This document shows positions 1-63,790 of a DNA stretch of 63,790 bases, one piece after another (the stretch's first letter is position 1; every line of letters starts with the position of its first letter). The stretch lies in contig MVRC01000004.1 of NCBI GenBank assembly GCA_002067865.1, forward strand, positions 1-63,790, given 5' to 3'. The notes beneath the pieces were generated by a model that did not search any database, was not told the origin of the DNA, and was given only the letters and a program-made list of their open reading frames with translations. Both the position numbers and the translations under genes were made by a program. This DNA is from Methanomassiliicoccales archaeon PtaU1.Bin124. GTDB taxonomy: Archaea > Thermoplasmatota > Thermoplasmata > Methanomassiliicoccales > UBA472.

Positions 1-1986
1 TCCGCTCCCGCAGGCGGCGTCCCCCTCACGACCGCCAGCACCATCTCGATATCCTTCGTGCCTTACACCAAGATGACCATCAATACTGCCCTCGACACCA
101 CCGGTATGACCTATTCGAGCACCGGCGCGGCGCAGTGGGTGCCAGTTACCCACCGCTTCAGCAAGGGCGGCAGCGCCATGCAGAGCGGCATGATCGAGGA
201 CGGCGATTCCAGCACCTTGTCGATGTCGGTGGCAGGCTCCACCACGCTGTCATTCCAGTGGATGGTCGCCTCAGCATCATCTGCCGACACTCTCAGCGTC
301 AGCTTGGACGGCACCGTGAAGCAGACCATCAGCGGGACCACCGGCTGGGCCTCGGCAAGCGTATCAATCCCATCTGGTGCACATATCGTCTCCTGGACAT
401 ATACCAAGTCCACCGGCTCGCACGGACCTGAGGATGCCGGATATATCGATGCCGTTTCCACGACATCGGTCATATCGGTCGATACCATCCCGCCGGTCAG
501 CTCGGCCGCTCTGAGCGGGACCGTTGGGGTGAACTCCTGGTACACATCCGCGGTCACCACCACGATCTCGGCCGTCGATGCATCGTCCACCGTCTCTGGC
601 ATAAAGTACCGCCTCGATGGCGGCTCCTGGACCGCCTACTCGGCACCGATCGTTGTATCCTCGGACGGCTCCCATATCATCGATTATTACGCCACAGATG
701 CCGTGGGGAACGTAGAGACCTACAAAACTATCTCATTCAAGAAGGACTCCACCGCCCCCTCGACCACATACGCCCTGGACGGTCTTACGCTGACCCTGAC
801 CGCGACCGATGCGACCAGCGGTGTATCGAAGACCGAGTATAGCATCAATGGGGGCGCCTGGACGACCTATTCCGCTTCCTTCGCCGCCAGCACCGAGGGC
901 GTGAAATCGACAGTGGCATTCCGCTCCATCGACCTGGCCGGGAACGTCGCCGCTGCCACCACCATCACCATCGGAAACGCCGATACGACCGCCCCGACGA
1001 CCGCGGCATCCCCCAGTGGCACCGTCGGATCCAATGGATGGTACACCTCCGCGGTCTCCGTCTCATTGGCGGCCACCGATCTGGGCGGCTCAGGACTCGC
1101 CTCCACATATTACCGAATGGACGGCGGCGCCTGGACTTTATACGCTCAACCGGTGAACATCGCCGTCGACGGTTCGCACGTGGTCGATTATTACTCGGTG
1201 GATGCAGCAGGCAACATCGAAGCTTCGAAGAGCATAGCGGTCAAGAAGGACAGCGCGGCCCCGGCATCGGCGTCAAGCGTCTCCGGCCTCACCGTTACGC
1301 TTTCCGCCAGCGACCCGGTCAGTGGCGTCGCATCGATCTACTATCGCATCGACGGCGGTTCCTGGACCCTGTACACCGCCCCGTTCAGCTCCGGCAGCAC
1401 CGGCGTCACCCACACCATCGATTACTACGCGGTGGACAGCGCCGGTAACACGGAGGCTTTCGACCAGACCACGGCATATCAGGCCTCGGCGGTCACACCT
1501 GTCGCACCGGCAAAACCCACCAGCCTGAAGGCGTACTCGGTGCTAGGCGGGATCAAGCTTTCCTGGACCGCTCCCCTGAGCACCGGTACCTCCCCTCTCT
1601 TGGGCTACAAGGTCTACCGCAGCCTTGGGTCCGCCACCCCGGTCCTGATCGGAACCACTACGACCACATCCTACACCGACACCACCCTCGTGGCCAACCA
1701 GCTGTACCGCTACTATGTGACGGCCTACAGCCTGGCCGGGGAGAGCGCCAAGCTCGGTCCGCTGACCCTGAAGCTCAGCTCCATCAGGACCGCCTCGGTC
1801 GCGCTGGCCAGTGAGTCGCCTTCTCCAGACCTGGCGAACATCGATGCCGCCTTGGTAGTGGAAGAGCCCTCCGTCGGAACGAGCGATGATGCGGCCGTCA
1901 TGACCATAGCATGGATCATGGGGCTGCCCCTCGCGGCCATCGGTCTGCTGGTGGCGTGGTTGTACACGCGTCACGGGATGGGCTGA
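1..1986 (+). CDS. Large surface protein, 3' part: OmpL47-like repeats, FN3 domain, C-terminal anchor (5' end outside window)
   Basis: The reading frame is open from base 1, so the start lies upstream and only the C-terminal about 660 residues are visible. They begin with a beta-sandwich segment, followed by four repeats of about 80-90 residues with the pattern Y-x-(I/L/M)-D/N-G-G-x-W ... D-Y-Y-(A/S)-x-D-x-x-G-N-(V/I)-E, typical of OmpL47-type Ig-like modules. One fibronectin type III domain follows (G-Y-K-V-Y-R ... Y-R-Y-Y-V-T-A-Y), then a hydrophobic C-terminal helix ending near a basic tail. The order matches the C-terminal two thirds of the protease at 3403-6705, so the missing N-terminus may carry a papain-type protease domain; that is inference. 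It is probably exported and membrane anchored with the repeats outside. An internal GTG at 58 is not the true start. Confidence 0.85.
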   Translation, partial: SAPAGGVPLTTASTISISFVPYTKMTINTALDTTGMTYSSTGAAQWVPVTHRFSKGGSAMQSGMIEDGDSSTLSMSVAGSTTLSFQWMVASASSADTLSVSLDGTVKQTISGTTGWASASVSIPSGAHIVSWTYTKSTGSHGPEDAGYIDAVSTTSVISVDTIPPVSSAALSGTVGVNSWYTSAVTTTISAVDASSTVSGIKYRLDGGSWTAYSAPIVVSSDGSHIIDYYATDAVGNVETYKTISFKKDSTAPSTTYALDGLTLTLTATDATSGVSKTEYSINGGAWTTYSASFAASTEGVKSTVAFRSIDLAGNVAAATTITIGNADTTAPTTAASPSGTVGSNGWYTSAVSVSLAATDLGGSGLASTYYRMDGGAWTLYAQPVNIAVDGSHVVDYYSVDAAGNIEASKSIAVKKDSAAPASASSVSGLTVTLSASDPVSGVASIYYRIDGGSWTLYTAPFSSGSTGVTHTIDYYAVDSAGNTEAFDQTTAYQASAVTPVAPAKPTSLKAYSVLGGIKLSWTAPLSTGTSPLLGYKVYRSLGSATPVLIGTTTTTSYTDTTLVANQLYRYYVTAYSLAGESAKLGPLTLKLSSIRTASVALASESPSPDLANIDAALVVEEPSVGTSDDAAVMTIAWIMGLPLAAIGLLVAWLYTRHGMG

Positions 1987-2069
1987 TGCCGCGATAATCA
2001 CTTAACCCCAAACGGCCATCACCCCTCGTCGAGGGGGATGGGATCATCGCGGAGGATCTGCAGGTCAGC

Positions 2070-2978
2070 GTGGGCACGATCAGGGAACGCCTGTTCTTGG
2101 AGCGCCTGCGCTGCATCGGCCCAGAGAGGGTCGATCCGGTCGCGGGGATGAAGCAGAAGGCCAGGGCGAAATACATCGAGGAGAACTGGCAGAAGCTCTT
2201 CCCGCCGGTGGACGCGGCCCTGCTCAAGGTCGTCACCGCACCGCTGCAAAGGGTCGTCAGCAAGGGCATGGACCCGGCGACGGACGAGATGATGCGGACC
2301 CATTGGGAACCGCAGATCAAGGCGAAGCTTCACAACACGTACGAGTTCTACGTGATCATGCTGCGCTATTCCTCGAGCGTAAAGGAACGCAATGCGGAGG
2401 AGCAGAGCCGCCTGCTGTTGAACTATTATCTACTGCTGGTGGAGGGGGTCTACTCGGCACAGGTGAACCTCGTCTGTCACCTCCTGTGCAACATGGGGCA
2501 GCAGTATCGATCGTCCAAGTCGGCCATGGAGCACGGCCCTGCCCCTGGGTCGATCGGGGTCATCGAAGAGGACAGCCTGTGGAACAAGCTGCGCTTCCTG
2601 GAGGACAACGGTTTCTCATTCATGGTCGATGCATGCGACCGCCAGCTACGCAACAGCGTGGCCCACCTGGATTTCATTGTTTTCACGAACGGTTGCGTCG
2701 GTTATGGAACGACCTCCCGTGGACCAAAGGTCATCAGCTACGATGAACTAGTGCACAAGGTGGAGGTCCTGAAGTCGATCACCGACGCGGTCAACGAGGT
2801 CCTGGCCGATTCCACCGCCGCCTGGCGCAAGGCCGTCAAGGAAAAGAAGAGCAAGACCGCGCCGAAGGCAGCAGCGAAGGTGGCCAAGGCCGGACCGAAG
2901 GACCCCAAGGAGGTCCTCAAGGCCATGGGCATGGAGAAATCCTCTCCCGAAGAGAGGGAACCGACAGTGCGGCTTTGA
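2070..2978 (+). CDS. Uncharacterised protein with HEPN-type R-N-x3-H motif and Lys/Ala-rich C-terminus
   Basis: This 302-residue, largely helical soluble protein is of a family I do not recognise. The motif R194-N-S-V-A-H199 in a predicted helix matches the catalytic signature of HEPN ribonuclease domains (R followed by a polar residue, three residues, then H), and the hydrophobic helices before it fit a four-helix bundle. The last 50 residues are rich in Lys, Ala and Pro and look disordered. GTG at 2070 is preceded by a GGAGG sequence at 2051-2055; no ATG is in frame near it. The gene sits alone between two paralogous surface-protein genes, with no antitoxin-like partner seen in the window. 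Function as an RNase is inferred only from the motif. Codon use is like the neighbours. Confidence 0.65.
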   Translation: MGTIRERLFLERLRCIGPERVDPVAGMKQKARAKYIEENWQKLFPPVDAALLKVVTAPLQRVVSKGMDPATDEMMRTHWEPQIKAKLHNTYEFYVIMLRYSSSVKERNAEEQSRLLLNYYLLLVEGVYSAQVNLVCHLLCNMGQQYRSSKSAMEHGPAPGSIGVIEEDSLWNKLRFLEDNGFSFMVDACDRQLRNSVAHLDFIVFTNGCVGYGTTSRGPKVISYDELVHKVEVLKSITDAVNEVLADSTAAWRKAVKEKKSKTAPKAAAKVAKAGPKDPKEVLKAMGMEKSSPEEREPTVRL

Positions 2979-2999
2979 GAGATGGGCCTCTCTCTTTTT
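2977..2999 (+). terminator. Hairpin plus T-run terminator overlapping the stop codon
   Basis: A perfect 6-bp stem GAGAGA / TCTCTC with a TGGGCC loop is followed at once by five T. It begins inside the TGA of the upstream HEPN-like gene. Confidence 0.7.
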
Positions 3000-3402
3000 C
3001 CTCCATCTAGCGCTATTGGCAAAAACCTGCAATTCTGCAGTCCGATTCGACTCAATCTTCCCTCAATAAAAAGAAGGGTTGGACATGGTTTAATTATATA
3101 ATTATTCATATACATTTAAAAATATTCTTTAATTATTATATGAATCATAATATTTATAAAAAGGAAAATGTTATCTTTCAAGATAATCTTATATTGCCAG
3201 TTGAACAGAATTTTAAAATTTTTTATACAAAATTATCAGTAATGACAATTATTCTGTTTATATATCGCGTTAAGGAGAAGTTTATAAACGATAAGGCCAT
3301 TAGGTTTATCGTCGGGATGGGAAGAGTGGGGGCGTAAGTCGTCGTCACGAGTGTTCTCGACTCGGGGCTCCCGAGCCTCGGCCTTAATCATTAGCGAGGG
3401 CC
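3000..3402. other. AT-rich intergenic region with upstream hairpin
   Basis: This 400-bp gap is strongly AT-rich from about 3060 to 3290, in sharp contrast to its GC-rich neighbours. It probably holds the promoter of the surface protease at 3403. A perfect hairpin (CTCGGG, loop GCT, CCCGAG) lies at 3361-3375, about 30 bases before the start codon, so it may be in the 5' leader. A 65-codon open frame at 3140-3337 has no Shine-Dalgarno sequence or recognisable features and is not called. Confidence 0.5.
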
Positions 3403-6400
3403 ATGACGAAAGTAGCAGGACGAACAGTAACAGTATTGCTCGCCCTGGCGATGCTATTCTCAGCATTGCCGATGGCAAGCATGGCTGTGAGCGCAAGCAT
3501 TGAGAACGCAACATATTCTGAGAGTTCCTTGAGCGTAGACGGAGGAACCGTCTATTACCACCGCATCCAGCAATCGGAGGTCGATTCCTTGCAGACCCTT
3601 TTGGGCGTGAGGCAGGACGGGGTGGACTACAACCTGCTCTATGACGGGCACGGGACTGGTCTATCTCCGCTGTCATCATCTGAGTACTCGACCTTGACCG
3701 AGCAAGCATATGTCGTCAGCAGCGTCGTTAGCGACCTGACATATGCCAGCTCCCTGGACCTGTCGAACTCGCCGTACTTCCCAGCGGTGGGGGACCAGTT
3801 GTCATTGGGAGCATGCGCGGCCTGGGCCATGACATACTACTGCTATGGCTATTTGGAAGCAAAGGACCAAGGATGGACGCAAGCGAGCAGCGGACTGGCG
3901 TCGCAGGTGTTATCCCCCACTTTCACGTACAATCGCATCAGCGATTACAACACGGGCTCTTCCCTGAGCGGAAACGCCTATGTGATCCGTGACTGGGGGG
4001 CGGCCACCATGGCGACCATGCCGTACGATGTTACGGACTACCTCAGCTGGGGCAGCGATGTCGCGCAGCGAGAGGCGATTGCGCATAGGGCGCTGTCGGT
4101 CATGTACATCACATCGGCCACGGTGGACACGCTGAAGGTAGTGCTGCAATCGGGTTCGCCAGTAACATTCGCTATGGACGCATTGACGTTCGGAACGGTC
4201 TTCAACGGGGATGGCACTAAGAAGATCATCTCCGCGGCAGACTATAACACGGCCTCTCTGAATCATGCACAGACCATAGTGGGGTGGGACGACACGGTCT
4301 CCGAGGACGGAGATGTCGGAGCGTTCCGGGTGGTGAACTCCTGGGGGACAGGGTTCGCCGAAGGAGGATATTATTGGATAACGTACAAGGCAATGTTGGA
4401 GATGCTGGCGCTCTCCCCGCCCACCTACATCCAGGACAGGGTGGGCTACCAGCCCCAGGTCACTGCCGTGGTGCATTTCAGCGCCATGCCGGCCAGGGAT
4501 TCGACGTTCAGCTGCATTCTGCAGAGCAACGTGACCGGAACGGCAGTGAAGACGAGGACGTTCTATTACAGGACGACCTACTACCAGGGAACGGCCCCGG
4601 CCTTCCCGGAGTATCTCTTTGTGGACCTGACGGACCTGCTGACAAGCTATTCCGCCACCAACAGCAGGTTCGCCATAAGCTTCAGCGGCGGTTCGAAGAC
4701 CGGTACGGTCTCGAGCTACCATCTGGAATGGTATGATGGAAGCTACGTTGCTGGCAGCCCCACGCAGCGTTCGGCCTTCGCCGCAGGTTTGCCGGCGACG
4801 ACCAAGACCGTCATATCCTTGGCCTCGACCAAGTACACCCAGATGACCTTGGCCGCCGCCTTGGACACGACCGCCCTCACACTGAGCACCAGCGGTGAGG
4901 CATGCTGGACACCAGTGGTCGACACCTCTTACTACGGAGGAGACTCCGTGGTCAGCGGGGACATCGGCAACTCACATTCCAGCACGCTGAAGGGGACGAT
5001 CGCAGGACCGGCCACGGTGTCGTTCTATTGGAAGGTGACGTCCGAATCAGGCGCTGACTATCTGAAGTGCAGCGTCGATTCGACCGTTCAGGCGAGCATC
5101 TCCGGAACGACCGCCTGGACCAAGGTCTCGCTGAACATCGCATCAGGAACGCATACCATCACCTGGACCTACTCGAAGTCGGCCGCCACCTCCGTAGGGG
5201 CAGATTGCGGGTACGTGGACAGGATCGACACCACCGGCGGCACGAGCGACTCCACCGCCCCGGTCACCTCGGCGACCTTATCTGGTACGACTGGAACGAA
5301 CGGCTGGTATACGACCACCGTTTCGGCCACCTTGACCGCATCGGACTCGGGCGGAGTGCAGTCTACTATGTACAAACTGGACTCGGGTGCCTGGACGGCA
5401 TATGCGGCCCCGGTGTCGATCACGCTGGATGGGACGCATACCCTGCAGTACTACTCGGTGGATGCGAGCGGCAACGTGGAAGCGACCAAGTCTGCCACCA
5501 TAAAGAAGGATTCCACCGCGCCAGTAACCACTTCGACGACCTCTGGATATTCGGTGACGCTATCCCGTAGCGATGCGGTCAGCGGCATATCCACCACGAT
5601 GTACAGCATCGACAGCGGAGCATGGAAGACCTACACGGCCGCCTTCAGCGCTGGAACGACCGGCACTCATGTGGTGAAGTTCTACAGTGTGGACAAGGCG
5701 GGGAACACCGAGTCGACCAAGCAGATATCCGTCGGAGGAACGGACACGGTCGGACCGGTGAGCTCGGTCACCCTGAGCGGCACCACGGGCAGTAACGGAT
5801 GGTACACCACCAATGTAGGCATCAAGATAGCCGCGACGGATGCGGCCAGCGGGGTCGCCACGACGTATTATAAGATCGACTCCGGTGCCTGGACCGCCTA
5901 TGCGGGCTACTTCGTCTACTCGTCCGATGGTACGCACACGCTGCAGTACTACTCCGTCGACACCCTGGGCAACATCGAGGCCACGAAGTCCACCACGTTC
6001 AAGAAGGATGCGGTCGCGCCGACCACCTCATCCGCTGTGTCCGGCTCCACGGTCACACTGACATCCAACGATGTCACCAGCAAAGTGGCCACCATCTACT
6101 ATCAGGTCGATGGCGGATCATGGACGCTGTACACCGGAGCCTTCAGCGCCGGTACGGCCGGGGTGCAGCACACCGTGCAGTTCTATGCGGTGGACAATGC
6201 TGGCAACATCGAGGCCACGAAGCAGGTGAACGTGTATGTCGACACTGGAGCGGTCAAGGTCGCTCCCAGCGCACCAACCTCGCTCTCGGCCAGGACGACC
6301 ATCGGCGGGATCAAGCTTACCTGGATAGCACCGTTGAACACGGGTTCCGCACCGCTCTCGGGCTACAAGATATACAGGAGCCTGGGAACGGGCACGCTCG

Positions 6401-6705
6401 TGCTCATTGGCACCAGTGCGACCACGTCCTATTCGGACACCACCATGGTGGCGAACCAGCAGTACCGTTACTACGTGACTGCCTACAGCTCTGCCGGTGA
6501 GAGCGCCAAGCTCGGGCCGATGATCATCAAGCTGTCCACCATCCTGTCGTCCGAATCGTTGCTGGGCGAGACCGGAATGATCGACATTCCTTCCGATGGC
6601 AGCGACATGGGCGAGATGGTCCAGAGAGTACCGTTCTGGGTCGCCTGCTTCGCCGCGATCGTGCTGGTGGGCATGGCCTTCTGGGTCATCAAACGCCGGG
6701 CTTGA
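3403..6705 (+). CDS. Secreted papain-family (C1) cysteine protease with OmpL47-like repeats, FN3 domain and membrane anchor
   Basis: The protein has 1100 residues. Residues 1-32 form a signal peptide (basic N-terminus, hydrophobic core, small residues before cleavage). A papain-like domain follows with the full catalytic set: oxyanion Q132, nucleophile C138 in G-A-C-A-A-W-A, H288 in L-N-H-A-Q, and N312 in V-N-S-W-G-T. Next come a beta-sandwich segment, four OmpL47-type Ig-like repeats (about 600-960), an FN3 domain (about 970-1060) and one transmembrane helix followed by K-R-R-A. The layout implies an extracellular, membrane-anchored peptidase. ATG 3403 is close behind GCGAGGG. It is a paralog of the truncated protein at the window start; both share repeat order and the FN3-anchor end. 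The substrate is unknown. Confidence 0.9.
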   Translation: MTKVAGRTVTVLLALAMLFSALPMASMAVSASIENATYSESSLSVDGGTVYYHRIQQSEVDSLQTLLGVRQDGVDYNLLYDGHGTGLSPLSSSEYSTLTEQAYVVSSVVSDLTYASSLDLSNSPYFPAVGDQLSLGACAAWAMTYYCYGYLEAKDQGWTQASSGLASQVLSPTFTYNRISDYNTGSSLSGNAYVIRDWGAATMATMPYDVTDYLSWGSDVAQREAIAHRALSVMYITSATVDTLKVVLQSGSPVTFAMDALTFGTVFNGDGTKKIISAADYNTASLNHAQTIVGWDDTVSEDGDVGAFRVVNSWGTGFAEGGYYWITYKAMLEMLALSPPTYIQDRVGYQPQVTAVVHFSAMPARDSTFSCILQSNVTGTAVKTRTFYYRTTYYQGTAPAFPEYLFVDLTDLLTSYSATNSRFAISFSGGSKTGTVSSYHLEWYDGSYVAGSPTQRSAFAAGLPATTKTVISLASTKYTQMTLAAALDTTALTLSTSGEACWTPVVDTSYYGGDSVVSGDIGNSHSSTLKGTIAGPATVSFYWKVTSESGADYLKCSVDSTVQASISGTTAWTKVSLNIASGTHTITWTYSKSAATSVGADCGYVDRIDTTGGTSDSTAPVTSATLSGTTGTNGWYTTTVSATLTASDSGGVQSTMYKLDSGAWTAYAAPVSITLDGTHTLQYYSVDASGNVEATKSATIKKDSTAPVTTSTTSGYSVTLSRSDAVSGISTTMYSIDSGAWKTYTAAFSAGTTGTHVVKFYSVDKAGNTESTKQISVGGTDTVGPVSSVTLSGTTGSNGWYTTNVGIKIAATDAASGVATTYYKIDSGAWTAYAGYFVYSSDGTHTLQYYSVDTLGNIEATKSTTFKKDAVAPTTSSAVSGSTVTLTSNDVTSKVATIYYQVDGGSWTLYTGAFSAGTAGVQHTVQFYAVDNAGNIEATKQVNVYVDTGAVKVAPSAPTSLSARTTIGGIKLTWIAPLNTGSAPLSGYKIYRSLGTGTLVLIGTSATTSYSDTTMVANQQYRYYVTAYSSAGESAKLGPMIIKLSTILSSESLLGETGMIDIPSDGSDMGEMVQRVPFWVACFAAIVLVGMAFWVIKRRA

Positions 6706-6744
6706 ACGTCCAACGTTGCAGAAACCCTTTTCCTCATTATTTTA

Positions 6745-6760
6745 TTTCGGCTAACCTAAA
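6745..6760. promoter_or_regulatory. DtxR-type operator upstream of the CDF transporter
   Basis: On the minus strand this reads TTTAGGTTAGCCGAAA. The first part is nearly the left half of the classic DtxR box (TTAGGTTAGCC...). It differs at only two positions, both transitions, from the site at 14518-14533 in front of the DtxR-FeoA gene. It lies 70 bp before the CDF start codon. Binding by the window's DtxR protein is inference. Confidence 0.6.
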
Positions 6761-6829
6761 GCCAGATGCTCATGATTTTCACTTTAACGATAGAAAAACC
6801 CTTAAGCAAGCCCCTCGTTTCCTCGGTAC

Positions 6830-7765
6830 GTGGACAAGAAAAGGGTCGCGGAGATAGTCATTGTCGGAGGGCTGATCGTCTTTGCGATCAAGCTCCTTGC
6901 GTACATAATATCCGATTCCATCGCGCTTCTGTCAGATGCGCTGGAGTCGATCATCAACATCATCGCCTCGATAATGATGTTCATCTCCATCCGGGTGGCA
7001 TCGAAACCGCCAGACGCGGAGCACCAGTTCGGTCACAAGAGGGCGGAGAACGTTTCCTGCCTCATAGAGGGGCTACTGATCATCATCGCGGCTTTGCTCA
7101 TCATGGAGGCAGGTCTGTCCCGCCTGTTCACCCCGGTCGAGCTGACCCAGGTGGACATCGCCCTGATCGTGTCCCTGTCGGCCACCGGTATCAACGCCGG
7201 GCTGTCGTACTTCATGCTAAAGGAATCGAAGAAGAACGAATCCATGGCACTGGAAGGGGATTCCAAGCACCTGCTCTCGGACGTACTTTCGTCCGGTGGG
7301 GTCGTCCTGGGCCTGTTCATCGCCACCCTGACCGGATGGTTCGTGCTGGACTCCATACTGGCCATCATCATGGCGGTCCTCATCGGCAAGATGGGCATCG
7401 ATCTCATGAGAAAGGCCTCGACGGACCTTTTGGACCATTCCTGCCCCGAGGTCGAGGTAAAGGTAAGGGAGCTGCTGGACACGCAAAAGGGTTTCGTCGA
7501 ATATCACGAGCTGAAGACCAGAAAGAGCGGGGACACGGTCTTCGTGATGTTCCATCTATGCGTCGACGGTAAGATGACAGTGAACGAATCCCATGACCTG
7601 ACAGAGCGGCTGGAGCGAATGCTGGAAGAGAAGATCCCGGGCATAGATGCCACGATCCACGTGGAATCGGAGCATCAGATGTGCGAAGGCCGCACGGAGG
7701 AAGAGGACGACCAGCTCAACTACCGGGCCAGAAGCCTGCATAGGGAGCACGGGCCTAAAGAATAA
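6830..7765 (+). CDS. Cation diffusion facilitator (CDF) family metal efflux transporter
   Basis: This 311-residue membrane protein has about six N-terminal helices and a cytoplasmic C-terminal domain. Signatures are the S-D-A-L-E-S motif in helix 2, the loop D-A-E-H-Q-F-G-H-K-R-A-E, and H-L-L-S-D (HxxxD) in helix 5, the metal site of CDF proton antiporters. The C-terminal part (about 210-300) is the ferredoxin-like dimerisation domain. The start is GTG; no better ATG fits the conserved N-terminus. The family exports Zn, Mn, Fe, Co or Ni. The DtxR-type operator 70 bp upstream suggests Mn(II) or Fe(II) efflux co-regulated with Feo uptake, but this is inference. tRNA-Cys follows on the same strand after 29 bp. 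Confidence 0.92.
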   Translation: MDKKRVAEIVIVGGLIVFAIKLLAYIISDSIALLSDALESIINIIASIMMFISIRVASKPPDAEHQFGHKRAENVSCLIEGLLIIIAALLIMEAGLSRLFTPVELTQVDIALIVSLSATGINAGLSYFMLKESKKNESMALEGDSKHLLSDVLSSGGVVLGLFIATLTGWFVLDSILAIIMAVLIGKMGIDLMRKASTDLLDHSCPEVEVKVRELLDTQKGFVEYHELKTRKSGDTVFVMFHLCVDGKMTVNESHDLTERLERMLEEKIPGIDATIHVESEHQMCEGRTEEEDDQLNYRARSLHREHGPKE

Positions 7766-7794
7766 ATATCTGGGACAGAATCAGCTTGAACAGC

Positions 7795-7882
7795 GCCGGG
7801 ATGACAGAGCGGCCATGTGGCGGACTGCAGCCATATTGGCGGATATCCGCATACCCGTGTTCAAATCGCGGTCCCGGCTCCA
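7795..7882 (+). tRNA. tRNA-Cys(GCA) with a 14-nt intron and encoded CCA
   Basis: The acceptor stem is GCCGGGA (7795-7801) with TCCCGGC (7872-7878), discriminator T7879 and CCA at 7880-7882. The T arm is CCGTG-TTCAAAT-CGCGG. The anticodon stem GCGGA (7820-7824) pairs with TCCGC (7846-7850), but the loop has 21 bases. Removing 14 bases (7831-7844) after position 37 gives the loop CTGCAGA with anticodon GCA, and the arm GCGGACTGCAGATCCGC typical of archaeal tRNA-Cys; U73 also fits cysteine. The D stem is weak, with three good pairs (ACA/TGT). The intron sits at the canonical archaeal site and should be removed by the splicing endonuclease. The CCA end directly abuts the stop codon of the opposing gene at 7883. 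Confidence 0.9.
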
Positions 7883-8956
7883 TCACTCTTCTACTTCCTT
7901 CCTGCGAAGGATGTTATCTTTGGCCCACGCGGCATGCTCGGCCAGCATAACATCGTCTCCATCGATGAACCTCTGGATGGCCGGAACTACGCTAACATCT
8001 CCAACATTTCCGAGCGCCACCAAAGCATTCCTTATTAGCAGGCGATGGTCATCAACGTTCCATTCCATATCATGGAAATGACGGTCGAACTCCTCTCTCG
8101 TCAGGTTCACTAGGTCAAGCAGTCTCGGACTCTTCGTCCATGGGCCGAATGGATCATCGAGCTCCGTTTTGATTGGTTGGACGTTATCGTTGCGGGGACA
8201 GACCTCTTGGCAATGACCGCAGCTATTGATCCTGTCCCCGACCATCTCCCTAAGCTCAAGTGGGATGGGTCCTGGCATGGCGAGGATGTCCGTCAGGCAC
8301 CTGCTGGCATCGACAACGTACGGCTCCACGATCGCCTTGGTCGGGCATAGGCGGATGCACCGCTGGCAGGAACCGCACCTCGGTTCGGCCTCTTCGTCCG
8401 GTCTCAATTCTAGGTCAGTGGATATAGCTCGGAATAGCATCCATGAGCCGTGATCTTCATTTTGGATAACAGTATTCTTGCCATATGTCCCAACTCCGGA
8501 GCGATGTACCGCCGCCTTCGTGGGTACTAAGTTCTCGTCAAGGACCTCGGCCCCGTTCTCTCTCAGGAAATTTATCACCAACTGCCTTCTCTTGTCGATC
8601 TCTGCGTAGAAATGTCTCCAATAATCCTTACTGATGCGCCCTCTTGGATCGGAGGGCGTCCCGCTTTCATGCCTCTCATCGATCAGATACCTCATACCAA
8701 GGACTATGATCGATCTGGCAAGGGGCATAGAAGCCTTGGGATCAGAAAAAAGTTCCACCTTGCCCATAGGCGGATACAGGTTGGCCATCTCATCCGTGAT
8801 GGTTCCATTGGCCCTTCTCCTTTTGACCTCCTTTAAAAAACGCGGGAACGGTTCAACATTTGTGATACCAACGATGTCAAATCCGAGCCTCATCGCTGCC
8901 ACTTTCACATCCTCTGAGGTCAGACATTTCTTCATGCCATTTGGAGGCGATGTCAT
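7883..8956 (-). CDS. Epoxyqueuosine reductase-like (QueG family) double 4Fe-4S protein
   Basis: This 357-residue cytoplasmic protein has a QueG-like N-terminal domain (DUF1730 region, about 20-190). Two 4Fe-4S motifs follow, C-G-S-C-Q-R-C-x3-C-P and C-G-H-C-x3-C-P, and HEAT-like repeats at the C-terminus (R-N-A-L-V-A-L-G-N-V). In bacteria QueG uses cobalamin to reduce epoxyqueuosine in tRNA. Archaea normally make archaeosine, so the substrate here is uncertain; a related corrinoid reductase role is equally possible. ATG 8956 is preceded by an AT-rich promoter region. It converges with tRNA-Cys at zero distance. Cobalamin use would agree with the cobyric acid synthase gene in this window. Confidence 0.8.
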   Translation of the reverse strand: MTSPPNGMKKCLTSEDVKVAAMRLGFDIVGITNVEPFPRFLKEVKRRRANGTITDEMANLYPPMGKVELFSDPKASMPLARSIIVLGMRYLIDERHESGTPSDPRGRISKDYWRHFYAEIDKRRQLVINFLRENGAEVLDENLVPTKAAVHRSGVGTYGKNTVIQNEDHGSWMLFRAISTDLELRPDEEAEPRCGSCQRCIRLCPTKAIVEPYVVDASRCLTDILAMPGPIPLELREMVGDRINSCGHCQEVCPRNDNVQPIKTELDDPFGPWTKSPRLLDLVNLTREEFDRHFHDMEWNVDDHRLLIRNALVALGNVGDVSVVPAIQRFIDGDDVMLAEHAAWAKDNILRRKEVEE

Positions 8957-8984
8957 AGATGATTAAACTAGCGAAAAATTATTA

Positions 8985-9008
8985 AGAAAAAAGAAGGGAC
9001 TAGGTCCC
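8985..9008 (-). terminator. Terminator of the aquaporin gene
   Basis: On the minus strand GGGAC, loop CTA, GTCCC is followed by TTCTTTTTT, two bases after the aquaporin stop codon. Confidence 0.7.
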
Positions 9009-9010
9009 GA

Positions 9011-9784
9011 TCATTTGATCTCGATAGGTCTCTGCGAAGGGCAATCGAACGGATCGCACTTCTCCTTGAGTTTCGTAGGATATAGGACCTTGGCGAAGAC
9101 CACAACCGCAGCTCCAGCACCAAGTAGCTGTGCCACGATGAACAGGAAGCCGCTCATCGGAGCTATTCCACAGATCGCATAGGTGAACATGCGGCTGAGC
9201 GTGACCGCAGGATTGCTGAACATGGTGCTGACGGTCGTGATGAGCATTCCACCGACCAGGAATGCGACCGATAGTCCTGTGTGCTTCGAGCCGCCTTTGA
9301 CACACCCAAAGATCACTCCCACGAGAATGAATGTGCACAGGAACTCTGAGAAGAATTGAGTGCCGTCCTTGACGTTCGAGGATATGACCAAAAGGTCGGG
9401 GTGGTAGTCCCAGAACATGATATGGACCGTGAGAAGTCCGATGAAACCTCCGAGGAATTGAACGGCGACGTACATCAATGCCTTTCTGGCGCCGATCTCT
9501 TTGTTCAGATACAGCGCGAGGGTGACGGCTGGATTGAAATGTGCGCCCGATATCGAGCCGAACGTTTCGATCAGAGCGAAAAGCACCAGCGCCACCGCCA
9601 GGGCGTTGATAAGGATCACCAAGAACATCATCTCCGCCGTCACTCCAAACGTGAATGGTAAGATGGTCGAGCCGATCGCCGCGATCACTAGGAACATCGT
9701 GCCTAAGAATTCCGCCACAAGGTTCTGCTTCAAACTGACCAGGATTATCCCCCCGATACTTTGCGGATGGTGGGAATAGTTCAT
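9011..9784 (-). CDS. MIP family channel (aquaporin / glycerol facilitator)
   Basis: The protein has 257 residues and six hydrophobic helices. It carries both half-helix NPA signatures, N-P-A-V-T-L-A-L in the first half and N-P-A-V-T-L-S-R in the second, the latter with the arginine of the selectivity filter. The usual internal duplication is visible. The protein would sit in the cytoplasmic membrane and pass water, glycerol or another small neutral solute. It is monocistronic, with its own hairpin terminator and an AT-rich promoter region shared back to back with cysK. Start ATG 9782-9784 begins M-N-Y-S-H; the extra N-terminal 15 residues before the first helix are typical for the family. Confidence 0.92.
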   Translation of the reverse strand: MNYSHHPQSIGGIILVSLKQNLVAEFLGTMFLVIAAIGSTILPFTFGVTAEMMFLVILINALAVALVLFALIETFGSISGAHFNPAVTLALYLNKEIGARKALMYVAVQFLGGFIGLLTVHIMFWDYHPDLLVISSNVKDGTQFFSEFLCTFILVGVIFGCVKGGSKHTGLSVAFLVGGMLITTVSTMFSNPAVTLSRMFTYAICGIAPMSGFLFIVAQLLGAGAAVVVFAKVLYPTKLKEKCDPFDCPSQRPIEIK

Positions 9785-10077
9785 GGGTATTTTTACTTAA
9801 TTCAAAAGTTAAATAATAAAATAGAAATCGGACATCAATAAATTTTGTAATATATATAATTATAAATAGTTTATAATATTACAAATCCAGTATACACATG
9901 ATTGCGGGAATAATTGATGATTATCATTGATTAAGTTAAATCTCAAATATTAAAATAGATTTTTATTCTTGTTAAATATTTAATAATATTTCGATGGGTT
10001 AAGATCACCTCAGGTCGTGGTCAAGCAATCAAGATTATTATCCGTCACATTCATTTGACCTTGGTGGAGGACGAGCG
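9785..10077. promoter_or_regulatory. AT-rich divergent promoter region between the aquaporin gene and cysK
   Basis: About 290 bp with several TATA-like stretches (for example around 9850-9890 and 9960-9985). It must hold promoters for both divergent genes. A GGAGG at 10065-10069 serves as the cysK ribosome binding site. No RNA gene was recognised. Confidence 0.5.
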
Positions 10078-10989
10078 ATGATTTATGATAACATTCTCAA
10101 GACGATCGGCCGCACGCCCATCGTAAGGGTGAACAGAATGGCCCCTGAAGGAGGAGCCGAGGTCTATGTCAAGGTCGAGTCCTTCAACCCGACCCATTCG
10201 GTCAAGGACAGGGCCGCCTTGACCATGATCGAAGACGCGGAAAAAAGTGGCGCACTGAGACCGGGAATGAGCGTTGTCGAACCTACCTCGGGCAACACCG
10301 GGATCGGGTTGGCAATGGTATGTGCGGTGAAAGGATATCGCCTGGTCCTCACCATGCCCGAGAACATGAGCATCGAGCGCTGTAAGATATTGAAGGCGTT
10401 CGGGGCCGAGCTCGTTCTGACCCCTGCCGCAGAACAGATGGGCGGGGCGGTGAACAAGGCCAAGGAACTGTTCAGGTCCGGAGGATATTACCTGCCCAAC
10501 CAATTCGAGAACATGTCCAATGTCGAGGCACATTACATGACCACGGCCATGGAAATACTGGCAGACATCCCTGACATCGACCTCTTCGTCGCTGGGGTAG
10601 GGACAGGAGGAACATTGACCGGGGTCGCCAAGAGGTTGAAGGAGACCAGACCAGGTGTTTGGGTCGTTGGTGTGGAACCGGCGACGTCAGCAGTGCTCGG
10701 GGGAGGTAGGCCAGGCCCCCATCGTATACAAGGTATCGGGGCTGGCTTCGTTCCCAAGATTTATGATAGAAAGTTCATCGACTGGATACTACCGGTCAAG
10801 GATGAGGAGGCCTATGAAATGGCCAGGCGCATGGCCAGGGAGGAGGGCATCCTGGCAGGGATATCCGGTGGCGCTGCTCTATCGGCCGGACTTGGTATGG
10901 CCAAGGACCTGCCTGGTAAGAAGGTGCTGATATTGCTGCCGGACAGCGGTGAAAGATATCTCAGCACCGATCTGTTCACGGATGGATGA
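10078..10989 (+). CDS. cysK: Cysteine synthase (O-acetylserine sulfhydrylase)
   Basis: The protein has 303 residues and belongs to fold-type II PLP enzymes. The lysine in S-V-K-D-R-A forms the PLP Schiff base, T-S-G-N-T-G binds the substrate carboxylate, and G-T-G-G-T-L-T-G holds the phosphate. The length is normal for CysK. It makes cysteine from O-acetylserine and sulfide. The serine acetyltransferase gene cysE follows on the same strand after 330 bp (with a small reverse gene between), and cysS after that, so synthesis and use of cysteine are grouped. The start ATG has a GGAGG 8 bp upstream. The cluster resembles bacterial cysE-cysS arrangements and could have been acquired from bacteria, but that needs a tree. 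Confidence 0.95.
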   Translation: MIYDNILKTIGRTPIVRVNRMAPEGGAEVYVKVESFNPTHSVKDRAALTMIEDAEKSGALRPGMSVVEPTSGNTGIGLAMVCAVKGYRLVLTMPENMSIERCKILKAFGAELVLTPAAEQMGGAVNKAKELFRSGGYYLPNQFENMSNVEAHYMTTAMEILADIPDIDLFVAGVGTGGTLTGVAKRLKETRPGVWVVGVEPATSAVLGGGRPGPHRIQGIGAGFVPKIYDRKFIDWILPVKDEEAYEMARRMAREEGILAGISGGAALSAGLGMAKDLPGKKVLILLPDSGERYLSTDLFTDG

Positions 10990-11044
10990 GATATGGAAAT
11001 TATTTATTTAATCCATATAATATTATTATAAAAAAGGGTTAAGA

Positions 11045-11176
11045 TCATTTCTTTTTCATCTTGGCCAGCTTTTTCTTGGCTGCTCCACTGCCAGCCGCTG
11101 CCTTGCTCTCCAGATCCGCGACCTTTTCCGCCTTCCCAGCCTTTTGCTTCTTGATGTCATTCTTAGAAATGCTCAT
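11045..11176 (-). CDS. Small lysine-rich protein, 43 residues
   Basis: This frame encodes 43 residues, 16 of them Lys, with several Ala and Gly and no hydrophobic core. It begins M-S-I-S-K-N-D-I-K-K and ends K-M-K-K-K. Behind the start, on the minus strand, is a plausible TATA-like sequence (TTATAACATAAATA) about 30 bases away, giving a short or absent leader. The amino acid bias suggests a nucleic-acid-binding, largely disordered protein. I know no family for it. It lies between cysK and cysE on the opposite strand and could be a real gene or a chance frame. Confidence 0.5.
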   Translation of the reverse strand: MSISKNDIKKQKAGKAEKVADLESKAAAGSGAAKKKLAKMKKK

Positions 11177-11317
11177 GTCTCAGTGAACTTTTATTCGCTA
11201 TTTATGTTATAAGTATCAACCACGGACAGGAATCCCCCCCCCACCCTATCGAATATGAGCCAGTGTTAATAACGAATGGAAAGATATTTGTGTCCTGATT
11301 TGTTTGGTGAATGAGCT

Positions 11318-11965
11318 ATGTCATGGAAGGATGATGTCAACACCGTCCTGGAGAGGGACCCCGCCCCCAAGTCTTTTGGGGAGGCCCTCATGTTCAGCCA
11401 GGGGCTCCATGCCATCCTCATGCAGCGCGTCAGCCACCAGCAATATGCAAAAGGCAACTTCAAGCTGGCCCGGCTGATCAACTATGTGGCAAGGGTCTTA
11501 ACTGGCGCAGACATCCATCCTGGGGCCACCATCGGCAAGGGGTTCTTCATAGACCATGCCACCGGCGTGGTCATCGGCGAGACCACCATCATCGGCGACA
11601 ATGTGTCCCTCTGGCAAGGGGTCACCTTGGGAGGGGTCTCAGCCTCCAAGGGAAAGAGACACCCGACCATCCAGAATAACGTTACCGTTGGAGCGCACGC
11701 GGTCGTCCTGGGAAATATCGTCATCGGCGAGAACGTCAAGATCGGGGCCGGCTCCGTCGTTGTCAAGGACGTTCCTCCAAACTCCACCGTGGTCGGCGTC
11801 CCGGGCAGGGTCGTGAAGAGGGAAGGGGTCGTGGTCAAGACCGATCTGCGCCATGATGAGCTGCCAGATCCTTTACGTGACACGATCATGGACCTCACCA
11901 ATCACATCGCTCAATTGGACCACCGCATCGAGCTCCTAGAAGAGCGACTCAAAAAGGAAAAATAA
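11318..11965 (+). CDS. cysE: Serine O-acetyltransferase
   Basis: The protein has 215 residues: an N-terminal helical part (1-65) and a left-handed beta-helix of hexapeptide repeats with the typical motifs D-I-H-P-G-A-x-I-G, F-I-D-H-A-T-G-V-V-I-G-E-T and G-x-K-R-H-P-T-I. The active-site histidines in I-D-H and K-R-H-P are present. It acetylates serine with acetyl-CoA to give the substrate of CysK. A charged C-terminal helix (about 195-215) looks like a short coiled coil. The length fits the short SAT class. ATG 11318 follows GGTGA at 11306-11310. cysS starts about 30 bp downstream. Confidence 0.95.
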   Translation: MSWKDDVNTVLERDPAPKSFGEALMFSQGLHAILMQRVSHQQYAKGNFKLARLINYVARVLTGADIHPGATIGKGFFIDHATGVVIGETTIIGDNVSLWQGVTLGGVSASKGKRHPTIQNNVTVGAHAVVLGNIVIGENVKIGAGSVVVKDVPPNSTVVGVPGRVVKREGVVVKTDLRHDELPDPLRDTIMDLTNHIAQLDHRIELLEERLKKEK

Positions 11966-11997
11966 CCTAAGTTGTATTGCCCCACGGGGCGCGCATC

Positions 11998-13395
11998 TTG
12001 GCATTGGAAGTATACAACACATTGACGAAAGACAAGGAAGAGTTCCGGTCGATCGAACCCAAAAAGGTCAAGATGTACGTATGCGGCGTGACCGTGTACA
12101 ACGACATCCACATGGGCCACGCTCGTTCCATCATTGTTTTCGACATGATCGCCCGCTACCTGCGCTACAAGGGCTATCAGGTCATGCACGTCACCAACTT
12201 CACCGACGTGGACGATAAGATCATCAACCGTGCCAACGAGATGGGGATGGACCCCTTGGCGCTCTCCAGGATGTACATCGAGCACTACTTCGAGGACATC
12301 GAACGCCTGGGGGTCAAGAAGGCGGACATGTACCCGAAGGCATCGGAGAGCATCCCGGCCATCATCGACCTGGTGAAGCGCATCATCGATGCAGGATACG
12401 GTTATACCACTCCGGACGGGAGCGTCTACTTCAGCGTGGAGATGTTCAAGGACTACGGCAAGCTGAGCGGCAACAAGCTGGATGAGATGCTGGCCGGGGC
12501 CCGTATCGAAGTGGACGAGATCAAGAGGAACCCGATGGACTTCTGCCTGTGGAAGGCGGCCAAGCCCGGAGAGGTCTCCTGGCCCAGCCCCTGGGGCGAA
12601 GGGCGCCCGGGATGGCACATCGAATGCTCCGCCATGGTCATGGAGCACATGGGAGAGACCCTCGACATCCATGGGGGTGGGAACGACCTGATCTTCCCTC
12701 ACCACGAGAACGAGGTGCTGCAGTCGGAGTCGGTCACACATAAGCCTCTGGCCAACTACTGGTTGCACAATGGTATGTTGCAGGTTTCCGGGGAGAAGAT
12801 GTCAAAGTCGTTGAGCAACTTCTTCACCGTCAGGGACGTGATGGAGATCTTCTCCACCTCCGAGGTCAGGTTCTACTTCCTCAACACCCACTACCGCGGA
12901 CCGCTGAGCTACAGCGAGGACGCCCTAAACGAAGCAGCATCCAGCCTGAGGCGGCTGCAGCACACCTACACCGAGCTGAAGGAGTACTTGGAAACCGCCT
13001 CCGGCAACTATGACGGGGACGAACTGGTGCGCAAGACCAGGGCCGAGTTCGGGGAGTACATGGATGACGATTTCAACACGCGAGGCGCGATCTCCGTCAT
13101 GTTCGAAATGGCCCGCGAGGCCAACAAGCTGATGCAGCATGAGATGCTCAGCAAGAAGGGGGCCAAGTGCTTCATGACCTTGTTCGAGGAGTTCGACCAG
13201 GTGCTCGGAATTCTCCCCACCATGGAGCATAACCCGGACCAGCTGGACGATGTGATGGAGGTCGTCATCGCCGTGCGCACGGAGCTGAGGAAGCGGAAGC
13301 TGTATGATCTGGCCGACAAGATCCGCGACGACCTGAAGGAAAAGGGCATCATCCTCGAGGATTCGGCAGAGGGTGTCAAATGGCGCCAGGAATGA
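11998..13395 (+). CDS. cysS: Cysteinyl-tRNA synthetase
   Basis: This class I synthetase has about 465 residues. It contains H-M-G-H (HIGH variant) near the N-terminus, K-M-S-K-S in the catalytic domain, and zinc ligands in V-C-G-V-T, W-H-I-E-C-S and H-H-E-N-E. The C-terminal anticodon-binding helices are complete. TTG at 11998 gives the family-typical start (A-L-E-V-Y-N-T-L); an upstream in-frame TTG at 11977 is less likely. Its presence means Cys-tRNA can be made directly and not only through the SepRS/SepCysS route known in many methanogens. It overlaps the radical SAM gene by ATGA, which indicates translational coupling. Confidence 0.95.
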   Translation: MALEVYNTLTKDKEEFRSIEPKKVKMYVCGVTVYNDIHMGHARSIIVFDMIARYLRYKGYQVMHVTNFTDVDDKIINRANEMGMDPLALSRMYIEHYFEDIERLGVKKADMYPKASESIPAIIDLVKRIIDAGYGYTTPDGSVYFSVEMFKDYGKLSGNKLDEMLAGARIEVDEIKRNPMDFCLWKAAKPGEVSWPSPWGEGRPGWHIECSAMVMEHMGETLDIHGGGNDLIFPHHENEVLQSESVTHKPLANYWLHNGMLQVSGEKMSKSLSNFFTVRDVMEIFSTSEVRFYFLNTHYRGPLSYSEDALNEAASSLRRLQHTYTELKEYLETASGNYDGDELVRKTRAEFGEYMDDDFNTRGAISVMFEMAREANKLMQHEMLSKKGAKCFMTLFEEFDQVLGILPTMEHNPDQLDDVMEVVIAVRTELRKRKLYDLADKIRDDLKEKGIILEDSAEGVKWRQE

Positions 13396-14417
13396 GCTCA
13401 ATCGAGAAGAAGGCCATTCTGCTCGCTGGTGGCAAGGTCCGCCTGCCGACGGACTATCACCCGCCGTTCCGGGCCAGCCGTTCCACCGCCGGTCCCGGTG
13501 CCGGGTCTACCTCAATGGTGTTCTGTTTCGAGGGATTGAGGGTGAAGAAGGCCATCTCCCGCGAGGAGGGTGAGTTCGAACTGGTGGTCCACCCTGACCA
13601 TCTTTCTTTGACGCATCACGGCATGCCTTTCCTGGACATCGTCGAGATGCAGCCTACCATCTACCACTGCCCGGAGCAGGCGTTCATCAACCTCCACCAG
13701 GAATGCATCTACGATTGCAAGTTCTGCACATCGCCCCGCCTTCCCAGGGACACGACGAAGAACCTGGACAAGGAGAAGGTGCGGCGCATGATCGAATCGG
13801 CGCTCGAGAATCCCGACCTAAAAGCGATCGCTATCACTTCGGCCGTGGTGGGAAGCCCGGAACGAACCAGCGAAGAGATGCTGGAGGTAGTTCGCATGGT
13901 GAGGGAGATGGTAGGGCCGGACATGCCGATCGGGGTCGAGCCATACATCTCCCGGCTGGAGGATATCGACCGGTTCAGGGAGGCGGGTGCGAACGAGATC
14001 AAGTTGAACATCGAGACGTTCGACAAGGAGATCTTCCGAAAGGTCTGCGGAGACATGGACATCGACAACATCCTCCGCTCACTACAGCATGCCGTGAAGG
14101 TGTTCGGCAGGGGGAAGGTCACCAGCAACATCATATTCGGCATGGGGGAGACCGACGAGAACGTTCTGGAGGGCGTCGAGGACTTGGCCGGGATGGGTGT
14201 GGTGGTGAGCTTGCGCCCCCTTCGGGTCAATGACATCAACAGAAAGCCATTGATCGAGGCGCTGGGTGAGATAGAACCGATGACCCCTGAGAGGATCATA
14301 AGGCTGAGCAAGGCCGCCAAGGCCATCTATTCGAAATATGGTCTGACCCCCCTGAGCTACGAGACAATGTGTCACCGTTGCAGGTGCTGTGACATAGTCC
14401 CATTTGCTGACTTCTAA
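13392..14417 (+). CDS. Radical SAM protein with C-terminal cysteine cluster
   Basis: The protein has about 341 residues. The radical SAM motif C-I-Y-D-C-K-F-C (CxxxCxxC) lies near residue 105 and is followed by a TIM-barrel core with I-T-S-A-V-V-G-S and N-I-E-T-F. The C-terminus ends in C-H-R-C-R-C-C-D, a second cysteine group that could bind an extra cluster or zinc. The N-terminal 90 residues form an unrecognised domain. ATG 13392 overlaps the cysS stop (ATGA); an ATG four codons earlier (13380) is an alternative. The exact subfamily and product are not recognised; cofactor biosynthesis or RNA/protein modification is plausible. Coupling to cysS may be only positional. Confidence 0.85.
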   Translation: MSSIEKKAILLAGGKVRLPTDYHPPFRASRSTAGPGAGSTSMVFCFEGLRVKKAISREEGEFELVVHPDHLSLTHHGMPFLDIVEMQPTIYHCPEQAFINLHQECIYDCKFCTSPRLPRDTTKNLDKEKVRRMIESALENPDLKAIAITSAVVGSPERTSEEMLEVVRMVREMVGPDMPIGVEPYISRLEDIDRFREAGANEIKLNIETFDKEIFRKVCGDMDIDNILRSLQHAVKVFGRGKVTSNIIFGMGETDENVLEGVEDLAGMGVVVSLRPLRVNDINRKPLIEALGEIEPMTPERIIRLSKAAKAIYSKYGLTPLSYETMCHRCRCCDIVPFADF

Positions 14418-14517
14418 CTAGAAAATATTTAGGCATAATATTTATTGAATAATTTATTTTGAAGCCAGTATGATTTATTATTTATTTGTGATTTTTAGGA
14501 TAGGGCTGTTAATATGA

Positions 14518-14541
14518 TTTAGGTTAACCAAAATATTTATA
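14518..14541. promoter_or_regulatory. DtxR-type operator overlapping the TATA box of the feo operon
   Basis: TTTAGGTTAACCAAAA (14518-14533) is a near-perfect palindrome around GGTTAACC and resembles the DtxR box. It overlaps AAATATTTATA (14531-14541), a TATA box about 30 bp before the ATG at 14566. A bound repressor would block TBP/TFB, so the DtxR-FeoA protein probably represses itself and feoB. It matches the site at 6745-6760 at 14 of 16 positions. Confidence 0.7.
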
Positions 14542-14565
14542 GGGGCTGTTGAGTAAGGCATTCCG

Positions 14566-15249
14566 ATGGTCAGCGAGAACATCGAGGAATACCTCGAATG
14601 CATCTGGGAGCTTTCCCAGAGGTCAACCCCTGTCAAGACTAAGGAGATATCGGACAAGATGAAGGTATCACCGGCCAGCGTCACGGAGATGATGCAGCGC
14701 CTGGCAGAGATGGGATACGTTCAGTATGAGAAGTACAAGGGGGTCACGCTGACCCAGTCCGGAAATGAGATCGGGACGAGGGTCAAACGCAGGCACAGGC
14801 TGATGGAGCGGTTCCTTTACGACATCATCGGCCTGGAGAAGAAGGAGAGCCACGAGGAGGCCTGCCGGATGGAGCACACCCTCTCGGATGAGAGCGAGCG
14901 CCGCATCTGCCAACTGATGAACAACCCCAAGACATGTCCAGATGGCGATCCTATCCCGGAGTGCAGCCATAGCTGCACACTCTGTGTCTCAGAGCCCTCT
15001 TTGCCTTTGTCCGAGATCCCCAAGGGGGAGACGGGCGTCATCACTCACCTGAAGTGCGATGATACCGCGAAGATGAGGCGCATCATCGCCATGGGTTTCG
15101 TTCCCGGGCGCAACATCTGCGTGGAGGACAGACTTCCCATGGGCGGGCCGCTGCTGCTCAGCGTGCAGGAGACCAAGATCGCCCTGGCCAGGGAATATGC
15201 ATCGATGGTGCATGTCCTGCCCTCGGGGAAGTGCAGCAAGGCCGTATGA
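14566..15249 (+). CDS. Metal-dependent DtxR/MntR-family regulator fused to a FeoA domain
   Basis: The protein has 227 residues. The first 70 form a winged helix (E-Y-L-E-C-I-W-E-L, S-P-A-S-V-T-E-M as recognition helix), followed by the DtxR dimerisation and metal-binding helices with H-R-L-M-E-R and E-E-A-C-R-M-E-H. A cysteine-rich linker (C-P-D-G ... C-S-H-S-C-T-L-C) precedes an SH3-like FeoA domain (about 150-220). Such proteins sense Fe(II) or Mn(II) and repress transport genes. The gene is followed after 6 bp by feoB, which has no separate feoA; the fused FeoA domain may act in trans. Its promoter carries a DtxR-like palindrome over the TATA box. The transcript is likely leaderless or nearly so. 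Confidence 0.92.
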   Translation: MVSENIEEYLECIWELSQRSTPVKTKEISDKMKVSPASVTEMMQRLAEMGYVQYEKYKGVTLTQSGNEIGTRVKRRHRLMERFLYDIIGLEKKESHEEACRMEHTLSDESERRICQLMNNPKTCPDGDPIPECSHSCTLCVSEPSLPLSEIPKGETGVITHLKCDDTAKMRRIIAMGFVPGRNICVEDRLPMGGPLLLSVQETKIALAREYASMVHVLPSGKCSKAV

Positions 15250-15255
15250 GGTAGC

Positions 15256-17175
15256 ATGAACAAGCCAATGCAGGTGGCACTTATCGGCCATCCCAACGTA
15301 GGCAAGTCGGTCGTTTTCAGCAAGCTGACCGGCGTCACCGCCATCTCCTCAAATTATCCCGGAACCACCGTAGAATATCTTGAAGGCAAGGTCGTCCACG
15401 AAGGTCAGGTCATCGAGATATTCGATCTGCCAGGCACCTACGGTCTGAGCGGTGCCTCGGAGGACGAGAAGGTGGCGACCAGGCTGCTGGCCGAGAGGGA
15501 GCCCGACTGCGTGGTCGTCGTTGCGGACGCCACCCGCCTGGAGCCAAGCCTGGTGCTGGCGTTCCAGATCATTGAGCTCGGATATCGCACGATATTGCTG
15601 CTCAACCAGATGGATGTGGCGCGGAAGCGAATCACAATCGACGTGGAGCAGCTGAGCGGCATACTGGGCATTCCGATCATCCCCAGCGTGGCCATCTCGG
15701 GCGAAGGGCTCGATGGCCTGGTGGAGTCGATATCCTCCCCGCCCCGTAAGCCCTCCACATTCAAGGTACGCTACGATTCGCACATCGAGGCCATGCTGGA
15801 AAAGCTGACCTCTGAGCTGACGACCTACGAGCTCCCCCATCCCAAGAGGGGAGCGATCCTCAAGCTGCTCGAAGGCAACGAGTTCTTCACCGCGAAGTTC
15901 GACGATGAGTTCCGGGCCAAGGCCGAGAACGAGATGTATGAGTTCCGCCAGGAGCACGGGGAGGACATAGAGGTCCACATGAACCGGGACCGGTACGGGG
16001 AGGCCGGCAAGATCATCTCCGAGGTGGTGGGAAAGATCCCCCGCCAGCTTTCCCGAAGGGAGCGTATCTCCGAGCTCACGCTGAAGCCCTGGCCGGGCAT
16101 CCCTCTGATGCTCGTCGTCCTGACCGGGGTGTTCATCTGCCTGGTCTTCATCGGCAGCGCTCTGGAGACGTTCCTGGTCGCCCAATATGCCGGCCTGACC
16201 GCCGGTTTCTTCGATTCGCTGGCGCACGCCATCGGGGGGCAGCTAGGGGCATCGATCGCCAACGGCCTGAACCTGACTATGATGTCCATCGTGGCCATCG
16301 TCATCCCTTACATCCTGGTCTTCTACCTTGTGCTGGCCATACTGGAGGACAGCGGTTACCTGCCCCGGGTGGTGATACTGCTGGACGGTCTCATGCAGAA
16401 GCTGGGCCTAAGCGGCCGTTCCATCATCCCCATGATCGTCGGCACCGGGTGCAACGTCCCCGCGATCCTGAGCACGCGCGTTCTGGGCTCCCGCCGAGAA
16501 CGGCTCATATTGTCCACCATCATAATACTGGCAGTGCCATGCGGGGCGCAGACGGTGGTCATTCTGGGCACGGTCGGTGCATATGGCGGCCTCATCTACG
16601 TCGCGGCCATCTACGCCATCCTCCTGGCCCTCATTCTCCTTTCAGGCTGGTTCATGCATCACTTCATGAGGTCCGAGCCGATCGGCCTGATGATCGAAGT
16701 GCCCGAGCTGGCGGTCCCCCAATTGGACAATGTGCTGGACAAGACGTACAACCGGGTCAAGGACTTCTTTGTGATCGCCTTCCCGATCCTATTGGTCACC
16801 AGTTTCGTGCTGGAGCTGCTGATGAACTTCGGCGTCATGAACGCACTGGTGGAGCCGTTCTCATGGCTCACGGTCGGCCTGCTGGGGCTGCCCGCCATCA
16901 CGATCATCGCCCTGCTGTTCGGCATCCTGCGGAAGGAAATGTCCCTGCAACTGCTGGTGGTGCTGTTCGGCACCGCCGACCTGATCACCGTCATGACAGT
17001 GGACCAGATGTTCGTGTTCGCCCTGGTGATAGCCACGTACATACCATGCGCCTCCGCCTTCAGCGTGATGTTCAAGGAGTTCGGGCTCAAGGACACGGCA
17101 AAGGTGACGGTCAGCTCGATCGCGATCTCCTTCCTGATCGGTGGGGTGGCCAATCTGCTATTGAGCATCGTCTGA
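15256..17175 (+). CDS. feoB: Ferrous iron transport protein B
   Basis: This 639-residue protein begins with a G domain (G-H-P-N-V-G-K-S as G1, D-L-P-G-T-Y as G3, N-Q-M-D as G4). A helical spacer follows (about 165-270) and then the membrane part with two Gate regions and a core, including G-C-N-V-P-A and P-C-G-A-Q. It imports Fe(II) across the cytoplasmic membrane. The ATG lies 6 bp after the DtxR-FeoA stop with a GAGGTAG just before it, so the two are one operon under the palindromic operator at 14518. The length is at the short end of the family but all parts are present. No FeoC is seen. Confidence 0.95.
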   Translation: MNKPMQVALIGHPNVGKSVVFSKLTGVTAISSNYPGTTVEYLEGKVVHEGQVIEIFDLPGTYGLSGASEDEKVATRLLAEREPDCVVVVADATRLEPSLVLAFQIIELGYRTILLLNQMDVARKRITIDVEQLSGILGIPIIPSVAISGEGLDGLVESISSPPRKPSTFKVRYDSHIEAMLEKLTSELTTYELPHPKRGAILKLLEGNEFFTAKFDDEFRAKAENEMYEFRQEHGEDIEVHMNRDRYGEAGKIISEVVGKIPRQLSRRERISELTLKPWPGIPLMLVVLTGVFICLVFIGSALETFLVAQYAGLTAGFFDSLAHAIGGQLGASIANGLNLTMMSIVAIVIPYILVFYLVLAILEDSGYLPRVVILLDGLMQKLGLSGRSIIPMIVGTGCNVPAILSTRVLGSRRERLILSTIIILAVPCGAQTVVILGTVGAYGGLIYVAAIYAILLALILLSGWFMHHFMRSEPIGLMIEVPELAVPQLDNVLDKTYNRVKDFFVIAFPILLVTSFVLELLMNFGVMNALVEPFSWLTVGLLGLPAITIIALLFGILRKEMSLQLLVVLFGTADLITVMTVDQMFVFALVIATYIPCASAFSVMFKEFGLKDTAKVTVSSIAISFLIGGVANLLLSIV

Positions 17176-17199
17176 GGGTGTGATTTATATTCCTTGCCG

Positions 17200-17835
17200 A
17201 TGTTCCCAGCGCTGATGTGGGACTACCTATTCCTGTCCGCCATCATGCTGGGGCTTCTATTATGCGCTCCTCCGGGGGCAGTGAACACGGAGGCGTTCCG
17301 GCGGGGGGTCAGCGGCGGTTTCAAACGGGCGTGGGGCATCGAGCTCGGTTCCTGCGTCGGAGACCTCACATGGGCCTGCCTGGCATTGATCGGCCTGGCG
17401 TTCATAGTGACGAACGATGTGGCCCGGATACTGTTGGGCGTCGGCGGGGCCGCTCTGTTGATCTACCTGGCGTTCCAGGCCGTAAGGGATTCGAGGAACA
17501 AGGCCGCGCTGGAGGGGGAGATAAAGGAGGGACGGAGCGATCTGGTGACGGGTGCGCTCATCTCCCTGGGCAATCCCTTCCAGGTGGCGTTCTGGCTGGG
17601 GTTCGGTGGTTCGGCCATTGCGGTCATCGTGCCAGATCCTACCGCCGTCGATTATGGCATCTTCATCGGCGGTTATGTGATCGGCCTGATGATCTGGTCG
17701 TTCAGCTACTCGGTACTGATCGGTTATGGTCGCAAGTACGTTACACCGAAGCTGTTCCAGGCAATCAACATCGTCTGCGCGGCGGTGATGATCTACTTCG
17801 CCGCCTCGCTGCTGTGGTCGACCTTCACCGCATGA
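17200..17835 (+). CDS. LysE-family transporter
   Basis: A membrane protein of about 211 residues with six predicted helices. It has the family pattern of a first helix ending in A-P-P-G-A-V-N-T-E, and G-A-L-I-S-L-G-N-P in the middle. The family exports amino acids or other small molecules. ATG 17200 was chosen; an in-frame TTG at 17194 is possible. It is 24 bp behind feoB and may be read from the same transcript, though a TATA-like TTTATAT at 17184-17190 just before the start suggests its own leaderless promoter. Its stop codon touches the gltX stop codon on the other strand. Confidence 0.8.
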   Translation: MFPALMWDYLFLSAIMLGLLLCAPPGAVNTEAFRRGVSGGFKRAWGIELGSCVGDLTWACLALIGLAFIVTNDVARILLGVGGAALLIYLAFQAVRDSRNKAALEGEIKEGRSDLVTGALISLGNPFQVAFWLGFGGSAIAVIVPDPTAVDYGIFIGGYVIGLMIWSFSYSVLIGYGRKYVTPKLFQAINIVCAAVMIYFAASLLWSTFTA

Positions 17836-19530
17836 TCAGTTATGGGTGTAATAGGCCTCGACATCAGGTGAGATGCGGCCGATGCGCACGAACCCGAAGC
17901 GCTCGAACTGGACGACCTTGCCTGCCTCGTCCTCCGGCAACCGCTCCACATATCCGACCTTCTTCGAGCCGTCCGGCATGAAGACCGTACAGGACTGGTA
18001 GCTGTCTGGGACCCAGTTTATGATCTTGACCTTCTCCTTCAGGATGGCCAGGTCGTTGCCGATGAACTTGCTCTTGCCGGCCTTGAGCTCGACGTTCGCC
18101 AGGTCCTTCAGCCTCACCCTTCCGGCCTCGATGGCCTGGGTCAGGTCGGCCTCGCTCACGAAGACCATGATCGGCTTGCCGCTGAGGTGATGCTCCCTGT
18201 ACCCTCTCTCCGGGTGATCGGGGTGCAGCGGGGCCTTCGAATCCAGGTGGTCGACCCCGCAGACGTCCAACGGCTGCGGTTCCGGGACGAAGGAGAAACG
18301 GTCGGCGATCTTGTCGATCCGGTCCCGGTTGTATGCGTACAGCGTCTCCCAGGAGAACTCGATGTCGACCTCCTTGATGCCACAATCGACCCAGAACGCC
18401 CGGATCGCGTCGGCCTGGATGCCGCGCTTCGCCATCGCTCTGACGGTACCGAGGCGGACATCGTCCCAGCCGCTGTATTCGCCCGTCTTTATGCCCTTCC
18501 CGACGGTGGACGTCTTCAGTATGGCGTCCGGGATGGACACAAGGCCGTAATGATGATACCAGGGCATGGTCCAGCCGAAGTAATTGAAGAGATACTCCTG
18601 CCTCAGGGTGTTGTTGAGGTGGTCCTTGCCGCGGATGACATGGGTGAGGCCGAGGAAATGATCGTCCACCGCCACGCAGAAGTTCATCATCGGATAGACG
18701 CAGTACTTGCTCCCTTGCCTGGGATGCGGGGTGCTGGTGACGATCCTGAAGCCCACGAAGTCCCTGATGGCGGGGTTGGGATGGTTCAGGTCGGTCTTGA
18801 CGACGAAGACGGCCTTCTCCTCGCCATAATGGCCTGCCAGCATCTTCTCCCACTTCTCCATCGTCACCTCAACGGACTCGTCGTGGTGAGGACAGGGCCT
18901 GCTCTCCTCCTTCATCTTGCGCCAGTCATCGGCCGGGCAGGTGCAGATGTATGCCTTGCCCATCTTGATGAGCTGCCTGGCCAGGTCGTAGTAGAAAGGG
19001 AACCGCTCGCTCTGGACGACCGTCTCGTGCACCTTGATCCCCAGCCACTCCAGGTCCTCCGGGATCATGTCATATGCATCGGGGTCGATCTTGTCCGGGT
19101 TGGTGTCCTCGATGCGGTTGATGAACTTGCCGTCGTACCGCTTCACGTACTCATCGTTGAGCACGGCCACACGGGTATGGCCCAGGTGCAGCGGTCCAGA
19201 CGGACCGGGGGCGAACCTCATGACGACCTTTCCCTGCACGGCACCAGGCAGGTCCGGCAGCTTGTGCACCCTCTCCACCTTCTCCTTCTTCTGGGTGAGG
19301 GTCGAGTCGATGCGCTCCAGCATGGTCTTCTGGTCGGCCGGGTCCATGGCATTGACCTTGGCGACTATGGTGTCGATCAGGGGCAGCACCTCCTTTGCAT
19401 TGGAGCGGAGGGCGGGCTGCTCGGCCATGACCTTACCCTGCACGGCCTTGGGATTGGCCTTGCCGTTGAACTGGAAAGCGTTCTGCAATGCGTATTTGAG
19501 AATGATGTCCTCGGTGCTCTGGTCGACCAT
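17836..19530 (-). CDS. gltX: Glutamyl-tRNA synthetase, archaeal type
   Basis: The protein has 564 residues. The N-terminal 90 residues are the helical extension of archaeal GluRS. The catalytic domain has P-G-P-S-G-P-L-H-L-G-H (HIGH region) and L-K-T-S-T (KMSKS counterpart) with G-W-D-D downstream, and the C-terminal part is the beta-barrel anticodon-binding domain shared with GlnRS. Such enzymes are usually non-discriminating and form Glu-tRNA-Gln for GatDE; that is family knowledge. ATG 19530 (M-V-D-Q-S) fits the family; a frame extending to 19599 has no homologous look. It is divergent from the UbiD gene. Confidence 0.94.
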   Translation of the reverse strand: MVDQSTEDIILKYALQNAFQFNGKANPKAVQGKVMAEQPALRSNAKEVLPLIDTIVAKVNAMDPADQKTMLERIDSTLTQKKEKVERVHKLPDLPGAVQGKVVMRFAPGPSGPLHLGHTRVAVLNDEYVKRYDGKFINRIEDTNPDKIDPDAYDMIPEDLEWLGIKVHETVVQSERFPFYYDLARQLIKMGKAYICTCPADDWRKMKEESRPCPHHDESVEVTMEKWEKMLAGHYGEEKAVFVVKTDLNHPNPAIRDFVGFRIVTSTPHPRQGSKYCVYPMMNFCVAVDDHFLGLTHVIRGKDHLNNTLRQEYLFNYFGWTMPWYHHYGLVSIPDAILKTSTVGKGIKTGEYSGWDDVRLGTVRAMAKRGIQADAIRAFWVDCGIKEVDIEFSWETLYAYNRDRIDKIADRFSFVPEPQPLDVCGVDHLDSKAPLHPDHPERGYREHHLSGKPIMVFVSEADLTQAIEAGRVRLKDLANVELKAGKSKFIGNDLAILKEKVKIINWVPDSYQSCTVFMPDGSKKVGYVERLPEDEAGKVVQFERFGFVRIGRISPDVEAYYTHN

Positions 19531-19631
19531 CCCCCCGCCGATTGATGCTTGCGCTGAAATACCTTTTGGCCCGACAGGTCCGCGTTGGCAAGGAGGCAAG
19601 GGTTATTAGCGGCCATGCGAATCACCGGTGC

Positions 19632-20900
19632 ATGTCCATGCGCTCCCTTTTGAGCAGCTTCCAGGACGTCCGGGTCATCGACCGCAACGTTCCCTGCGAC
19701 AAAGAGCCCACGAAGATCCTGCTGGAGGACCAGCGCCGCCCTGTCATGTTCAATGACCTGAACGGCGCCAAGGCTGCAGGTAATCTGTGGTCCAGTCGCG
19801 AGCGTGTCGCTGCCGCGCTCGGTCTCAAGAAGGAGAAGCTGACGGAGAGCCTGGTCGATGCCATGTCCTCACCGCGGAAGCCGAAGGAGATATCGGACCC
19901 GGACTGGAGGGACAGCATAAGCGATGATTTCGACCTGATGAAGCTGCCCCTTCCGAAATACTATCCCAAGGACGGCGGCAGGTATGTCACCGCCGGAGTG
20001 GCCATTGCGGATTATGAGGGCAAGAGGAACATCTCGTTCCACCGCCTGATGCTCATGGACAGCCACCGCTTCGCCATCAGGCTGGTGCCGAGGCATCTGT
20101 TCACCATGCACCAGATGAGCATGAGGAAGGGCAAGGACCTGAAGGTGGCCTTCTGTGTCGGAGTGTGTCCATCCGTTCTCCTGGCAGGTGCCGTCTCGAC
20201 CGATTATGCGGTGGATGAGATGGAGGTGGCCAGCGCCATCCGCTATCACGGGCTGAAGAAGGACATCGAGGTCGCCAGGACCGATTCCGGTCTAATGGTC
20301 CCAGCCCATTCCGAATATGTGATCGAAGGCCGTCTGACCTCCGAACTGGTGGATGAGGGTCCGTTCGTGGACATCACTGGCACATATGACAGCGTACGCA
20401 AGCAGCCGGTGTTCGAGGTGGACCGCGTCTATCGCCGCAAGGACCCTATATTCCACCTGGTATTGCCGGGCGGATTGGAGCATTACCTGCTGATGGGCCT
20501 GCCCCGGGAACCGGTCATCTTCAAGACCGTCCGGCAGGTGGTCCCGCGCGTCCATGGGGTTCGCCTGACCGAGGGCGGTTGCTGCTGGCTTCACGGTGTC
20601 GTCTCCATCACCAAGAACAAGGAAGGGGATGCGATGAACGCCGCCATGGCCGCGTTCTCTGGCCATGCCTCCATGAAGAAGGTCACCATCGTCGACAATG
20701 ACGTCGACATCTTCGATGACCAGAGCGTGGAATGGGCCGAGGCGACCAGATTCCAGGCCAGCCGTTCATTGCTGGTCGTCAACAACGCCGCCGGTTCGTC
20801 CTTGGACCCGAGCACAGATGGGACGACGTCCAAGGTAGCGATCGATGCCACCAAACCCCTCGGGGTCAAGGAAGGTTTCGAGAAGGCAGCGCTAGAGTGA
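19632..20900 (+). CDS. UbiD-family decarboxylase, possibly anhydromevalonate phosphate decarboxylase
   Basis: The protein has about 422 residues and is of full UbiD length. It shows the family pattern with Y-Y-P-K-D-G-G-R-Y-V-T-A, F-C-V-G-V-C-P-S, E-Y-V-I-E-G and L-P-G-G-L-E-H. UbiD enzymes need prenylated FMN from UbiX; no UbiX is in the window. In many archaea a UbiD homolog, with phosphomevalonate dehydratase, decarboxylates anhydromevalonate phosphate in the modified mevalonate pathway, which is the most attractive role here, but the sequence alone does not prove it. ATG 19632 follows a weak GGTG; ATG 19638 is equally possible. The ferredoxin gene at 20901 starts directly after the stop codon, so both are likely one operon. 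Confidence 0.88.
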   Translation: MSMRSLLSSFQDVRVIDRNVPCDKEPTKILLEDQRRPVMFNDLNGAKAAGNLWSSRERVAAALGLKKEKLTESLVDAMSSPRKPKEISDPDWRDSISDDFDLMKLPLPKYYPKDGGRYVTAGVAIADYEGKRNISFHRLMLMDSHRFAIRLVPRHLFTMHQMSMRKGKDLKVAFCVGVCPSVLLAGAVSTDYAVDEMEVASAIRYHGLKKDIEVARTDSGLMVPAHSEYVIEGRLTSELVDEGPFVDITGTYDSVRKQPVFEVDRVYRRKDPIFHLVLPGGLEHYLLMGLPREPVIFKTVRQVVPRVHGVRLTEGGCCWLHGVVSITKNKEGDAMNAAMAAFSGHASMKKVTIVDNDVDIFDDQSVEWAEATRFQASRSLLVVNNAAGSSLDPSTDGTTSKVAIDATKPLGVKEGFEKAALE

Positions 20901-21671
20901 ATGATTTCAATGATCTTCTACTTCAGCGCCACCGGGAATTCATTAGAGGCCGCGACGGTCCTGGGCGAATCCCTGGACGAACGGACGATCGATATCACCG
21001 AAGCGATGAGGAAGAAGGAATTCTCATACGCTCTGCCGAATGGAGAAAGGATCGGGTTCGTCTTCCCGGTGTTCTTCTTCGGCGTGCCATCGATAGTATG
21101 CGATTTCATCGACAGGCTGGAACTAAAAGGGGTGGAGCATCCATATGTCTTCTCGGTCATCACCTGTGGTGAGAAGATCGGTGCAGCAGACAAGCAGTTC
21201 CAAAAAATAATTCAAAGAAAGGGGCTCGATGTCAACGTTTGCTTCACGCTAATCATGCCCAATAACTCGGTACTATGGTATGAACTGCCCACGCCGGAAG
21301 AGCAGAGATCGATGCTTGCAGCTGCTAGAATTCGGATGGGCGAGATCGCTCAGGCGGTCAAGGAAAATGGGACCGATGGCTATGCCTCCACCTTAGGGGC
21401 GCGCATAAATGCAGTTTTCATGTATTCCCTCTACAAACATGGCCGCAGGACCTTGAAATTCCATGCGGACGAGAGATGCACCGGATGCGGTCTTTGCGGG
21501 CGCGTCTGCCCATGCGGTGCGATCGAGCTGAGGGAGAGGAGACCGGTATGGGTCCAGGACCGCTGCGTCCAATGCCTGGGCTGCATCAATCGTTGTCCCG
21601 CAACGGCGATCCAGTATGGCGAGGCGACGAGATCCCGCCGCCGATACGTGAACCCGATCTTGAAAAGATGA
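20901..21671 (+). CDS. EFR1-type flavodoxin-ferredoxin fusion protein
   Basis: The protein has 256 residues. The N-terminal flavodoxin-like part has the FMN phosphate loop F-S-A-T-G-N-S. The C-terminal 60 residues carry two 4Fe-4S motifs, C-T-G-C-G-L-C-x3-C-P and C-V-Q-C-L-G-C-x3-C-P. This is the layout of EFR1-family ferredoxins, soluble carriers of low-potential electrons whose partners are unknown. It starts immediately after the UbiD-type gene, which suggests it could donate electrons to flavin-linked chemistry nearby, but there is no direct support. ATG 20901 or ATG 20910 may be the start. Confidence 0.88.
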   Translation: MISMIFYFSATGNSLEAATVLGESLDERTIDITEAMRKKEFSYALPNGERIGFVFPVFFFGVPSIVCDFIDRLELKGVEHPYVFSVITCGEKIGAADKQFQKIIQRKGLDVNVCFTLIMPNNSVLWYELPTPEEQRSMLAAARIRMGEIAQAVKENGTDGYASTLGARINAVFMYSLYKHGRRTLKFHADERCTGCGLCGRVCPCGAIELRERRPVWVQDRCVQCLGCINRCPATAIQYGEATRSRRRYVNPILKR

Positions 21672-21743
21672 ATTTTAAAATTATTTTTAAAAGAGAATAA
21701 ATAAATAGTCAAAACGGCTGTGCCGCCATAGAGAGGGTTCACG

Positions 21744-22340
21744 ATGAGCGATGTCATGAAGAACATCTATGCCAGACGTTCTGTCAGAGCATATTCTGAG
21801 GAGCCAGTATCCGAAGACAAGATCAGGGAGATCATTAAGGCGGGATTTCACGCGCCGAACGGCGCTGGGACCGAAGCGCTCCGATTCGCTGTGATCACGA
21901 ACAAGGCGAGACTGAAGCATTATTCCGACATCTCCAAGGTGATGTTCGTGGAACAGCTCCGTCAGGTGATGGCTCAGGTCGGACCGGAGCAGGCCAAGTC
22001 CTTCGAGGGCATGATCAAAACGCTCTCCAACCCCAAGTTCGACATATTCTACGGTGCGCCCGTTCTGGTACTTGTGTTCGCAGCCCCCCATGCCATCACC
22101 CCGGTGGAAGATGCTTCGTTGGCGGCAGAGAACATGATGCTGGCGGCGACGTCGATGGGTCTTGGCAGCTGCTGGATCGGCTTCGCCAAGCCTCTGGGAA
22201 ATGCACCAGAGGTCATGAGCGAACTGAACGTGCCTTCCGACCACAAGCTCATCGCCCCGCTGATATTGGGCGTTCCGAAGAAGAAGGACATGGCCCCAAG
22301 CCAGAGGCCGGAGCCTCAGATATTGTCCTGGTCAAACTAA
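21744..22340 (+). CDS. Nitroreductase family protein
   Basis: The protein has 198 residues with the FMN-binding N-terminus R-R-S-V-R-A-Y, the middle motif A-A-T-S-M-G-L-G-S-C-W-I-G and the C-terminal I-L-G-V-P-K-K-K. It belongs to the oxygen-insensitive nitroreductase/dehydrogenase family, which uses FMN and NAD(P)H or ferredoxin. The physiological substrate cannot be told. The gene has its own TATA-like upstream sequence (about 21675-21705) and a ribosome binding site (GAGGG) before the ATG. It ends in front of a strong hairpin shared with purA. Confidence 0.9.
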   Translation: MSDVMKNIYARRSVRAYSEEPVSEDKIREIIKAGFHAPNGAGTEALRFAVITNKARLKHYSDISKVMFVEQLRQVMAQVGPEQAKSFEGMIKTLSNPKFDIFYGAPVLVLVFAAPHAITPVEDASLAAENMMLAATSMGLGSCWIGFAKPLGNAPEVMSELNVPSDHKLIAPLILGVPKKKDMAPSQRPEPQILSWSN

Positions 22341-22348
22341 TAAAAAAT

Positions 22349-23731
<1,383 letters not shown>

Positions 23732-23836
23732 CTACGAGCTGGCATATAGATGTGGCTTGTGAATGAATGGTCCATATGATTGCTTCCGAGCGGGGATATA
23801 TGGTGGAGGTCCTCGGCCGATCAGGAGGTCTAAAAA

Positions 23837-24385
23837 TTGGACCATAAGAAGATCAGCGTGACCCTATTGGTCTGCGCAGTGCTGGCGGGAGGGTTCCTGG
23901 CTGCAGGGTTCCTCACGACCAACGGCACGGCCGATGATGGGTCGGGTACGACCTATGCTGACGTTACGGGAGCATCGACCGTCACCTTGAACGTCACGGT
24001 GTACGCCAATGTCGGGGGCACCATGATCCCGATCGAGGGCGCCAACGTGACGATATATGAGGTCACGGTAGAGGAGAACGATACAGTGACCACGATAACC
24101 CTGGAGAAGATCGCGGTGGCCGAGACCGGAGAGGGCGGCCTGGCGCAGATCGCCTTGCCAGAGGGGAACTACACCATCGTGGTCGACTACTACGGGCTCC
24201 GCAGCGTTGGAGAGCTCAGCACAGATTCGACCGAGAATGTGACCATGGTGCTTGGGTCAGCTCACAGCGGCCCAGGCGAGTTCCCGCGGGAAATGAACTG
24301 TCCCAGGCATCACGGGATGCACGAAGGGTTCATGAACCAGACCGAGGGGAACATGGCCATGGAGATGGTGCAGAAGCATCTGTAG
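23837..24385 (+). CDS. Exported or anchored protein with Cna-B/carboxypeptidase-like domain and His/Met-rich tail
   Basis: The protein has 182 residues. Residues 8-28 are a signal peptide or anchor. A single Ig-like beta domain follows (about 45-140) with the pattern G-A-N-V-T-I-Y-E-V ... G-x-A-Q-I-A-L-P-E-G-N-Y-T-I-V-V, like carboxypeptidase regulatory-like or Cna-B modules. Many N-x-T sites could be N-glycosylated. The last 30 residues are rich in His and Met (C-P-R-H-H-G-M-H), a possible metal-binding tail. The start is TTG 23837, decided by a strong AGGAGGTC (23823-23830) seven bases upstream; no ATG is available. Function unknown. Confidence 0.7.
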   Translation: MDHKKISVTLLVCAVLAGGFLAAGFLTTNGTADDGSGTTYADVTGASTVTLNVTVYANVGGTMIPIEGANVTIYEVTVEENDTVTTITLEKIAVAETGEGGLAQIALPEGNYTIVVDYYGLRSVGELSTDSTENVTMVLGSAHSGPGEFPREMNCPRHHGMHEGFMNQTEGNMAMEMVQKHL

Positions 24386-24407
24386 GTACGTACCACAAAC
24401 CCTTCCA

Positions 24408-24449
24408 TCGGCGGGGGACATCACTCCCTTGCGTTTCCCGCCGTCTTTT
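24408..24449 (+). terminator. Hairpin plus T-run terminator
   Basis: CGGCGGG (24408-24414) pairs with CCCGCCG (24436-24442) across a 21-base loop, then TCTTTTT. It follows the exported protein gene. Confidence 0.6.
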
Positions 24450-24471
24450 TCCGACCTTTCGATCGATAAGG

Positions 24472-25572
24472 TCATCTGCCTTCATGCATCTGGATGTACC
24501 TCTCCCTCACCTTGGCATAGGGCTGGTCGCTCTTGAACCCGGTCGGGGAGAAATGGGTCTTCGAGACCTTTCCGATCTCGGCCATGCCTTCCAGCAGTCT
24601 CTCCAATTTCAGCGGAGAGCAGCCTATCTCTGATGACAGTTCGTTGTTCTCGTAGAAATAAGGAACATCGATCTCGTTCTGCCAGAGGTCTAGATATTTC
24701 TTGCAGCGGTTCGGTTGGGCCAATCCTTCGATGAGGTTCAGCCCCTTCACGAAGGCGGGATCATGGATGGAACCTAGCCAGAATGGTCCAGACGCTCCCT
24801 TGGACCAGTCCTTGCTGGTCTCTCGCTCATGGGTCTCCCGGTCGAAGCGGAGGTATCCCAGCTTCTCCAATGTCAGATCGGCCGATTCGGCCGTTTCTGG
24901 CATGCGAAGATAGAGTCTCATGTAATGGTCGGCGTAGAAGCATAGGAGCGGTTCCACCCCCCTATCGAACATGGCCGCCTGGCGGGCGACATATCCGATC
25001 AGGATGCGTAGCCCAGCCTCATGGCCGAAGACGCATCGCAAAGGCCTCGCCTGGTATCTTCTCACGCACTTCTTGGCGTGGGTGCCAGCCAGGGGGGCGG
25101 TGTCCGTGGCGGTGATAGCCAGAACACCATTCCTTCTCAGCGCCTGGATGGCCGGATGGAGGAAGGGCACGGGCGTGCCGAAAGGATCGAGGTCGATATA
25201 GTCGAACTTCTCCTTGGCCAGGAGGCAGCGCAGGTCCTCGTTCCTGGCGACGCAACCTTCCAGTTCGTTCAAGGCGATGTTCTGCCTGATGACATCATAT
25301 GCCTCAGGTTCCCAGTCATTGATGTGGAACTCCGTCTGCGGCCGGGCCTCGTTCATTATCCTGACCGCCCTGGCGCCGGTGGCCGCCATGGCGTCCAAGG
25401 CCCTCCCGATCCTCATTTCAGGATGTGCGAAGAACATCACCGAGACATCTCGATTGAATGCCATCTGGTGATTGTAGAAGACCCTGCCCTGTTTCTTACC
25501 CGGGCCGCTCTCCGTGCGTGCCTCTGGCACCAGCAACGGGGTACGGCCTTCGATGACCTTTTCCAGACTCAC
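24472..25572 (-). CDS. trm1: tRNA (guanine26-N2)-dimethyltransferase
   Basis: The protein has 366 residues and a class I SAM methyltransferase fold. Motifs include F-Y-N-H-Q-M-A-F-N-R-D, D-A-M-A-A-T-G-A-R, and the catalytic-site D-L-D-P-F-G-T-P with A-T-D-T-A-P-L-A-G. The C-terminal domain typical of archaeal Trm1 is present. It methylates G26 of tRNAs. The ATG overlaps the TGA of the upstream NTPase gene by four bases, so the two are translationally coupled. Confidence 0.95.
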   Translation of the reverse strand: MSLEKVIEGRTPLLVPEARTESGPGKKQGRVFYNHQMAFNRDVSVMFFAHPEMRIGRALDAMAATGARAVRIMNEARPQTEFHINDWEPEAYDVIRQNIALNELEGCVARNEDLRCLLAKEKFDYIDLDPFGTPVPFLHPAIQALRRNGVLAITATDTAPLAGTHAKKCVRRYQARPLRCVFGHEAGLRILIGYVARQAAMFDRGVEPLLCFYADHYMRLYLRMPETAESADLTLEKLGYLRFDRETHERETSKDWSKGASGPFWLGSIHDPAFVKGLNLIEGLAQPNRCKKYLDLWQNEIDVPYFYENNELSSEIGCSPLKLERLLEGMAEIGKVSKTHFSPTGFKSDQPYAKVRERYIQMHEGR

Positions 25573-26111
25573 AACAGCTCGCCCTTCATGAGCTTCATGA
25601 TCTTATATGGTAAAAGGTTGCGGTTGATGGGCGTGACCTCCAGGATGCGCACGTCGTCGCGCCTCCGGATATCCTGCAGCAATGGGTTGCGGGATTTCTT
25701 GTGCAATGTCAAAAGGATGGGCTTTTCGACGTCAAGACAGTACTTGACCGCATTGACGAACTTCTCCGACTCGACCTCGATCTTGCCGACCTCATCGATG
25801 ACGATGACATCGGACTCCTCGCAGGCCTTCATGAGGGCGTTGACGCCAATGTCCTCGAGCACGGCCAGGTCTATACCGAACTTTCCGACCATGAACTTGC
25901 TCTTGATATCGGAAGAGGCCAGGATGCCCTTTTCCTTGGTGCGCCAATCGATGACATAGAAACCGCCCTTATGGTTCTTCTCGGCCATGGGCTCGGTGAT
26001 CATACCTCCGACCTTCAGCCCCTCTGCCTCTAGCATCTCGATAACCTTGATCAAGGTCAGGGTCTTGCCAGCCTGAGGTAGTCCCGTGATTCCTATCTTG
26101 ATGTTGTTCAT
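25569..26111 (-). CDS. THEP1-type nucleoside-triphosphatase
   Basis: The protein has 180 residues with a P-loop G-L-P-Q-A-G-K-T at residues 10-17 and Walker B V-I-V-I-D-E-V-G-K-I-E, a layout typical of the THEP1/NTPase_1 family. These enzymes hydrolyse NTPs slowly and their role in cells is unclear; a link to nucleotide or RNA metabolism is often proposed. It is the first gene of an operon with trm1 (four-base overlap). An AT-rich promoter with TATTAAATATATACC lies about 60 bp upstream of the ATG. Confidence 0.88.
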   Translation of the reverse strand: MNNIKIGITGLPQAGKTLTLIKVIEMLEAEGLKVGGMITEPMAEKNHKGGFYVIDWRTKEKGILASSDIKSKFMVGKFGIDLAVLEDIGVNALMKACEESDVIVIDEVGKIEVESEKFVNAVKYCLDVEKPILLTLHKKSRNPLLQDIRRRDDVRILEVTPINRNLLPYKIMKLMKGELL

Positions 26112-26224
26112 CTAAGCCCACCGTCTGCGGCGAGCCCATTCCCACTCGCGCACAGGGATGCTACCCGTATCTCGGTATATATTTAATAAAATTTGGATGA
26201 ACTTATTAATTATCATATGGCCGC

Positions 26225-26623
26225 CTAGGCCTTTGTGACTGAGTGGACGTACATGAGGGGGTAGTTGAGCTCCTTCACGAACTTCATCTCAGAGACGACC
26301 GTGACGTCCTCGATGGAGATGGTCAGGACGACCTCGAGCATCGCCCCGGTCAAGGTCTGATAGTCGAACTCGTCCTTTTTGCGCCTCAGCGCCTCCCTGG
26401 AGATGTGCACGTGCACGTCCTTGACGAACGGCTGCACCCTCACCCCGTCCTCAATTGCCCGTTCCAACGATTCGACATTGGACGAGGAAAGGGGGGTGCC
26501 TACGAACTGGTGATAGATCGTGCCCAGCTTGATGCCGGATTCAAATACCGCCCGCTCGCTCAGGGTGCAATTGAAATATTTGTCCGCGAGTTTTTCCCGG
26601 TCGCTCACCATTTTCGATCCCAT
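26225..26623 (-). CDS. mptD: Archaeal dihydroneopterin aldolase (MptD family)
   Basis: About 132 residues from ATG 26623. Family marks are E-x-x-I-K-L-G-T-I-Y-H-Q-F-V-G-T-P near residue 30 and the C-terminal Y-P-L-M-Y-V. MptD cleaves 7,8-dihydroneopterin to 6-hydroxymethyl-dihydropterin on the way to tetrahydromethanopterin or folate in archaea. ATG 26611 is an alternative; an in-frame GTG or TTG further up seems too early. The gene stands alone, divergent from the superoxide dismutase gene. The call rests on pattern memory; the long conserved block makes it likely. Confidence 0.78.
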   Translation of the reverse strand: MGSKMVSDREKLADKYFNCTLSERAVFESGIKLGTIYHQFVGTPLSSSNVESLERAIEDGVRVQPFVKDVHVHISREALRRKKDEFDYQTLTGAMLEVVLTISIEDVTVVSEMKFVKELNYPLMYVHSVTKA

Positions 26624-26775
26624 AGCACATTCCATTAAGGGGATTAAAATGCTGGTAGAAAAGGATGCCACCCAAACGGAATCGCTCCTATGGGGAACGA
26701 AAACGAGCCATCTCTCTAGAAAACATCATATACGGTCGGCTCCAAAACACGCCTCAAGTGTAATGGAGGAATGAT

Positions 26776-27393
26776 ATGGAAGTTGCCAAGAAGACATACC
26801 AATTGCCGCCGTTGAAGTACGGATACAAGGACCTCGCACCGTTCATGAGCGAGGAGCAGTTGACATTGCACCATACCAAGCACCACGCCGCCTATGTGGC
26901 AGGTGCCAACGCCGCCATCGAGAAGATGGAGAAGGCCAGGAAGGATAATGTCGACGCCGACCTCAAGGCCATAGCCAAAGAGCTCTCCTTCAATGTGGGC
27001 GGATGGTATCTGCACAAGCTGTTCTGGGACAACCTGGCCCCGGCAGGAGCGGGGGGTTCTCCTGGAGGCAGGCTGGCGGATGAGCTTATCAAGGAGTATG
27101 GCTCGATCGACCGCTTCAAGAAGGAGTTCACCCAGACCGCCAACTCCTGCGAGGGTTCGGGCTGGGCGGCGCTCACATTCTGCAAGAACCTGGAGAGGCC
27201 GTACGTCATGCAGATTGAGAAGCACAATGTGAACGCCATCCCGGGCTTCAAGGTCCTGATGGTCCTAGACGTATGGGAGCACGCCTACTACGTGGACTAC
27301 AAGAACCTCAGGCCCAAGTTCGTGGAGGCGTTCTGGAACCACGTGAACTGGGAAGAGATCGGCAAGAGGTTCGACGCCCACGTGAAAGGCTAA
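26776..27393 (+). CDS. sodA: Superoxide dismutase, Fe/Mn type
   Basis: The protein has 205 residues. The four metal ligands are visible: His in H-H-T-K-H-H, His in [10 protein letters not shown], Asp and His in L-D-V-W-E-H-A-Y-Y. It is complete and cytoplasmic (no signal peptide). It converts superoxide to hydrogen peroxide and oxygen, suggesting the host meets oxygen at times. ATG 26776 has a GGAGG (26764-26768) just upstream. Metal choice between Fe and Mn cannot be decided by eye. The corrinoid protein gene follows on the same strand after about 90 bp. Confidence 0.96.
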
Positions 27394-27485
27394 ACGCCTT
27401 CCTTTTCATTTTTTCTATCCAAATCCTATGGAAAGAAATATCCCTTCCTGAAGCATCTGCCAACTTGCTCAAGGGGGATGGTCGG

Positions 27486-28124
27486 TTGGGTAAGAAAGAG
27501 CAGTTGGCGGAAGAGCTAGAGGCTGCATTACTGGCGATCGATCAGGATGCCTGCCGTCATATCATCATGGATGACATGGCTGATGTGCCCATACTCAGTC
27601 GGATCGAGAACGCCATCGTCCCCGCCTTGGCGAGCATCGGTGTCAAATGGCGCAATGGCGATGTCGCACTGTCCCAGGTATATCTCAGCGCCAAGATCAC
27701 CGACGCGCTCCTGGAGGAGATGCTCAGTTCATCGCATGAGACACTGGCTTCCAGGCCGAAGGTGGCAGCAGTGTGCCTGGAGGACCACCATCTGCTTGGC
27801 ATCCATGTGGTAAGGATGGTCGTCAGGTCCAGCGGATACGATGTGGTCGATTACGGCCGCATGGACCTGGAACCGCTGGTGGAGCGGGTGTGCCGGGATG
27901 AGGTCGATTATCTGCTCATCTCCACGCTCATGCTCCGCTCCGCCCTCCGGGTGGAGAAATTGAAGGAGAAGCTGGAAGAACGGAAATGCGATGCCTGTCT
28001 GATAGTTGGGGGCGCACCGTTCCGATACGACGCCAGCCTATGGCGCAGGGTAGGGGCGGACTTCACCTCCAGCTCACCCAGTGAAGCGCTCGAATTCATC
28101 CTATCTCGGGAGGGGAAGAGATGA
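27486..28124 (+). CDS. Methyltransferase-type corrinoid (B12-binding) protein
   Basis: About 212 residues: an N-terminal helical bundle (1-90) and a Rossmann-type B12-binding domain with D100-H-H102-L-L-G105 (the DxHxxG motif whose His is the lower cobalt ligand), S-T-L and V-G-G-A motifs. Such proteins carry a methyl group on cobalamin between a substrate-specific methyltransferase and an acceptor methyltransferase. TTG 27486 is preferred because AAGGGGGA lies 8 bases upstream and the family N-terminus starts here. The next gene, a UroD/MtaA-type protein, overlaps by ATGA, so the pair is coupled. No dedicated substrate methyltransferase gene is next to it. Confidence 0.85.
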   Translation: MGKKEQLAEELEAALLAIDQDACRHIIMDDMADVPILSRIENAIVPALASIGVKWRNGDVALSQVYLSAKITDALLEEMLSSSHETLASRPKVAAVCLEDHHLLGIHVVRMVVRSSGYDVVDYGRMDLEPLVERVCRDEVDYLLISTLMLRSALRVEKLKEKLEERKCDACLIVGGAPFRYDASLWRRVGADFTSSSPSEALEFILSREGKR

Positions 28125-29161
28125 AGGCGATGTCTTCTATGGAGAGGGTGCTGACCTCGCTGCAGCATAAGGAGCCGGACAGGGTGCCGCTCCTCCTCAG
28201 CCTGACCATGCATGGCGCCAAGATGCAGGGCGTCAGCATTCAGAAGTACTTCTCCAGTCCGCAGCTGATGGCCGAAGCACAGGTCCGCATGTGGAAGAAA
28301 TATGAGAGCGATTTCCTCAACAGCTTCACCTACTCCTCCGCGGAGGTGGAGGCGTTCGGAGGGAGCACCATATTCTATGAGGACGGACCGCCCAATTCCG
28401 GTGAGCCGGTCATCCAGGCCCTGGAGGACATCGAGTCCCTGGAGCCCCCAGACGTCCAAACGGTGAAGTCCCTGATGGTCACCATCGAGGCCACCCGCCG
28501 CATGAAGGCGGCCGTGGGCGAGGAAGTGCCGATCCTGGGCGTGACGATATCGCCTTTCTCCTTGCCGGTCATGCAGATGGGCTTCGAGAACTATTTCGAC
28601 CTGCTTTACAGCGACATGGAACATTTCCGCTCCCTCATGAAGGTGAACACGGAGTTCCAGTTGCAATATGCCAACATGCTGGTCGAGGCCGGGGCGACGG
28701 CCATAGTGTACTTCGACCCCCTTTCGTCCACGACGATCATTCCGCGCGCCAAGTTCTTAGAGACCGGGTTCAACATAGCCAGGGACGCGGTGAAACGAAT
28801 GCACGGACCGATCGTGGCCCATTTTGCCTCCGGAAGGATCCTGCCGATCGTGGACAAGATCATCGAGGCTGGCTTCATCGGGGTCAGCGCCAGTGTTGAC
28901 GAGGACTTGAAGATTCTGAAGAAGTTGGCGGGCGGAAAGCTCACCCTGATAGGCAATCTGAACGGCATGGAGATGCCGAACTGGACCGCCGAGCAGATCG
29001 ACCAGAACGTCCGTTCCGCCATATCCGACGGTGCCAGGGGCGGGGGGTTCGTCCTATGTGACAACCATGGGGAGATTCCATATCAGGTCAGCGATGAGAC
29101 GATCCAGGGGATCGCCGACGCTTCCCGGAAGTATGGGAAGTATCCCCTCAAGAGGACCTGA
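28121..29161 (+). CDS. Uroporphyrinogen decarboxylase-fold methyltransferase (MtaA/MtbA-like)
   Basis: The protein has 346 residues with the UroD TIM-barrel pattern (N-terminal R-V-P-L-L-L, D-P-L-S-S, I-G-N-L-N-G). It resembles corrinoid:coenzyme M methyltransferases, which bind zinc through H-x-C and a later Cys. Here the place of H-x-C reads H234-F-A236, so one Cys ligand is missing, while C313 (V-L-C-D-N-H-G) could be another. It is coupled to the corrinoid protein gene by a four-base overlap. It may move a methyl group between corrinoid and an unknown partner, or demethylate a substrate. True heme-pathway UroD is unlikely. Confidence 0.82.
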   Translation: MKAMSSMERVLTSLQHKEPDRVPLLLSLTMHGAKMQGVSIQKYFSSPQLMAEAQVRMWKKYESDFLNSFTYSSAEVEAFGGSTIFYEDGPPNSGEPVIQALEDIESLEPPDVQTVKSLMVTIEATRRMKAAVGEEVPILGVTISPFSLPVMQMGFENYFDLLYSDMEHFRSLMKVNTEFQLQYANMLVEAGATAIVYFDPLSSTTIIPRAKFLETGFNIARDAVKRMHGPIVAHFASGRILPIVDKIIEAGFIGVSASVDEDLKILKKLAGGKLTLIGNLNGMEMPNWTAEQIDQNVRSAISDGARGGGFVLCDNHGEIPYQVSDETIQGIADASRKYGKYPLKRT

Positions 29162-29162
29162 A

Positions 29163-29885
29163 TCACATCCGGATGGCGGCGACCAGTTCCTTGGCCCCGT
29201 TCAACATCTTAGACCCTTTGGGAGTGATGGAATACCTTCCCCTCCCGTTCATCCTTCTCACATAGCCAGCGTCACGCAGGGGCCGCAAGTGGTGCTGCAG
29301 ATGGCCCGTACGAAGTTCCAGGGCCTGGCTGAGCTCGGTGAAGTTGCACTCCTTCTGCGACAATGTCTCGAGGATCCTCACCCTGGCCGGATAGGACAGA
29401 GGGTCGAGCGCAGAGGCGATCTCATCGGCAGCTGCCACGGCCGGCTGGGTCGGTGCGTTGCGCGCGATCAACCTTTCGGTAAGTTCCATGTTGATGGCTG
29501 TCTCATTGATGGCCTTCTTGGCCTGGTCCGAACAGGTCGTGTTCATGCAAGGGCTGCTTCCGGAGCAAAGCACATCGTTGATGAGATCCAGCCTCCTCCT
29601 GGCCTCATCGGTCCTTCCCTCGCTGTACAGGTCGACAACACATTCCAATTCCTCCCTCAGCCTGACCAGGCAGGCCGTTCTGTTGGCGCAGTCAGAGGTC
29701 TTCCTAAGCGCCGATAACGTCTCGTCGACCATGTGCATATTATCGTCCGACAGGAGCAAGGTGACCTTCTTGGCGAGCGGATCGTTCGCACCGGCCACTC
29801 TGAGATCGTTGACCGATCGGTTCAACGCCCTGACCTCGTTCTGCAACGATTCCAACTGTCTCATGATCTCTTCCGATTCAGCCAT
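29163..29885 (-). CDS. Winged-helix (ArsR-like) regulator with cysteine-bearing N-terminal domain
   Basis: About 240 residues. The N-terminal 150 residues are mostly helical, with a coiled-coil start (about 1-30) and seven cysteines in groups (D-C-A-N-R-T-A-C, C-S-G-S-S-P-C, T-T-C) that could bind metal or sense redox state. The C-terminal 80 residues are a winged helix (L-D-P-L-S-Y-P-A-R-V-R-I-L, then L-Q-H-H-L-R-P-L-R-D-A-G-Y-V recognition region). ATG 29885 was chosen over an upstream GTG four codons earlier. It converges with the corrinoid pair and is divergent from the flavin-barrel gene at 29972; it may control either. Target unknown. Confidence 0.8.
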   Translation of the reverse strand: MAESEEIMRQLESLQNEVRALNRSVNDLRVAGANDPLAKKVTLLLSDDNMHMVDETLSALRKTSDCANRTACLVRLREELECVVDLYSEGRTDEARRRLDLINDVLCSGSSPCMNTTCSDQAKKAINETAINMELTERLIARNAPTQPAVAAADEIASALDPLSYPARVRILETLSQKECNFTELSQALELRTGHLQHHLRPLRDAGYVRRMNGRGRYSITPKGSKMLNGAKELVAAIRM

Positions 29886-29971
29886 GGGGACCACTGGGAA
29901 ATTTTAATAGAAACGTATTAAATCATAATATTTATCTATATCTCACAGACATTCGCAGACTGGTGAATCAA

Positions 29972-30382
29972 ATGGTTGAGCTACCGAAGGAAGTCAACGA
30001 AATGGTCAACGACCCGAAGGCCATGAAGGTCATCACCACCGTCTCCGCTGAGGGGGTATTGCACTCTGTGCGTGTCGGAAGCCTTATGGCTCCGGCTCCG
30101 AGCCTCATCGCTGTCGGCGCTATTCTGATGAAGACCAGCAACAAGAACCTCGAGGACATGAAGAAGCACAACAAGGAGGTCGCCATCCTGGTGAACTCCG
30201 AGATGAAGTCCTACCTCATCCTCGGCAAGATCAAGGATGCCCACAAGTCCGGCCAGCTGTTCGACAAGATGAACGAGCACTTGAAGCCCCTGGGCATGCA
30301 GGCCAGTACCGTCTGGACCTTCGAGCCGACCGGCGTCTGGAACCAGAGCGCCAACTACGAGGCCGGCAAGAAGATCGCGTAA
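29972..30382 (+). CDS. Pyridoxamine 5'-phosphate oxidase-like FMN-binding split-barrel protein
   Basis: About 136 residues. The pattern K-V-I-T-T-V-S-A-E-G ... I-L-M-K-T-S-N-K-N, then a Y-L-I-L-G-K-I strand is that of small PNPOx-like flavin-binding proteins. These bind FMN, F420 or heme in various members; the specific cofactor is not clear. ATG 29972 is six bases behind GGTGA (29961-29965); an in-frame GTG at 29963 is inside that site. A long AT-rich promoter is shared with the regulator at 29885. It ends before a strong hairpin. Confidence 0.8.
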   Translation: MVELPKEVNEMVNDPKAMKVITTVSAEGVLHSVRVGSLMAPAPSLIAVGAILMKTSNKNLEDMKKHNKEVAILVNSEMKSYLILGKIKDAHKSGQLFDKMNEHLKPLGMQASTVWTFEPTGVWNQSANYEAGKKIA

Positions 30383-30410
30383 ATCGTTTGGATAACCTAC
30401 CTTCTAGGTC

Positions 30411-30430
30411 GGAGGGCCGTTCGGCCCTCC
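30411..30430. terminator. Perfect 8-bp hairpin between convergent genes
   Basis: GGAGGGCC, loop GTTC, GGCCCTCC lies between the flavin-barrel gene (+) and the acetolactate decarboxylase gene (-). It can serve both strands. Confidence 0.65.
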
Positions 30431-30442
30431 CCCTAACATATT

Positions 30443-31174
30443 TTAGAATTCCAGTTCCAGACCTTCCTTGTAATCGAACTGTGCGACGGCATCGTTCACC
30501 GACATATCGAGGACATGCCCCCCGCTCTTCCTGTCATCACTGATGAAATGCAGGTGGAAACCAGCCGAGTCTATGGTGCCGATGTACGAGGGCGAATAGA
30601 AGCCGACCAACGTTCCTGAGACATTGGCCAGCCCATACACGCTCTGGTTCTCTAGGACCATTGGCAATGGGGGGTAAGGCTCGATCTGTCCAGGCACGCT
30701 CCTCACGGTCATCGAGGTGAAATTGGCATGTATCACGATGAGCACGAAGACATCGGTATCGTTCATGGAAGCGAGCAGCTGCTGCTGGAGGACGGTATAG
30801 TTGACGACCATAGTGACACCTGTGGTCGCATCCACGCCGAGGTCGGAGACGCTTGCGAACGGTGTTTTAACCGCCCCGTCCACCCGGACCATGGTTCCGT
30901 CGTTCAATGCCTGATAGCACGCTCCGTCCAGAACGATCATCTCGCCATTGATCCCTTCGAACGTTCCCAGGCCCATCGAACCATGGGACAGCAGATCGGA
31001 TACGGTCATCTTACCCTGGTACTTGCCCTCCAGCAGGTCCTGCAGGGTGCCCACCTGAAAGACCTGGTCCTTTTCCTCGGCCAGATTCGCCTTCGGCCCG
31101 AACACAACCAACAAGGCGGCCAGGAGGACCATGGCCACTAGGATTATCGCAATGATGACCTTCTTCAGATCCAT
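30443..31174 (-). CDS. Membrane-anchored alpha-acetolactate decarboxylase
   Basis: The protein has 243 residues. An N-terminal helix (5-27) is a signal anchor, so the catalytic domain is probably outside the cell. The rest matches acetolactate decarboxylase: G-E-M-I-V-L-D-G-A-C-Y-Q and the zinc-binding end G-F-H-L-H-F-I-S-D-D-R-K-S-G-G-H with the three His ligands. The enzyme turns acetolactate into acetoin. An exported form in an archaeon is unusual for a metabolic enzyme; the true substrate may differ. It is monocistronic and divergent from the phosphate transporter gene. Confidence 0.9.
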   Translation of the reverse strand: MDLKKVIIAIILVAMVLLAALLVVFGPKANLAEEKDQVFQVGTLQDLLEGKYQGKMTVSDLLSHGSMGLGTFEGINGEMIVLDGACYQALNDGTMVRVDGAVKTPFASVSDLGVDATTGVTMVVNYTVLQQQLLASMNDTDVFVLIVIHANFTSMTVRSVPGQIEPYPPLPMVLENQSVYGLANVSGTLVGFYSPSYIGTIDSAGFHLHFISDDRKSGGHVLDMSVNDAVAQFDYKEGLELEF

Positions 31175-31279
31175 GCCCCTGGATGGAACAGGCGGCTGAA
31201 AATGATTGCTCTCCCCACCCCTCCAACATACGCAGGTCCAGGCAAAATTTGATATCTCCTGGCCTTGATTTTAGGTGCG

Positions 31280-32311
31280 ATGGATATTTTCGTGCTCATC
31301 CTGGCATACCTAGGGGTCGCGATAGCCTTCGGGCTGGCGTTCACCAATGGGTTCCAGGATGCAGCTACCACCGCAGCGACGATCGTCGCCAGTCGCTCTG
31401 CGACCCCCCGCCAGGCGATCGTTCTCATCTCGGTCATGAACGGTATCGGGGCGATCGTGGGTGGGTCGGCGGTGGCGTTCACCATCGCCGAACTTGTCAG
31501 AGGTAGCGACGGCACCGCAACGGTCGTGATCATGCTGTCGGCCATGACCGGGGCCGTGGCATGGAATCTGATCACCTGGTATTACGGAATACCTTCTTCC
31601 TCGACGTATGCCTTGATCGGTGGGATCATCGGGGCAGGGATCGCCGTGGCCGGGGTGGGCAGCATCTCCTGGGGCACGAGCGAGTTCATCAACGCGTTCC
31701 AACTTGTAGGCGTCACCAAGGTCGTGATATTCCTGATAGTGTCGATCCTCTTCGGCCTCATCGGAGGATATCTGGTCTACAAGCTGTCCAAGATCCTCCT
31801 CAGAAATGCCAAAAGATCGATAAACAGGACCCTGCAAAGAACGCAATGGGTCGCGGCCAGCATCTTCGCTCTGGCGAACGGAGCGAACGATTCGCAGAAG
31901 CAGATGGGCATGATCGCGCTCATCATACTGAGCACTGGAATGACCACAACCCTGGACATCCCGGTCTGGGTGAGGTTGGGCGTGGCCGCGGCCATCGCTT
32001 TCGGTACGCTTGCAGGGGGATGGCGCGTGATGCGAACCGTCGGAAGCCATCTGTTCGAGATCAAGCCCATCCATTCGGTCGATTCTCAGATCGTCTCCGG
32101 GGCGGCCATTCTCATATCCACCTTCGAGGGAGCACCGATATCATCCACCCAGGTGGTGTCGACCAGCATCCTCGGGATCGGTGCTGCCGATAATGCCAAG
32201 AAGGTTAGATGGTCCAAGGGCATCGAATTGTTATCGACCTGGACCATCACCCTACCAGCGGTCGCGCTGATAGCCGGCACCGTGGCATTCATATTATCGC
32301 AGCTCGTTTGA
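31280..32311 (+). CDS. pit: PiT-family inorganic phosphate transporter
   Basis: The protein has 343 residues and about ten transmembrane helices in two PHO4 repeats. The signatures G-F-Q-D-A-A-T-T (first half) and G-A-N-D-S-Q-K-Q-M-G (second half) are present. It imports phosphate with H+ or Na+. ATG 31280 begins M-D-I-F-V-L at the first helix; an upstream TTG in frame is less likely. The stop codon overlaps the start of a DUF47 protein gene (TGATG), the usual PiT partner, so the two act together. Confidence 0.93.
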   Translation: MDIFVLILAYLGVAIAFGLAFTNGFQDAATTAATIVASRSATPRQAIVLISVMNGIGAIVGGSAVAFTIAELVRGSDGTATVVIMLSAMTGAVAWNLITWYYGIPSSSTYALIGGIIGAGIAVAGVGSISWGTSEFINAFQLVGVTKVVIFLIVSILFGLIGGYLVYKLSKILLRNAKRSINRTLQRTQWVAASIFALANGANDSQKQMGMIALIILSTGMTTTLDIPVWVRLGVAAAIAFGTLAGGWRVMRTVGSHLFEIKPIHSVDSQIVSGAAILISTFEGAPISSTQVVSTSILGIGAADNAKKVRWSKGIELLSTWTITLPAVALIAGTVAFILSQLV

Positions 32312-32958
32312 TGATGTGTATGCCGAACAGGAATGGCGAGGGAAAGAAGGTCTTGGACAGGCTCTTCCCCATGGAGTACGACTTCTACCAATTGCTGGTC
32401 GACCAGACCGAACGGACATATGAAGGCGTGAAGGAGTTCCAGAGATGGCTGGAGAACGGTCACCTTTCCGATGTGGACCACCTAATCGCCATCGAGGAGA
32501 GGCTGGACGACCTGAGGTACGATCTGCAGCACAAGCTGCACGAGGCGTTCTCCACCCCCTTCGACCGGGAGGAGATATACAGCCTTTCCCGGCAGATGGA
32601 CAACATCCTCAATTTCGCGGTGCTGACGGCCAAGCAGATGAGGGCCTATGGTGTGCCTCCGGACCAGGCATCGAAGGACATCACTTCGCAACTGACGCAA
32701 GGTATGGGGCACATGGCCATGGCCATGCGGTACCTGCAGAAGGGCGATCCCAGGGCGGACATGCTCATCGTCGAGATGCGCAATTGCCAGAGGGCCATCG
32801 AGGACCAGTACATCAGGTCGATGGAGCAATTGTTCTCCAATCCAGATACGCTCTACATAATCAAGCACGCGGAGATCTACCAGAACCTGATGGCGACGGG
32901 GAACAACCTGCGCATCTGCATCGACATGTTCCACCGCATACTGGTCGGAATAATGTGA
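32311..32958 (+). CDS. DUF47 (PhoU-like) protein, partner of PiT
   Basis: About 215 residues, all helical, with the DUF47/TIGR00153 pattern: F-P-M-E-Y-D-F-Y, repeated E-x-x-x-D helices (E-E-R-L-D-D-L-R-Y-D) and D-R-E-E-I-Y-S-L-S-R-Q-M-D. These proteins resemble PhoU with metal-binding E/D-xxx-D motifs and sit next to pit genes, where they regulate or assist transport. The start overlaps the pit stop codon; ATG 32314 and 32320 are alternatives. Confidence 0.9.
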   Translation: MMCMPNRNGEGKKVLDRLFPMEYDFYQLLVDQTERTYEGVKEFQRWLENGHLSDVDHLIAIEERLDDLRYDLQHKLHEAFSTPFDREEIYSLSRQMDNILNFAVLTAKQMRAYGVPPDQASKDITSQLTQGMGHMAMAMRYLQKGDPRADMLIVEMRNCQRAIEDQYIRSMEQLFSNPDTLYIIKHAEIYQNLMATGNNLRICIDMFHRILVGIM

Positions 32959-32959
32959 A

Positions 32960-33409
32960 TCAGGGTTCAGGCTCAAGCAGCTCGAAACCGCTCACCGCGT
33001 CCCTCTTCCGTATGGCGGGATTGTCGGTAAGTTCGTGGATGATTACCTCGAGGACCTTCCAGGTCCGTACCCCCGCCCGGACGCATCCGGTCACGCTGGT
33101 GTCGTTCCTACCCGTGGCGGCATGCATGTGCAGCATCGGCCTTCCCTCCTCATCGGGGAATATCGTGCCGACCCCTGCCAGCTCCCTCGGCTCCTTCAGC
33201 TCGATGCGCATCGGGATGGGAGGGTCGACCTTACCGTCCTTAGGACCGACCACCAGCGCGCTGCCCTCATCCAGTGCGCCCAGGGCAAGGACATAGGCCC
33301 GAGCGATCCTCTCCTTTCTGGCCAGTCTCTCCACGCTCTCATGCAAGACATCGTCCTGTTCCAGCCTCACGACGAAGATCCTACCTGCCCTTGCCTCGGA
33401 ATATCTCAT
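32960..33409 (-). CDS. PPC (DUF296) domain protein
   Basis: The protein has 149 residues forming a single PPC domain: R-x-F-V-V-R-L-E-Q-D-D at the start, A-L-G-A-L-D in the first half, and L-H-M-H-A-A-T-G-R-N with histidines that bind metal in known structures. Stand-alone archaeal PPC proteins are trimers of unclear function, sometimes with DNA-binding claims. It converges with the DUF47 gene (one base between stop codons) and is divergent from the gene at 33504. Confidence 0.82.
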   Translation of the reverse strand: MRYSEARAGRIFVVRLEQDDVLHESVERLARKERIARAYVLALGALDEGSALVVGPKDGKVDPPIPMRIELKEPRELAGVGTIFPDEEGRPMLHMHAATGRNDTSVTGCVRAGVRTWKVLEVIIHELTDNPAIRKRDAVSGFELLEPEP

Positions 33410-33503
33410 CTTCCTACCCGGACCTAGATGGCCTAGGAGGTATGAGGCGATTTCTCCAGCAACTCATTTATCCGTATCACAGCATCCGTGGTCCAGGTAT
33501 ATC

Positions 33504-33998
33504 ATGTTCGAAGGGTCGAAGTTGGAGGAGACCGTAAAGGGATGGATGGTGGAGAGCGGGTTCTATCAGGACCGCATCGAGGACGAGGCGGCCAACTTCC
33601 ATCTCCTGGCCGAGTATCCCGAAAGGTCCGGAAGCACCATTGACATAATCAACCCCAAGAATCGTCCCGACATGATCCTGCTGGTAGGGAGCATCGAGAT
33701 ATCCCCGGAACACAGAGAGGGATTGCGGTCATTGCCGCCGGCCAAGAGGAGGGAGTTCCTCGATAATCTGATGGAAAAGCTCATCTTCCAGCCGGTCGGG
33801 TTCATCGCCAATCCCTCGATGGATGAGCCGCAGAACATCCAGCTGGTCAGGGAGCTGTATCGGGAGGGGATAACCAAGCAGAGCTTCGTGGAGGGGCTGG
33901 GCTGGATCAACCGGTGCATCACCTTCATCGCCTGGAGATACCGCAACACGTTTGACCAAGAGAAGAAGAACGATGCGCCTGGCTCAATGTACCAGTGA
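33504..33998 (+). CDS. DUF2299-like archaeal protein
   Basis: The protein has 164 residues, acidic and soluble. The pattern V-x-x-W-M-x-E-x-G-F-Y ... F-H-L-L-A-E-Y-P ... N-P-K-N-R-P-D and later F-V-x-G-L-G-W-I-N-R resembles DUF2299, a small archaeal family with a secretion-chaperone-like fold and unknown role. It is preceded by CCAGGT and followed after 50 bp by nadA. The family call is from memory. Confidence 0.6.
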   Translation: MFEGSKLEETVKGWMVESGFYQDRIEDEAANFHLLAEYPERSGSTIDIINPKNRPDMILLVGSIEISPEHREGLRSLPPAKRREFLDNLMEKLIFQPVGFIANPSMDEPQNIQLVRELYREGITKQSFVEGLGWINRCITFIAWRYRNTFDQEKKNDAPGSMYQ

Positions 33999-34048
33999 AG
34001 GCGTGGATTCGCTAAAGATTTTATATCATCTTCATAATCGCAAGGGCA

Positions 34049-34957
34049 ATGGACGCGGCCGAGCGAATCCAGCAGCTGAAGAAAGAGAAGAACGCCGTCA
34101 TACTGGCGCATAATTACCAGCCTGCGGAGATACAGAATGTGGCCGATTATGTGGGCGATTCGTTCGGCCTTTCCGTGCAGGCCTCGAAGACCGAGGCCGA
34201 CATCATCATCTTCTGCGGTGTGGACTTCATGGCGGAGAGCGCCAAGGTCCTCAACCCTGGCAAGACCGTTGTTCTGCCAGAGGTCGAGGCTCGCTGTCCG
34301 ATGTCCGCCATGTGCGATTCGGAGATGCTGCACCTCGTCAAGGAGAAATATCCTGAGGCGGCCGTCGTGGCATATGTCAATACCTCTGCTGCCGTAAAGG
34401 CCGAGACCGATGTGTGCTGTACCTCTTCCAACGCCGTGAAGGTTGTGGGAGCGCTCCCGAACCAGCAAATATTGTTCGTCCCGGACTGCAATCTGGGCAG
34501 GTACGTGCAGAGGTTCCATCCGGACAAGGACATCATCGTCTGGCCTGGCTATTGCCCGACGCACGACTCGATCACGGCGGACGAGATCAACCAGGCCAAG
34601 GCAGAACATCCAAAGGCGAAGGTGCTGGTGCATCCTGAATGCAGGCCCGAGGTCATCGATATGGCCGACAAGGTCGCATCGACCGAGGGCATTCTGCGAT
34701 TCGCTCATGAATCGGACGCCAAGGAGTTCATAATCGTCACCGAGGCCGAGATGGTATATCGTCTGTCAAAAGAGAACCCGGACAAGAGGTTCTACTCCAT
34801 CGCTACGGCCGTCTGTCCCACGATGAAGATGATATCGCTGGACAAGGTGGTCCGCAGCCTGGAGACCTTGGAGCCGAAGGTCGAACTGTCACCGGAGATC
34901 ATGGAGAAGGCCAGGAAGCCGCTGGAACGGATGATCGAGATAGGCCGGGATAACTGA
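34049..34957 (+). CDS. nadA: Quinolinate synthase
   Basis: The protein has 302 residues. It has A-H-N-Y-Q near the N-terminus and cysteine ligands of the catalytic 4Fe-4S cluster spread in F-C-G-V-D-F-M-A-E, V-C-C-T-S-S-N-A and V-C-P-T-M-K, with H-P-E-C-R-P. It condenses iminoaspartate with dihydroxyacetone phosphate to quinolinate in NAD synthesis. No nadB/aspartate dehydrogenase or nadC is adjacent. An AT-rich TTTTATAT element at 34018-34026 fits a leaderless or short-leader promoter. A T-run follows the gene at 34993-35000. Confidence 0.95.
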   Translation: MDAAERIQQLKKEKNAVILAHNYQPAEIQNVADYVGDSFGLSVQASKTEADIIIFCGVDFMAESAKVLNPGKTVVLPEVEARCPMSAMCDSEMLHLVKEKYPEAAVVAYVNTSAAVKAETDVCCTSSNAVKVVGALPNQQILFVPDCNLGRYVQRFHPDKDIIVWPGYCPTHDSITADEINQAKAEHPKAKVLVHPECRPEVIDMADKVASTEGILRFAHESDAKEFIIVTEAEMVYRLSKENPDKRFYSIATAVCPTMKMISLDKVVRSLETLEPKVELSPEIMEKARKPLERMIEIGRDN

Positions 34958-35014
34958 TCTTGGGGCGGAAAATCTATTCTTAGATATTTATAATTTTTTT
35001 TAAAAAATAAATGA

Positions 35015-35029
35015 CCGGCTTTTGGCCGG
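35015..35029 (-). terminator. Hairpin terminator of the orphan surface protein gene
   Basis: CCGGC / GCCGG with a short TTTTG loop; on the minus strand it is followed by CATTTATTTTTT. It lies about 8 bases after the stop codon at 35037. Confidence 0.55.
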
Positions 35030-35036
35030 AATAAGT

Positions 35037-36515
35037 TCAAGGTCGGTAGGCTGGAGGGACCCTCCCTCCAATGTCGTGCCTGCGTCTCATCCTGTGGCGT
35101 ACAAGGACGGCCCCGGTCATTACTATCACACCTATGACCAGAAGCCCGATCACTGCAACGAACACCAATCCGCCGACCTGGGTGCCCATGTCCAGCTGGA
35201 ACGCGCCGACCTCGAGAGCGGGGTCATGCATGATGCTCTCCCCTGCTGGGTAGATGTAACCACCTAGGACACAGATTGCAGAGACATGTCCATCGCCTTT
35301 CTCGGACATCTGCGACCAATCGTCCGCCCCGTGCACCTGGTAGGCCATCATCCTGTTCTCCATCCCATCGACCGTGACGTTCGACACCCAGGTCAGGGCG
35401 CCGGTCCTCTCCCAGTTGTCCTGGAAGGTGATGCGGTCCTTGGTCAGCAGGGTGGCTTCAGATGGTACATCGTCACTTTGCTCCGCCACCTGCTCTCCTT
35501 CATCGGTGAAGTAGGTCATCGTGCCTGAGCCGCCCCGGACGTTGCTGCGCACGAACTGGGCGTTGTACCACTCCTCCACCTTTTCGGGAATGAAGACCGC
35601 GTAGATGATGCCATTCTCCAGCATTAGCATCGGGTCCTTGGCCTCAGGGTTGAAGTCCCATCCGTCCAGTATATGGTCGTACTTGAACGCCGTATTCGTC
35701 GAGATCCCTGTATAGTTCTTCTCCCCCGCCTTCTCCGAGCTGATGATCTGGCCGTTGTTGACCGTGACCGAGTAGTAAGGCACCTCGGCCGTTACCTCCT
35801 TGGCGCTGGCGGTCACATGGAAGGCGAACTCGATCCTCTCCACCGACCCATCCGCATCATTCCCAGCCCGGAAGTCCATGATCTGGGGATTCCAGACCTT
35901 GGAATAGCTGACATTCGTCGCATAAAGTGAGAAGTCATATCTCTTCGTCTGGTTGCCGTAATCGACGGTCGTCTTGATATCAGACAGCGTCCAGGCTCGG
36001 TTCAGGTCCACATACTTGTAGACTGCCTCATATCTGGCAGTAGGGTCGCTCTCGAACATCTTACCCTTGGTGGTGAAATCGAACAGACCGTTCCTGGCGC
36101 CATAAGTCTCCCCGAAGAAGGTGGGAATGCCGGTATCGTCGAACTCGATCAGGCCGAACATCTGCTGGCCGAAGACCGTGACGATCGGGATGGGCACATC
36201 GCTGATGATGACGTTGCCGTTCACATCCTTGACGTCCGCCCCGCCCAGGTAGCGGAGGTTCATTCCCACGATGGTGATCGGCGCCGGCCTTTCTTCCGTC
36301 CCATATACTACCCCGAACCAGGCCACGTTCCATCCTTGGGTGCAGTTGACGGCCACATAGCTTCCCTTGCTGAACTCGTTCGTCGTTCCCTGCTCCAACC
36401 GGATGCGGTCCATCGGGTCGCTCTCCGGCGCTGCGCTGACGACCGCAGTGAAGCAGCTCATCACCATCAGAGCTGCCATTGCCATTGCGGTCGTGCTTAT
36501 GATCGCTCCTTTCAT
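35037..36515 (-). CDS. Exported membrane-anchored protein of unknown function
   Basis: About 492 residues. A signal peptide (residues 1-30, ending in V-S-A-A) is followed by a long beta-rich domain with several N-x-T/S sequons and a C-terminal transmembrane helix (about 440-470) with a basic tail R-H-R-M-R-R-R-H. So most of it is outside the cell. I recognise no catalytic motif and no repeat. ATG 36515 has GTGAT upstream (minus strand) and a normal signal peptide start. It is divergent from the membrane protein at 36626; they may share control. Confidence 0.7.
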   Translation of the reverse strand: MKGAIISTTAMAMAALMVMSCFTAVVSAAPESDPMDRIRLEQGTTNEFSKGSYVAVNCTQGWNVAWFGVVYGTEERPAPITIVGMNLRYLGGADVKDVNGNVIISDVPIPIVTVFGQQMFGLIEFDDTGIPTFFGETYGARNGLFDFTTKGKMFESDPTARYEAVYKYVDLNRAWTLSDIKTTVDYGNQTKRYDFSLYATNVSYSKVWNPQIMDFRAGNDADGSVERIEFAFHVTASAKEVTAEVPYYSVTVNNGQIISSEKAGEKNYTGISTNTAFKYDHILDGWDFNPEAKDPMLMLENGIIYAVFIPEKVEEWYNAQFVRSNVRGGSGTMTYFTDEGEQVAEQSDDVPSEATLLTKDRITFQDNWERTGALTWVSNVTVDGMENRMMAYQVHGADDWSQMSEKGDGHVSAICVLGGYIYPAGESIMHDPALEVGAFQLDMGTQVGGLVFVAVIGLLVIGVIVMTGAVLVRHRMRRRHDIGGRVPPAYRP

Positions 36516-36625
36516 TTGGATCACTATGTAGACCATGTCCAGGGACGGTCATATACGGCCACGCAGAAGTCTTACTGACGATTCTTCCTGACGGTTTTAT
36601 ATAATCAAAAGATGAACGGGAACTC

Positions 36626-37462
36626 GTGAGCCCAGACGATATCAGGGCGGTGGAGAACCCCATATCGGCCATGTTCGACCTGGCGGACCAGGTCAGCAAC
36701 GAGGCGCCCCAGGTGAGGAAGCTGGTACGCTACGCCTCCTTCTTCGTAGGTTTCTGGCTCGTGCTCAACTTCATCTTCCTTCTGGCCACGATCGGGAATC
36801 TGTTGATATTCGTGTTCCTGTTCGTCATGTTCATACTGGGCATCCTGGCGCTGCTCTCGCTGCGCAACTTGAACGACTTCTTCAAGTACTACACCATGAG
36901 GCACAGCTTCATCCGGTCGGTCAGGGACGCCGACCCGGTCGTCATAGTGCCGAAGGGGAACACGGCGGTCGAGAGGCTGAAGGCATATCTGGTCGCGAAG
37001 AACCCAGCAATGCTGTCCGCGCTTTCGAAAAGTCCGTCCCCAGCCATGATGAAGGGGAACGCGGGCATATTCTACCAGTTCGATGCTTACGTGGCCAGCA
37101 AACCGAGCGTCACCTGGAGGCTGTTCGGCGCGGGCTACCCCGGATACCAGCTTTTCGTGAAGTGGTTCGAGCATGCCCCCCGTATCGAGGACATAAATGC
37201 GCTGAAGAGGGCCGTGGAGGACGTGGCTCAGGCAGAGGGAAAACCTGCCAGCAGGGTCATCATGCTCTGGTCCCGCAAGGAAGATGAGGACATAACCGAG
37301 GAGGCGTACAACCAGCTCCTGTCGACGACCCTGGTGTCTCATCACCGCGGCAGGCAGTTCGCCTGTTCTATGGAGTTGATCGTGGAGAACGCGGACGGCA
37401 CATACGAGTTCATCCCGTTCATCTCCGAGGCCCATGCGTTCACAGTGCAACGCGGCCGCTGA
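36626..37462 (+). CDS. Protein with two N-terminal membrane helices and a cytosolic domain, unknown function
   Basis: The protein has 278 residues. Two close hydrophobic helices (about 36-55 and 58-83) form a hairpin, then a soluble domain of 190 residues with a W-R-L-F-G-A-G-Y-P-G-Y stretch. I do not recognise a family. GTG 36626 is the only reasonable start; the ATG at 36612 is out of frame and stops at once. A TATA-like TTTTATATAAT lies at 36595-36605, which would give a nearly leaderless transcript. Confidence 0.65.
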   Translation: MSPDDIRAVENPISAMFDLADQVSNEAPQVRKLVRYASFFVGFWLVLNFIFLLATIGNLLIFVFLFVMFILGILALLSLRNLNDFFKYYTMRHSFIRSVRDADPVVIVPKGNTAVERLKAYLVAKNPAMLSALSKSPSPAMMKGNAGIFYQFDAYVASKPSVTWRLFGAGYPGYQLFVKWFEHAPRIEDINALKRAVEDVAQAEGKPASRVIMLWSRKEDEDITEEAYNQLLSTTLVSHHRGRQFACSMELIVENADGTYEFIPFISEAHAFTVQRGR

Positions 37463-37532
37463 GTTCCATCATTTCTTGATTTTCTGAAGGCAATCTTATT
37501 ATGGGCCGGAGTGGAATGATTTCGCGATCCCT

Positions 37533-38099
37533 ATGAAGAAGGACCTTGGTTCTCTGCTAGCTCTCTATCCAATGCCAGTGACGATCGTCGGAGCGATGGT
37601 GAACGGAAAGCCGAACTTCACCACCGTGGCCCACGTCGGTATCATGAACACCGGTTTGCCGCAGTTCATATCCATCAGCATGAACAAGGCGCACCATGCG
37701 AACAAGGGGATCAAGGAGAACAAGGCTTTCAGCGTATGCATCCCCTCCGAGGACATGATGGCCGAAACGGACTATCTGGGCATCTACTCTGGCGCCAAGA
37801 TCAACAAGTCCGAGTTCTTCAAGGTGTTCCACGGCAACCTCGGCAATGTGCCGATGATCGAAAAATGTCCAGTGTGTATGGAATGCAGCCTGCACGACAC
37901 GATCGATTTCCCGAACCATGAGCTGTTCATCGGCAAGATCATCGGAACGTTCGCGGAAGAGGACGTCGTGGTCGGCAACGAGATCGATTTCGCCAAGGTG
38001 AGGCCCATCTTGTTCGACATGAGCTCAAGGCAGTACTGGAAGCTGGGGGACCAGATGGGAAAGGCATGGTCCGTGGGCAAGAACTATCGCAAGGGATGA
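37533..38099 (+). CDS. Flavin reductase family protein (flavoredoxin-like)
   Basis: The protein has 188 residues, one FMN-binding split barrel: L-Y-P-M-P-V-T-I-V-G-A ... N-F-T-T-V-A-H-V-G ... F-S-V-C-I-P-S-E-D, and D-Y-x-G-I-Y-S-G-A-K as in flavoredoxins. A Cys group (E-K-C-P-V-C-M-E-C) in the middle is unusual and might bind metal. It transfers electrons via FMN; the partner is unknown. The redox gene block at 38.5-39.8 kb is close but on the other strand. Confidence 0.88.
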   Translation: MKKDLGSLLALYPMPVTIVGAMVNGKPNFTTVAHVGIMNTGLPQFISISMNKAHHANKGIKENKAFSVCIPSEDMMAETDYLGIYSGAKINKSEFFKVFHGNLGNVPMIEKCPVCMECSLHDTIDFPNHELFIGKIIGTFAEEDVVVGNEIDFAKVRPILFDMSSRQYWKLGDQMGKAWSVGKNYRKG

Positions 38100-38100
38100 G

Positions 38101-38490
38101 TCATTTATCCATGGTCCTGGCCCAGGTCGGCAGGCCCCGGTAACGGTAGTGTTGCCGGATCTGCTCCTCGTAGAGCTGGAAGAAGAATTCGTTGTACTTC
38201 CTGATATAGAGCACACCAGCCTTGGTGATGACCACCTCATACCGGCCTTCCCGCTGCCTGATCTCCACCAGGCCTTCCTCCTGCAGGTTCTCCAGCACCT
38301 TGTTGGTCATGAAATGGTTGGACATGATCTCATGCTTGACCTCCTCCTTGCTGATGCCATGCTCGGAAGGAAGCAGCCGGTCCAGCTTCTCCTCTAATCC
38401 CTCCTGGTAAAGATCGATGCCCAGCTCCGAGACCAGCCGGTTCAGGGTGAAGCATCCGTAGATCTTGAAATCCTTGTAGGACCGGGGCAT
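38101..38490 (-). CDS. Small winged-helix transcriptional regulator
   Basis: The protein has 129 residues. A winged helix covers about 45-110: S-N-H-F-M-T-N-K-V-L-E-N-L-Q-E-E-G-L-V-E as recognition helix region and R-Y-E-V-V-I-T-K-A-G as the wing. A C-terminal helix rich in aromatic residues may dimerise. It is 60 bp downstream of the Rieske gene at 38551 on the same strand and could regulate the redox block. No ligand motif is visible. Confidence 0.7.
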   Translation of the reverse strand: MPRSYKDFKIYGCFTLNRLVSELGIDLYQEGLEEKLDRLLPSEHGISKEEVKHEIMSNHFMTNKVLENLQEEGLVEIRQREGRYEVVITKAGVLYIRKYNEFFFQLYEEQIRQHYRYRGLPTWARTMDK

Positions 38491-38550
38491 TTGCCAATGG
38501 TATGCTCGCTGCCCCTTAAAAACGATGCAGGAAGAATAGGCCTTCAGGCA

Positions 38551-38904
38551 TCAGATATCGATGAGGACGGACCCGCCTTCGACCCTCACCTGGTATGTGC
38601 GGAGGTCATGCGTCTCCAACGTCCTTCCTCGGTCAGGCGCTTCCTTCAGTCCATAATCCCTCGGACAGGGCCCGAGCAGCGCCTTTCCATCGGTCACATC
38701 GAACTGGGCGAAGTGCAGGGGGCAGGTGATGAATCGTCCGTTCAGGGTGCCCTTGTCCAGCGCAGCCCCATCGTGTCCGCACTGGCGGGAAACGGCATGG
38801 AACGTACCGGCCACGTTGCACAATATGACCGTTTGTTCATTGGCCTTAACGGCCATCATGCCCCCTGGCATGATATCACTGACAGCCGCCACCTTGACGA
38901 ACAT
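38551..38904 (-). CDS. Rieske-type 2Fe-2S ferredoxin
   Basis: The protein has 117 residues. The two Rieske boxes are C-G-H-D-G (C-x-H) and C-P-L-H-F-A-Q-F (C-x-x-H). It is a soluble small electron carrier like those of dioxygenase or nitrite reductase systems. It starts directly after the ferredoxin-thioredoxin reductase catalytic subunit gene with no gap, so it is translated from the same message. Confidence 0.9.
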   Translation of the reverse strand: MFVKVAAVSDIMPGGMMAVKANEQTVILCNVAGTFHAVSRQCGHDGAALDKGTLNGRFITCPLHFAQFDVTDGKALLGPCPRDYGLKEAPDRGRTLETHDLRTYQVRVEGGSVLIDI

Positions 38905-39231
38905 CTAGCCCAGCTCCTCGGGTATCTGCGGCAGTTTGTCGGGGTCGTCCACGTCCAGATGCACATACAGGCCGCACCAGCATCTTTTCATGCGGTCGAA
39001 GTGGGCCCGGTGCCAAGGAATGCATGGGCACACCTTTCCCATATCTTCCGTCCTGTCCCCGGTCAGACCCTTGCAGGGACAGAACGGTATGCCGTGCTGG
39101 GCATGGAGGTTGACCTCCTGCTCGAGGAGGAATTCCACTATCTCCTTGTCGGGGGAGAACTTGAAGCCCATCGCGGTGACGATCGGTTCGAACTGTTCCC
39201 GCAGAGCCTGCTTGCTCGCCTCCATGTCCAT
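38905..39231 (-). CDS. Ferredoxin-thioredoxin reductase catalytic subunit family
   Basis: The protein has 108 residues. It carries the three C-x-C motifs of the family, C-P-C, C-P-C and C-W-C, which bind a 4Fe-4S cluster and the redox disulfide. The third motif has Trp in place of the His found in plant enzymes, as common in prokaryotic relatives. The family takes single electrons from ferredoxin to reduce a disulfide in thioredoxin-like partners. No variable (SH3-like) subunit is near. The glutaredoxin-like gene ends 6 bp upstream and is the natural partner. Confidence 0.9.
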   Translation of the reverse strand: MDMEASKQALREQFEPIVTAMGFKFSPDKEIVEFLLEQEVNLHAQHGIPFCPCKGLTGDRTEDMGKVCPCIPWHRAHFDRMKRCWCGLYVHLDVDDPDKLPQIPEELG

Positions 39232-39237
39232 CTGGCA

Positions 39238-39477
39238 TCACTTCTTGCTCATCATCTCATCGTACTTGTCAGGGCTGTACCCCTGGATCACCTTGTCGTC
39301 GATGTAGACGATAGGGAAAGACAGCGTCAGGTTCTCCTTCCTGACCCTATCTTGAATGACCTTCTGCTCGTCCTTCTCGGCCTTATCGTAATCCACGAAA
39401 TCGAACGGGATGTTTCGATCATTGAACCATTGCTTCGTCTTCTTGCACCACGGGCAGGTGCTCAGCGTGTACATCAT
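39238..39477 (-). CDS. Glutaredoxin/thioredoxin-like protein
   Basis: The protein has 79 residues. C-P-W-C at residues 8-11 is the active site, S-F-P-I-V holds the cis-proline, and the size is that of a minimal glutaredoxin. Start ATG 39477 or the next ATG. The family reduces disulfides; here the electron source is likely the ferredoxin-thioredoxin reductase subunit encoded just downstream. It follows the Rieske gene at 39495 by 17 bases. Confidence 0.9.
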   Translation of the reverse strand: MMYTLSTCPWCKKTKQWFNDRNIPFDFVDYDKAEKDEQKVIQDRVRKENLTLSFPIVYIDDKVIQGYSPDKYDEMMSKK

Positions 39478-39494
39478 GACCTTGGTCAAATCGT

Positions 39495-39779
39495 TCAGAC
39501 CTCCAGAAGCACGTATGCCTTGCCTGACTCGACCTTCGTCGGGAACGTGGCGACCTTGACCTCTCGGGACATGGTCAGCTCTCCGGTCCTCACATCGAAC
39601 GTCCAGTCGTGGCAGGGACAGCGGATGACATCCCCCTCCAGCTTTCCCTGTGACAAGGGACAGCCTAGGTGAGGGCAGCGATTCGAAAGGGCGAAAAGCT
39701 CTCCCCCTCGGCGGACCAGGAGAACGGCCAATCCTTTGGGGTAGAAGGGCCTGATGCCCTCCTCGGGCAACCGGTCCAA
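39495..39779 (-). CDS. Second Rieske-type 2Fe-2S protein (start uncertain)
   Basis: At least 94 residues. The Rieske boxes C-P-H-L-G-C and C-P-C-H-D-W-T-F are intact. TTG 39779 is the only regular start in frame, but family-like sequence (G-E-W-L-E-L-G-A) continues upstream in frame to a TGA at 39819-39821 without an ATG, GTG or TTG. One added base near 39818-39820 would join the GTG at 39822 to this frame, so a small deletion or sequence error is possible. It is the first of four linked redox genes on this strand. Confidence 0.75.
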   Translation of the reverse strand: MDRLPEEGIRPFYPKGLAVLLVRRGGELFALSNRCPHLGCPLSQGKLEGDVIRCPCHDWTFDVRTGELTMSREVKVATFPTKVESGKAYVLLEV

Positions 39780-39873
39780 AGCCCCCAGCTCTAGCCATTC
39801 TCCCTTCTCCGTAACTATTCACCCGCCCTGCGCTGAATTTGCGATTGGTACGGCCTGCACATAATACTTTCAC

Positions 39874-40494
39874 TCACACTAGCGTCTGGAGGGACGACCA
39901 GAGGAAATAGAGGCCGAAGAAGACCATGATTCCTCCGCACACCAAGATGAGCATGTGATGCCATTTCACGTCCCACAGACCCTTGGAACGGTTCACCAGG
40001 TTCGTCAGTAGCCAGGACCAACCCGCATCGCAGCCGATGTGGACGATGATGAAGAACGGCAGGACGATGAGGCCGTACGATGTGGCCGAGGCGATAAGCG
40101 CCGCTCCGACAGTGGCCCACCATAATATCCAGTACGGGTTGCTCAAGGTTGTGAACACCCCATCCTGCAGGGCGGTTCTCTTCGGACCCTCCTCGACCTT
40201 CAGTATCGTCTTGCGGTACCGGATCATGTCCTGCCCCATCCACAGCAGGATGATGCCGCCCACGAGCCCGATGATCACGAAGACCCATTGCTGTGAGAAG
40301 ATGGCATCGAAACCCAAGAAGACCAGGATGATGAGCGGCACCTCGACGATCGCATGGCCCAGAGTGATCCTCAGGCCAGCGTTCGGATCATGATACCCCT
40401 GTGCCATGGTGGCTGCGAACAGCGGCCCCGGCATCAGCACCCCGGACAAGGAGATGACGGCCACGCTGGCGAGGAAAAGCAGCATGTCCAACAT
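39874..40494 (-). CDS. LysE-family transporter
   Basis: The protein has 206 residues and six helices. It has M-P-G-P-L-F-A-A-T in helix 1 and D-G-V-F-T-T-L-S-N-P-Y in the middle, the family pattern of LysE/RhtB exporters. It is distinct from the copy at 17200. It precedes the redox block on the same strand by about 95 bp and might be co-transcribed. The substrate is unknown. Confidence 0.82.
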   Translation of the reverse strand: MLDMLLFLASVAVISLSGVLMPGPLFAATMAQGYHDPNAGLRITLGHAIVEVPLIILVFLGFDAIFSQQWVFVIIGLVGGIILLWMGQDMIRYRKTILKVEEGPKRTALQDGVFTTLSNPYWILWWATVGAALIASATSYGLIVLPFFIIVHIGCDAGWSWLLTNLVNRSKGLWDVKWHHMLILVCGGIMVFFGLYFLWSSLQTLV

Positions 40495-40533
40495 GAAGCG
40501 TGATAAATCCTGACACGGTATATCAACGTTCGC

Positions 40534-41169
40534 TCAGATATACCAGACCTGGGCCATGTCTATGTACTGGCTAGGCTCCATCTCGCGCAATGAGGCGGTC
40601 TCCACGTCGACCACCTCGACGCCATGGATGCGGGAGTTGATGATCTCCTCCTGGCTCACCGGAGGGCTGGTGTAATACATGTCGCAATAGCGTTTGATGA
40701 GGTTGAGGTCCGACTGCTCCCGGTCCCTGGGTGGCAGGGTGAAGAAGCGGGGAATGGGCATGATGTAATGGGGCGGTGCGGCCAGCAGGAACTTGTTGCA
40801 ATGATTGCTGTACCTGGCGATCTTCGAAGCGATGCGCGCCTTGATATAGTCCAGCGGGTCCAGGGCGTGAGCGGGCGGGACATATCCCGTCTCCACCTCG
40901 ATGATGACCGTGCCGTCTCCCTTCCTGCCATAGACGTCGCAGTTCAATCCAGCATCGATGGTATGCTCCAGATCGACATCGTAGCCGTCCTTTACCAAGT
41001 ACTTGGCCACGATGAGCTCCAGTACTGAGTGGTTGATCTTGAGGAGGTTCTTCTCTCTCAGGTCGATAAGGCGGTGCTCCAGGAACTCCATGCGGCGTAG
41101 CTCGTCCGCATCGCAATCGAGAATCAGCTTCGCCATCAGCTTGTCGAGGTCCTCTTGGAACTTGTCCAA
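40534..41169 (-). CDS. PD-(D/E)xK-like putative nuclease fold protein
   Basis: The protein has 211 residues. The helical N-terminus is followed by L-N-C-D-V-Y-G-R and T-V-I-I-E-V-E-T-G, a D ... E-x-E pattern as in restriction-endonuclease-like folds, with Glu-Thr where a Lys is usual. Then come helices with A-R-I-A-S-K-I-A-R-Y and P-R-F-F-T-L-P-P. It could be an active variant or an inactive relative. On the minus strand TTTAAACGG with AATTTATTTAAA lies about 20-35 bases before the ATG. No partner gene is evident. Confidence 0.55.
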   Translation of the reverse strand: MDKFQEDLDKLMAKLILDCDADELRRMEFLEHRLIDLREKNLLKINHSVLELIVAKYLVKDGYDVDLEHTIDAGLNCDVYGRKGDGTVIIEVETGYVPPAHALDPLDYIKARIASKIARYSNHCNKFLLAAPPHYIMPIPRFFTLPPRDREQSDLNLIKRYCDMYYTSPPVSQEEIINSRIHGVEVVDVETASLREMEPSQYIDMAQVWYI

Positions 41170-41213
41170 CCCTTCACCGTTCTTTTGGGTAAACTCCGTT
41201 TAAATAAATTAAT

Positions 41214-41459
41214 TCATACCCTGCGGAACTCCTTGCTCACCACAAGGGTCAATGTGGCCCTTACTCCTGGCAGACCTCTGATCTCAGTCAGCAGGACCTC
41301 ATCCATCGTTGCCATGTCGGTCGTCCTCACCTTGACCGCGATATCGTACACACCATAGAGCAGATAGGCGCATTCCACCGAGTCCAATGCCTTCAGCTGC
41401 TCCAGCACCGACGACTCCTTGCCGATGTCCGTGTTGATGAGCACTATCGCTCCCGCCAT
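41214..41459 (-). CDS. Stand-alone Lrp/AsnC ligand-binding (RAM) domain protein
   Basis: The protein has 81 residues and one ferredoxin-like alpha-beta domain: A-I-V-L-I-N-T-D-I-G ... Y-L-L-Y-G-V-Y-D-I-A-V-K-V ... L-P-G-V. It is the effector-binding part of Lrp/AsnC regulators without a DNA-binding helix. Such proteins form oligomers and may bind amino acids or modulate full-length Lrp proteins. Its own promoter lies in the 30-bp gap behind the T-run at 41491. Confidence 0.88.
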   Translation of the reverse strand: MAGAIVLINTDIGKESSVLEQLKALDSVECAYLLYGVYDIAVKVRTTDMATMDEVLLTEIRGLPGVRATLTLVVSKEFRRV

Positions 41460-41490
41460 AGTTCACCGAAAATGCTAGGGAGAGGGATGT

Positions 41491-41511
41491 AAAAAAAACT
41501 TGGGAAGGAGG
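41491..41511 (-). terminator. T-run terminator after the small genes
   Basis: On the minus strand a pyrimidine-rich stretch (CCTCCTTCCC) leads into eight T (41491-41498). This is a typical archaeal U-stretch terminator. Confidence 0.5.
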
Positions 41512-41550
41512 TTAACGACGCCTACCGAAACGAACGAACGATTGTGCCAT
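41512..41550 (-). CDS. Possible 12-residue micro-ORF behind a strong Shine-Dalgarno sequence
   Basis: ATG GCA ... TAA encodes 12 residues ending F-G-R-R-R. The start is five bases after GGAGGAGTGA, which is also the end of the 53-residue gene upstream, and the T-run terminator follows at once. The strong ribosome binding site is suggestive, but a chance frame cannot be excluded. Confidence 0.25.
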   Translation of the reverse strand: MAQSFVRFGRRR

Positions 41551-41555
41551 GCCGT

Positions 41556-41717
41556 TCACTCCTCCACGCCCGGCTCGAACACATCCGATATCGTTCCGGT
41601 CTCGCACGAGACCACGAACCCGTACCCGCATGACTCGATCTGATGTGCCACATGGAGCGAATAGGGCGCTCCCACGAAGCTCTTCTTCACATCCTCGAGC
41701 GGTCTCTTCTTCATCAT
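41556..41717 (-). CDS. Small protein of 53 residues, unknown function
   Basis: It begins M-M-K-K-R-P-L-E-D-V-K-K, has two cysteines in E-S-C-G-Y-G-F-V-V-S-C-E, and ends in an acidic tail. Start ATG 41717 (or 41714) is three to six bases behind GAGGTGA, a strong ribosome binding site. The size and the ribosome binding site support a real gene. No family is recognised; the Gly/Cys content is moderate and no modification enzyme lies adjacent. Confidence 0.55.
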   Translation of the reverse strand: MMKKRPLEDVKKSFVGAPYSLHVAHQIESCGYGFVVSCETGTISDVFEPGVEE

Positions 41718-41824
41718 CGTTCACCTCTTGCCTTTCACCAGGTGGCCACAGCTCCCGGTATTGGTGCATCAACCGGTCGGAGGTGATATGCTTGATGTTA
41801 CAAAGGGCGCAAATCCTGAGAGGT

Positions 41825-41842
41825 ATGTCCAAATTTGAACAT
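41825..41842. promoter_or_regulatory. 18-bp near-palindrome upstream of the 53-residue gene
   Basis: ATGTCCAAATTTGAACAT is a palindrome with one mismatched pair. It lies about 110 bp before the small protein start and 46 bp before the C/D sRNA stem, so it could be an operator for either. No matching regulator is known. Confidence 0.35.
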
Positions 41843-41887
41843 GCAGGTCGACAAAAATGATTTAGGCCTGATAGCGCTACGCAGGAC

Positions 41888-41988
41888 AGCGGACCTGCAA
41901 TTCAAAAACCCTGGATGATGAAAAGAGGGTCAGCTGATCCACGGAAGTGATGAGCCCTATGAGTGCTGACTCCGGGGGCAGGTCCGCT
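41888..41988 (+). ncRNA. Box C/D sRNA with two 12-nt guides and an enclosing stem
   Basis: Box C ATGATGA (41915-41921), box D' CTGA (41934-41937), box C' GTGATGA (41947-41953) and box D CTGA (41966-41969) are in order. Both guide spacers, 41922-41933 and 41954-41965, are exactly 12 nt, the hallmark of archaeal C/D sRNAs. CCCTGG before box C pairs fully with CCGGGG after box D (6 bp), and an outer 11-bp perfect stem AGCGGACCTGC / GCAGGTCCGCT (41888-41898 with 41978-41988) closes the structure. Such RNAs guide 2'-O-methylation by fibrillarin with L7Ae and Nop5. The D guide fits the anticodon loop around CAU, which would place the methyl on C34 of a tRNA with CAU anticodon; this is inferred. The 3' end touches the rusA stop codon on the other strand. 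Confidence 0.85.
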
Positions 41989-42533
41989 CAACCGTTCAGC
42001 CTTTTTACACTGATATGAAGGCCCGGGGCCTCGTCGCCGCAGCAATAGCTCTTCGAGGCGCTGATGCTGACCACCTGGGCATCATCCGGTATGAGCACAC
42101 CGGTTATCCCGTCCAGGACCGCCCTGATGAGCTTGTCGAGGTCAGGCCTCTTGGTGTTGAGGTTATGTTTCTTGGGAGTGGACTTGGGCTTCGTGAAGAC
42201 GAACTCCAGGCACACCTGGTAGCCGCAGCGGCGGTCGTCGCAGAAGAAGTTCATGCCGCGCGATTCGTTCGTATGCTGCGCCTCGGTCGCGATTCTTTGC
42301 CTCCACCGTTCGGTGTTGCGATTCCCATGCGTGGTGACGACCCGGTCCAGCTTCTTGATGTAGAACGATTTGGTGCTGCCCTGGGGGATCGGTTCTCCCG
42401 CAACGAAGAAATCGATCAGATCGGAATGGACGACGCTGCCGACCTTGGCGTCCAGGTTGAGGAAGTCCTCGACCGGGCTCTGCTCGTAAGAATCAGTGGA
42501 GAAATCTGAGTCGAACTCCAAGGTGCATCCCAT
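41988..42533 (-). CDS. RusA-family Holliday junction resolvase
   Basis: The protein has 181 residues. The RusA core begins near residue 40 (I-D-F-F-V-A-G-E-P-I-P-Q-G-S) and has the key acidic motif P-D-L-D-K-L-I-R-A-V-L-D-G-I-T-G-V and I-P-D-D-A-Q-V-V with the catalytic aspartates. The first 38 residues are an acidic extension not usual in the family. RusA is mainly carried by phages, so this may be a relic of a mobile element, though no other phage gene is near. Start ATG 42533; an AT-rich promoter is upstream. Confidence 0.85.
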   Translation of the reverse strand: MGCTLEFDSDFSTDSYEQSPVEDFLNLDAKVGSVVHSDLIDFFVAGEPIPQGSTKSFYIKKLDRVVTTHGNRNTERWRQRIATEAQHTNESRGMNFFCDDRRCGYQVCLEFVFTKPKSTPKKHNLNTKRPDLDKLIRAVLDGITGVLIPDDAQVVSISASKSYCCGDEAPGLHISVKRLNG

Positions 42534-42589
42534 CCCAGTATGGTTAACGTCACCTGATTATTAAATATTTTCACTACATAATATAAAAT

Positions 42590-43816
42590 TTAGGGGTTTT
42601 TCTTCGCATCAATGAAGCACTTCTTCTTCCAGGTCATGCGGAACGTCGTGAACAGTATGTACCATGCCACCAGGCTGAGCGCCAGACCGGCGATCCAGCC
42701 CCAGCTGTAGTCGAAGACGGGCTTAAGACCGTTCTCGGAGAACGGCACGGCCAGGAACAATGGCAGGGCCATGACCATCAGGCGGGTCATGATCTTGCGG
42801 TCCTCCACCGCCCAGGGCAACAGGAGGCCTACCATCATGACGAAGTAGACGAATGCGATCTTCGGATAGAAGATGAAGAAGGCGAATATGATGAAGGCGA
42901 ATCCCTGCCAGGGGGTCAGCTTCCATCTCCACGCCAGGTAGGTCGACCCGATTATCGCCCCCAGGGTCATCCCGACACCGATGATGCCGGGCAGCGTGAA
43001 CCCTCCCAGGTCAAGGAAATGCCATGGGCTCTGCCCTGAACCGCCGGTCTGGGCGTTCTTGTCCTGGAAGAAATAGTAGGCCGGGAATTCGATGAACTTC
43101 TCTGGGCAGATGATCAGGAAAGGAACCGCCACGGCCACACCGATCACCAATAATGCCAGGATGAACGTGTTACGTTTCTTCCTGTCCTCCTCGCTCAGTA
43201 TGATCCAAGGGAAGACCAGTCCGTTGAAGAGCTTCGTCCAAAAGCCCAGCGCACCTCCAGCGGCCGCACCGACCATCCTTCCACAAAGGACCAGGACCAG
43301 CGGCAGGAAGAACATGAAGAACGAGATGGCATCGTCCTGAGCGCCCAGGGCGAACTCCAGGACGGAGTAGGGCATGGCCATGTAGACGAATCCGACCATG
43401 AACGCCTTGTCATCGTCGAAGCGCCTCAGCCCTAGATAGAGCATCAGGCCGCCCAGCACGGCCCAGGCGGAAAAATATGTCTGATATGCCAGCAGCGAGC
43501 CTCCCGCCATCTGCGGGGGGAGCATGAGGTACATGATGAGGGGCGGCGATTCCGAAGCGAAGTCCTTGTACGGGATGCTGCCGTTCAAGATCTGGCTGGT
43601 TCGGTTGCGATAGAAATCCAGGTCGAGAGGGTCTCCGCCGGTGACGTCCTGCACGAATCCCCTGATGACGAGGTGGTCCAGCGCGATGAAGCTGCCGTAG
43701 ATCAGCAGTCCTGCAAGTAGCAGCGAGTAGATCTTCTTCCGGGGCGGGAGCGCATGCACCATCCGGTCCACGCGGGACATGGTTCTGGTGATGAACGCAT
43801 CAGCCCTCGATAACAT
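42590..43816 (-). CDS. Polytopic membrane protein, GT-C (GT87-like) glycosyltransferase candidate
   Basis: The protein has 408 residues and about ten transmembrane helices. The first extracytoplasmic loop holds D-L-D-F-Y-R-N-R-T and I-P-Y-K-D-F, an acidic motif pattern of GT-C glycosyltransferases of the DUF2029/GT87 type. Further loops are short. It would use a lipid-linked sugar at the membrane, perhaps for surface glycan or lipid. It lies 9 bp after aspS (its stop at 43826) on the same strand, so it may be in the aspS operon. Confidence 0.7.
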   Translation of the reverse strand: MLSRADAFITRTMSRVDRMVHALPPRKKIYSLLLAGLLIYGSFIALDHLVIRGFVQDVTGGDPLDLDFYRNRTSQILNGSIPYKDFASESPPLIMYLMLPPQMAGGSLLAYQTYFSAWAVLGGLMLYLGLRRFDDDKAFMVGFVYMAMPYSVLEFALGAQDDAISFFMFFLPLVLVLCGRMVGAAAGGALGFWTKLFNGLVFPWIILSEEDRKKRNTFILALLVIGVAVAVPFLIICPEKFIEFPAYYFFQDKNAQTGGSGQSPWHFLDLGGFTLPGIIGVGMTLGAIIGSTYLAWRWKLTPWQGFAFIIFAFFIFYPKIAFVYFVMMVGLLLPWAVEDRKIMTRLMVMALPLFLAVPFSENGLKPVFDYSWGWIAGLALSLVAWYILFTTFRMTWKKKCFIDAKKNP

Positions 43817-43825
43817 CCGGCTACC

Positions 43826-45127
43826 TCACGGGACCAGTCTGTTCCTGTCCCTGGGGAAGAGGATCGCCTCGCGTATATTGGGCAGGTCGAGCATCTTGAC
43901 GACCAGGCGCTCTATGCCCAGGCCGAACCCTCCATGCGGCGGCATGCCGTAGGAGAAGGCGCTGAGGTAGTAGTTGAAGTCCTTCGGGTCCAGCTGCTTC
44001 TTCTCCATCCTCGCCACCAGGCGGTCGTAACGGTGCTCCCTCTGACCGCCGGAGGCCATCTCCTGGCCGCGGTAGTCGAGGTCGAACGAATAGGAATAGG
44101 GCGTGCCGTCCTTCTCCATGATGTAGAACGGCTTGGCCTCTTCGGGATATTCCATGATCCAGTACATGTCATAGCCCTTCTCCATCATGATGTCGCCCAG
44201 CAGCTTCTCGCCTTCCGTGCCGAGGTCGTCACCCTCGTTCAGCTTGATGCCGCCGTCGTTCACCATCTGGAGCGCCTCTGAGTAGGTCAGCACGGGATAG
44301 GGCAGCTTGGGCACCTTGACATCCTTGCCCAGAACGGCCAGGTGGTCCTTCGCCTTCTCCGCCACCCCGGCAAATATGTGATGCGTGACGCCTTCCAGGA
44401 CGTCCATCACATCACGTTGGGAATCGATGAACGCCAGTTCCGCATCGAAGGAGATGAACTCGGAGACGTGGCGGATGGTATCGGACAGTTCAGCACGGAA
44501 AGCCGGCCCCATCTCGTACACGCGGTCCAGCCCGGTCGACATGACCATCTGCTTGTATAGCTGTGGGGACTGGGCCAGGTAGGCCTTCTTGTCAAAGTAC
44601 TTCAGCTCGAACAATGAGGCGCCGCCCTCTGCGCCAGCAGCCACGATCTTCGGTGTGAACATCTCCACGAAGCCCTGGCCAGTCATGTACTCGTCCAGCA
44701 ACTGCAATGATAGCGATTTGATCTCGAAGATGGCGCGGTTCTCGGGCTTGCGCAGGTCCATGAACCTGTTGTTAAATCGGGTATCGTACTCCACCGACAC
44801 CTTGTCGATGACCCCCATCGGCAATGGCGCCTGGGCAATGGAAAGGACCGTCAAGGTGCTGGGGATGACCTCGTACCCGGCCTTGGCCTGGTTGCTCTGC
44901 TTGACGATGCCTTGGATCGACACGACCGATTCTCGTGATACCGCTGCTATCTGGGCCATGAGCTCAGGGGCGATCTTCTTCTTGGGGGCCGTAATCTGCA
45001 CGGTCCCGAACCTGTCGCGCAGGATGAGGAAGGAGATGCCGCCGAGCAGCCTTACCTCCTGTACCCAGCCCTTCACGACCACTTCTTTGTCGAAATCCTC
45101 GTTCCCGATGCTCTTGGAGTTCTTCAC
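43826..45127 (-). CDS. aspS: Aspartyl-tRNA synthetase, archaeal type
   Basis: The protein has 433 residues with an N-terminal OB-fold (V-x-G-W-V-Q-E-V-R) and class II core: motif 2 F-R-A-E-L-S with H-V-S-E-F, and motif 3 G-F-G-L-G-I-E-R-L. It charges tRNA-Asp, in many archaea also tRNA-Asn. The start is GTG 45127, fitting the family N-terminus. Divergent from the ferredoxin at 45260. Confidence 0.95.
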   Translation of the reverse strand: MKNSKSIGNEDFDKEVVVKGWVQEVRLLGGISFLILRDRFGTVQITAPKKKIAPELMAQIAAVSRESVVSIQGIVKQSNQAKAGYEVIPSTLTVLSIAQAPLPMGVIDKVSVEYDTRFNNRFMDLRKPENRAIFEIKSLSLQLLDEYMTGQGFVEMFTPKIVAAGAEGGASLFELKYFDKKAYLAQSPQLYKQMVMSTGLDRVYEMGPAFRAELSDTIRHVSEFISFDAELAFIDSQRDVMDVLEGVTHHIFAGVAEKAKDHLAVLGKDVKVPKLPYPVLTYSEALQMVNDGGIKLNEGDDLGTEGEKLLGDIMMEKGYDMYWIMEYPEEAKPFYIMEKDGTPYSYSFDLDYRGQEMASGGQREHRYDRLVARMEKKQLDPKDFNYYLSAFSYGMPPHGGFGLGIERLVVKMLDLPNIREAILFPRDRNRLVP

Positions 45128-45259
45128 AGGGACGCTGATGAGATCACCCAGACCTGATAATGGCTCAGAATATTTAATTGAATGGTCAGTCTGGAATCAT
45201 CCTAGGAACGCACCAGACAATCGAAAATAATATCTTCATGGAGAGCGAATCGAACTTGC

Positions 45260-45481
45260 ATGGCAAAGGTCACAGTCGATGAGAATGAGTGCACTGGATG
45301 CGGCATCTGTTACAACGATGAATGCCCTGAGGTGTTCGTAGAGGGAAGCGACGGAACATCGAACCTGCAGGAGAAGTACCGCAAGGGGAATGCCCACTCT
45401 GGCGAGATACCTGACGATAAAAAGGATTGCGCCAAGAAGGCCGAGGATGCTTGCCCGGTATCGGCCATCAAGGTCGAGTGA
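45260..45481 (+). CDS. Small ferredoxin
   Basis: The protein has 73 residues. Cluster ligands are C-T-G-C-G-I-C-Y-N-D-E-C-P with an unusual spacing before the fourth Cys, and C-P-V-S-A-I at the C-terminus, plus an additional C-A-K-K. This suits one 4Fe-4S cluster of the single-cluster type, like ferredoxins with an insertion between the motifs. It is a general electron carrier. ATG 45260 lies behind a short AT-rich promoter. Confidence 0.9.
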   Translation: MAKVTVDENECTGCGICYNDECPEVFVEGSDGTSNLQEKYRKGNAHSGEIPDDKKDCAKKAEDACPVSAIKVE

Positions 45482-45483
45482 GC

Positions 45484-46474
45484 TCACTCCACTGCACCGT
45501 GGAAAGTTATCTCCTTTCGCTGGGCGTCGAGCCGGCACCCTACACCGAGCGGTAGAGTGAACAAAGGGTCCGTGTGGGAAAGGTCGACCCCAGTCACTAT
45601 CGGCATGTCATAACCAGAGGTAGCGGCAAGTATGGCATCCTCGAAGCGGTCCTTTTCATCGAAACCAGCTCTGGTGGGAATTCGACCGACAACAAGTCCA
45701 GATATATCATCGAACACCCCCATCATCCTCAACTGCTGCAGGTTCCGATCCATCAAGGCCGCTGGTCCAGTGTCATCCTCCTCGATGAACAGCACCCTTC
45801 CGTGCATCTCAGGCCAGTAATCCGTCCCTGCCAGTGCCAGGAGAGTGTTGAGGTTTCCTCCGATGGTCTCACCATCGACAGTCCCCTCCTGAAGGACGGT
45901 CCAGCCCGGATTCGCCATCCATTCCCTCGGACCGAGGTCCGGCTTCTGGAACCATCGGTCCTCCGCCCAGAGGTCGCTCGCCCTAACGGTGTGCTGTTCC
46001 GCCGAGCACACCGCCGCCAAGAAGTTATCGATGGTATACTTGGGCAGCTCTGGCTGGCAGAAGGTGACCAATGCCGGACCGGAAAAGTTGACCAGACCGG
46101 AGATGGTCAAGATGGCCGTGTTCAAGGCCGTGACATCACTATACCCGCAGAACACCTTCCTGCTTCGTTTGATGGCCTTGTAGTCGAGCAGGTCCAGCAG
46201 ATGGTTGGAGTTGTAACCTCCGAAGACCGATGACCCCATCAACATCTCTGGAGTTGAACATCTCCATGATGTCATCGGCCCTCGCCTCCGGAGTTCCTGC
46301 GGTATGGCCCGTCCTGTCATGCACATGGGGCGCGATGACGGTATCGAAGCCCAGCGCCTTCAGATTGTCCAGTCCCCTTTTCCAAGCACGCGGGTCGATC
46401 GAGTCCACAGGGGACGAAGGTGCCACTATGCCTATGCGATCTCCCTGCTTCAACTTCCGCGGCTTCACCATCAT
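45484..46474 (-). pseudogene. LD-carboxypeptidase/MccF-like (S66) protein, frameshifted
   Basis: Two frames together give a full-length S66 protein of about 330 residues. The N-terminal frame (start ATG 46474 or 46471) has G-D-R-I-G-I-V-A-P-S-S-P and reads to about 46230; the C-terminal frame continues with F-G-G-Y-N-S-N-H-L-L-D, the nucleophile region Y-S-D, and the Glu and His regions downstream. The junction is near 46222-46232 and needs one base removed or two added. Either the gene is inactivated or the sequence has an error. S66 enzymes cleave LD-peptide bonds or microcin C type conjugates. It converges with the ferredoxin gene. Confidence 0.75.
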
Positions 46475-46565
46475 GCTGCCAGTACCTCGATTGCAGGTCT
46501 TCACATCGCGTTAAGCATTATATAGAGCTGAGTCATTCAGATTGCCCATTAGGAATGGGAACATC

Positions 46566-47708
46566 ATGTCTGATAGGGTCACCTTATCGGTTATCAAAGC
46601 AGATGTAGGATCGGTCTGCGGCCACTCCAGGCCGCACCCGAAGATGATGAGGGTCTGTGAGGACGTCTTGAAGGACGGCGTCAAGGCCGGAACCCTCAAT
46701 GACTTTTACGTGACTCGCGTGGGAGATGACATAAACCTCATCATGACCCACAACCGGGGAGAGAACAACTCGTCCGTGCATGGACTGGCCTTCGAGGCCT
46801 TCCAGACCGCCGCCAAGGCGGCCCGCGAGATGAAGATGTATGCCGCTGGACAGGATATCCTGAAGGACGCCTTCTCCGGCAACATCCGCGGAATGGGCCC
46901 GGGCGCGGCAGAGATCGAGTTCAAGGAGCGCGGCGCCGAGCCGGTCCTGGTCTTCATGGCCGATAAGACCGAGCCTTCCGCGTACTCCATGCCACTGTGC
47001 CGCATATTCATGGACCCCTTCACCACCACCGGTCTGGTCATCGACCCCAGGGCGCACGAGGGCTTCAAGTTCGAGATCGTGGATGTGATGGACTCTAAGA
47101 AGATCGTCATGTCCACACCTGAAGAGAGCTATGATATCCTCAGCCTTCTGGGCGACACCACCCGCTACGCCATCAAACGCATCTACAGCAAGCATGCGGA
47201 CGTGGGCGTCGGGGCATGCGTCAGCACGGAGAAGCTGAACCTCTGCGCCGGCAAGTACGTCGGAAAGGACGACCCCGTTTGTATCGTCCGCTGCCAGAGC
47301 GGTCTGCCCGCCGTCGGTGAGGCATTGCAGCCCTTCATGTTCCCCCAGCTCGTCGCTGGGTGGATGCGCGGCTCCCACTATGGGGCCTGGTATCCCTGCT
47401 CCGTCGAGGACTCTGATCCATCCTACTTCGATGGGCCACCACGCGTCTGCAGCCTGGGCTTCCAGATCAGCCATGGCAAGCTGCAGGGATGCGAGGACCC
47501 GGACTCTCCTCTGGGCGTCCACAAGCCGGTCGATTACTTCGCCGGCAGCGTATGGGACGAGGCCCGCAGAAAGGCGGTCAAGGCCAGCATCTACATGCGC
47601 CAGCATGGGCCGTTCATGCCCGGCATTCTCGGGCCTGAAGAGATGGAGTACACCACCCGCCCGGCCGTGCTGAAGAAGCTGCAGGACAGGATGGAGAAGA
47701 TTGACTGA
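46566..47708 (+). CDS. fbp: Fructose-1,6-bisphosphate aldolase/phosphatase, bifunctional
   Basis: The protein has 380 residues, the archaeal type V enzyme: T-L-S-V-I-K-A-D-V-G-S near the start, many Asp metal ligands (H-N-R-G, D-P-F-T-T, E-D-S-D-P-S), and Y-x-x-x-Y-T-T-R at the C-terminus. It makes fructose 6-phosphate directly from triose phosphates, the key step of archaeal gluconeogenesis. ATG 46566 fits; an in-frame start eight codons earlier is less likely. tpiA overlaps its 3' end by eight bases, joining two consecutive steps. Confidence 0.96.
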   Translation: MSDRVTLSVIKADVGSVCGHSRPHPKMMRVCEDVLKDGVKAGTLNDFYVTRVGDDINLIMTHNRGENNSSVHGLAFEAFQTAAKAAREMKMYAAGQDILKDAFSGNIRGMGPGAAEIEFKERGAEPVLVFMADKTEPSAYSMPLCRIFMDPFTTTGLVIDPRAHEGFKFEIVDVMDSKKIVMSTPEESYDILSLLGDTTRYAIKRIYSKHADVGVGACVSTEKLNLCAGKYVGKDDPVCIVRCQSGLPAVGEALQPFMFPQLVAGWMRGSHYGAWYPCSVEDSDPSYFDGPPRVCSLGFQISHGKLQGCEDPDSPLGVHKPVDYFAGSVWDEARRKAVKASIYMRQHGPFMPGILGPEEMEYTTRPAVLKKLQDRMEKID

Positions 47709-48378
47709 GCTGAAGACGCCTTTGATCGTGGTCAACTTCAAGACCTACGCCGAGGTGGAAGGACCGAAGGTGTTGGACATCGCATCGGCATGCCAGGATG
47801 TGGCCGCCGAGACAGGTTCCTGCATCGTCGTCTGCCCGCCATTGGTAGAGACGGCCCGGGTGGCCGCCGCGATCAACATCCCCGTTTTCAGCCAGCACAT
47901 CGATTCCAAGGCCGCCGGGGCCAACACCGGGTGGATCACCGCCCGGGGAGTGAAGGCCGCCGGCGCAGTCGGCACTCTTTTGAACCATTCTGAGCACCGC
48001 ATGATGATGTACGACATCTCCGCCTCTGTCAAGGCTGGCAATGAGGCAGGGCTCAAGACGATCGTTTGCGCTGACAACTCTGAGACCGCACAGAAGGTCG
48101 CCGCCTATGAGCCTAGCTACATCGCCATCGAGCCCCCCGAGCTGATCGGGGGCGACATCTCCGTGACCGATGCCAGGCCGGAGGTAGTCAGGGAGGGGGT
48201 CGAGGCGGTAAGGCGCATCGATGCCCATATCCCGGTCCTCTGCGGCGCCGGTGTCAAGACCGGAAAGGACGTCAGGAAGGCGATAGAGCTAGGGGCGAAG
48301 GGCGTTCTATTGGCCTCTGGCGTAGTGAAGGCAAAGGACCCGAGGGTGGTCCTGCGCGATCTGGTCGCTCGTTTCTGA
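47701..48378 (+). CDS. tpiA: Triosephosphate isomerase, archaeal type
   Basis: The protein has 225 residues, the short tetrameric archaeal form. N-F-K-T-Y holds the catalytic Lys, N-H-S-E-H-R the catalytic His, I-E-P-P-E-L-I-G the catalytic Glu, and G-A-G-V-K-T-G phosphate-binding residues. TTG 47701 overlaps the end of the aldolase/phosphatase gene, giving translational coupling. Together they convert triose phosphates to fructose 6-phosphate. Confidence 0.95.
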   Translation: MTELKTPLIVVNFKTYAEVEGPKVLDIASACQDVAAETGSCIVVCPPLVETARVAAAINIPVFSQHIDSKAAGANTGWITARGVKAAGAVGTLLNHSEHRMMMYDISASVKAGNEAGLKTIVCADNSETAQKVAAYEPSYIAIEPPELIGGDISVTDARPEVVREGVEAVRRIDAHIPVLCGAGVKTGKDVRKAIELGAKGVLLASGVVKAKDPRVVLRDLVARF

Positions 48379-48439
48379 ACTACATTCAATCTCATTGTAG
48401 TCATGGCGTTGATGATGCCCGAGGCCATCATCTTCTTCG

Positions 48440-50365
48440 ATGAAGGGGATGGCTGTCTGGGCGGTCTTGTTGCTCATGGCCCCGGCCCTATGCGCCATCC
48501 CCTCATCAACTGCTGCTGAGAGCAGTGGACTGTTCTTTTCCATGGTCAATCCCGGCTCGCCGGGGGAGTTCATCGTTATCAAGAACGACCTGGATGACGA
48601 TGTCTCTCTCCAAGGCATCGAGGTGACCGATGGAGAAGGGACCCTCACCTTTGGATTGGTCATGATCCCATGTTCCAGCGAGATGATCCTGGCACAGAAC
48701 AGAACGAACATCGAACGGATGATGCCATCTTCTCTCATCATCGATTATTCAGACGCCACCATCGCCCATAACGGCAGATTCACCCTTGCCAACGATGGCG
48801 ATCAGGTCGTCATGAGGAAGGGTGGGGCCATCATCGACATGGTCTGTTATGGGGCGGTCGAACCTCCAGAGGGATGGAGTGGGAACCCTTGTATCAAGCC
48901 ATCCCCTGGCCATCTGCTCGTCAGAGTAGATGGATGCAGGGAGATGTTCTCTTCCTCTTCCTGGTCAGATAGTAGTGCTGGCAGGATCTCGTTCCCTCCA
49001 TTCTCTTGCGAAGCACCGGTCATGCCGCTGATATTTCCTGAGGCAGGCCATGGATCGATCGTCGACCTGATCGACCGTTCAGTATCTTCAATCAGCGCCA
49101 GCATCTACACGCTCGATGATGGGGAAATTATCAAGGCTCTGCTCCGTGCCAGGGAACGTTCGGTAAATGTGAGCATACTGCTAGAAGGACAGCCTGTCGG
49201 TGGAATGACCACGGAGCAGAAAGGGCTGGCCTCCGCCCTCGTTTCCGCAGGATGTCAGGTGTGGTCGATGACGGATTCCAATTCATTTCGCCGTTATGAG
49301 TTCCTCCACGCCAAGTATGGCGTCTTCGATTCGTCCATCGTCTTGGTTACCTCGGAGAACTGGGGGGCCGGTCTGCACAAGAATCGGGGATGGGGCGCGA
49401 TAGTCCGTTCTGAAGAGATGGCCTCTCGATTGCTGGACGTGTTCTCCTCAGATACCGACAGGAGATGGGGTGACCTTGTATCGCCTGGATGGGAGCAGGT
49501 CGAACCCAGGGATTGCGACATCGGATCTCATCAGGAGGGCCGATGGTACGACGCCGAGCTGACCCTTCTCGTTTCCCCAGACCAGTCCCTCACACCCATC
49601 ATCGAGGAAATGGCATCCTCTTCGAGGCGCATATATCTGGAGGAGATGAGCTTCGACCCGAACTGGGGGGAGTGCGCCGGGCTGATCGACGCGTTACTGG
49701 ACGCCGCCCGTCGCGGGATCGAGACGAAGGTGCTTCTGGACGGGACGTCTTCCGACCTGCAGAACCGTTTCGCGGTGAATTCGTTACTGCAGCCCAGGAT
49801 CGAAGGCATCGAGGCTAGGCTTGAGACGGCCTATCATAACTTTTCCATGGTCCACAACAAAGGCATGATAATCGATGATTCGGTCCTGGTGTCCAGCATA
49901 AATCTTGGTCACAACGCACTCAGCGAGAACAGGGAAACCGGGGTCCTCATCCGCTCTGAAGCCATGGCCGATCTCTATGCCAAAGCATTCCTCACTGATT
50001 GGGTTCCAGACCCCTATCCGCCCCACTTGGTACTGATGAATACTTCCATCGAGCAGGAGGGAAGGACGAGCATGGTGCTGGATGCAAGCGGGAGCTGGGA
50101 CGAGTCAGGATTGGTCAATATCACTTGGGACCTGAACATGGACGGTGAATTCGAATTTGCCGGGCCCAGGGCGGTGGTCTCTCCCACCGAGGCAGTGCAG
50201 ATCATGGTAAGGGTGACGGACAACTACGGAAATTACGTCCAAGAGGTGATCAACCTTCCTCCAGTGAGATCAGGTATATCTGGAGCGATGGACATCCTCC
50301 CTTGGTTGGGACTGGCCCCGCTGAGCCTCCTGGCCGTGCTGTTCCTGCGCAAAAGGGTTAAGTGA
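48440..50365 (+). CDS. Exported PLD-family protein with lamin-tail and PKD-like domains and C-terminal anchor
   Basis: The protein has 641 residues. Signal peptide 1-26; lamin-tail-like domain (about 30-150) with G-E-F-I-V-I-K-N-D; two phospholipase D half-sites (HKD type), H-A-K-Y-G-V-F-D ... S-E-N-W and H-N-K-G-M-I-I-D-D ... S-I-N-L-G; then a PKD-like beta domain (D-A-S-G-S-W-D) and a transmembrane helix followed by R-K-R-V-K. It is therefore an extracellular, membrane-held hydrolase; the substrate may be DNA or a phospholipid. The gene after it (GNAT) overlaps its stop codon. Confidence 0.85.
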   Translation: MKGMAVWAVLLLMAPALCAIPSSTAAESSGLFFSMVNPGSPGEFIVIKNDLDDDVSLQGIEVTDGEGTLTFGLVMIPCSSEMILAQNRTNIERMMPSSLIIDYSDATIAHNGRFTLANDGDQVVMRKGGAIIDMVCYGAVEPPEGWSGNPCIKPSPGHLLVRVDGCREMFSSSSWSDSSAGRISFPPFSCEAPVMPLIFPEAGHGSIVDLIDRSVSSISASIYTLDDGEIIKALLRARERSVNVSILLEGQPVGGMTTEQKGLASALVSAGCQVWSMTDSNSFRRYEFLHAKYGVFDSSIVLVTSENWGAGLHKNRGWGAIVRSEEMASRLLDVFSSDTDRRWGDLVSPGWEQVEPRDCDIGSHQEGRWYDAELTLLVSPDQSLTPIIEEMASSSRRIYLEEMSFDPNWGECAGLIDALLDAARRGIETKVLLDGTSSDLQNRFAVNSLLQPRIEGIEARLETAYHNFSMVHNKGMIIDDSVLVSSINLGHNALSENRETGVLIRSEAMADLYAKAFLTDWVPDPYPPHLVLMNTSIEQEGRTSMVLDASGSWDESGLVNITWDLNMDGEFEFAGPRAVVSPTEAVQIMVRVTDNYGNYVQEVINLPPVRSGISGAMDILPWLGLAPLSLLAVLFLRKRVK

Positions 50366-50820
50366 TATGCTCCATATGGACGGCCGTGCAATTGCGCTAT
50401 TTCAAGAGCACGGACCTGCCGCAGGTGTTCGACCTTGCCACTCGTGCTTTGAAGGAAAGATACAACCCCAACATCTTCCTCGACCTCTCTCCCTACTGGA
50501 GGCAGGGGTTCATCGTGCTGGAGGACATGGGCAAGATCATCGGGTTCGTGTTCGGCATCACAGTATCTTCGGTAGAGGCGCGCATCCTCATGCTGGCAGT
50601 GAGCGAGGAGAGACGCGGTCACGGTTTTGGGGCATTGCTATGCCGTCAGTTCTTCCAGGAATGTGCTTCAAAGGGCATCAGGCTCATCTCCTTGGAGGTG
50701 AGGGTCAGCAACCACTCCGCCCTGAGGTTCTATGAAAAGCTGGGATTCGTCGCCGTCGGGGAGATAAAGGAATATTACTCCGACAAAGAGGACGGAATGG
50801 CCATGCAGCTGTACCTTTGA
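50362..50820 (+). CDS. GNAT-family N-acetyltransferase
   Basis: The protein has up to 152 residues. Motif A E-R-R-G-H-G-F-G-A-L-L holds the acetyl-CoA pyrophosphate loop, and N-H-S-A-L-R-F-Y-E-K-L-G-F is motif B. It resembles RimI-type enzymes acting on protein N-termini, but may act on other amines. GTG 50362 overlaps the TGA of the preceding gene; GTG 50386 is a second candidate that gives a more typical N-terminus. Confidence 0.88.
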   Translation: MICSIWTAVQLRYFKSTDLPQVFDLATRALKERYNPNIFLDLSPYWRQGFIVLEDMGKIIGFVFGITVSSVEARILMLAVSEERRGHGFGALLCRQFFQECASKGIRLISLEVRVSNHSALRFYEKLGFVAVGEIKEYYSDKEDGMAMQLYL

Positions 50821-52344
50821 TCAGTGGTACATGTCGTCGCGCTTGGCGTTCTCATTGGTGAAATAGTAAGGGGATTTCTCTTTCTGCGCTTGGGAGATGT
50901 CCGAGCCTAGACCCTGAGTATAGGAACCATACCGTTCCTTGATCTGCTCCTCGGCGGTCATAGAACGCTTCACAGCGATTTCGATATGCCTTTCCTCGAT
51001 GAGAGGGTCCTCATTGACAGAGGCGATATCTCCGGCAGCGCGGATCAGGCCCCCCAGCTCTCTCAGCCTGAGGGAAAGGGAGTTGTCCATGCCGTCGATC
51101 CTCTTAGCCCTCCGCCTTGCTTCTCTGATGACGGCCTCGATCCCGGCCCGGGATGCGGGAGGGATGCGGCCGTCCATGGCGATCTCCTGAGCCACATACT
51201 GGGCCAGTTTGGCACGGTTCTGGTCATTGTCACGCATGGCCGTGTGCACCAGCACCTCATAGCCGTTCCCGTTGATGCGTGAGCGTAGCGGAGACAGAAC
51301 ATGTTCCAGGTCCTGGATGTTGCACGCCCCCACGAAGATGAAATCACATGGCACGGAATCGACCCGGACGCTCGCACCGGAGCTCTGCGGGTTGTGACCG
51401 CTGATGGGGAAGTACTTCTCCTGCATGGCGGTCAGGATGTAGCGCTGCAGATTGCCCAGATGGGGCAGCTCGTCGATGAACAGGACTCCCTGATGGGCTT
51501 CGTGTATGGCGCCTGCGACCACGCGCTCGAAGGGCGGCGTACCGAGGTTCGCATGTCCACCATATGGGTCATGGCGGACATCTCCCAGCAGCTCCGTTTC
51601 TGAAGCCCCTGTGGCGAACACGAACGGGTTCCTGTCCAGGGGCACGATGACCTTGCGCGGCGAGACCTTCTCCAGCTCCCTGCGCTTCTCCAACGCCTTC
51701 TGGTCAAGCACCCTGATCATCTCACCGCAGCGCTCGAAGACCACCACCTCTTCCTTGTTGAACACCTTCCTGGTGGTGGTGACGCGGTCCTTTCCGACCA
51801 TTCCAGGCATGTTGGAGCCCATCTGCTCCATCAGACCCGACATGATGTCCCCGAAGGGGTTGGACTGCTGATCGGTCAACTTGGATTTCTCGCACTTGGG
51901 GCACACCCGCTCCCTGGGAGAGGAATAGGAACCGCAGTTCTTGCAGCGATATCCGAGGCGTTCCGCCACCGCGATGGGCGCTGCCTGAGGTTCGATGAGG
52001 TCGCCCTCGGCCGACTCCTTGGACTCACGGTCGCGCAGGACCTCATCCTGCTTCTTGACCTCGACCAGCGGGCGTTCCGGATTCTCCGGGTTGTGCACCA
52101 CGCGGATCTCCTCGGTCGGTTTCGATAAATGCAATGCCAGCGCCTGGGCGATCATTGATTTTCCGGTCCCGGGCGGGCCTACGAGAAGAAGGTTGCGCCG
52201 CTGCCTGGCGGCGATGCGGGCGAGGGTCACGGCCTCTTCCTGGCCGATGACCCTCGACAACGGGTCCTTTGGTATCTCGATGTCCGCGCTGGACTCGATG
52301 GACCTCAGGTCCGCTTCCCGTTGTATGTTTACTTTCGCTGACAT
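50821..52344 (-). CDS. LonB-like AAA+ ATPase without protease domain, with zinc ribbon insert
   Basis: The protein has 507 residues. Walker A G-P-P-G-T-G-K-S and Walker B G-V-L-F-I-D-E-L with L-Q-R-Y-I-L-T-A-M-Q-E-K resemble archaeal LonB. Between them is an insert with a zinc ribbon C-K-N-C ... C-P-K-C instead of the two membrane helices of LonB. The chain ends soon after the AAA+ small domain, so the S16 Ser-Lys protease domain is absent. No frameshift is visible. It is 2 bp behind dnaG on the same strand. An RNA/DNA or chaperone role is possible; not an active Lon protease. Confidence 0.82.
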   Translation of the reverse strand: MSAKVNIQREADLRSIESSADIEIPKDPLSRVIGQEEAVTLARIAARQRRNLLLVGPPGTGKSMIAQALALHLSKPTEEIRVVHNPENPERPLVEVKKQDEVLRDRESKESAEGDLIEPQAAPIAVAERLGYRCKNCGSYSSPRERVCPKCEKSKLTDQQSNPFGDIMSGLMEQMGSNMPGMVGKDRVTTTRKVFNKEEVVVFERCGEMIRVLDQKALEKRRELEKVSPRKVIVPLDRNPFVFATGASETELLGDVRHDPYGGHANLGTPPFERVVAGAIHEAHQGVLFIDELPHLGNLQRYILTAMQEKYFPISGHNPQSSGASVRVDSVPCDFIFVGACNIQDLEHVLSPLRSRINGNGYEVLVHTAMRDNDQNRAKLAQYVAQEIAMDGRIPPASRAGIEAVIREARRRAKRIDGMDNSLSLRLRELGGLIRAAGDIASVNEDPLIEERHIEIAVKRSMTAEEQIKERYGSYTQGLGSDISQAQKEKSPYYFTNENAKRDDMYH

Positions 52345-52346
52345 GC

Positions 52347-53927
52347 TCAGTTCAGGTCGTCCTTGGTCCAGACCTCGACGCCGCTGGGCTGCTTGGTGAT
52401 ATTGCCCATCTTGGTGCCCACGATGACGCCGATCTCCTTCTCCGCTGCAATGTCGAGTATGCGCTGGGTGATGATCCCGTCGAACACCACTGCCGAGACC
52501 GGCTCGGTCTCTGCCTTAAGGGTGTTCACCAGTTCCTTCACCGGCACGTCCTTGACGTTGCCAGAGGCGGACATGATCTTGGCCTTGGAGGTAGCGGACA
52601 GCTCCAGTATGACGGAGCGGTACTTCTCCTGGTTCTCAGAGAGCTTCTTGGTCGGGCGGCGCTCTACGACCGGTTCGGGGGCGGCCTCGGGCTGGGGCTT
52701 CTCCGGCCTCTCCCTGGGCTCCCTCTCCTGGCGCTCCTGCCTCGGCTCCCTCTCCTGGCGCTCGCGGCGCTCCTCACGCTCTGGCCTCTCGCGGCGCTCT
52801 CCGCGCTGCTCCAGGCGCTCCGGGCGGGGCTCCTCGGCGGGCTTTTCCTGGCGCTCCTGCCTCGGCTCCCTCTCCTGGCGCTCGCGGCGCTCCTCACGCT
52901 CTGGCCTCTCGCGGCGCTCCTGCCTCGGCTCCCTCTCCTGCCTCTCGGACCTCTCCTGGCGGGCAGGGGGCTCGGGGCGGTCCTCGTCGGGCTTCTCCGC
53001 GGCGCGCTCGGCCTTCTCCTGGCGCTCGAAGCGCTCCAGACGCTCGGCCTTGTCGACCTTGCCGTCCTTGGAGTTCGGGCCGCCAGCGTCAAGCTCCAGG
53101 CCGAACATCTCTACGAACTGTTCGCCCGGGATCTTGTTGCGCAGGCACTTCATGATCTGCTTCTGGGTAAGCTCCTCCACCTCATGGGCACGGGGAGCCC
53201 TGGCGACGAAGTCGACCTCGGCCACCTGGAACAGCTCCCTCAGGATGAGCTCGCCGCCCCTGTCGCCGTCCACGAAGGCCGTGACGACCCTCTCCTTGGA
53301 CAGCTCGCCGATGGTCTTCGGGATGTTCGTCCCCTCCACCGCGATGGCGTTCTTGATGCCGGACTTCAGAAGGTTCAGCACGTCGGACCTGCCCTCCACC
53401 ACGATGATGGCGTCGGAGTCCTGCACGTTCGGACCGGCCGGAAGGTGGTCCTTGCCGTAGTAGATGATCTCCTCGACCTGCACGGACTGCCTGACGCTCT
53501 CGGTCAGGTCCACGCCGCTGGTCTTGGACTGCTTGATCAGCTCGGTCAGCAGTTCCTTGGCACGGTCCACGATCTTGGCCCTCTTGGTCACGCGCACGTC
53601 CTCGATGGATTCGACCGCGATCTTGGCCTTGCACGGCCCTACGCGGTCGATGGTTTCCAGCGCGGATGCGAGGATGACGGTCTCGACCTGGTCGAGGCTC
53701 GATGGTATCAGGATCTCTCCATCGGACTTCCCTTGCTTGCTGTGGACGTCCACCTCGATCCTGCCGATGCGGCCGCTCTTTTGCAGGTCGCGCAGGTCAA
53801 GGTCGTCACCCAGCAGGCCTTCGGTCTGTCCGAAAATGGCTCCCACCACGTCCGGCTTCTCAACAATGCCATCGGCGTTAAGCCTGGCTTTGATCAGGTA
53901 CTTGGTGGTGCTTGGGTCAATGTTCAT
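52347..53927 (-). CDS. dnaG: DnaG-type primase, archaeal
   Basis: The protein has 526 residues. N-terminal domain T-T-K-Y-L-I-K-A, a central Toprim domain ([17 protein letters not shown]) with catalytic Glu and Asp, then a long Arg/Glu-rich low-complexity region (about 295-425), and a conserved C-terminal domain. Archaeal DnaG works with the exosome in RNA degradation and may prime DNA. The R/E region is much longer than usual and is coded by near-identical DNA repeats. It is the first gene of an operon with the LonB-like gene. Confidence 0.92.
52726..52919 (-). repeat. Two 74-bp identical direct repeats inside dnaG
   Basis: Bases 52726-52799 and 52846-52919 are identical and are offset by exactly 120 bp (40 codons). 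They encode R/E-rich sequence such as [14 protein letters not shown] partial third copy follows from 52920. The unit spacing keeps the frame, so copy number could change without breaking the gene. Confidence 0.85.
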
Positions 53928-54354
53928 TGGTTCACCTCATTTTTCGAGAAAAACGACTTATTTTCCAATGATGCACATTTCTATATCCCGCGAAAGCTTA
54001 TTTGCCCATGCTCTAGCGGAAGTTCGATCCCATGACATTCCCAGTCCTGTCCCGGACCAGGCAGATGATCGTGATAGTGAGTATGTGATATCGGAAAGCT
54101 TAGCCGCTTTTCCTCACCCTAATGGAGCTATCGCCTGCTATATATGTTTCGGTGTTAAATTTCCATTAATGATAATTAAAAATGATAACATTTCATCAAT
54201 GTTAACCTCAATAATTTTGAATTGCTGGCCAAGAAGGCAGCCGATACATCGTTGATGCACCGAATAATTTTAACGTTGTTAAATGCAAACCAATTACTAG
54301 CCCTAATTACATTTGGATGATTCATCCAATTGGACCTGAAACGAGGGTGGACAG
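53928..54354. other. Intergenic region between dnaG and the CbiP fusion gene
   Basis: About 430 bp, AT-rich in the middle (54140-54310), with TATA-like stretches on both strands. It holds the two divergent promoters and the 17-bp palindrome described separately. No tRNA, C/D sRNA or coding sequence was recognised. Confidence 0.5.
54313..54329. promoter_or_regulatory. Perfect palindrome upstream of the CbiP genes
   Basis: TTGGATGA, one base, TCATCCAA: a perfect 8-bp inverted repeat 25 bp before the TTG start of the CbiP fusion gene. It could be an operator or an RNA hairpin at the 5' end of the message. Confidence 0.5.
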
Positions 54355-56169
54355 TTGATCGACTGCGCGGCCAAGGTAAAGGAGCAGATGGAAAAGGGGG
54401 ACATAGGGTCCAACCGTTCATGCGAGTACTATCCCTGCCATCACGAAGGTCAGAACTGTTCCCTCTGCTTCTGCCCATTCTATCCCTGCCTCGATCCATT
54501 GCTCGGCAGGTTCGTTCCCTCAAGGAAGGGAGGCGAGGTGTGGAGCTGCGAGGGCTGTCATTGGGTCCACAGGGATGATGTGGTCCGCTCCTTCTTTTCC
54601 AAGGTCGGAAAGGGGCCTTTGTCGGACCACGATGGGCTGATGAAGATCAAGGAGGAATTGCAGAACAAGCATCTGAGGATCGCCAAGACATTGATGGTCC
54701 TAGGTGCCACCTCGGGGGCGGGCAAGTCGCTTCTCACGACCGCGTTCTGCCGTCATTTCGCCGATCAAGGTTGGAAGGTCTCCCCGTTCAAGGGGCAAAA
54801 CATGTCCTTGAACTCCATGGTGACGCCGGAGGGGGAGGAGATGGCAAGGGCCCAGGAACTGCAGGCCAAAGGGGCCAGGGCCGTGCCTTCGTCCCGCATG
54901 AACCCAATCCTCCTCAAGCCGATGAAGGACGACCAGTCCCAGGTCATCGTCGAGGGAAGACCTTACAAGGACATGCGGGTGGCCGAGTACTACGACATGT
55001 TCGCGCCGAAGGAAGGCGTGGAGATCATCCGCCGCAACATCGACCTGCTCAGGCGCATCAACGACATCGTCGTCATCGAGGGGGCCGGCAGCCCCGCCGA
55101 GATAAACATGATGGACAAGGACATCACCAACTTGTTGACGGCGGAGATGGCCGAGGCCGCCTGTGTGCTGGTGGTCAACATCGAATGGGGCGGGGCATTC
55201 GCCTACGCCTATGGTACCTTGATGCTTCTGCCGGAAAGGCAGCGGAGGATGTTCGTCGGGACGATCATCACGAACCTGCATGGCGATGGCAGCTGCCTGC
55301 GCTCCGGGGAGGAATTCCTTCACAAGACCACAGGGGTGCCTGTCATCGGGATTCTGCCCCATCTTGAGCTAGACCTGCCCGACGAGGACTCGATGTTCAT
55401 GGGGACCCGGCCGAGCAAGGCGGGTTCCTTGAAGGTCGGCGTGCTGCAGCTGCCAAGGATCTCCAATTTCACCGACTTCGATGCGCTGGCCCTGTCAGGT
55501 GCAGAAGTGATGTTCATAGACAGGCCGGAGCAGGTGAGACAGGTCGATGCAATCATCGTTCCGGGCACGAAGAACACGGTATCCGACCTGGAATGGCTTC
55601 GCTCCCGCTCGCTTGACCGGGCGATCGTCGAGGCAAGAGGGAACAAACCGATCCTGGGCGTCTGTGGGGGCTATCAGATGCTGGGTGAGATCGTGGACGA
55701 TTCCAAGGGGATCGAGGGTAGCGAGCCGAAGGTATGGGAAGGGCTAGGCCTGCTTCCGTTGAAGACCAAGTTCGAGGCCTATGAAAAAAGGACCGTCCAG
55801 GTCCAGGGCCATATCCTGGGCACGGGAGGGGCGGTGCGGGGATACGAGATCCACATGGGCCGGACGGAACGTTCCGGAGGCAGACCGATCTTCCTGCTCA
55901 GTGAAGGGAACGGTTCGCACGAGGAAGGGACCGTCTCCGAGGACGGGATGGTGTTCGGCACCTATCTGCACGGGGTGTTCGACCTGCCCTCGTTCCGAGA
56001 ACTCTTCCTGGGAAAGGCCAGGAAAGGAGAGGTCGCCGCCGACCATCGGGATGATGACAGGGACACCGTGGTGGAAAGGAGCCTAGAACAGCTTGCCAGG
56101 GCCGTGGAGCGCTCCGTCGATGTGGTTCAGCTGCACCGTTCAATGGGGCTACCGGAGGTGAAGCAATGA
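54355..56169 (+). CDS. cbiP: Cobyric acid synthase (CbiP) with N-terminal cysteine-rich domain
   Basis: The protein has 604 residues. The first 85 form a cysteine-rich domain (C-E-Y-Y-P-C-H, C-S-L-C-F-C-P-F-Y-P-C, S-C-E-G-C-H-W-V-H) like the small zf-like domain of cobalamin-linked proteins. Residues about 110-360 are the ATP-dependent synthetase domain (G-A-T-S-G-A-G-K-S, F-K-G-Q-N-M-S-L-N-S, N-P-I-L-L-K-P). The rest is a glutamine amidotransferase with Cys in G-V-C-G-G-Y-Q and His in Y-L-H-G-V-F. CbiP amidates adenosylcobyrinic acid diamide at four sites. TTG 54355 follows GAGGGTGG. The stop overlaps the next gene by ATGA. Confidence 0.92.
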   Translation: MIDCAAKVKEQMEKGDIGSNRSCEYYPCHHEGQNCSLCFCPFYPCLDPLLGRFVPSRKGGEVWSCEGCHWVHRDDVVRSFFSKVGKGPLSDHDGLMKIKEELQNKHLRIAKTLMVLGATSGAGKSLLTTAFCRHFADQGWKVSPFKGQNMSLNSMVTPEGEEMARAQELQAKGARAVPSSRMNPILLKPMKDDQSQVIVEGRPYKDMRVAEYYDMFAPKEGVEIIRRNIDLLRRINDIVVIEGAGSPAEINMMDKDITNLLTAEMAEAACVLVVNIEWGGAFAYAYGTLMLLPERQRRMFVGTIITNLHGDGSCLRSGEEFLHKTTGVPVIGILPHLELDLPDEDSMFMGTRPSKAGSLKVGVLQLPRISNFTDFDALALSGAEVMFIDRPEQVRQVDAIIVPGTKNTVSDLEWLRSRSLDRAIVEARGNKPILGVCGGYQMLGEIVDDSKGIEGSEPKVWEGLGLLPLKTKFEAYEKRTVQVQGHILGTGGAVRGYEIHMGRTERSGGRPIFLLSEGNGSHEEGTVSEDGMVFGTYLHGVFDLPSFRELFLGKARKGEVAADHRDDDRDTVVERSLEQLARAVERSVDVVQLHRSMGLPEVKQ

Positions 56170-57005
56170 CCCACAACGTGATGTTCCAGGCGGTCAGCTC
56201 CTCGGCCGGGAAGAGCACGATGGTGGCCGCCCTCTGCCGCCACTATCGCCGCCGCGGTTATGACGTGGCGCCGTTCAAGGCGCAGAACCTATCGCTTAAT
56301 TCGTTCGTCACATCCGAGGGAGGGGAGATCGGCATATCCACTGCCTTCCAGGCCTGGGCCAGCGGGCTCGAACCGAGGAACGAAATGAACCCCATCCTGC
56401 TGAAGCCGAAGGGCGGAGGGGGTATGCAGCTGATGCTGGACGGAAGGCCGTTGGCCGATCTGGAGCGGGCCTCGGTCGATCGGGAGATGCTCATGGAACA
56501 TGTAAGCAGGGCATATTCCAGGCTGGCAAAAGACCATGAACTGATCATCATTGAGGGTTCGGGTTCGCCCGCCGAGATCAATCTCAGGGGGAAGGACGTG
56601 GCGAACATGGCCACCGCGAAGATGGCCAAGGCTCCGGTCGTTCTCATCGGCGACATCGACAAGGGAGGGGTTTTCGCCGGGCTCTATGGCACATATCACC
56701 TGCTGGCCGAGGACGAATCTCCTTTGGTGAAGGCGTTCCTGATCAATAAGTTCCGCGGGGACGATTCCATCCTGGCCCCGGGGATCAGAAGGCTAGTGGA
56801 GGACATGGGCTGCCCATGCCTCGGCATCGTTCCATATGGCAGGCTTCGCTCCCCGGCAGAGGACAGCATGGAGATCCGACGGCAGGGCGGGATAGAGAAC
56901 GGAAGCGATATGAGGCAGGTCTGGCTGGATTCATTGGATGTCTTCACGGACATGCTGGAGAAGCATTTGGACATCGCAACGCTGGATAGGATGATAGGGC
57001 TGTGA
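56166..57005 (+). CDS. CbiP-like synthetase domain without glutaminase
   Basis: The protein has 279 residues and matches only the synthetase half of CbiP: S-S-S-A-G-K-S at the P-loop, F-K-A-Q-N-L-S-L-N-S, N-P-I-L-L-K-P, G-S-G-S-P-A-E-I-N and D-I-D-K-G-G-V-F-A. No amidotransferase domain and no Cys-His pair follow; the gene ends in a short helix. It overlaps the full-length cbiP by four bases, so both are made together. It might form a complex with the full enzyme's glutaminase, or ligate something other than ammonia. It is not a truncation by frameshift: no further homologous sequence follows. Confidence 0.88.
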   Translation: MTHNVMFQAVSSSAGKSTMVAALCRHYRRRGYDVAPFKAQNLSLNSFVTSEGGEIGISTAFQAWASGLEPRNEMNPILLKPKGGGGMQLMLDGRPLADLERASVDREMLMEHVSRAYSRLAKDHELIIIEGSGSPAEINLRGKDVANMATAKMAKAPVVLIGDIDKGGVFAGLYGTYHLLAEDESPLVKAFLINKFRGDDSILAPGIRRLVEDMGCPCLGIVPYGRLRSPAEDSMEIRRQGGIENGSDMRQVWLDSLDVFTDMLEKHLDIATLDRMIGL

Positions 57006-57215
57006 TCAACCGCCCGAGGCCACGCGTATTATGCGCACCTCTTCTTTGTCATGAATGGGCTCGCTGAGCGGAACGGGGACCTTACCCCGCAGCACTATAT
57101 GTGCATCGGGGAAGAGGTTCATCTCCGCCAGCAGTCTTTCCACGGTGGCGCCCTCTTCAAGCTGGACATCGCTGATGCTACGGTAATAGGTGACGTGCAC
57201 GCTGATCCGGGCCAT
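57006..57215 (-). CDS. MoaD/ThiS/SAMP-like ubiquitin-fold protein
   Basis: The protein has 69 residues with a beta-grasp pattern and the C-terminal Gly-Gly (V-A-S-G-G) that is adenylated by E1-like enzymes. It could be a sulfur carrier for molybdopterin, thiamine or tRNA thiolation, or a small archaeal modifier protein. No E1/MoeB-like gene is in the window. It converges with the CbiP pair (stop codons adjacent). Confidence 0.8.
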   Translation of the reverse strand: MARISVHVTYYRSISDVQLEEGATVERLLAEMNLFPDAHIVLRGKVPVPLSEPIHDKEEVRIIRVASGG

Positions 57216-57257
57216 ACATCGACCCTCACGAGCGAGCAGGCATTTAATCCTATCCGG

Positions 57258-57632
57258 TCACCTTTTTCCGAACCAGGCCTTGACCTTTGCCGACTGGAGG
57301 TATAGGATGATGATCAGGTTGATCACTATCGCCACCACCGCGGTCAAGAGGCCGTCATCGCCGACGAACCAGCGGTAGATCGACACGAGTATGCCCAATA
57401 TGGACATGATAATGCCCAACGTCCAGACCCAACCCCAGCCCTTCAAGCAGCCCAGGCCGAAGATGATGAACGCCAAACCTATGAGCAGGAGGACCACGCC
57501 CACGGCCATGCCGATCATTCCAGCACCTGCCGCTACCAGCGCCGCTCCACCGATGACAAGCCAGCCCAACCCGGCCAAAAAGGCCAGAACGCCCACGATC
57601 GCAACGCCGATGGGCACTCCTCTTCCAGACAT
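57258..57632 (-). CDS. Small four-helix membrane protein
   Basis: The protein has 124 residues and four hydrophobic segments (about 8-30, 33-60, 65-88, 95-112), rich in Gly and Ala, with a short basic C-terminus. It resembles small polytopic proteins of unknown role in archaea and bacteria. ATG 57632 is the start; the upstream gene-free stretch leads to tRNA-Ser on the other strand. No function can be assigned. Confidence 0.65.
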   Translation of the reverse strand: MSGRGVPIGVAIVGVLAFLAGLGWLVIGGAALVAAGAGMIGMAVGVVLLLIGLAFIIFGLGCLKGWGWVWTLGIIMSILGILVSIYRWFVGDDGLLTAVVAIVINLIIILYLQSAKVKAWFGKR

Positions 57633-57736
57633 GGGAAGAGGATGGCAACGACCCTTATTTCAGATTTGCTGGAACGTTAATGCTGGAGAGGAGCGTACAT
57701 CAATTAGAAATAGGGGAAAGCGAATCCGACTTCCGG

Positions 57737-57822
57737 GCCGAGGTAGCCCAGCTCGGTAGGGCGGTAGTCTCGAAAACTACTGGGAACCTCCCTCGGGAGT
57801 TCAAATCTCCCCCTCGGCGCCA
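57737..57822 (+). tRNA. tRNA-Ser(CGA) with encoded CCA
   Basis: Acceptor GCCGAGG / CCTCGGC, discriminator G57819, CCA 57820-57822. D stem GCCC / GGGC with GG in the loop. Anticodon stem GTAGT / ACTAC with loop CTCGAAA, anticodon CGA. A long variable arm (GGGA-ACC-TCCC) and T arm GGGAG-TTCAAAT-CTCCC follow, as in class II tRNAs. There is no intron. Confidence 0.95.
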
Positions 57823-57872
57823 TTCTCCAATACCCAATGGACTTAATAATGAGATGCTCGAATTTTTCTTCG

Positions 57873-58313
57873 ATGGATATGAGCGTTGAAGAGAACCTCA
57901 GCATGATGAAGCAGCTTGATGATGCCTGGAACGCCAGGGATTGGAAGAAAGCCATGAAGTTCCATTCCAAGGACGTGGCAGTATACTGGCCTGGAGGAAA
58001 TCCGCCGACCATGGGAAGGGACGACCATGAAGCGGAGGCCATCGAATTCACCAAGGCGTTCCCGGACAACAAGGTATGGAACAACCCCTACCGGGTTCAG
58101 TTCGGTCAGGGTGATTGGACCTGCACCGTTACAGATTTCACCGGGACCATGAAGGGGCCGATGAACATGGGCGGTGGGAAGGTCGCTCCGCCGACCAACA
58201 GGAGCTTCAAGGTGGACTTCTGCACCGTGGCCCATTGGAAGAACGGAGAGATCGTGGATGAGAAGCTCTTCTATGACCTCATCGGGATGCTGAAGCAGAT
58301 CGGGCTGATGTAA
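57873..58313 (+). CDS. SnoaL/NTF2-like protein
   Basis: About 146 residues, a single cone-shaped alpha+beta domain of the SnoaL/ketosteroid-isomerase type: L-D-D-A-W-N-A-R-D-W near the start, H-S-K-D-V-A-V-Y-W-P-G, and T-V-A-H-W-K-N-G-E-I-V-D-E near the end. Such domains are enzymes or ligand binders; the substrate is unknown. Start ATG 57873 or 57879; an earlier ATG is close to the tRNA. It converges with the hemerythrin gene. Confidence 0.75.
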   Translation: MDMSVEENLSMMKQLDDAWNARDWKKAMKFHSKDVAVYWPGGNPPTMGRDDHEAEAIEFTKAFPDNKVWNNPYRVQFGQGDWTCTVTDFTGTMKGPMNMGGGKVAPPTNRSFKVDFCTVAHWKNGEIVDEKLFYDLIGMLKQIGLM

Positions 58314-58316
58314 ATA

Positions 58317-58859
58317 TCACACACGCTCAAAGTAACCTGGCCCTAGCACTTCGTCCTGTACGCGGTTGGCGAAGCTCTCTGCTGCAGGATAGACATTGGC
58401 GGGGAAGTTCTTCTCCATGTACCGCCGGTACAGCTCCGCGTCTTCATCCAGACTGAAGCTATCTTCGATATGAGGGAAGAACTGCTCCTCCTCCAGATTG
58501 ATGTGCCGCAGCATATCCTCGATATATGATGCCCCCTCCTTATAGAACGAATCGATATCCGCATCAGCTAGGAGGTCCTGCATCCTTTTGATATGGGCCC
58601 TGGCCTTCTCATGGTCTGCGATCAGGCCTTCATAGTCCCCTTGTTTCAAGCTGCCGTTCTCCAATGCAGCAGGGAACAGCACCAGCTCCTCCTTGCGGTG
58701 ATGCAGTTCATCTGTGAAGTCCTTCTGGAACACCACCATCTCCATCAGCGTCTCGTAATGTTTCTCCGCCGACCTGTTCCTGATGACGACGGACATGACC
58801 TCGACGACCTGCCTAATCAGACCATGATCGTACTGCAGAAGCGTGACAGAGACCCGCAT
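58317..58859 (-). CDS. Hemerythrin-like protein
   Basis: The protein has 180 residues and four helices. The di-iron ligands are visible: Y-D-H-G, H-H-R-K-E-E, D-H-E-K-A-R, H-I-N-L-E-E-E and F-P-H-I-E. It may bind oxygen or nitric oxide, or serve in iron or redox sensing, as in DUF542/hemerythrin proteins. Divergent from tldD. With superoxide dismutase it suggests some contact with oxygen. Confidence 0.9.
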   Translation of the reverse strand: MRVSVTLLQYDHGLIRQVVEVMSVVIRNRSAEKHYETLMEMVVFQKDFTDELHHRKEELVLFPAALENGSLKQGDYEGLIADHEKARAHIKRMQDLLADADIDSFYKEGASYIEDMLRHINLEEEQFFPHIEDSFSLDEDAELYRRYMEKNFPANVYPAAESFANRVQDEVLGPGYFERV

Positions 58860-58948
58860 GCCTCGAACAAGGCAGCGCCTGGCAGATTATACTTTGCCTC
58901 GGCAAGATATATAGGTATTAACGGCCAATAATTACAGCAGGGTGGCGA

Positions 58949-60385
58949 ATGGAGGACATTCTGGAGTACGTGGTCCAGCTGGCGCTCAAGGAAGGGGCTA
59001 CATATGCCGAAGCGAGATATCAGGCCGACCGCAGCGAGTCGATATTGTTGAAGAACGGCCTTCCAGAGGTCACATCCTTCGATACCAAGCGTGGCATCGG
59101 GATACGCATCATCGCCAAGGGAGGTCTTGCTTTCTCAGCCACCAACCTCCTGAACAAGGGAACCTTATCGACGATGGTCAAGCGGGCGGTGCGCAGCGCG
59201 GTGGCCTCACGTTGGCTCAGAAAGGGAGGGGTCAGGCTGAGCGAGGCAGATATCGTCAGCGGCAGGTTTGAAACGAAGCAGCGCATAGGTTTTGGGAACG
59301 TTCCCATGGAGTTGCGGGCCGAGCTGCTGAAAGAGGCTGACGACCTGGCCATCGAGGCCGGCAGGATGAACAGGGTCTCCGTTCCTGGCCGCTTCCTATC
59401 ACTGGATACATGGGAGACGGAAAAGACCATCATCACCTCCGACGGGGGACATGTGACGACCTCGGTCCCCCGGGTGGCGTTCACCGCATTCATCACCGCC
59501 GCGGTCGACGGGAATGGCTCAGAGCAGAGGATCATCCAGCTGGGAGAATCGGGCGGGTGGGAGTGCGCCGAGCGATGGGACCTCCCGTTGCGGATAAAGG
59601 AAGAGGTAGGCACGCTGGCCATGGTGCTTCAAAGATCCAAGCACCTGCCCGCCGAGAGGATGGACGTCATTCTCGGGCCCGAGGTGGTGGGCATCGTAAG
59701 CCACGAGTCCTGCGGGCATCCGGGCGAGGCGGACCGTCTATTGGGGCGGGAGGCCGCCCAGGCCGGCGACACGTTCCTCACCAGATCATCATTGGGAAGC
59801 AAGGCGGCCTCCGGAGTCGTCAATGTTGTCGACGACCCCACTCTCCCCCGCTCCTTCGGATATTATGCATGCGATGATGAATGCGTCAAGGCGCGAAGGC
59901 GGTTCCTCATCAAGGAAGGCCGGTTCAGCGAGTTCCTCCAGGACCGGGAGACAGCTGCGGACCTGGACGTCAGGTCGAACGGTTCCTCCCGTTCGGTCGC
60001 GTACAACCGCGAGCCGATCGTCCGCATGGCCAACACCTTCGTGCAGCAGGGGGACCACCGCTTCGAGGAGCTGGTGGAAGGGGTCAAACGCGGCGTCTAC
60101 ATTAAGAACTACACGGAATGGAACATCGACGACAGGCGGTACAATCAGCGGTATGTCGGGTTGGAGGCATATCTGATCGAGAGCGGTCAGATCCGTCATG
60201 CCGTTCGCAACCCCCTGCTCGAGGTCACCACTCCCGCGCTCTGGTCGTCGATCGACGCGGTCGGCAAGGACCTGGAGTTCAGCGCGGCATATTGCGGCAA
60301 GGGCGATCCGATGCAAGGGATACCTGTATGGGCCGGCGGTCCGCACATCCGGTTGCGCAACATGCACGTGGGGGGAGGCGCATGA
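58949..60385 (+). CDS. tldD: TldD-type metalloprotease
   Basis: The protein has 478 residues. H-E-S-C-G-H (HExxxH) near residue 250 is the zinc site, and I-G-I-R-I-I-A-K-G-G and G-x-Y-I-K-N-Y are family motifs. TldD and TldE form a heterodimer; in bacteria it unfolds and cleaves small peptides such as microcin precursors and CcdA. The substrate in archaea is unknown. GGTGG lies just before the ATG. Overlaps tldE by ATGA. Confidence 0.94.
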   Translation: MEDILEYVVQLALKEGATYAEARYQADRSESILLKNGLPEVTSFDTKRGIGIRIIAKGGLAFSATNLLNKGTLSTMVKRAVRSAVASRWLRKGGVRLSEADIVSGRFETKQRIGFGNVPMELRAELLKEADDLAIEAGRMNRVSVPGRFLSLDTWETEKTIITSDGGHVTTSVPRVAFTAFITAAVDGNGSEQRIIQLGESGGWECAERWDLPLRIKEEVGTLAMVLQRSKHLPAERMDVILGPEVVGIVSHESCGHPGEADRLLGREAAQAGDTFLTRSSLGSKAASGVVNVVDDPTLPRSFGYYACDDECVKARRRFLIKEGRFSEFLQDRETAADLDVRSNGSSRSVAYNREPIVRMANTFVQQGDHRFEELVEGVKRGVYIKNYTEWNIDDRRYNQRYVGLEAYLIESGQIRHAVRNPLLEVTTPALWSSIDAVGKDLEFSAAYCGKGDPMQGIPVWAGGPHIRLRNMHVGGGA

Positions 60386-61710
60386 AGCCTGAGGAAGTGA
60401 CGCCGGTGGTGCTCCGGGCATGCAGGGATGCCGGCGCCACCGATGCGGTCGTCCTGGTGACCGAAGAGGAGGAGGCGCAGATCCGATTCTCCAACAACAA
60501 CGTGACCGTGAGCAACAACCTGAGGGAGATGAGCGCCTATGTCTTCGTGTTCGTCAAGGGAAAGAAGGCTGGCACGAACATCGAGGATATGTCCAAGCGA
60601 ACGCTGGTGACCACTGCCCAGAAGGTGGTGGAGGCGGCGAAGAGATCGCCGGGGGAGGGCGGCTACGCACCTCTGCCTCAGGGGCCGCTCCTGTATGATG
60701 ACAGGCTGATGAACTCTGAACCGGTGACCCAGGATCCCAAGGACCTCATGAGCATGGTGCGGGAGGCCATCGACGCCGCCCGGAGGGAGGGGGCTGAAAG
60801 AGTGGCCGGTTCGATGATGGCGAGGAACATCAAACTGACCTTGCACACCAGCGCCGACGCCTTCGGGACGATGGAAAGGGGAGGCCTGGAGATATCGTTG
60901 CGCGCATTCTCCGGTCCGGAAGCATCTGGACACGGATTGTCCGTGGCGAGCACCGAGCGTGACTTCCATCCGTCCGAGTCAGGTTCGGAGGCCGGAAGGC
61001 TGGCCCATAGGGCGGCAAGCCCGATCGAGGGGACGGCGGGACGGATGGACGCGGTCTTCGGCCCCATGGTCGTGGCGGACCTGATGCAGCAGGTGGGCCG
61101 CATGGCCTCCGCCTTCCATGTCGATTCCGGCATGTCATTCCTGCGGGGGAGGCTGGGCCATGAGGTGGCTTCCAAGGGCGTCACCCTATGGGACGATGCG
61201 ACGAACCCCAATTCCTATGGGGCCCAGCCCTTCGACCAGGAGGGCCTGCCGACCCAACGCAAGGCGATCATCGAGGATGGTGTGCTGATGACCTATCTGC
61301 ACAACTCCACCACCGCCGCCAAGGAAGGGGTGGAGAGCACGGCCAACGCCGGTCTGGTCGCACCCTCCCCGTTCAGCTTGGCCATGAGCCCCGGCGGCCG
61401 CTCATTGGAATCCCTCATCTCCGGCATCGATCACGGCATCTATGTCACGAACGACTGGTACCTGAGGTATCAGAACTTTGGGAACGGCGACCTCAGCTTC
61501 ATTCCCCGCGATGCCATGTTCCTCATCGAAGGAGGAAGCATAGGGGCATCGTTGAAGGAGCTTCGGGTCAGTGATAATGTCCTAAGGATGCTGAGCAACA
61601 TCGATGGCATCGGACAGCAGCGCAAGATGGTGAAATGGTGGGAGGTCGACACACCGGTACTCGTTCCGGCCGTGTCGGTCAAGGACGTCAACTTCACCCG
61701 GCCCCAATGA
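60382..61710 (+). CDS. tldE: TldE/PmbA-type partner protein
   Basis: The protein has 442 residues. It is homologous to TldD but has no HExxxH, as normal for TldE (PmbA); V-A-S-T-E-R-D-F-H and G-I-Y-V-T-N-D-W-Y-L-R-Y-Q are visible. It completes the TldD active site in the heterodimer. ATG 60382 overlaps the tldD stop codon. Operon tldD-tldE; converges with larE. Confidence 0.93.
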   Translation: MKPEEVTPVVLRACRDAGATDAVVLVTEEEEAQIRFSNNNVTVSNNLREMSAYVFVFVKGKKAGTNIEDMSKRTLVTTAQKVVEAAKRSPGEGGYAPLPQGPLLYDDRLMNSEPVTQDPKDLMSMVREAIDAARREGAERVAGSMMARNIKLTLHTSADAFGTMERGGLEISLRAFSGPEASGHGLSVASTERDFHPSESGSEAGRLAHRAASPIEGTAGRMDAVFGPMVVADLMQQVGRMASAFHVDSGMSFLRGRLGHEVASKGVTLWDDATNPNSYGAQPFDQEGLPTQRKAIIEDGVLMTYLHNSTTAAKEGVESTANAGLVAPSPFSLAMSPGGRSLESLISGIDHGIYVTNDWYLRYQNFGNGDLSFIPRDAMFLIEGGSIGASLKELRVSDNVLRMLSNIDGIGQQRKMVKWWEVDTPVLVPAVSVKDVNFTRPQ

Positions 61711-61712
61711 CA

Positions 61713-62522
61713 TCATCGGTCCAGGCTCCCGCTGCGGAACCCTTCCAGGTCGAGCGAGACGAACTTGAACCCCGCCCTCTTGAGCGCAGACACGATCTCC
61801 ATCCTATGGTCCAAGGCGGACTGAAGATCGGCCTCATCCACCTCGATCCTGGCCACATCGTTATGCATGCGCACCCGGACCTGCCCCAGCCCCAAGGAAT
61901 GCAACGAGCCCTCTGCCGCTTCCACCATTCTCAGCTTCTCCTCGGTGATCCTCTCCCCATAGGGAATGCGAGAGGCCAGGCATGGTGACGACGGCTTGTT
62001 CCAGTTCGACAGACCTTCCTTTTTCGCCAGCGCCCTCACCTCGTCTTTGGTGAGCCCGGCGGCGGCCAAGGGGCTGAGCGTGCCGGTCTCCCGCAACGAG
62101 CGGAGCCCTGGTCTGGAGGACCTCATGTCGTCGGCGTTCGAGCCGTCCAGCAATATGCCGAATCCCATCGAGCCGGCCGTCTCCAGCAGCAGGCTCAGAT
62201 TGTGCGTTTTGCACTGGTAGCAACGGTCCCGTCCGTTCGATGCGAACCCTTCATCGTCCATTTCCGAGCTCGCCACCTGCAGCAGCGTGACGCCGATGGT
62301 CCTGGCGATCTTCACCGCATCGTCCAACTCAATCTTGGCCAGTACGGGAGAGACGGCTATCAGGGCGATGACATCCTCCCCCAGTTCCTCCTTGGCCATC
62401 TGGAGGACCAATGTGCTGTCGACCCCGCCGGAGAACGCCACGGCCGCTCGTTCCAACGACCTGATGTGATGGCGCAATGACCGTTCCTTGTCCTGCAGGG
62501 TGGGATCGTCGACGCTATACAT
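61713..62522 (-). CDS. larE: LarE-type ATP-dependent sulfur transferase
   Basis: The protein has 269 residues. P-loop S-G-G-V-D-S-T of PP-loop ATPases near residue 32, C-Y-Q-C-K-T, and S-S-P-C-L-A-S-R-I-P-Y-G with the Cys that can give up its sulfur. LarE adds sulfur to the pyridinium cofactor of lactate racemase. No larA, larB or larC is in the window, so the client may differ. ATG 62522 is chosen; a long N-terminal extension in frame is not homologous-looking. Divergent from the MFS gene. Confidence 0.88.
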   Translation of the reverse strand: MYSVDDPTLQDKERSLRHHIRSLERAAVAFSGGVDSTLVLQMAKEELGEDVIALIAVSPVLAKIELDDAVKIARTIGVTLLQVASSEMDDEGFASNGRDRCYQCKTHNLSLLLETAGSMGFGILLDGSNADDMRSSRPGLRSLRETGTLSPLAAAGLTKDEVRALAKKEGLSNWNKPSSPCLASRIPYGERITEEKLRMVEAAEGSLHSLGLGQVRVRMHNDVARIEVDEADLQSALDHRMEIVSALKRAGFKFVSLDLEGFRSGSLDR

Positions 62523-62613
62523 GGTAGACGGGATATGGTGGATGCGAATTATTATCATTTGTAAAAATTGGGAGATGTTATTATCTATTTCCAGAGGCGT
62601 CCATCTTGGCAAT

Positions 62614-63790
62614 ATGTCGATAGACCGCTCCCGCCTTCTGCTCCTCTTCGTCATCTCATTGGGCTCTTTCATGGGGGCGCTCGACAACACCATCGTCAAT
62701 GTCTCTCTGCCGGTCATCGCCGACTATTACAACGTCGGCACCGGAGAGGTCGCGCTGGTGGTCGTGGCGTACATGCTGGTCAGCACTGCGCTGGTACTTC
62801 TGTTCGGTTATCTGGGGGAGAGATGGGGCTATGGCAAGATCTTCGTCACCGGTTTCATCGTCTTCGCCCTCAGTTCGCTGATGTGCGGTCTTTCCGGTGG
62901 CATCTGGGAGTTGATCGGCTGGAGGGCTTTCCAGGGATTGGGCTCGGCCATGTTCGGGGCGATACTGGCCGCCATGGTGTTCGGGTTCTTCCCCGAGAAG
63001 GAACGGACGAAGGCTCTGGCCATCATGGTGTCGATGTCCTCATTGGCATCGGTCATCGGTCCGGTGCTAGGGGGCCTGCTGACATCGTTCCTCTCATGGC
63101 ACTGGGTGTTCTTCGTGAACGTCCCGATCGGTATCATCGGGGCGATCATCGGGATCAGGACGATCCCCAAGCTGCCGGCGAAGGAGATGGGCAAGTTCGA
63201 CACCTTCGGAGCGGTATTCGTGATGGTGGCGATGTTCCTCACGGTGTACTTCCTCAACATCGGCAAGGAGTGGGGATGGACCTCGGCCTCGACCATGGCC
63301 ATATTGCTCGGCGCGGTGGTCTCCTGGGCCATCCTCATCCAATGGGAGAGGCGCAAAAAAGATCCGGCCATGGACGTTCGCATGTTCAAGGACCGCGGAT
63401 TCGCCCTGGGCAACCTGGCCGGTTTCATGGTGATGGCGGTTCTGCTGGGCACCACGTTCATCCTGCCATTCTATTACGAGATGGTCAAGGGGCTCAGCGT
63501 GGGCGACACCGGTCTGATCCTTCTCCTGCCGGCGGTCTTCGCGGTCATATTCGGCCTGAAGGGGGCGAAATGGTGCGAGCGGTTCGGGGAAAGACGGGTG
63601 GCACTGGTCTCCGCCGGAACAGGTACGGTCCTAAGCGTGCTCTATTTCTTCCTGGCCGGGTGGTACGACAGCCCGTTATGGATGTGGGTCGTGGTCTCCT
63701 GCGCATCGGGCGCCTCCATCGGCCTGTTCACACCTCCCTGCACCAAGCTGGTCATGGCGAGATGCTCGGAATGCAAGGTCGGGGCGGGGG
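62614..63790 (+). CDS. MFS transporter, DHA2/EmrB-like, 3' end outside window
   Basis: At least 392 residues are visible, with no stop before the window end. Eleven or more helices are present. Motif D1 L-D-N-T-I-V-N-V-S-L-P, motif C G-P-V-L-G-G-L-L and W-H-W-V-F-F-V-N-V-P-I-G are those of the 14-helix drug-proton antiporters (EmrB/QacA type). It likely exports toxic compounds; a natural substrate cannot be named. ATG 62614 is about 45 bp after an AT-rich promoter. Confidence 0.92.
   Translation, partial: MSIDRSRLLLLFVISLGSFMGALDNTIVNVSLPVIADYYNVGTGEVALVVVAYMLVSTALVLLFGYLGERWGYGKIFVTGFIVFALSSLMCGLSGGIWELIGWRAFQGLGSAMFGAILAAMVFGFFPEKERTKALAIMVSMSSLASVIGPVLGGLLTSFLSWHWVFFVNVPIGIIGAIIGIRTIPKLPAKEMGKFDTFGAVFVMVAMFLTVYFLNIGKEWGWTSASTMAILLGAVVSWAILIQWERRKKDPAMDVRMFKDRGFALGNLAGFMVMAVLLGTTFILPFYYEMVKGLSVGDTGLILLLPAVFAVIFGLKGAKWCERFGERRVALVSAGTGTVLSVLYFFLAGWYDSPLWMWVVVSCASGASIGLFTPPCTKLVMARCSECKVGAG

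Follow-up and report, generated by a model that had tools for sequence, protein, structure and literature searches.

A probable dual-guide box C/D sRNA gene in Methanomassiliicoccales with predicted targets in elongator pre-tRNA-Met and helix 69 of 23S rRNA

The intron of archaeal pre-tRNA-Trp contains a box C/D RNA (Cm34, Um39). In Haloferax the box C/D RNA sR-tMet guides Cm34 of elongator pre-tRNA-Met, as relayed by papers that cite its description (Joardar et al. 2011, RNA Biol 8:782-791, via PMC4033218 and PMC6601510); as far as those citing papers go, this precedent agrees with an earlier note on the present DNA, which regarded Cm34 of elongator tRNA-Met as known in archaea. The intron of the Haloferax tRNA-Trp gene can be deleted without loss of viability (PMC4090602). 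A review describes Pyrococcus C/D sRNAs directed at position 34 in tRNA-Met, tRNA-Leu, and tRNA-Trp (PMC7994747), and in humans Cm34 of elongator tRNA-Met(CAT) is guided by the box C/D RNAs SNORD97 and SCARNA97 (PMC6601510). Nucleotide C1920 of 23S rRNA is 2'-O-methylated in bacteria by TlyA (PMC7317525), and helix 69 is described as a hotspot for predicted methylations among hyperthermophilic archaea (PMC4644070).

The locus presented here lies on contig 4 of an 18-contig, 2.2-Mb archaeal genome of the order Methanomassiliicoccales. The window, meaning the whole stretch of DNA that was analysed, is 63,790 nucleotides long. At 41888-41988 on the forward strand, boxes C, D', C', and D can be read in this order within one short RNA. 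This stretch very probably encodes an archaeal box C/D sRNA with two guides, which is either orthologous to haloarchaeal sR-tMet or a close functional equivalent of it. Its features and the basis for each are as follows.

41888..41898, + strand: 5' arm of the outer (terminal) stem, AGCGGACCTGC (sequence, fold, and stems of differing sequence at the equivalent place in relatives)
41899..41908, + strand: one-sided 10-nt internal loop between outer and inner stem (sequence)
41909..41914, + strand: 5' arm of the inner stem, CCCTGG, adjoining box C (sequence, duplex model)
41915..41921, + strand: box C, AUGAUGA; AUGAAGA in most relatives (sequence, homolog comparison)
41922..41933, + strand: D' guide, AAAGAGGGUCAG, 12 nt, of which 41923-41932 pair with 23S rRNA UGACCCUCUU, predicted N+5 position C1920 in E. 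coli numbering (target match)
41934..41937, + strand: box D', CUGA (sequence, homolog comparison)
41938..41946, + strand: D'-C' spacer, UCCACGGAA, with a short UCC/GGA hairpin (sequence; similar hairpins in relatives)
41947..41953, + strand: box C', GUGAUGA (sequence, homolog comparison)
41954..41965, + strand: D guide, GCCCUAUGAGUG, 12 nt, of which 41955-41964 pair with elongator pre-tRNA-Met ACUCAUAGGG, predicted N+5 position C34 (target match)
41966..41969, + strand: box D, CUGA; CAGA, CCGA, or CGGA in many relatives (sequence, homolog comparison)
41972..41977, + strand: 3' arm of the inner stem, CCGGGG (sequence)
41978..41988, + strand: 3' arm of the outer stem, GCAGGTCCGCT, the final base being common to the rusA stop codon (sequence, flank comparison)
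42002..42006, + strand: T5 run, a tentative transcription stop (sequence)
41988..42533, - strand: convergent gene of a RusA-family endodeoxyribonuclease (Pfam RusA; synteny kept in most relatives)

Much of this anatomy had been described in the earlier note, and it held when re-read from the sequence: the four boxes are canonical, both guides are 12 nt, and the 3' end does overlap the rusA stop codon on the opposite strand, by a single base. Both stems were also found as described. The inner stem (41909-41914 with 41972-41977) has 6 bp including one G-U pair, and the outer stem (41888-41898 with 41978-41988) consists of 11 perfect Watson-Crick bp. The fold is more stable than shuffled sequences (z = -2.65), with 2 of 200 shuffles equally stable. 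Among the 56 C-N8-16-D half-motifs of the genome, two tandem half-motifs with 12-nt guides occur solely here. Genes for fibrillarin and Nop5 are both present in the genome. At the gathering score Rfam assigned no family to the locus, its sole match being one tRNA elsewhere in the window. A scan for bacterial-type terminators found none near the locus. A promoter search gave no clear archaeal promoter here; a TATA-like motif is weak in this genome and clear in some relatives.

The sRNA is widely conserved. BLASTN detected homologs in 33 of 41 related genomes (a set that takes in the source genome itself), mostly with 79-90% identity over the C-to-D core, and the alignment usually extends approximately from box C to box D (query positions of about 34-92, equal to 41913-41971). 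Box conservation in relatives, which the earlier note had made a test of its assignment, is thus seen in this set. A sequence-only model of the core matched in 103 of 293 sampled genomes of the phylum, a count that takes in weak partial matches near the threshold. When 22 diverse cores were compared, little or no variation was seen in boxes D' and C', in the D guide CCCUAUGAGUG, and in most of boxes C and D; several of these cores were gathered with a pattern demanding the C'-D guide, and for that part only the BLASTN set is unbiased. The box C variant AUGAAGA and the box D variants CAGA, CCGA, and CGGA are presumably the two sides of the kink-turn U-U pair. As judged from sequence comparison, the conservation of the core among related genomes is far beyond chance.

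The named matches to the sRNA belong mostly to Methanomassiliicoccales and other Thermoplasmatota. Two matches (L128 and L165) are in contigs labelled as a Methanohalobium sp. MAG and a Desulfurococcales MAG; in L165 no C and D' boxes can be seen, and this match may have arisen by chance or from protein-coding sequence. In six loci, mostly from DHVE2 (L137, L154, L156, L180, L183, and L193), the Met D guide is kept and the D' guide ends in AGGGCG or CGGGCG, not GGGUCAG. At least some of the secondary matches of the core model are tRNA-Trp intron guides. In the f8 genomes G090, G122, and G243 the second match (L272, L273, and L274) is a box C/D RNA within an apparent tRNA-Trp intron, which the model matched through its C box and a GGGUCAG-like D' part.

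A total of 43 tRNA genes were found in the genome and each was read against the guides. Only elongator tRNA-Met(CAU) matches the D guide over 10 bp. The guide forms 10 contiguous Watson-Crick bp with ACUCAUAGGG, a segment which spans the exon-intron junction and consists of seven exon nucleotides (A31-A37) and intron nucleotides 1-3, with C34 at the N+5 position. The gene is located on contig 15 of the source assembly (G000), at 120509-120618 (L037:1501-1610), and contains a 35-nt intron. ARAGORN called it tRNA-Ser(cga), so elongator tRNA-Met could be overlooked when this genome is annotated automatically. In a reading of the sequence with the intron running from GGGAAAAU to GAA, between GUCGGACUCAUA and AUCCGA, its removal leaves a normal CUCAUAA loop. 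The earlier note had proposed that the D guide directs Cm34 of a CAU tRNA, and this is supported, the target now being named as the elongator precursor. Its caution that positions 31 and 39 would be left unpaired and that the target may differ no longer applies: beyond A37 the guide pairs with the intron, and the target nucleotides there are not part of the stem.

The remaining candidates for the D guide were rejected. Spliced tRNA-Met, initiator tRNA, and tRNA-Ile2(CAU) offer just 7 pairs each, one of which is G-U in the initiator and in tRNA-Ile2, and the predicted energy is -17.8 kcal/mol for the precursor versus about -8.2 kcal/mol for these three. Intron nucleotides 1-3 would therefore supply both strength and discrimination against the other CAU tRNAs. 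Nothing in 16S or 23S rRNA is comparable to 10 Watson-Crick bp. When the guide was shuffled (mononucleotide shuffles, with the tRNAs and 16S/23S rRNA as targets), the fixed 10-nt core found a perfect complement in 0.7% of cases. C34 of elongator pre-tRNA-Met is very probably the nucleotide that this guide would select for 2'-O-methylation.

The D' guide forms 10 contiguous Watson-Crick bp with UGACCCUCUU in the 23S rRNA of a complete genome of the same genus (G002). Its N+5 position corresponds to E. coli C1920 in helix 69, as anchored on the shared AACUAU. The site was read in this relative because the 23S contig of the source assembly (G000 contig 16, first bases, L082) ends at GGGGGUAACUA, within helix 69 and just before the C1920 site. 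The 16S piece of the source assembly also stops at a contig end, and the remainder of 16S and 23S rRNA was not found in that assembly. The earlier note had looked to a tRNA or rRNA complement of at least 9 bp, and for both guides it is 10 bp. Taken jointly, and with the register fixed on the known target type, the two matches are not the product of chance on this sequence comparison. Other targets for the D' guide were considered and rejected: its best runs among the 43 tRNAs depend on G-U pairs, and similarity to the tRNA-Met intron (GACCCUCU) exists in some relatives, is limited to ACCCUC here, and is not conserved.

It is nevertheless conceivable that the D' match to C1920 is coincidental and that the sole function is Cm34 of tRNA-Met, as in haloarchaeal sR-tMet. 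This would agree with the D guide being kept alongside other D' sequences in several relatives (family f2), in DHVE2, and in haloarchaeal loci. It is an improbable reading, because most of the order and other Thermoplasmatota lineages share an identical D' guide, AGGGUCAG (51 of the loci counted), because this guide is kept in two f6 genomes with a changed D guide, and because shuffled D' guides equal it (perfect complement of the fixed 10-nt core) in just 0.3% of cases. C1920 of 23S rRNA is very probably the second methylation target, as predicted from the guide.

Comparison of guides and introns suggests that the two evolve under a shared constraint. The sRNA and tRNA-Met genes were both read in 28 genomes, and in every one of them guide and target are exactly complementary along the 10 bp (ACTCATAGGG). 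Intron nucleotides 1-3 are GGG in all 37 distinct tRNA-Met genes, and from nucleotide 4 onward the introns vary. Guide nucleotide 1 and intron nucleotide 4 show no association across the genomes with both genes, so the constraint appears to end where the 10-bp duplex ends. Intron nucleotides 2-3 are also predicted to be paired in the splicing-site fold, where nucleotide 1 is usually unpaired, and their conservation is therefore not attributable to the guide alone.

Family f6 provides a possible switch. In genomes G029 and G032 (L268 and L269) the D' guide AGAAGAGGGUCAG is intact and GACCUUCUAGG stands in place of the D guide; the best match of this new guide among the rRNAs is CCUAGAAGG in 16S rRNA (9 bp, position 640 of the G002 SSU). 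The tRNA-Met introns of both genomes begin with AGG. In a third f6 genome (G035) no sRNA was found and the tRNA-Met intron begins with UGA. This suggests a small natural experiment favouring guide pairing as a cause of GGG, with a caveat that it concerns one family and possibly one event. Evidence on the opposite side comes from two other genomes (G004 and G008), which keep an intron-containing tRNA-Met and gave no sRNA match by BLASTN in their incomplete assemblies. Tentatively, and somewhat short of an even chance, intron nucleotides 1-3 may be an identity element against the two other CAU tRNAs that forces methylation before splicing, so that the guide would hold the intron start, perhaps the intron itself, across Thermoplasmatota while the same RNA sets Cm1920.

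Since the D guide covers C32-A37 and intron nucleotides 1-3, overlapping the predicted bulge-helix-bulge region, the sRNA might instead chiefly regulate splicing, with the guide on the exon-intron junction blocking the splicing endonuclease and methylation being secondary. This is very unlikely: the exact N+5 register on C34, the conservation of the boxes, and the Haloferax precedent all favour methylation. That the locus is an antisense or 3'-end element of the syntenic convergent rusA, whose stop codon the outer stem overlaps by one base, with box-like motifs arising by chance, has a negligible probability and was rejected, because the core persists in several relatives where rusA is about 370-490 nt away, the conserved portion is approximately box C through box D, and the motif is found in different surroundings in named genomes. 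The distance from box D to rusA is 20-42 nt in most relatives and about 90-490 nt in others, which makes the sRNA independent of the rusA overlap. A conserved 211-aa protein is encoded at 40534-41169 (- strand); its gene is syntenic with the sRNA in many relatives, where the protein has 55-81% identity, and it has no Pfam match at E 0.001.

The reading favoured here is the dual guide, and the earlier assignment to the box C/D class is upheld by boxes, guides, stems, conservation, and both target matches. The sRNA would assemble with fibrillarin, Nop5, and L7Ae. Its D guide would pair over 10 bp with unspliced elongator tRNA-Met (A31-A37 and intron nucleotides 1-3) and position C34 for 2'-O-methylation ahead of splicing. 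The D' guide would pair over 10 bp with 23S helix 69 and position C1920 for the same modification, and the terminal stem would close the sRNA and probably protect it. In this scheme we infer that the gene is transcribed, that the RNP assembles, and that both methylations take place, as well as their timing with respect to splicing.

The outer stem was further analysed in the flanks of 29 homologs, where the pairing of upstream with downstream sequence was compared with that of shuffled flanks. For 18 of the 29, no more than 10 of 200 shuffles paired equally well, compared with about 1.5 homologs expected at that level. The stems differ in sequence, for example AGCGGACCUGC/GCAGGUCCGCU here and UAGGACGGAGCC/GGCUCCGUCCUA in L054. 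Because they recur in the order with differing sequence, the outer stem is a feature of the lineage. The 11-bp stem that the earlier note described is real, and it is not an oddity of this genome. It may act in protection, end processing, or circularisation.

The closest known system is haloarchaeal sR-tMet, which, as described in the citing papers, is likewise a box C/D guide to the wobble C34 of elongator pre-tRNA-Met. A function of this kind on the tRNA side, acting on the precursor, is therefore already known. Loci in Haloquadratum and Halegenticoccus carry the same string of C', D guide, and box D. The shared string is 23 nt long, but as the target constrains the guide, convergence is possible (haloarchaeal tRNA-Met was not recovered). 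The differences are that the haloarchaeal D' region is without a guide to 23S C1920 and that the homologs from Methanomassiliicoccales typically have the long terminal stem. The apparent additions are the C1920 guide, present in much of Thermoplasmatota, an order-wide terminal stem, and comparative support for a guide constraint on the intron start. No published description of the C1920 guide, the order-wide stem, or the intron constraint was found in a partial literature search, in which Joardar et al. 2011 was represented by citing papers. An sR-tMet-like RNA is thereby extended from haloarchaea to much of Thermoplasmatota, with a complete predicted guide-target assignment for a conserved RNA which matches no Rfam family.

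The more distant systems share single aspects with this one. The Pyrococcus C/D sRNAs resemble it in their predicted target, the first anticodon position of tRNA-Met. The guide in the pre-tRNA-Trp intron shares the chemistry at C34 and an intron-containing precursor, but that guide is housed within the tRNA intron itself, whereas the present one has a gene of its own and the intron belongs to its target. For the persistence of tRNA introns, this suggests one concrete constraint, guide-RNA pairing across the exon-intron junction, which would be relaxed where the guide changed. SNORD97 and SCARNA97 differ in being eukaryotic and two partly redundant RNAs, and their described pairing is with the anticodon stem-loop region. 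Bacterial TlyA is a protein-only enzyme for which no homology is claimed; it is alike in chemistry and in its target (PMC7317525), as the second predicted target of this sR-tMet-like RNA is C1920, the nucleotide that TlyA methylates in bacteria.
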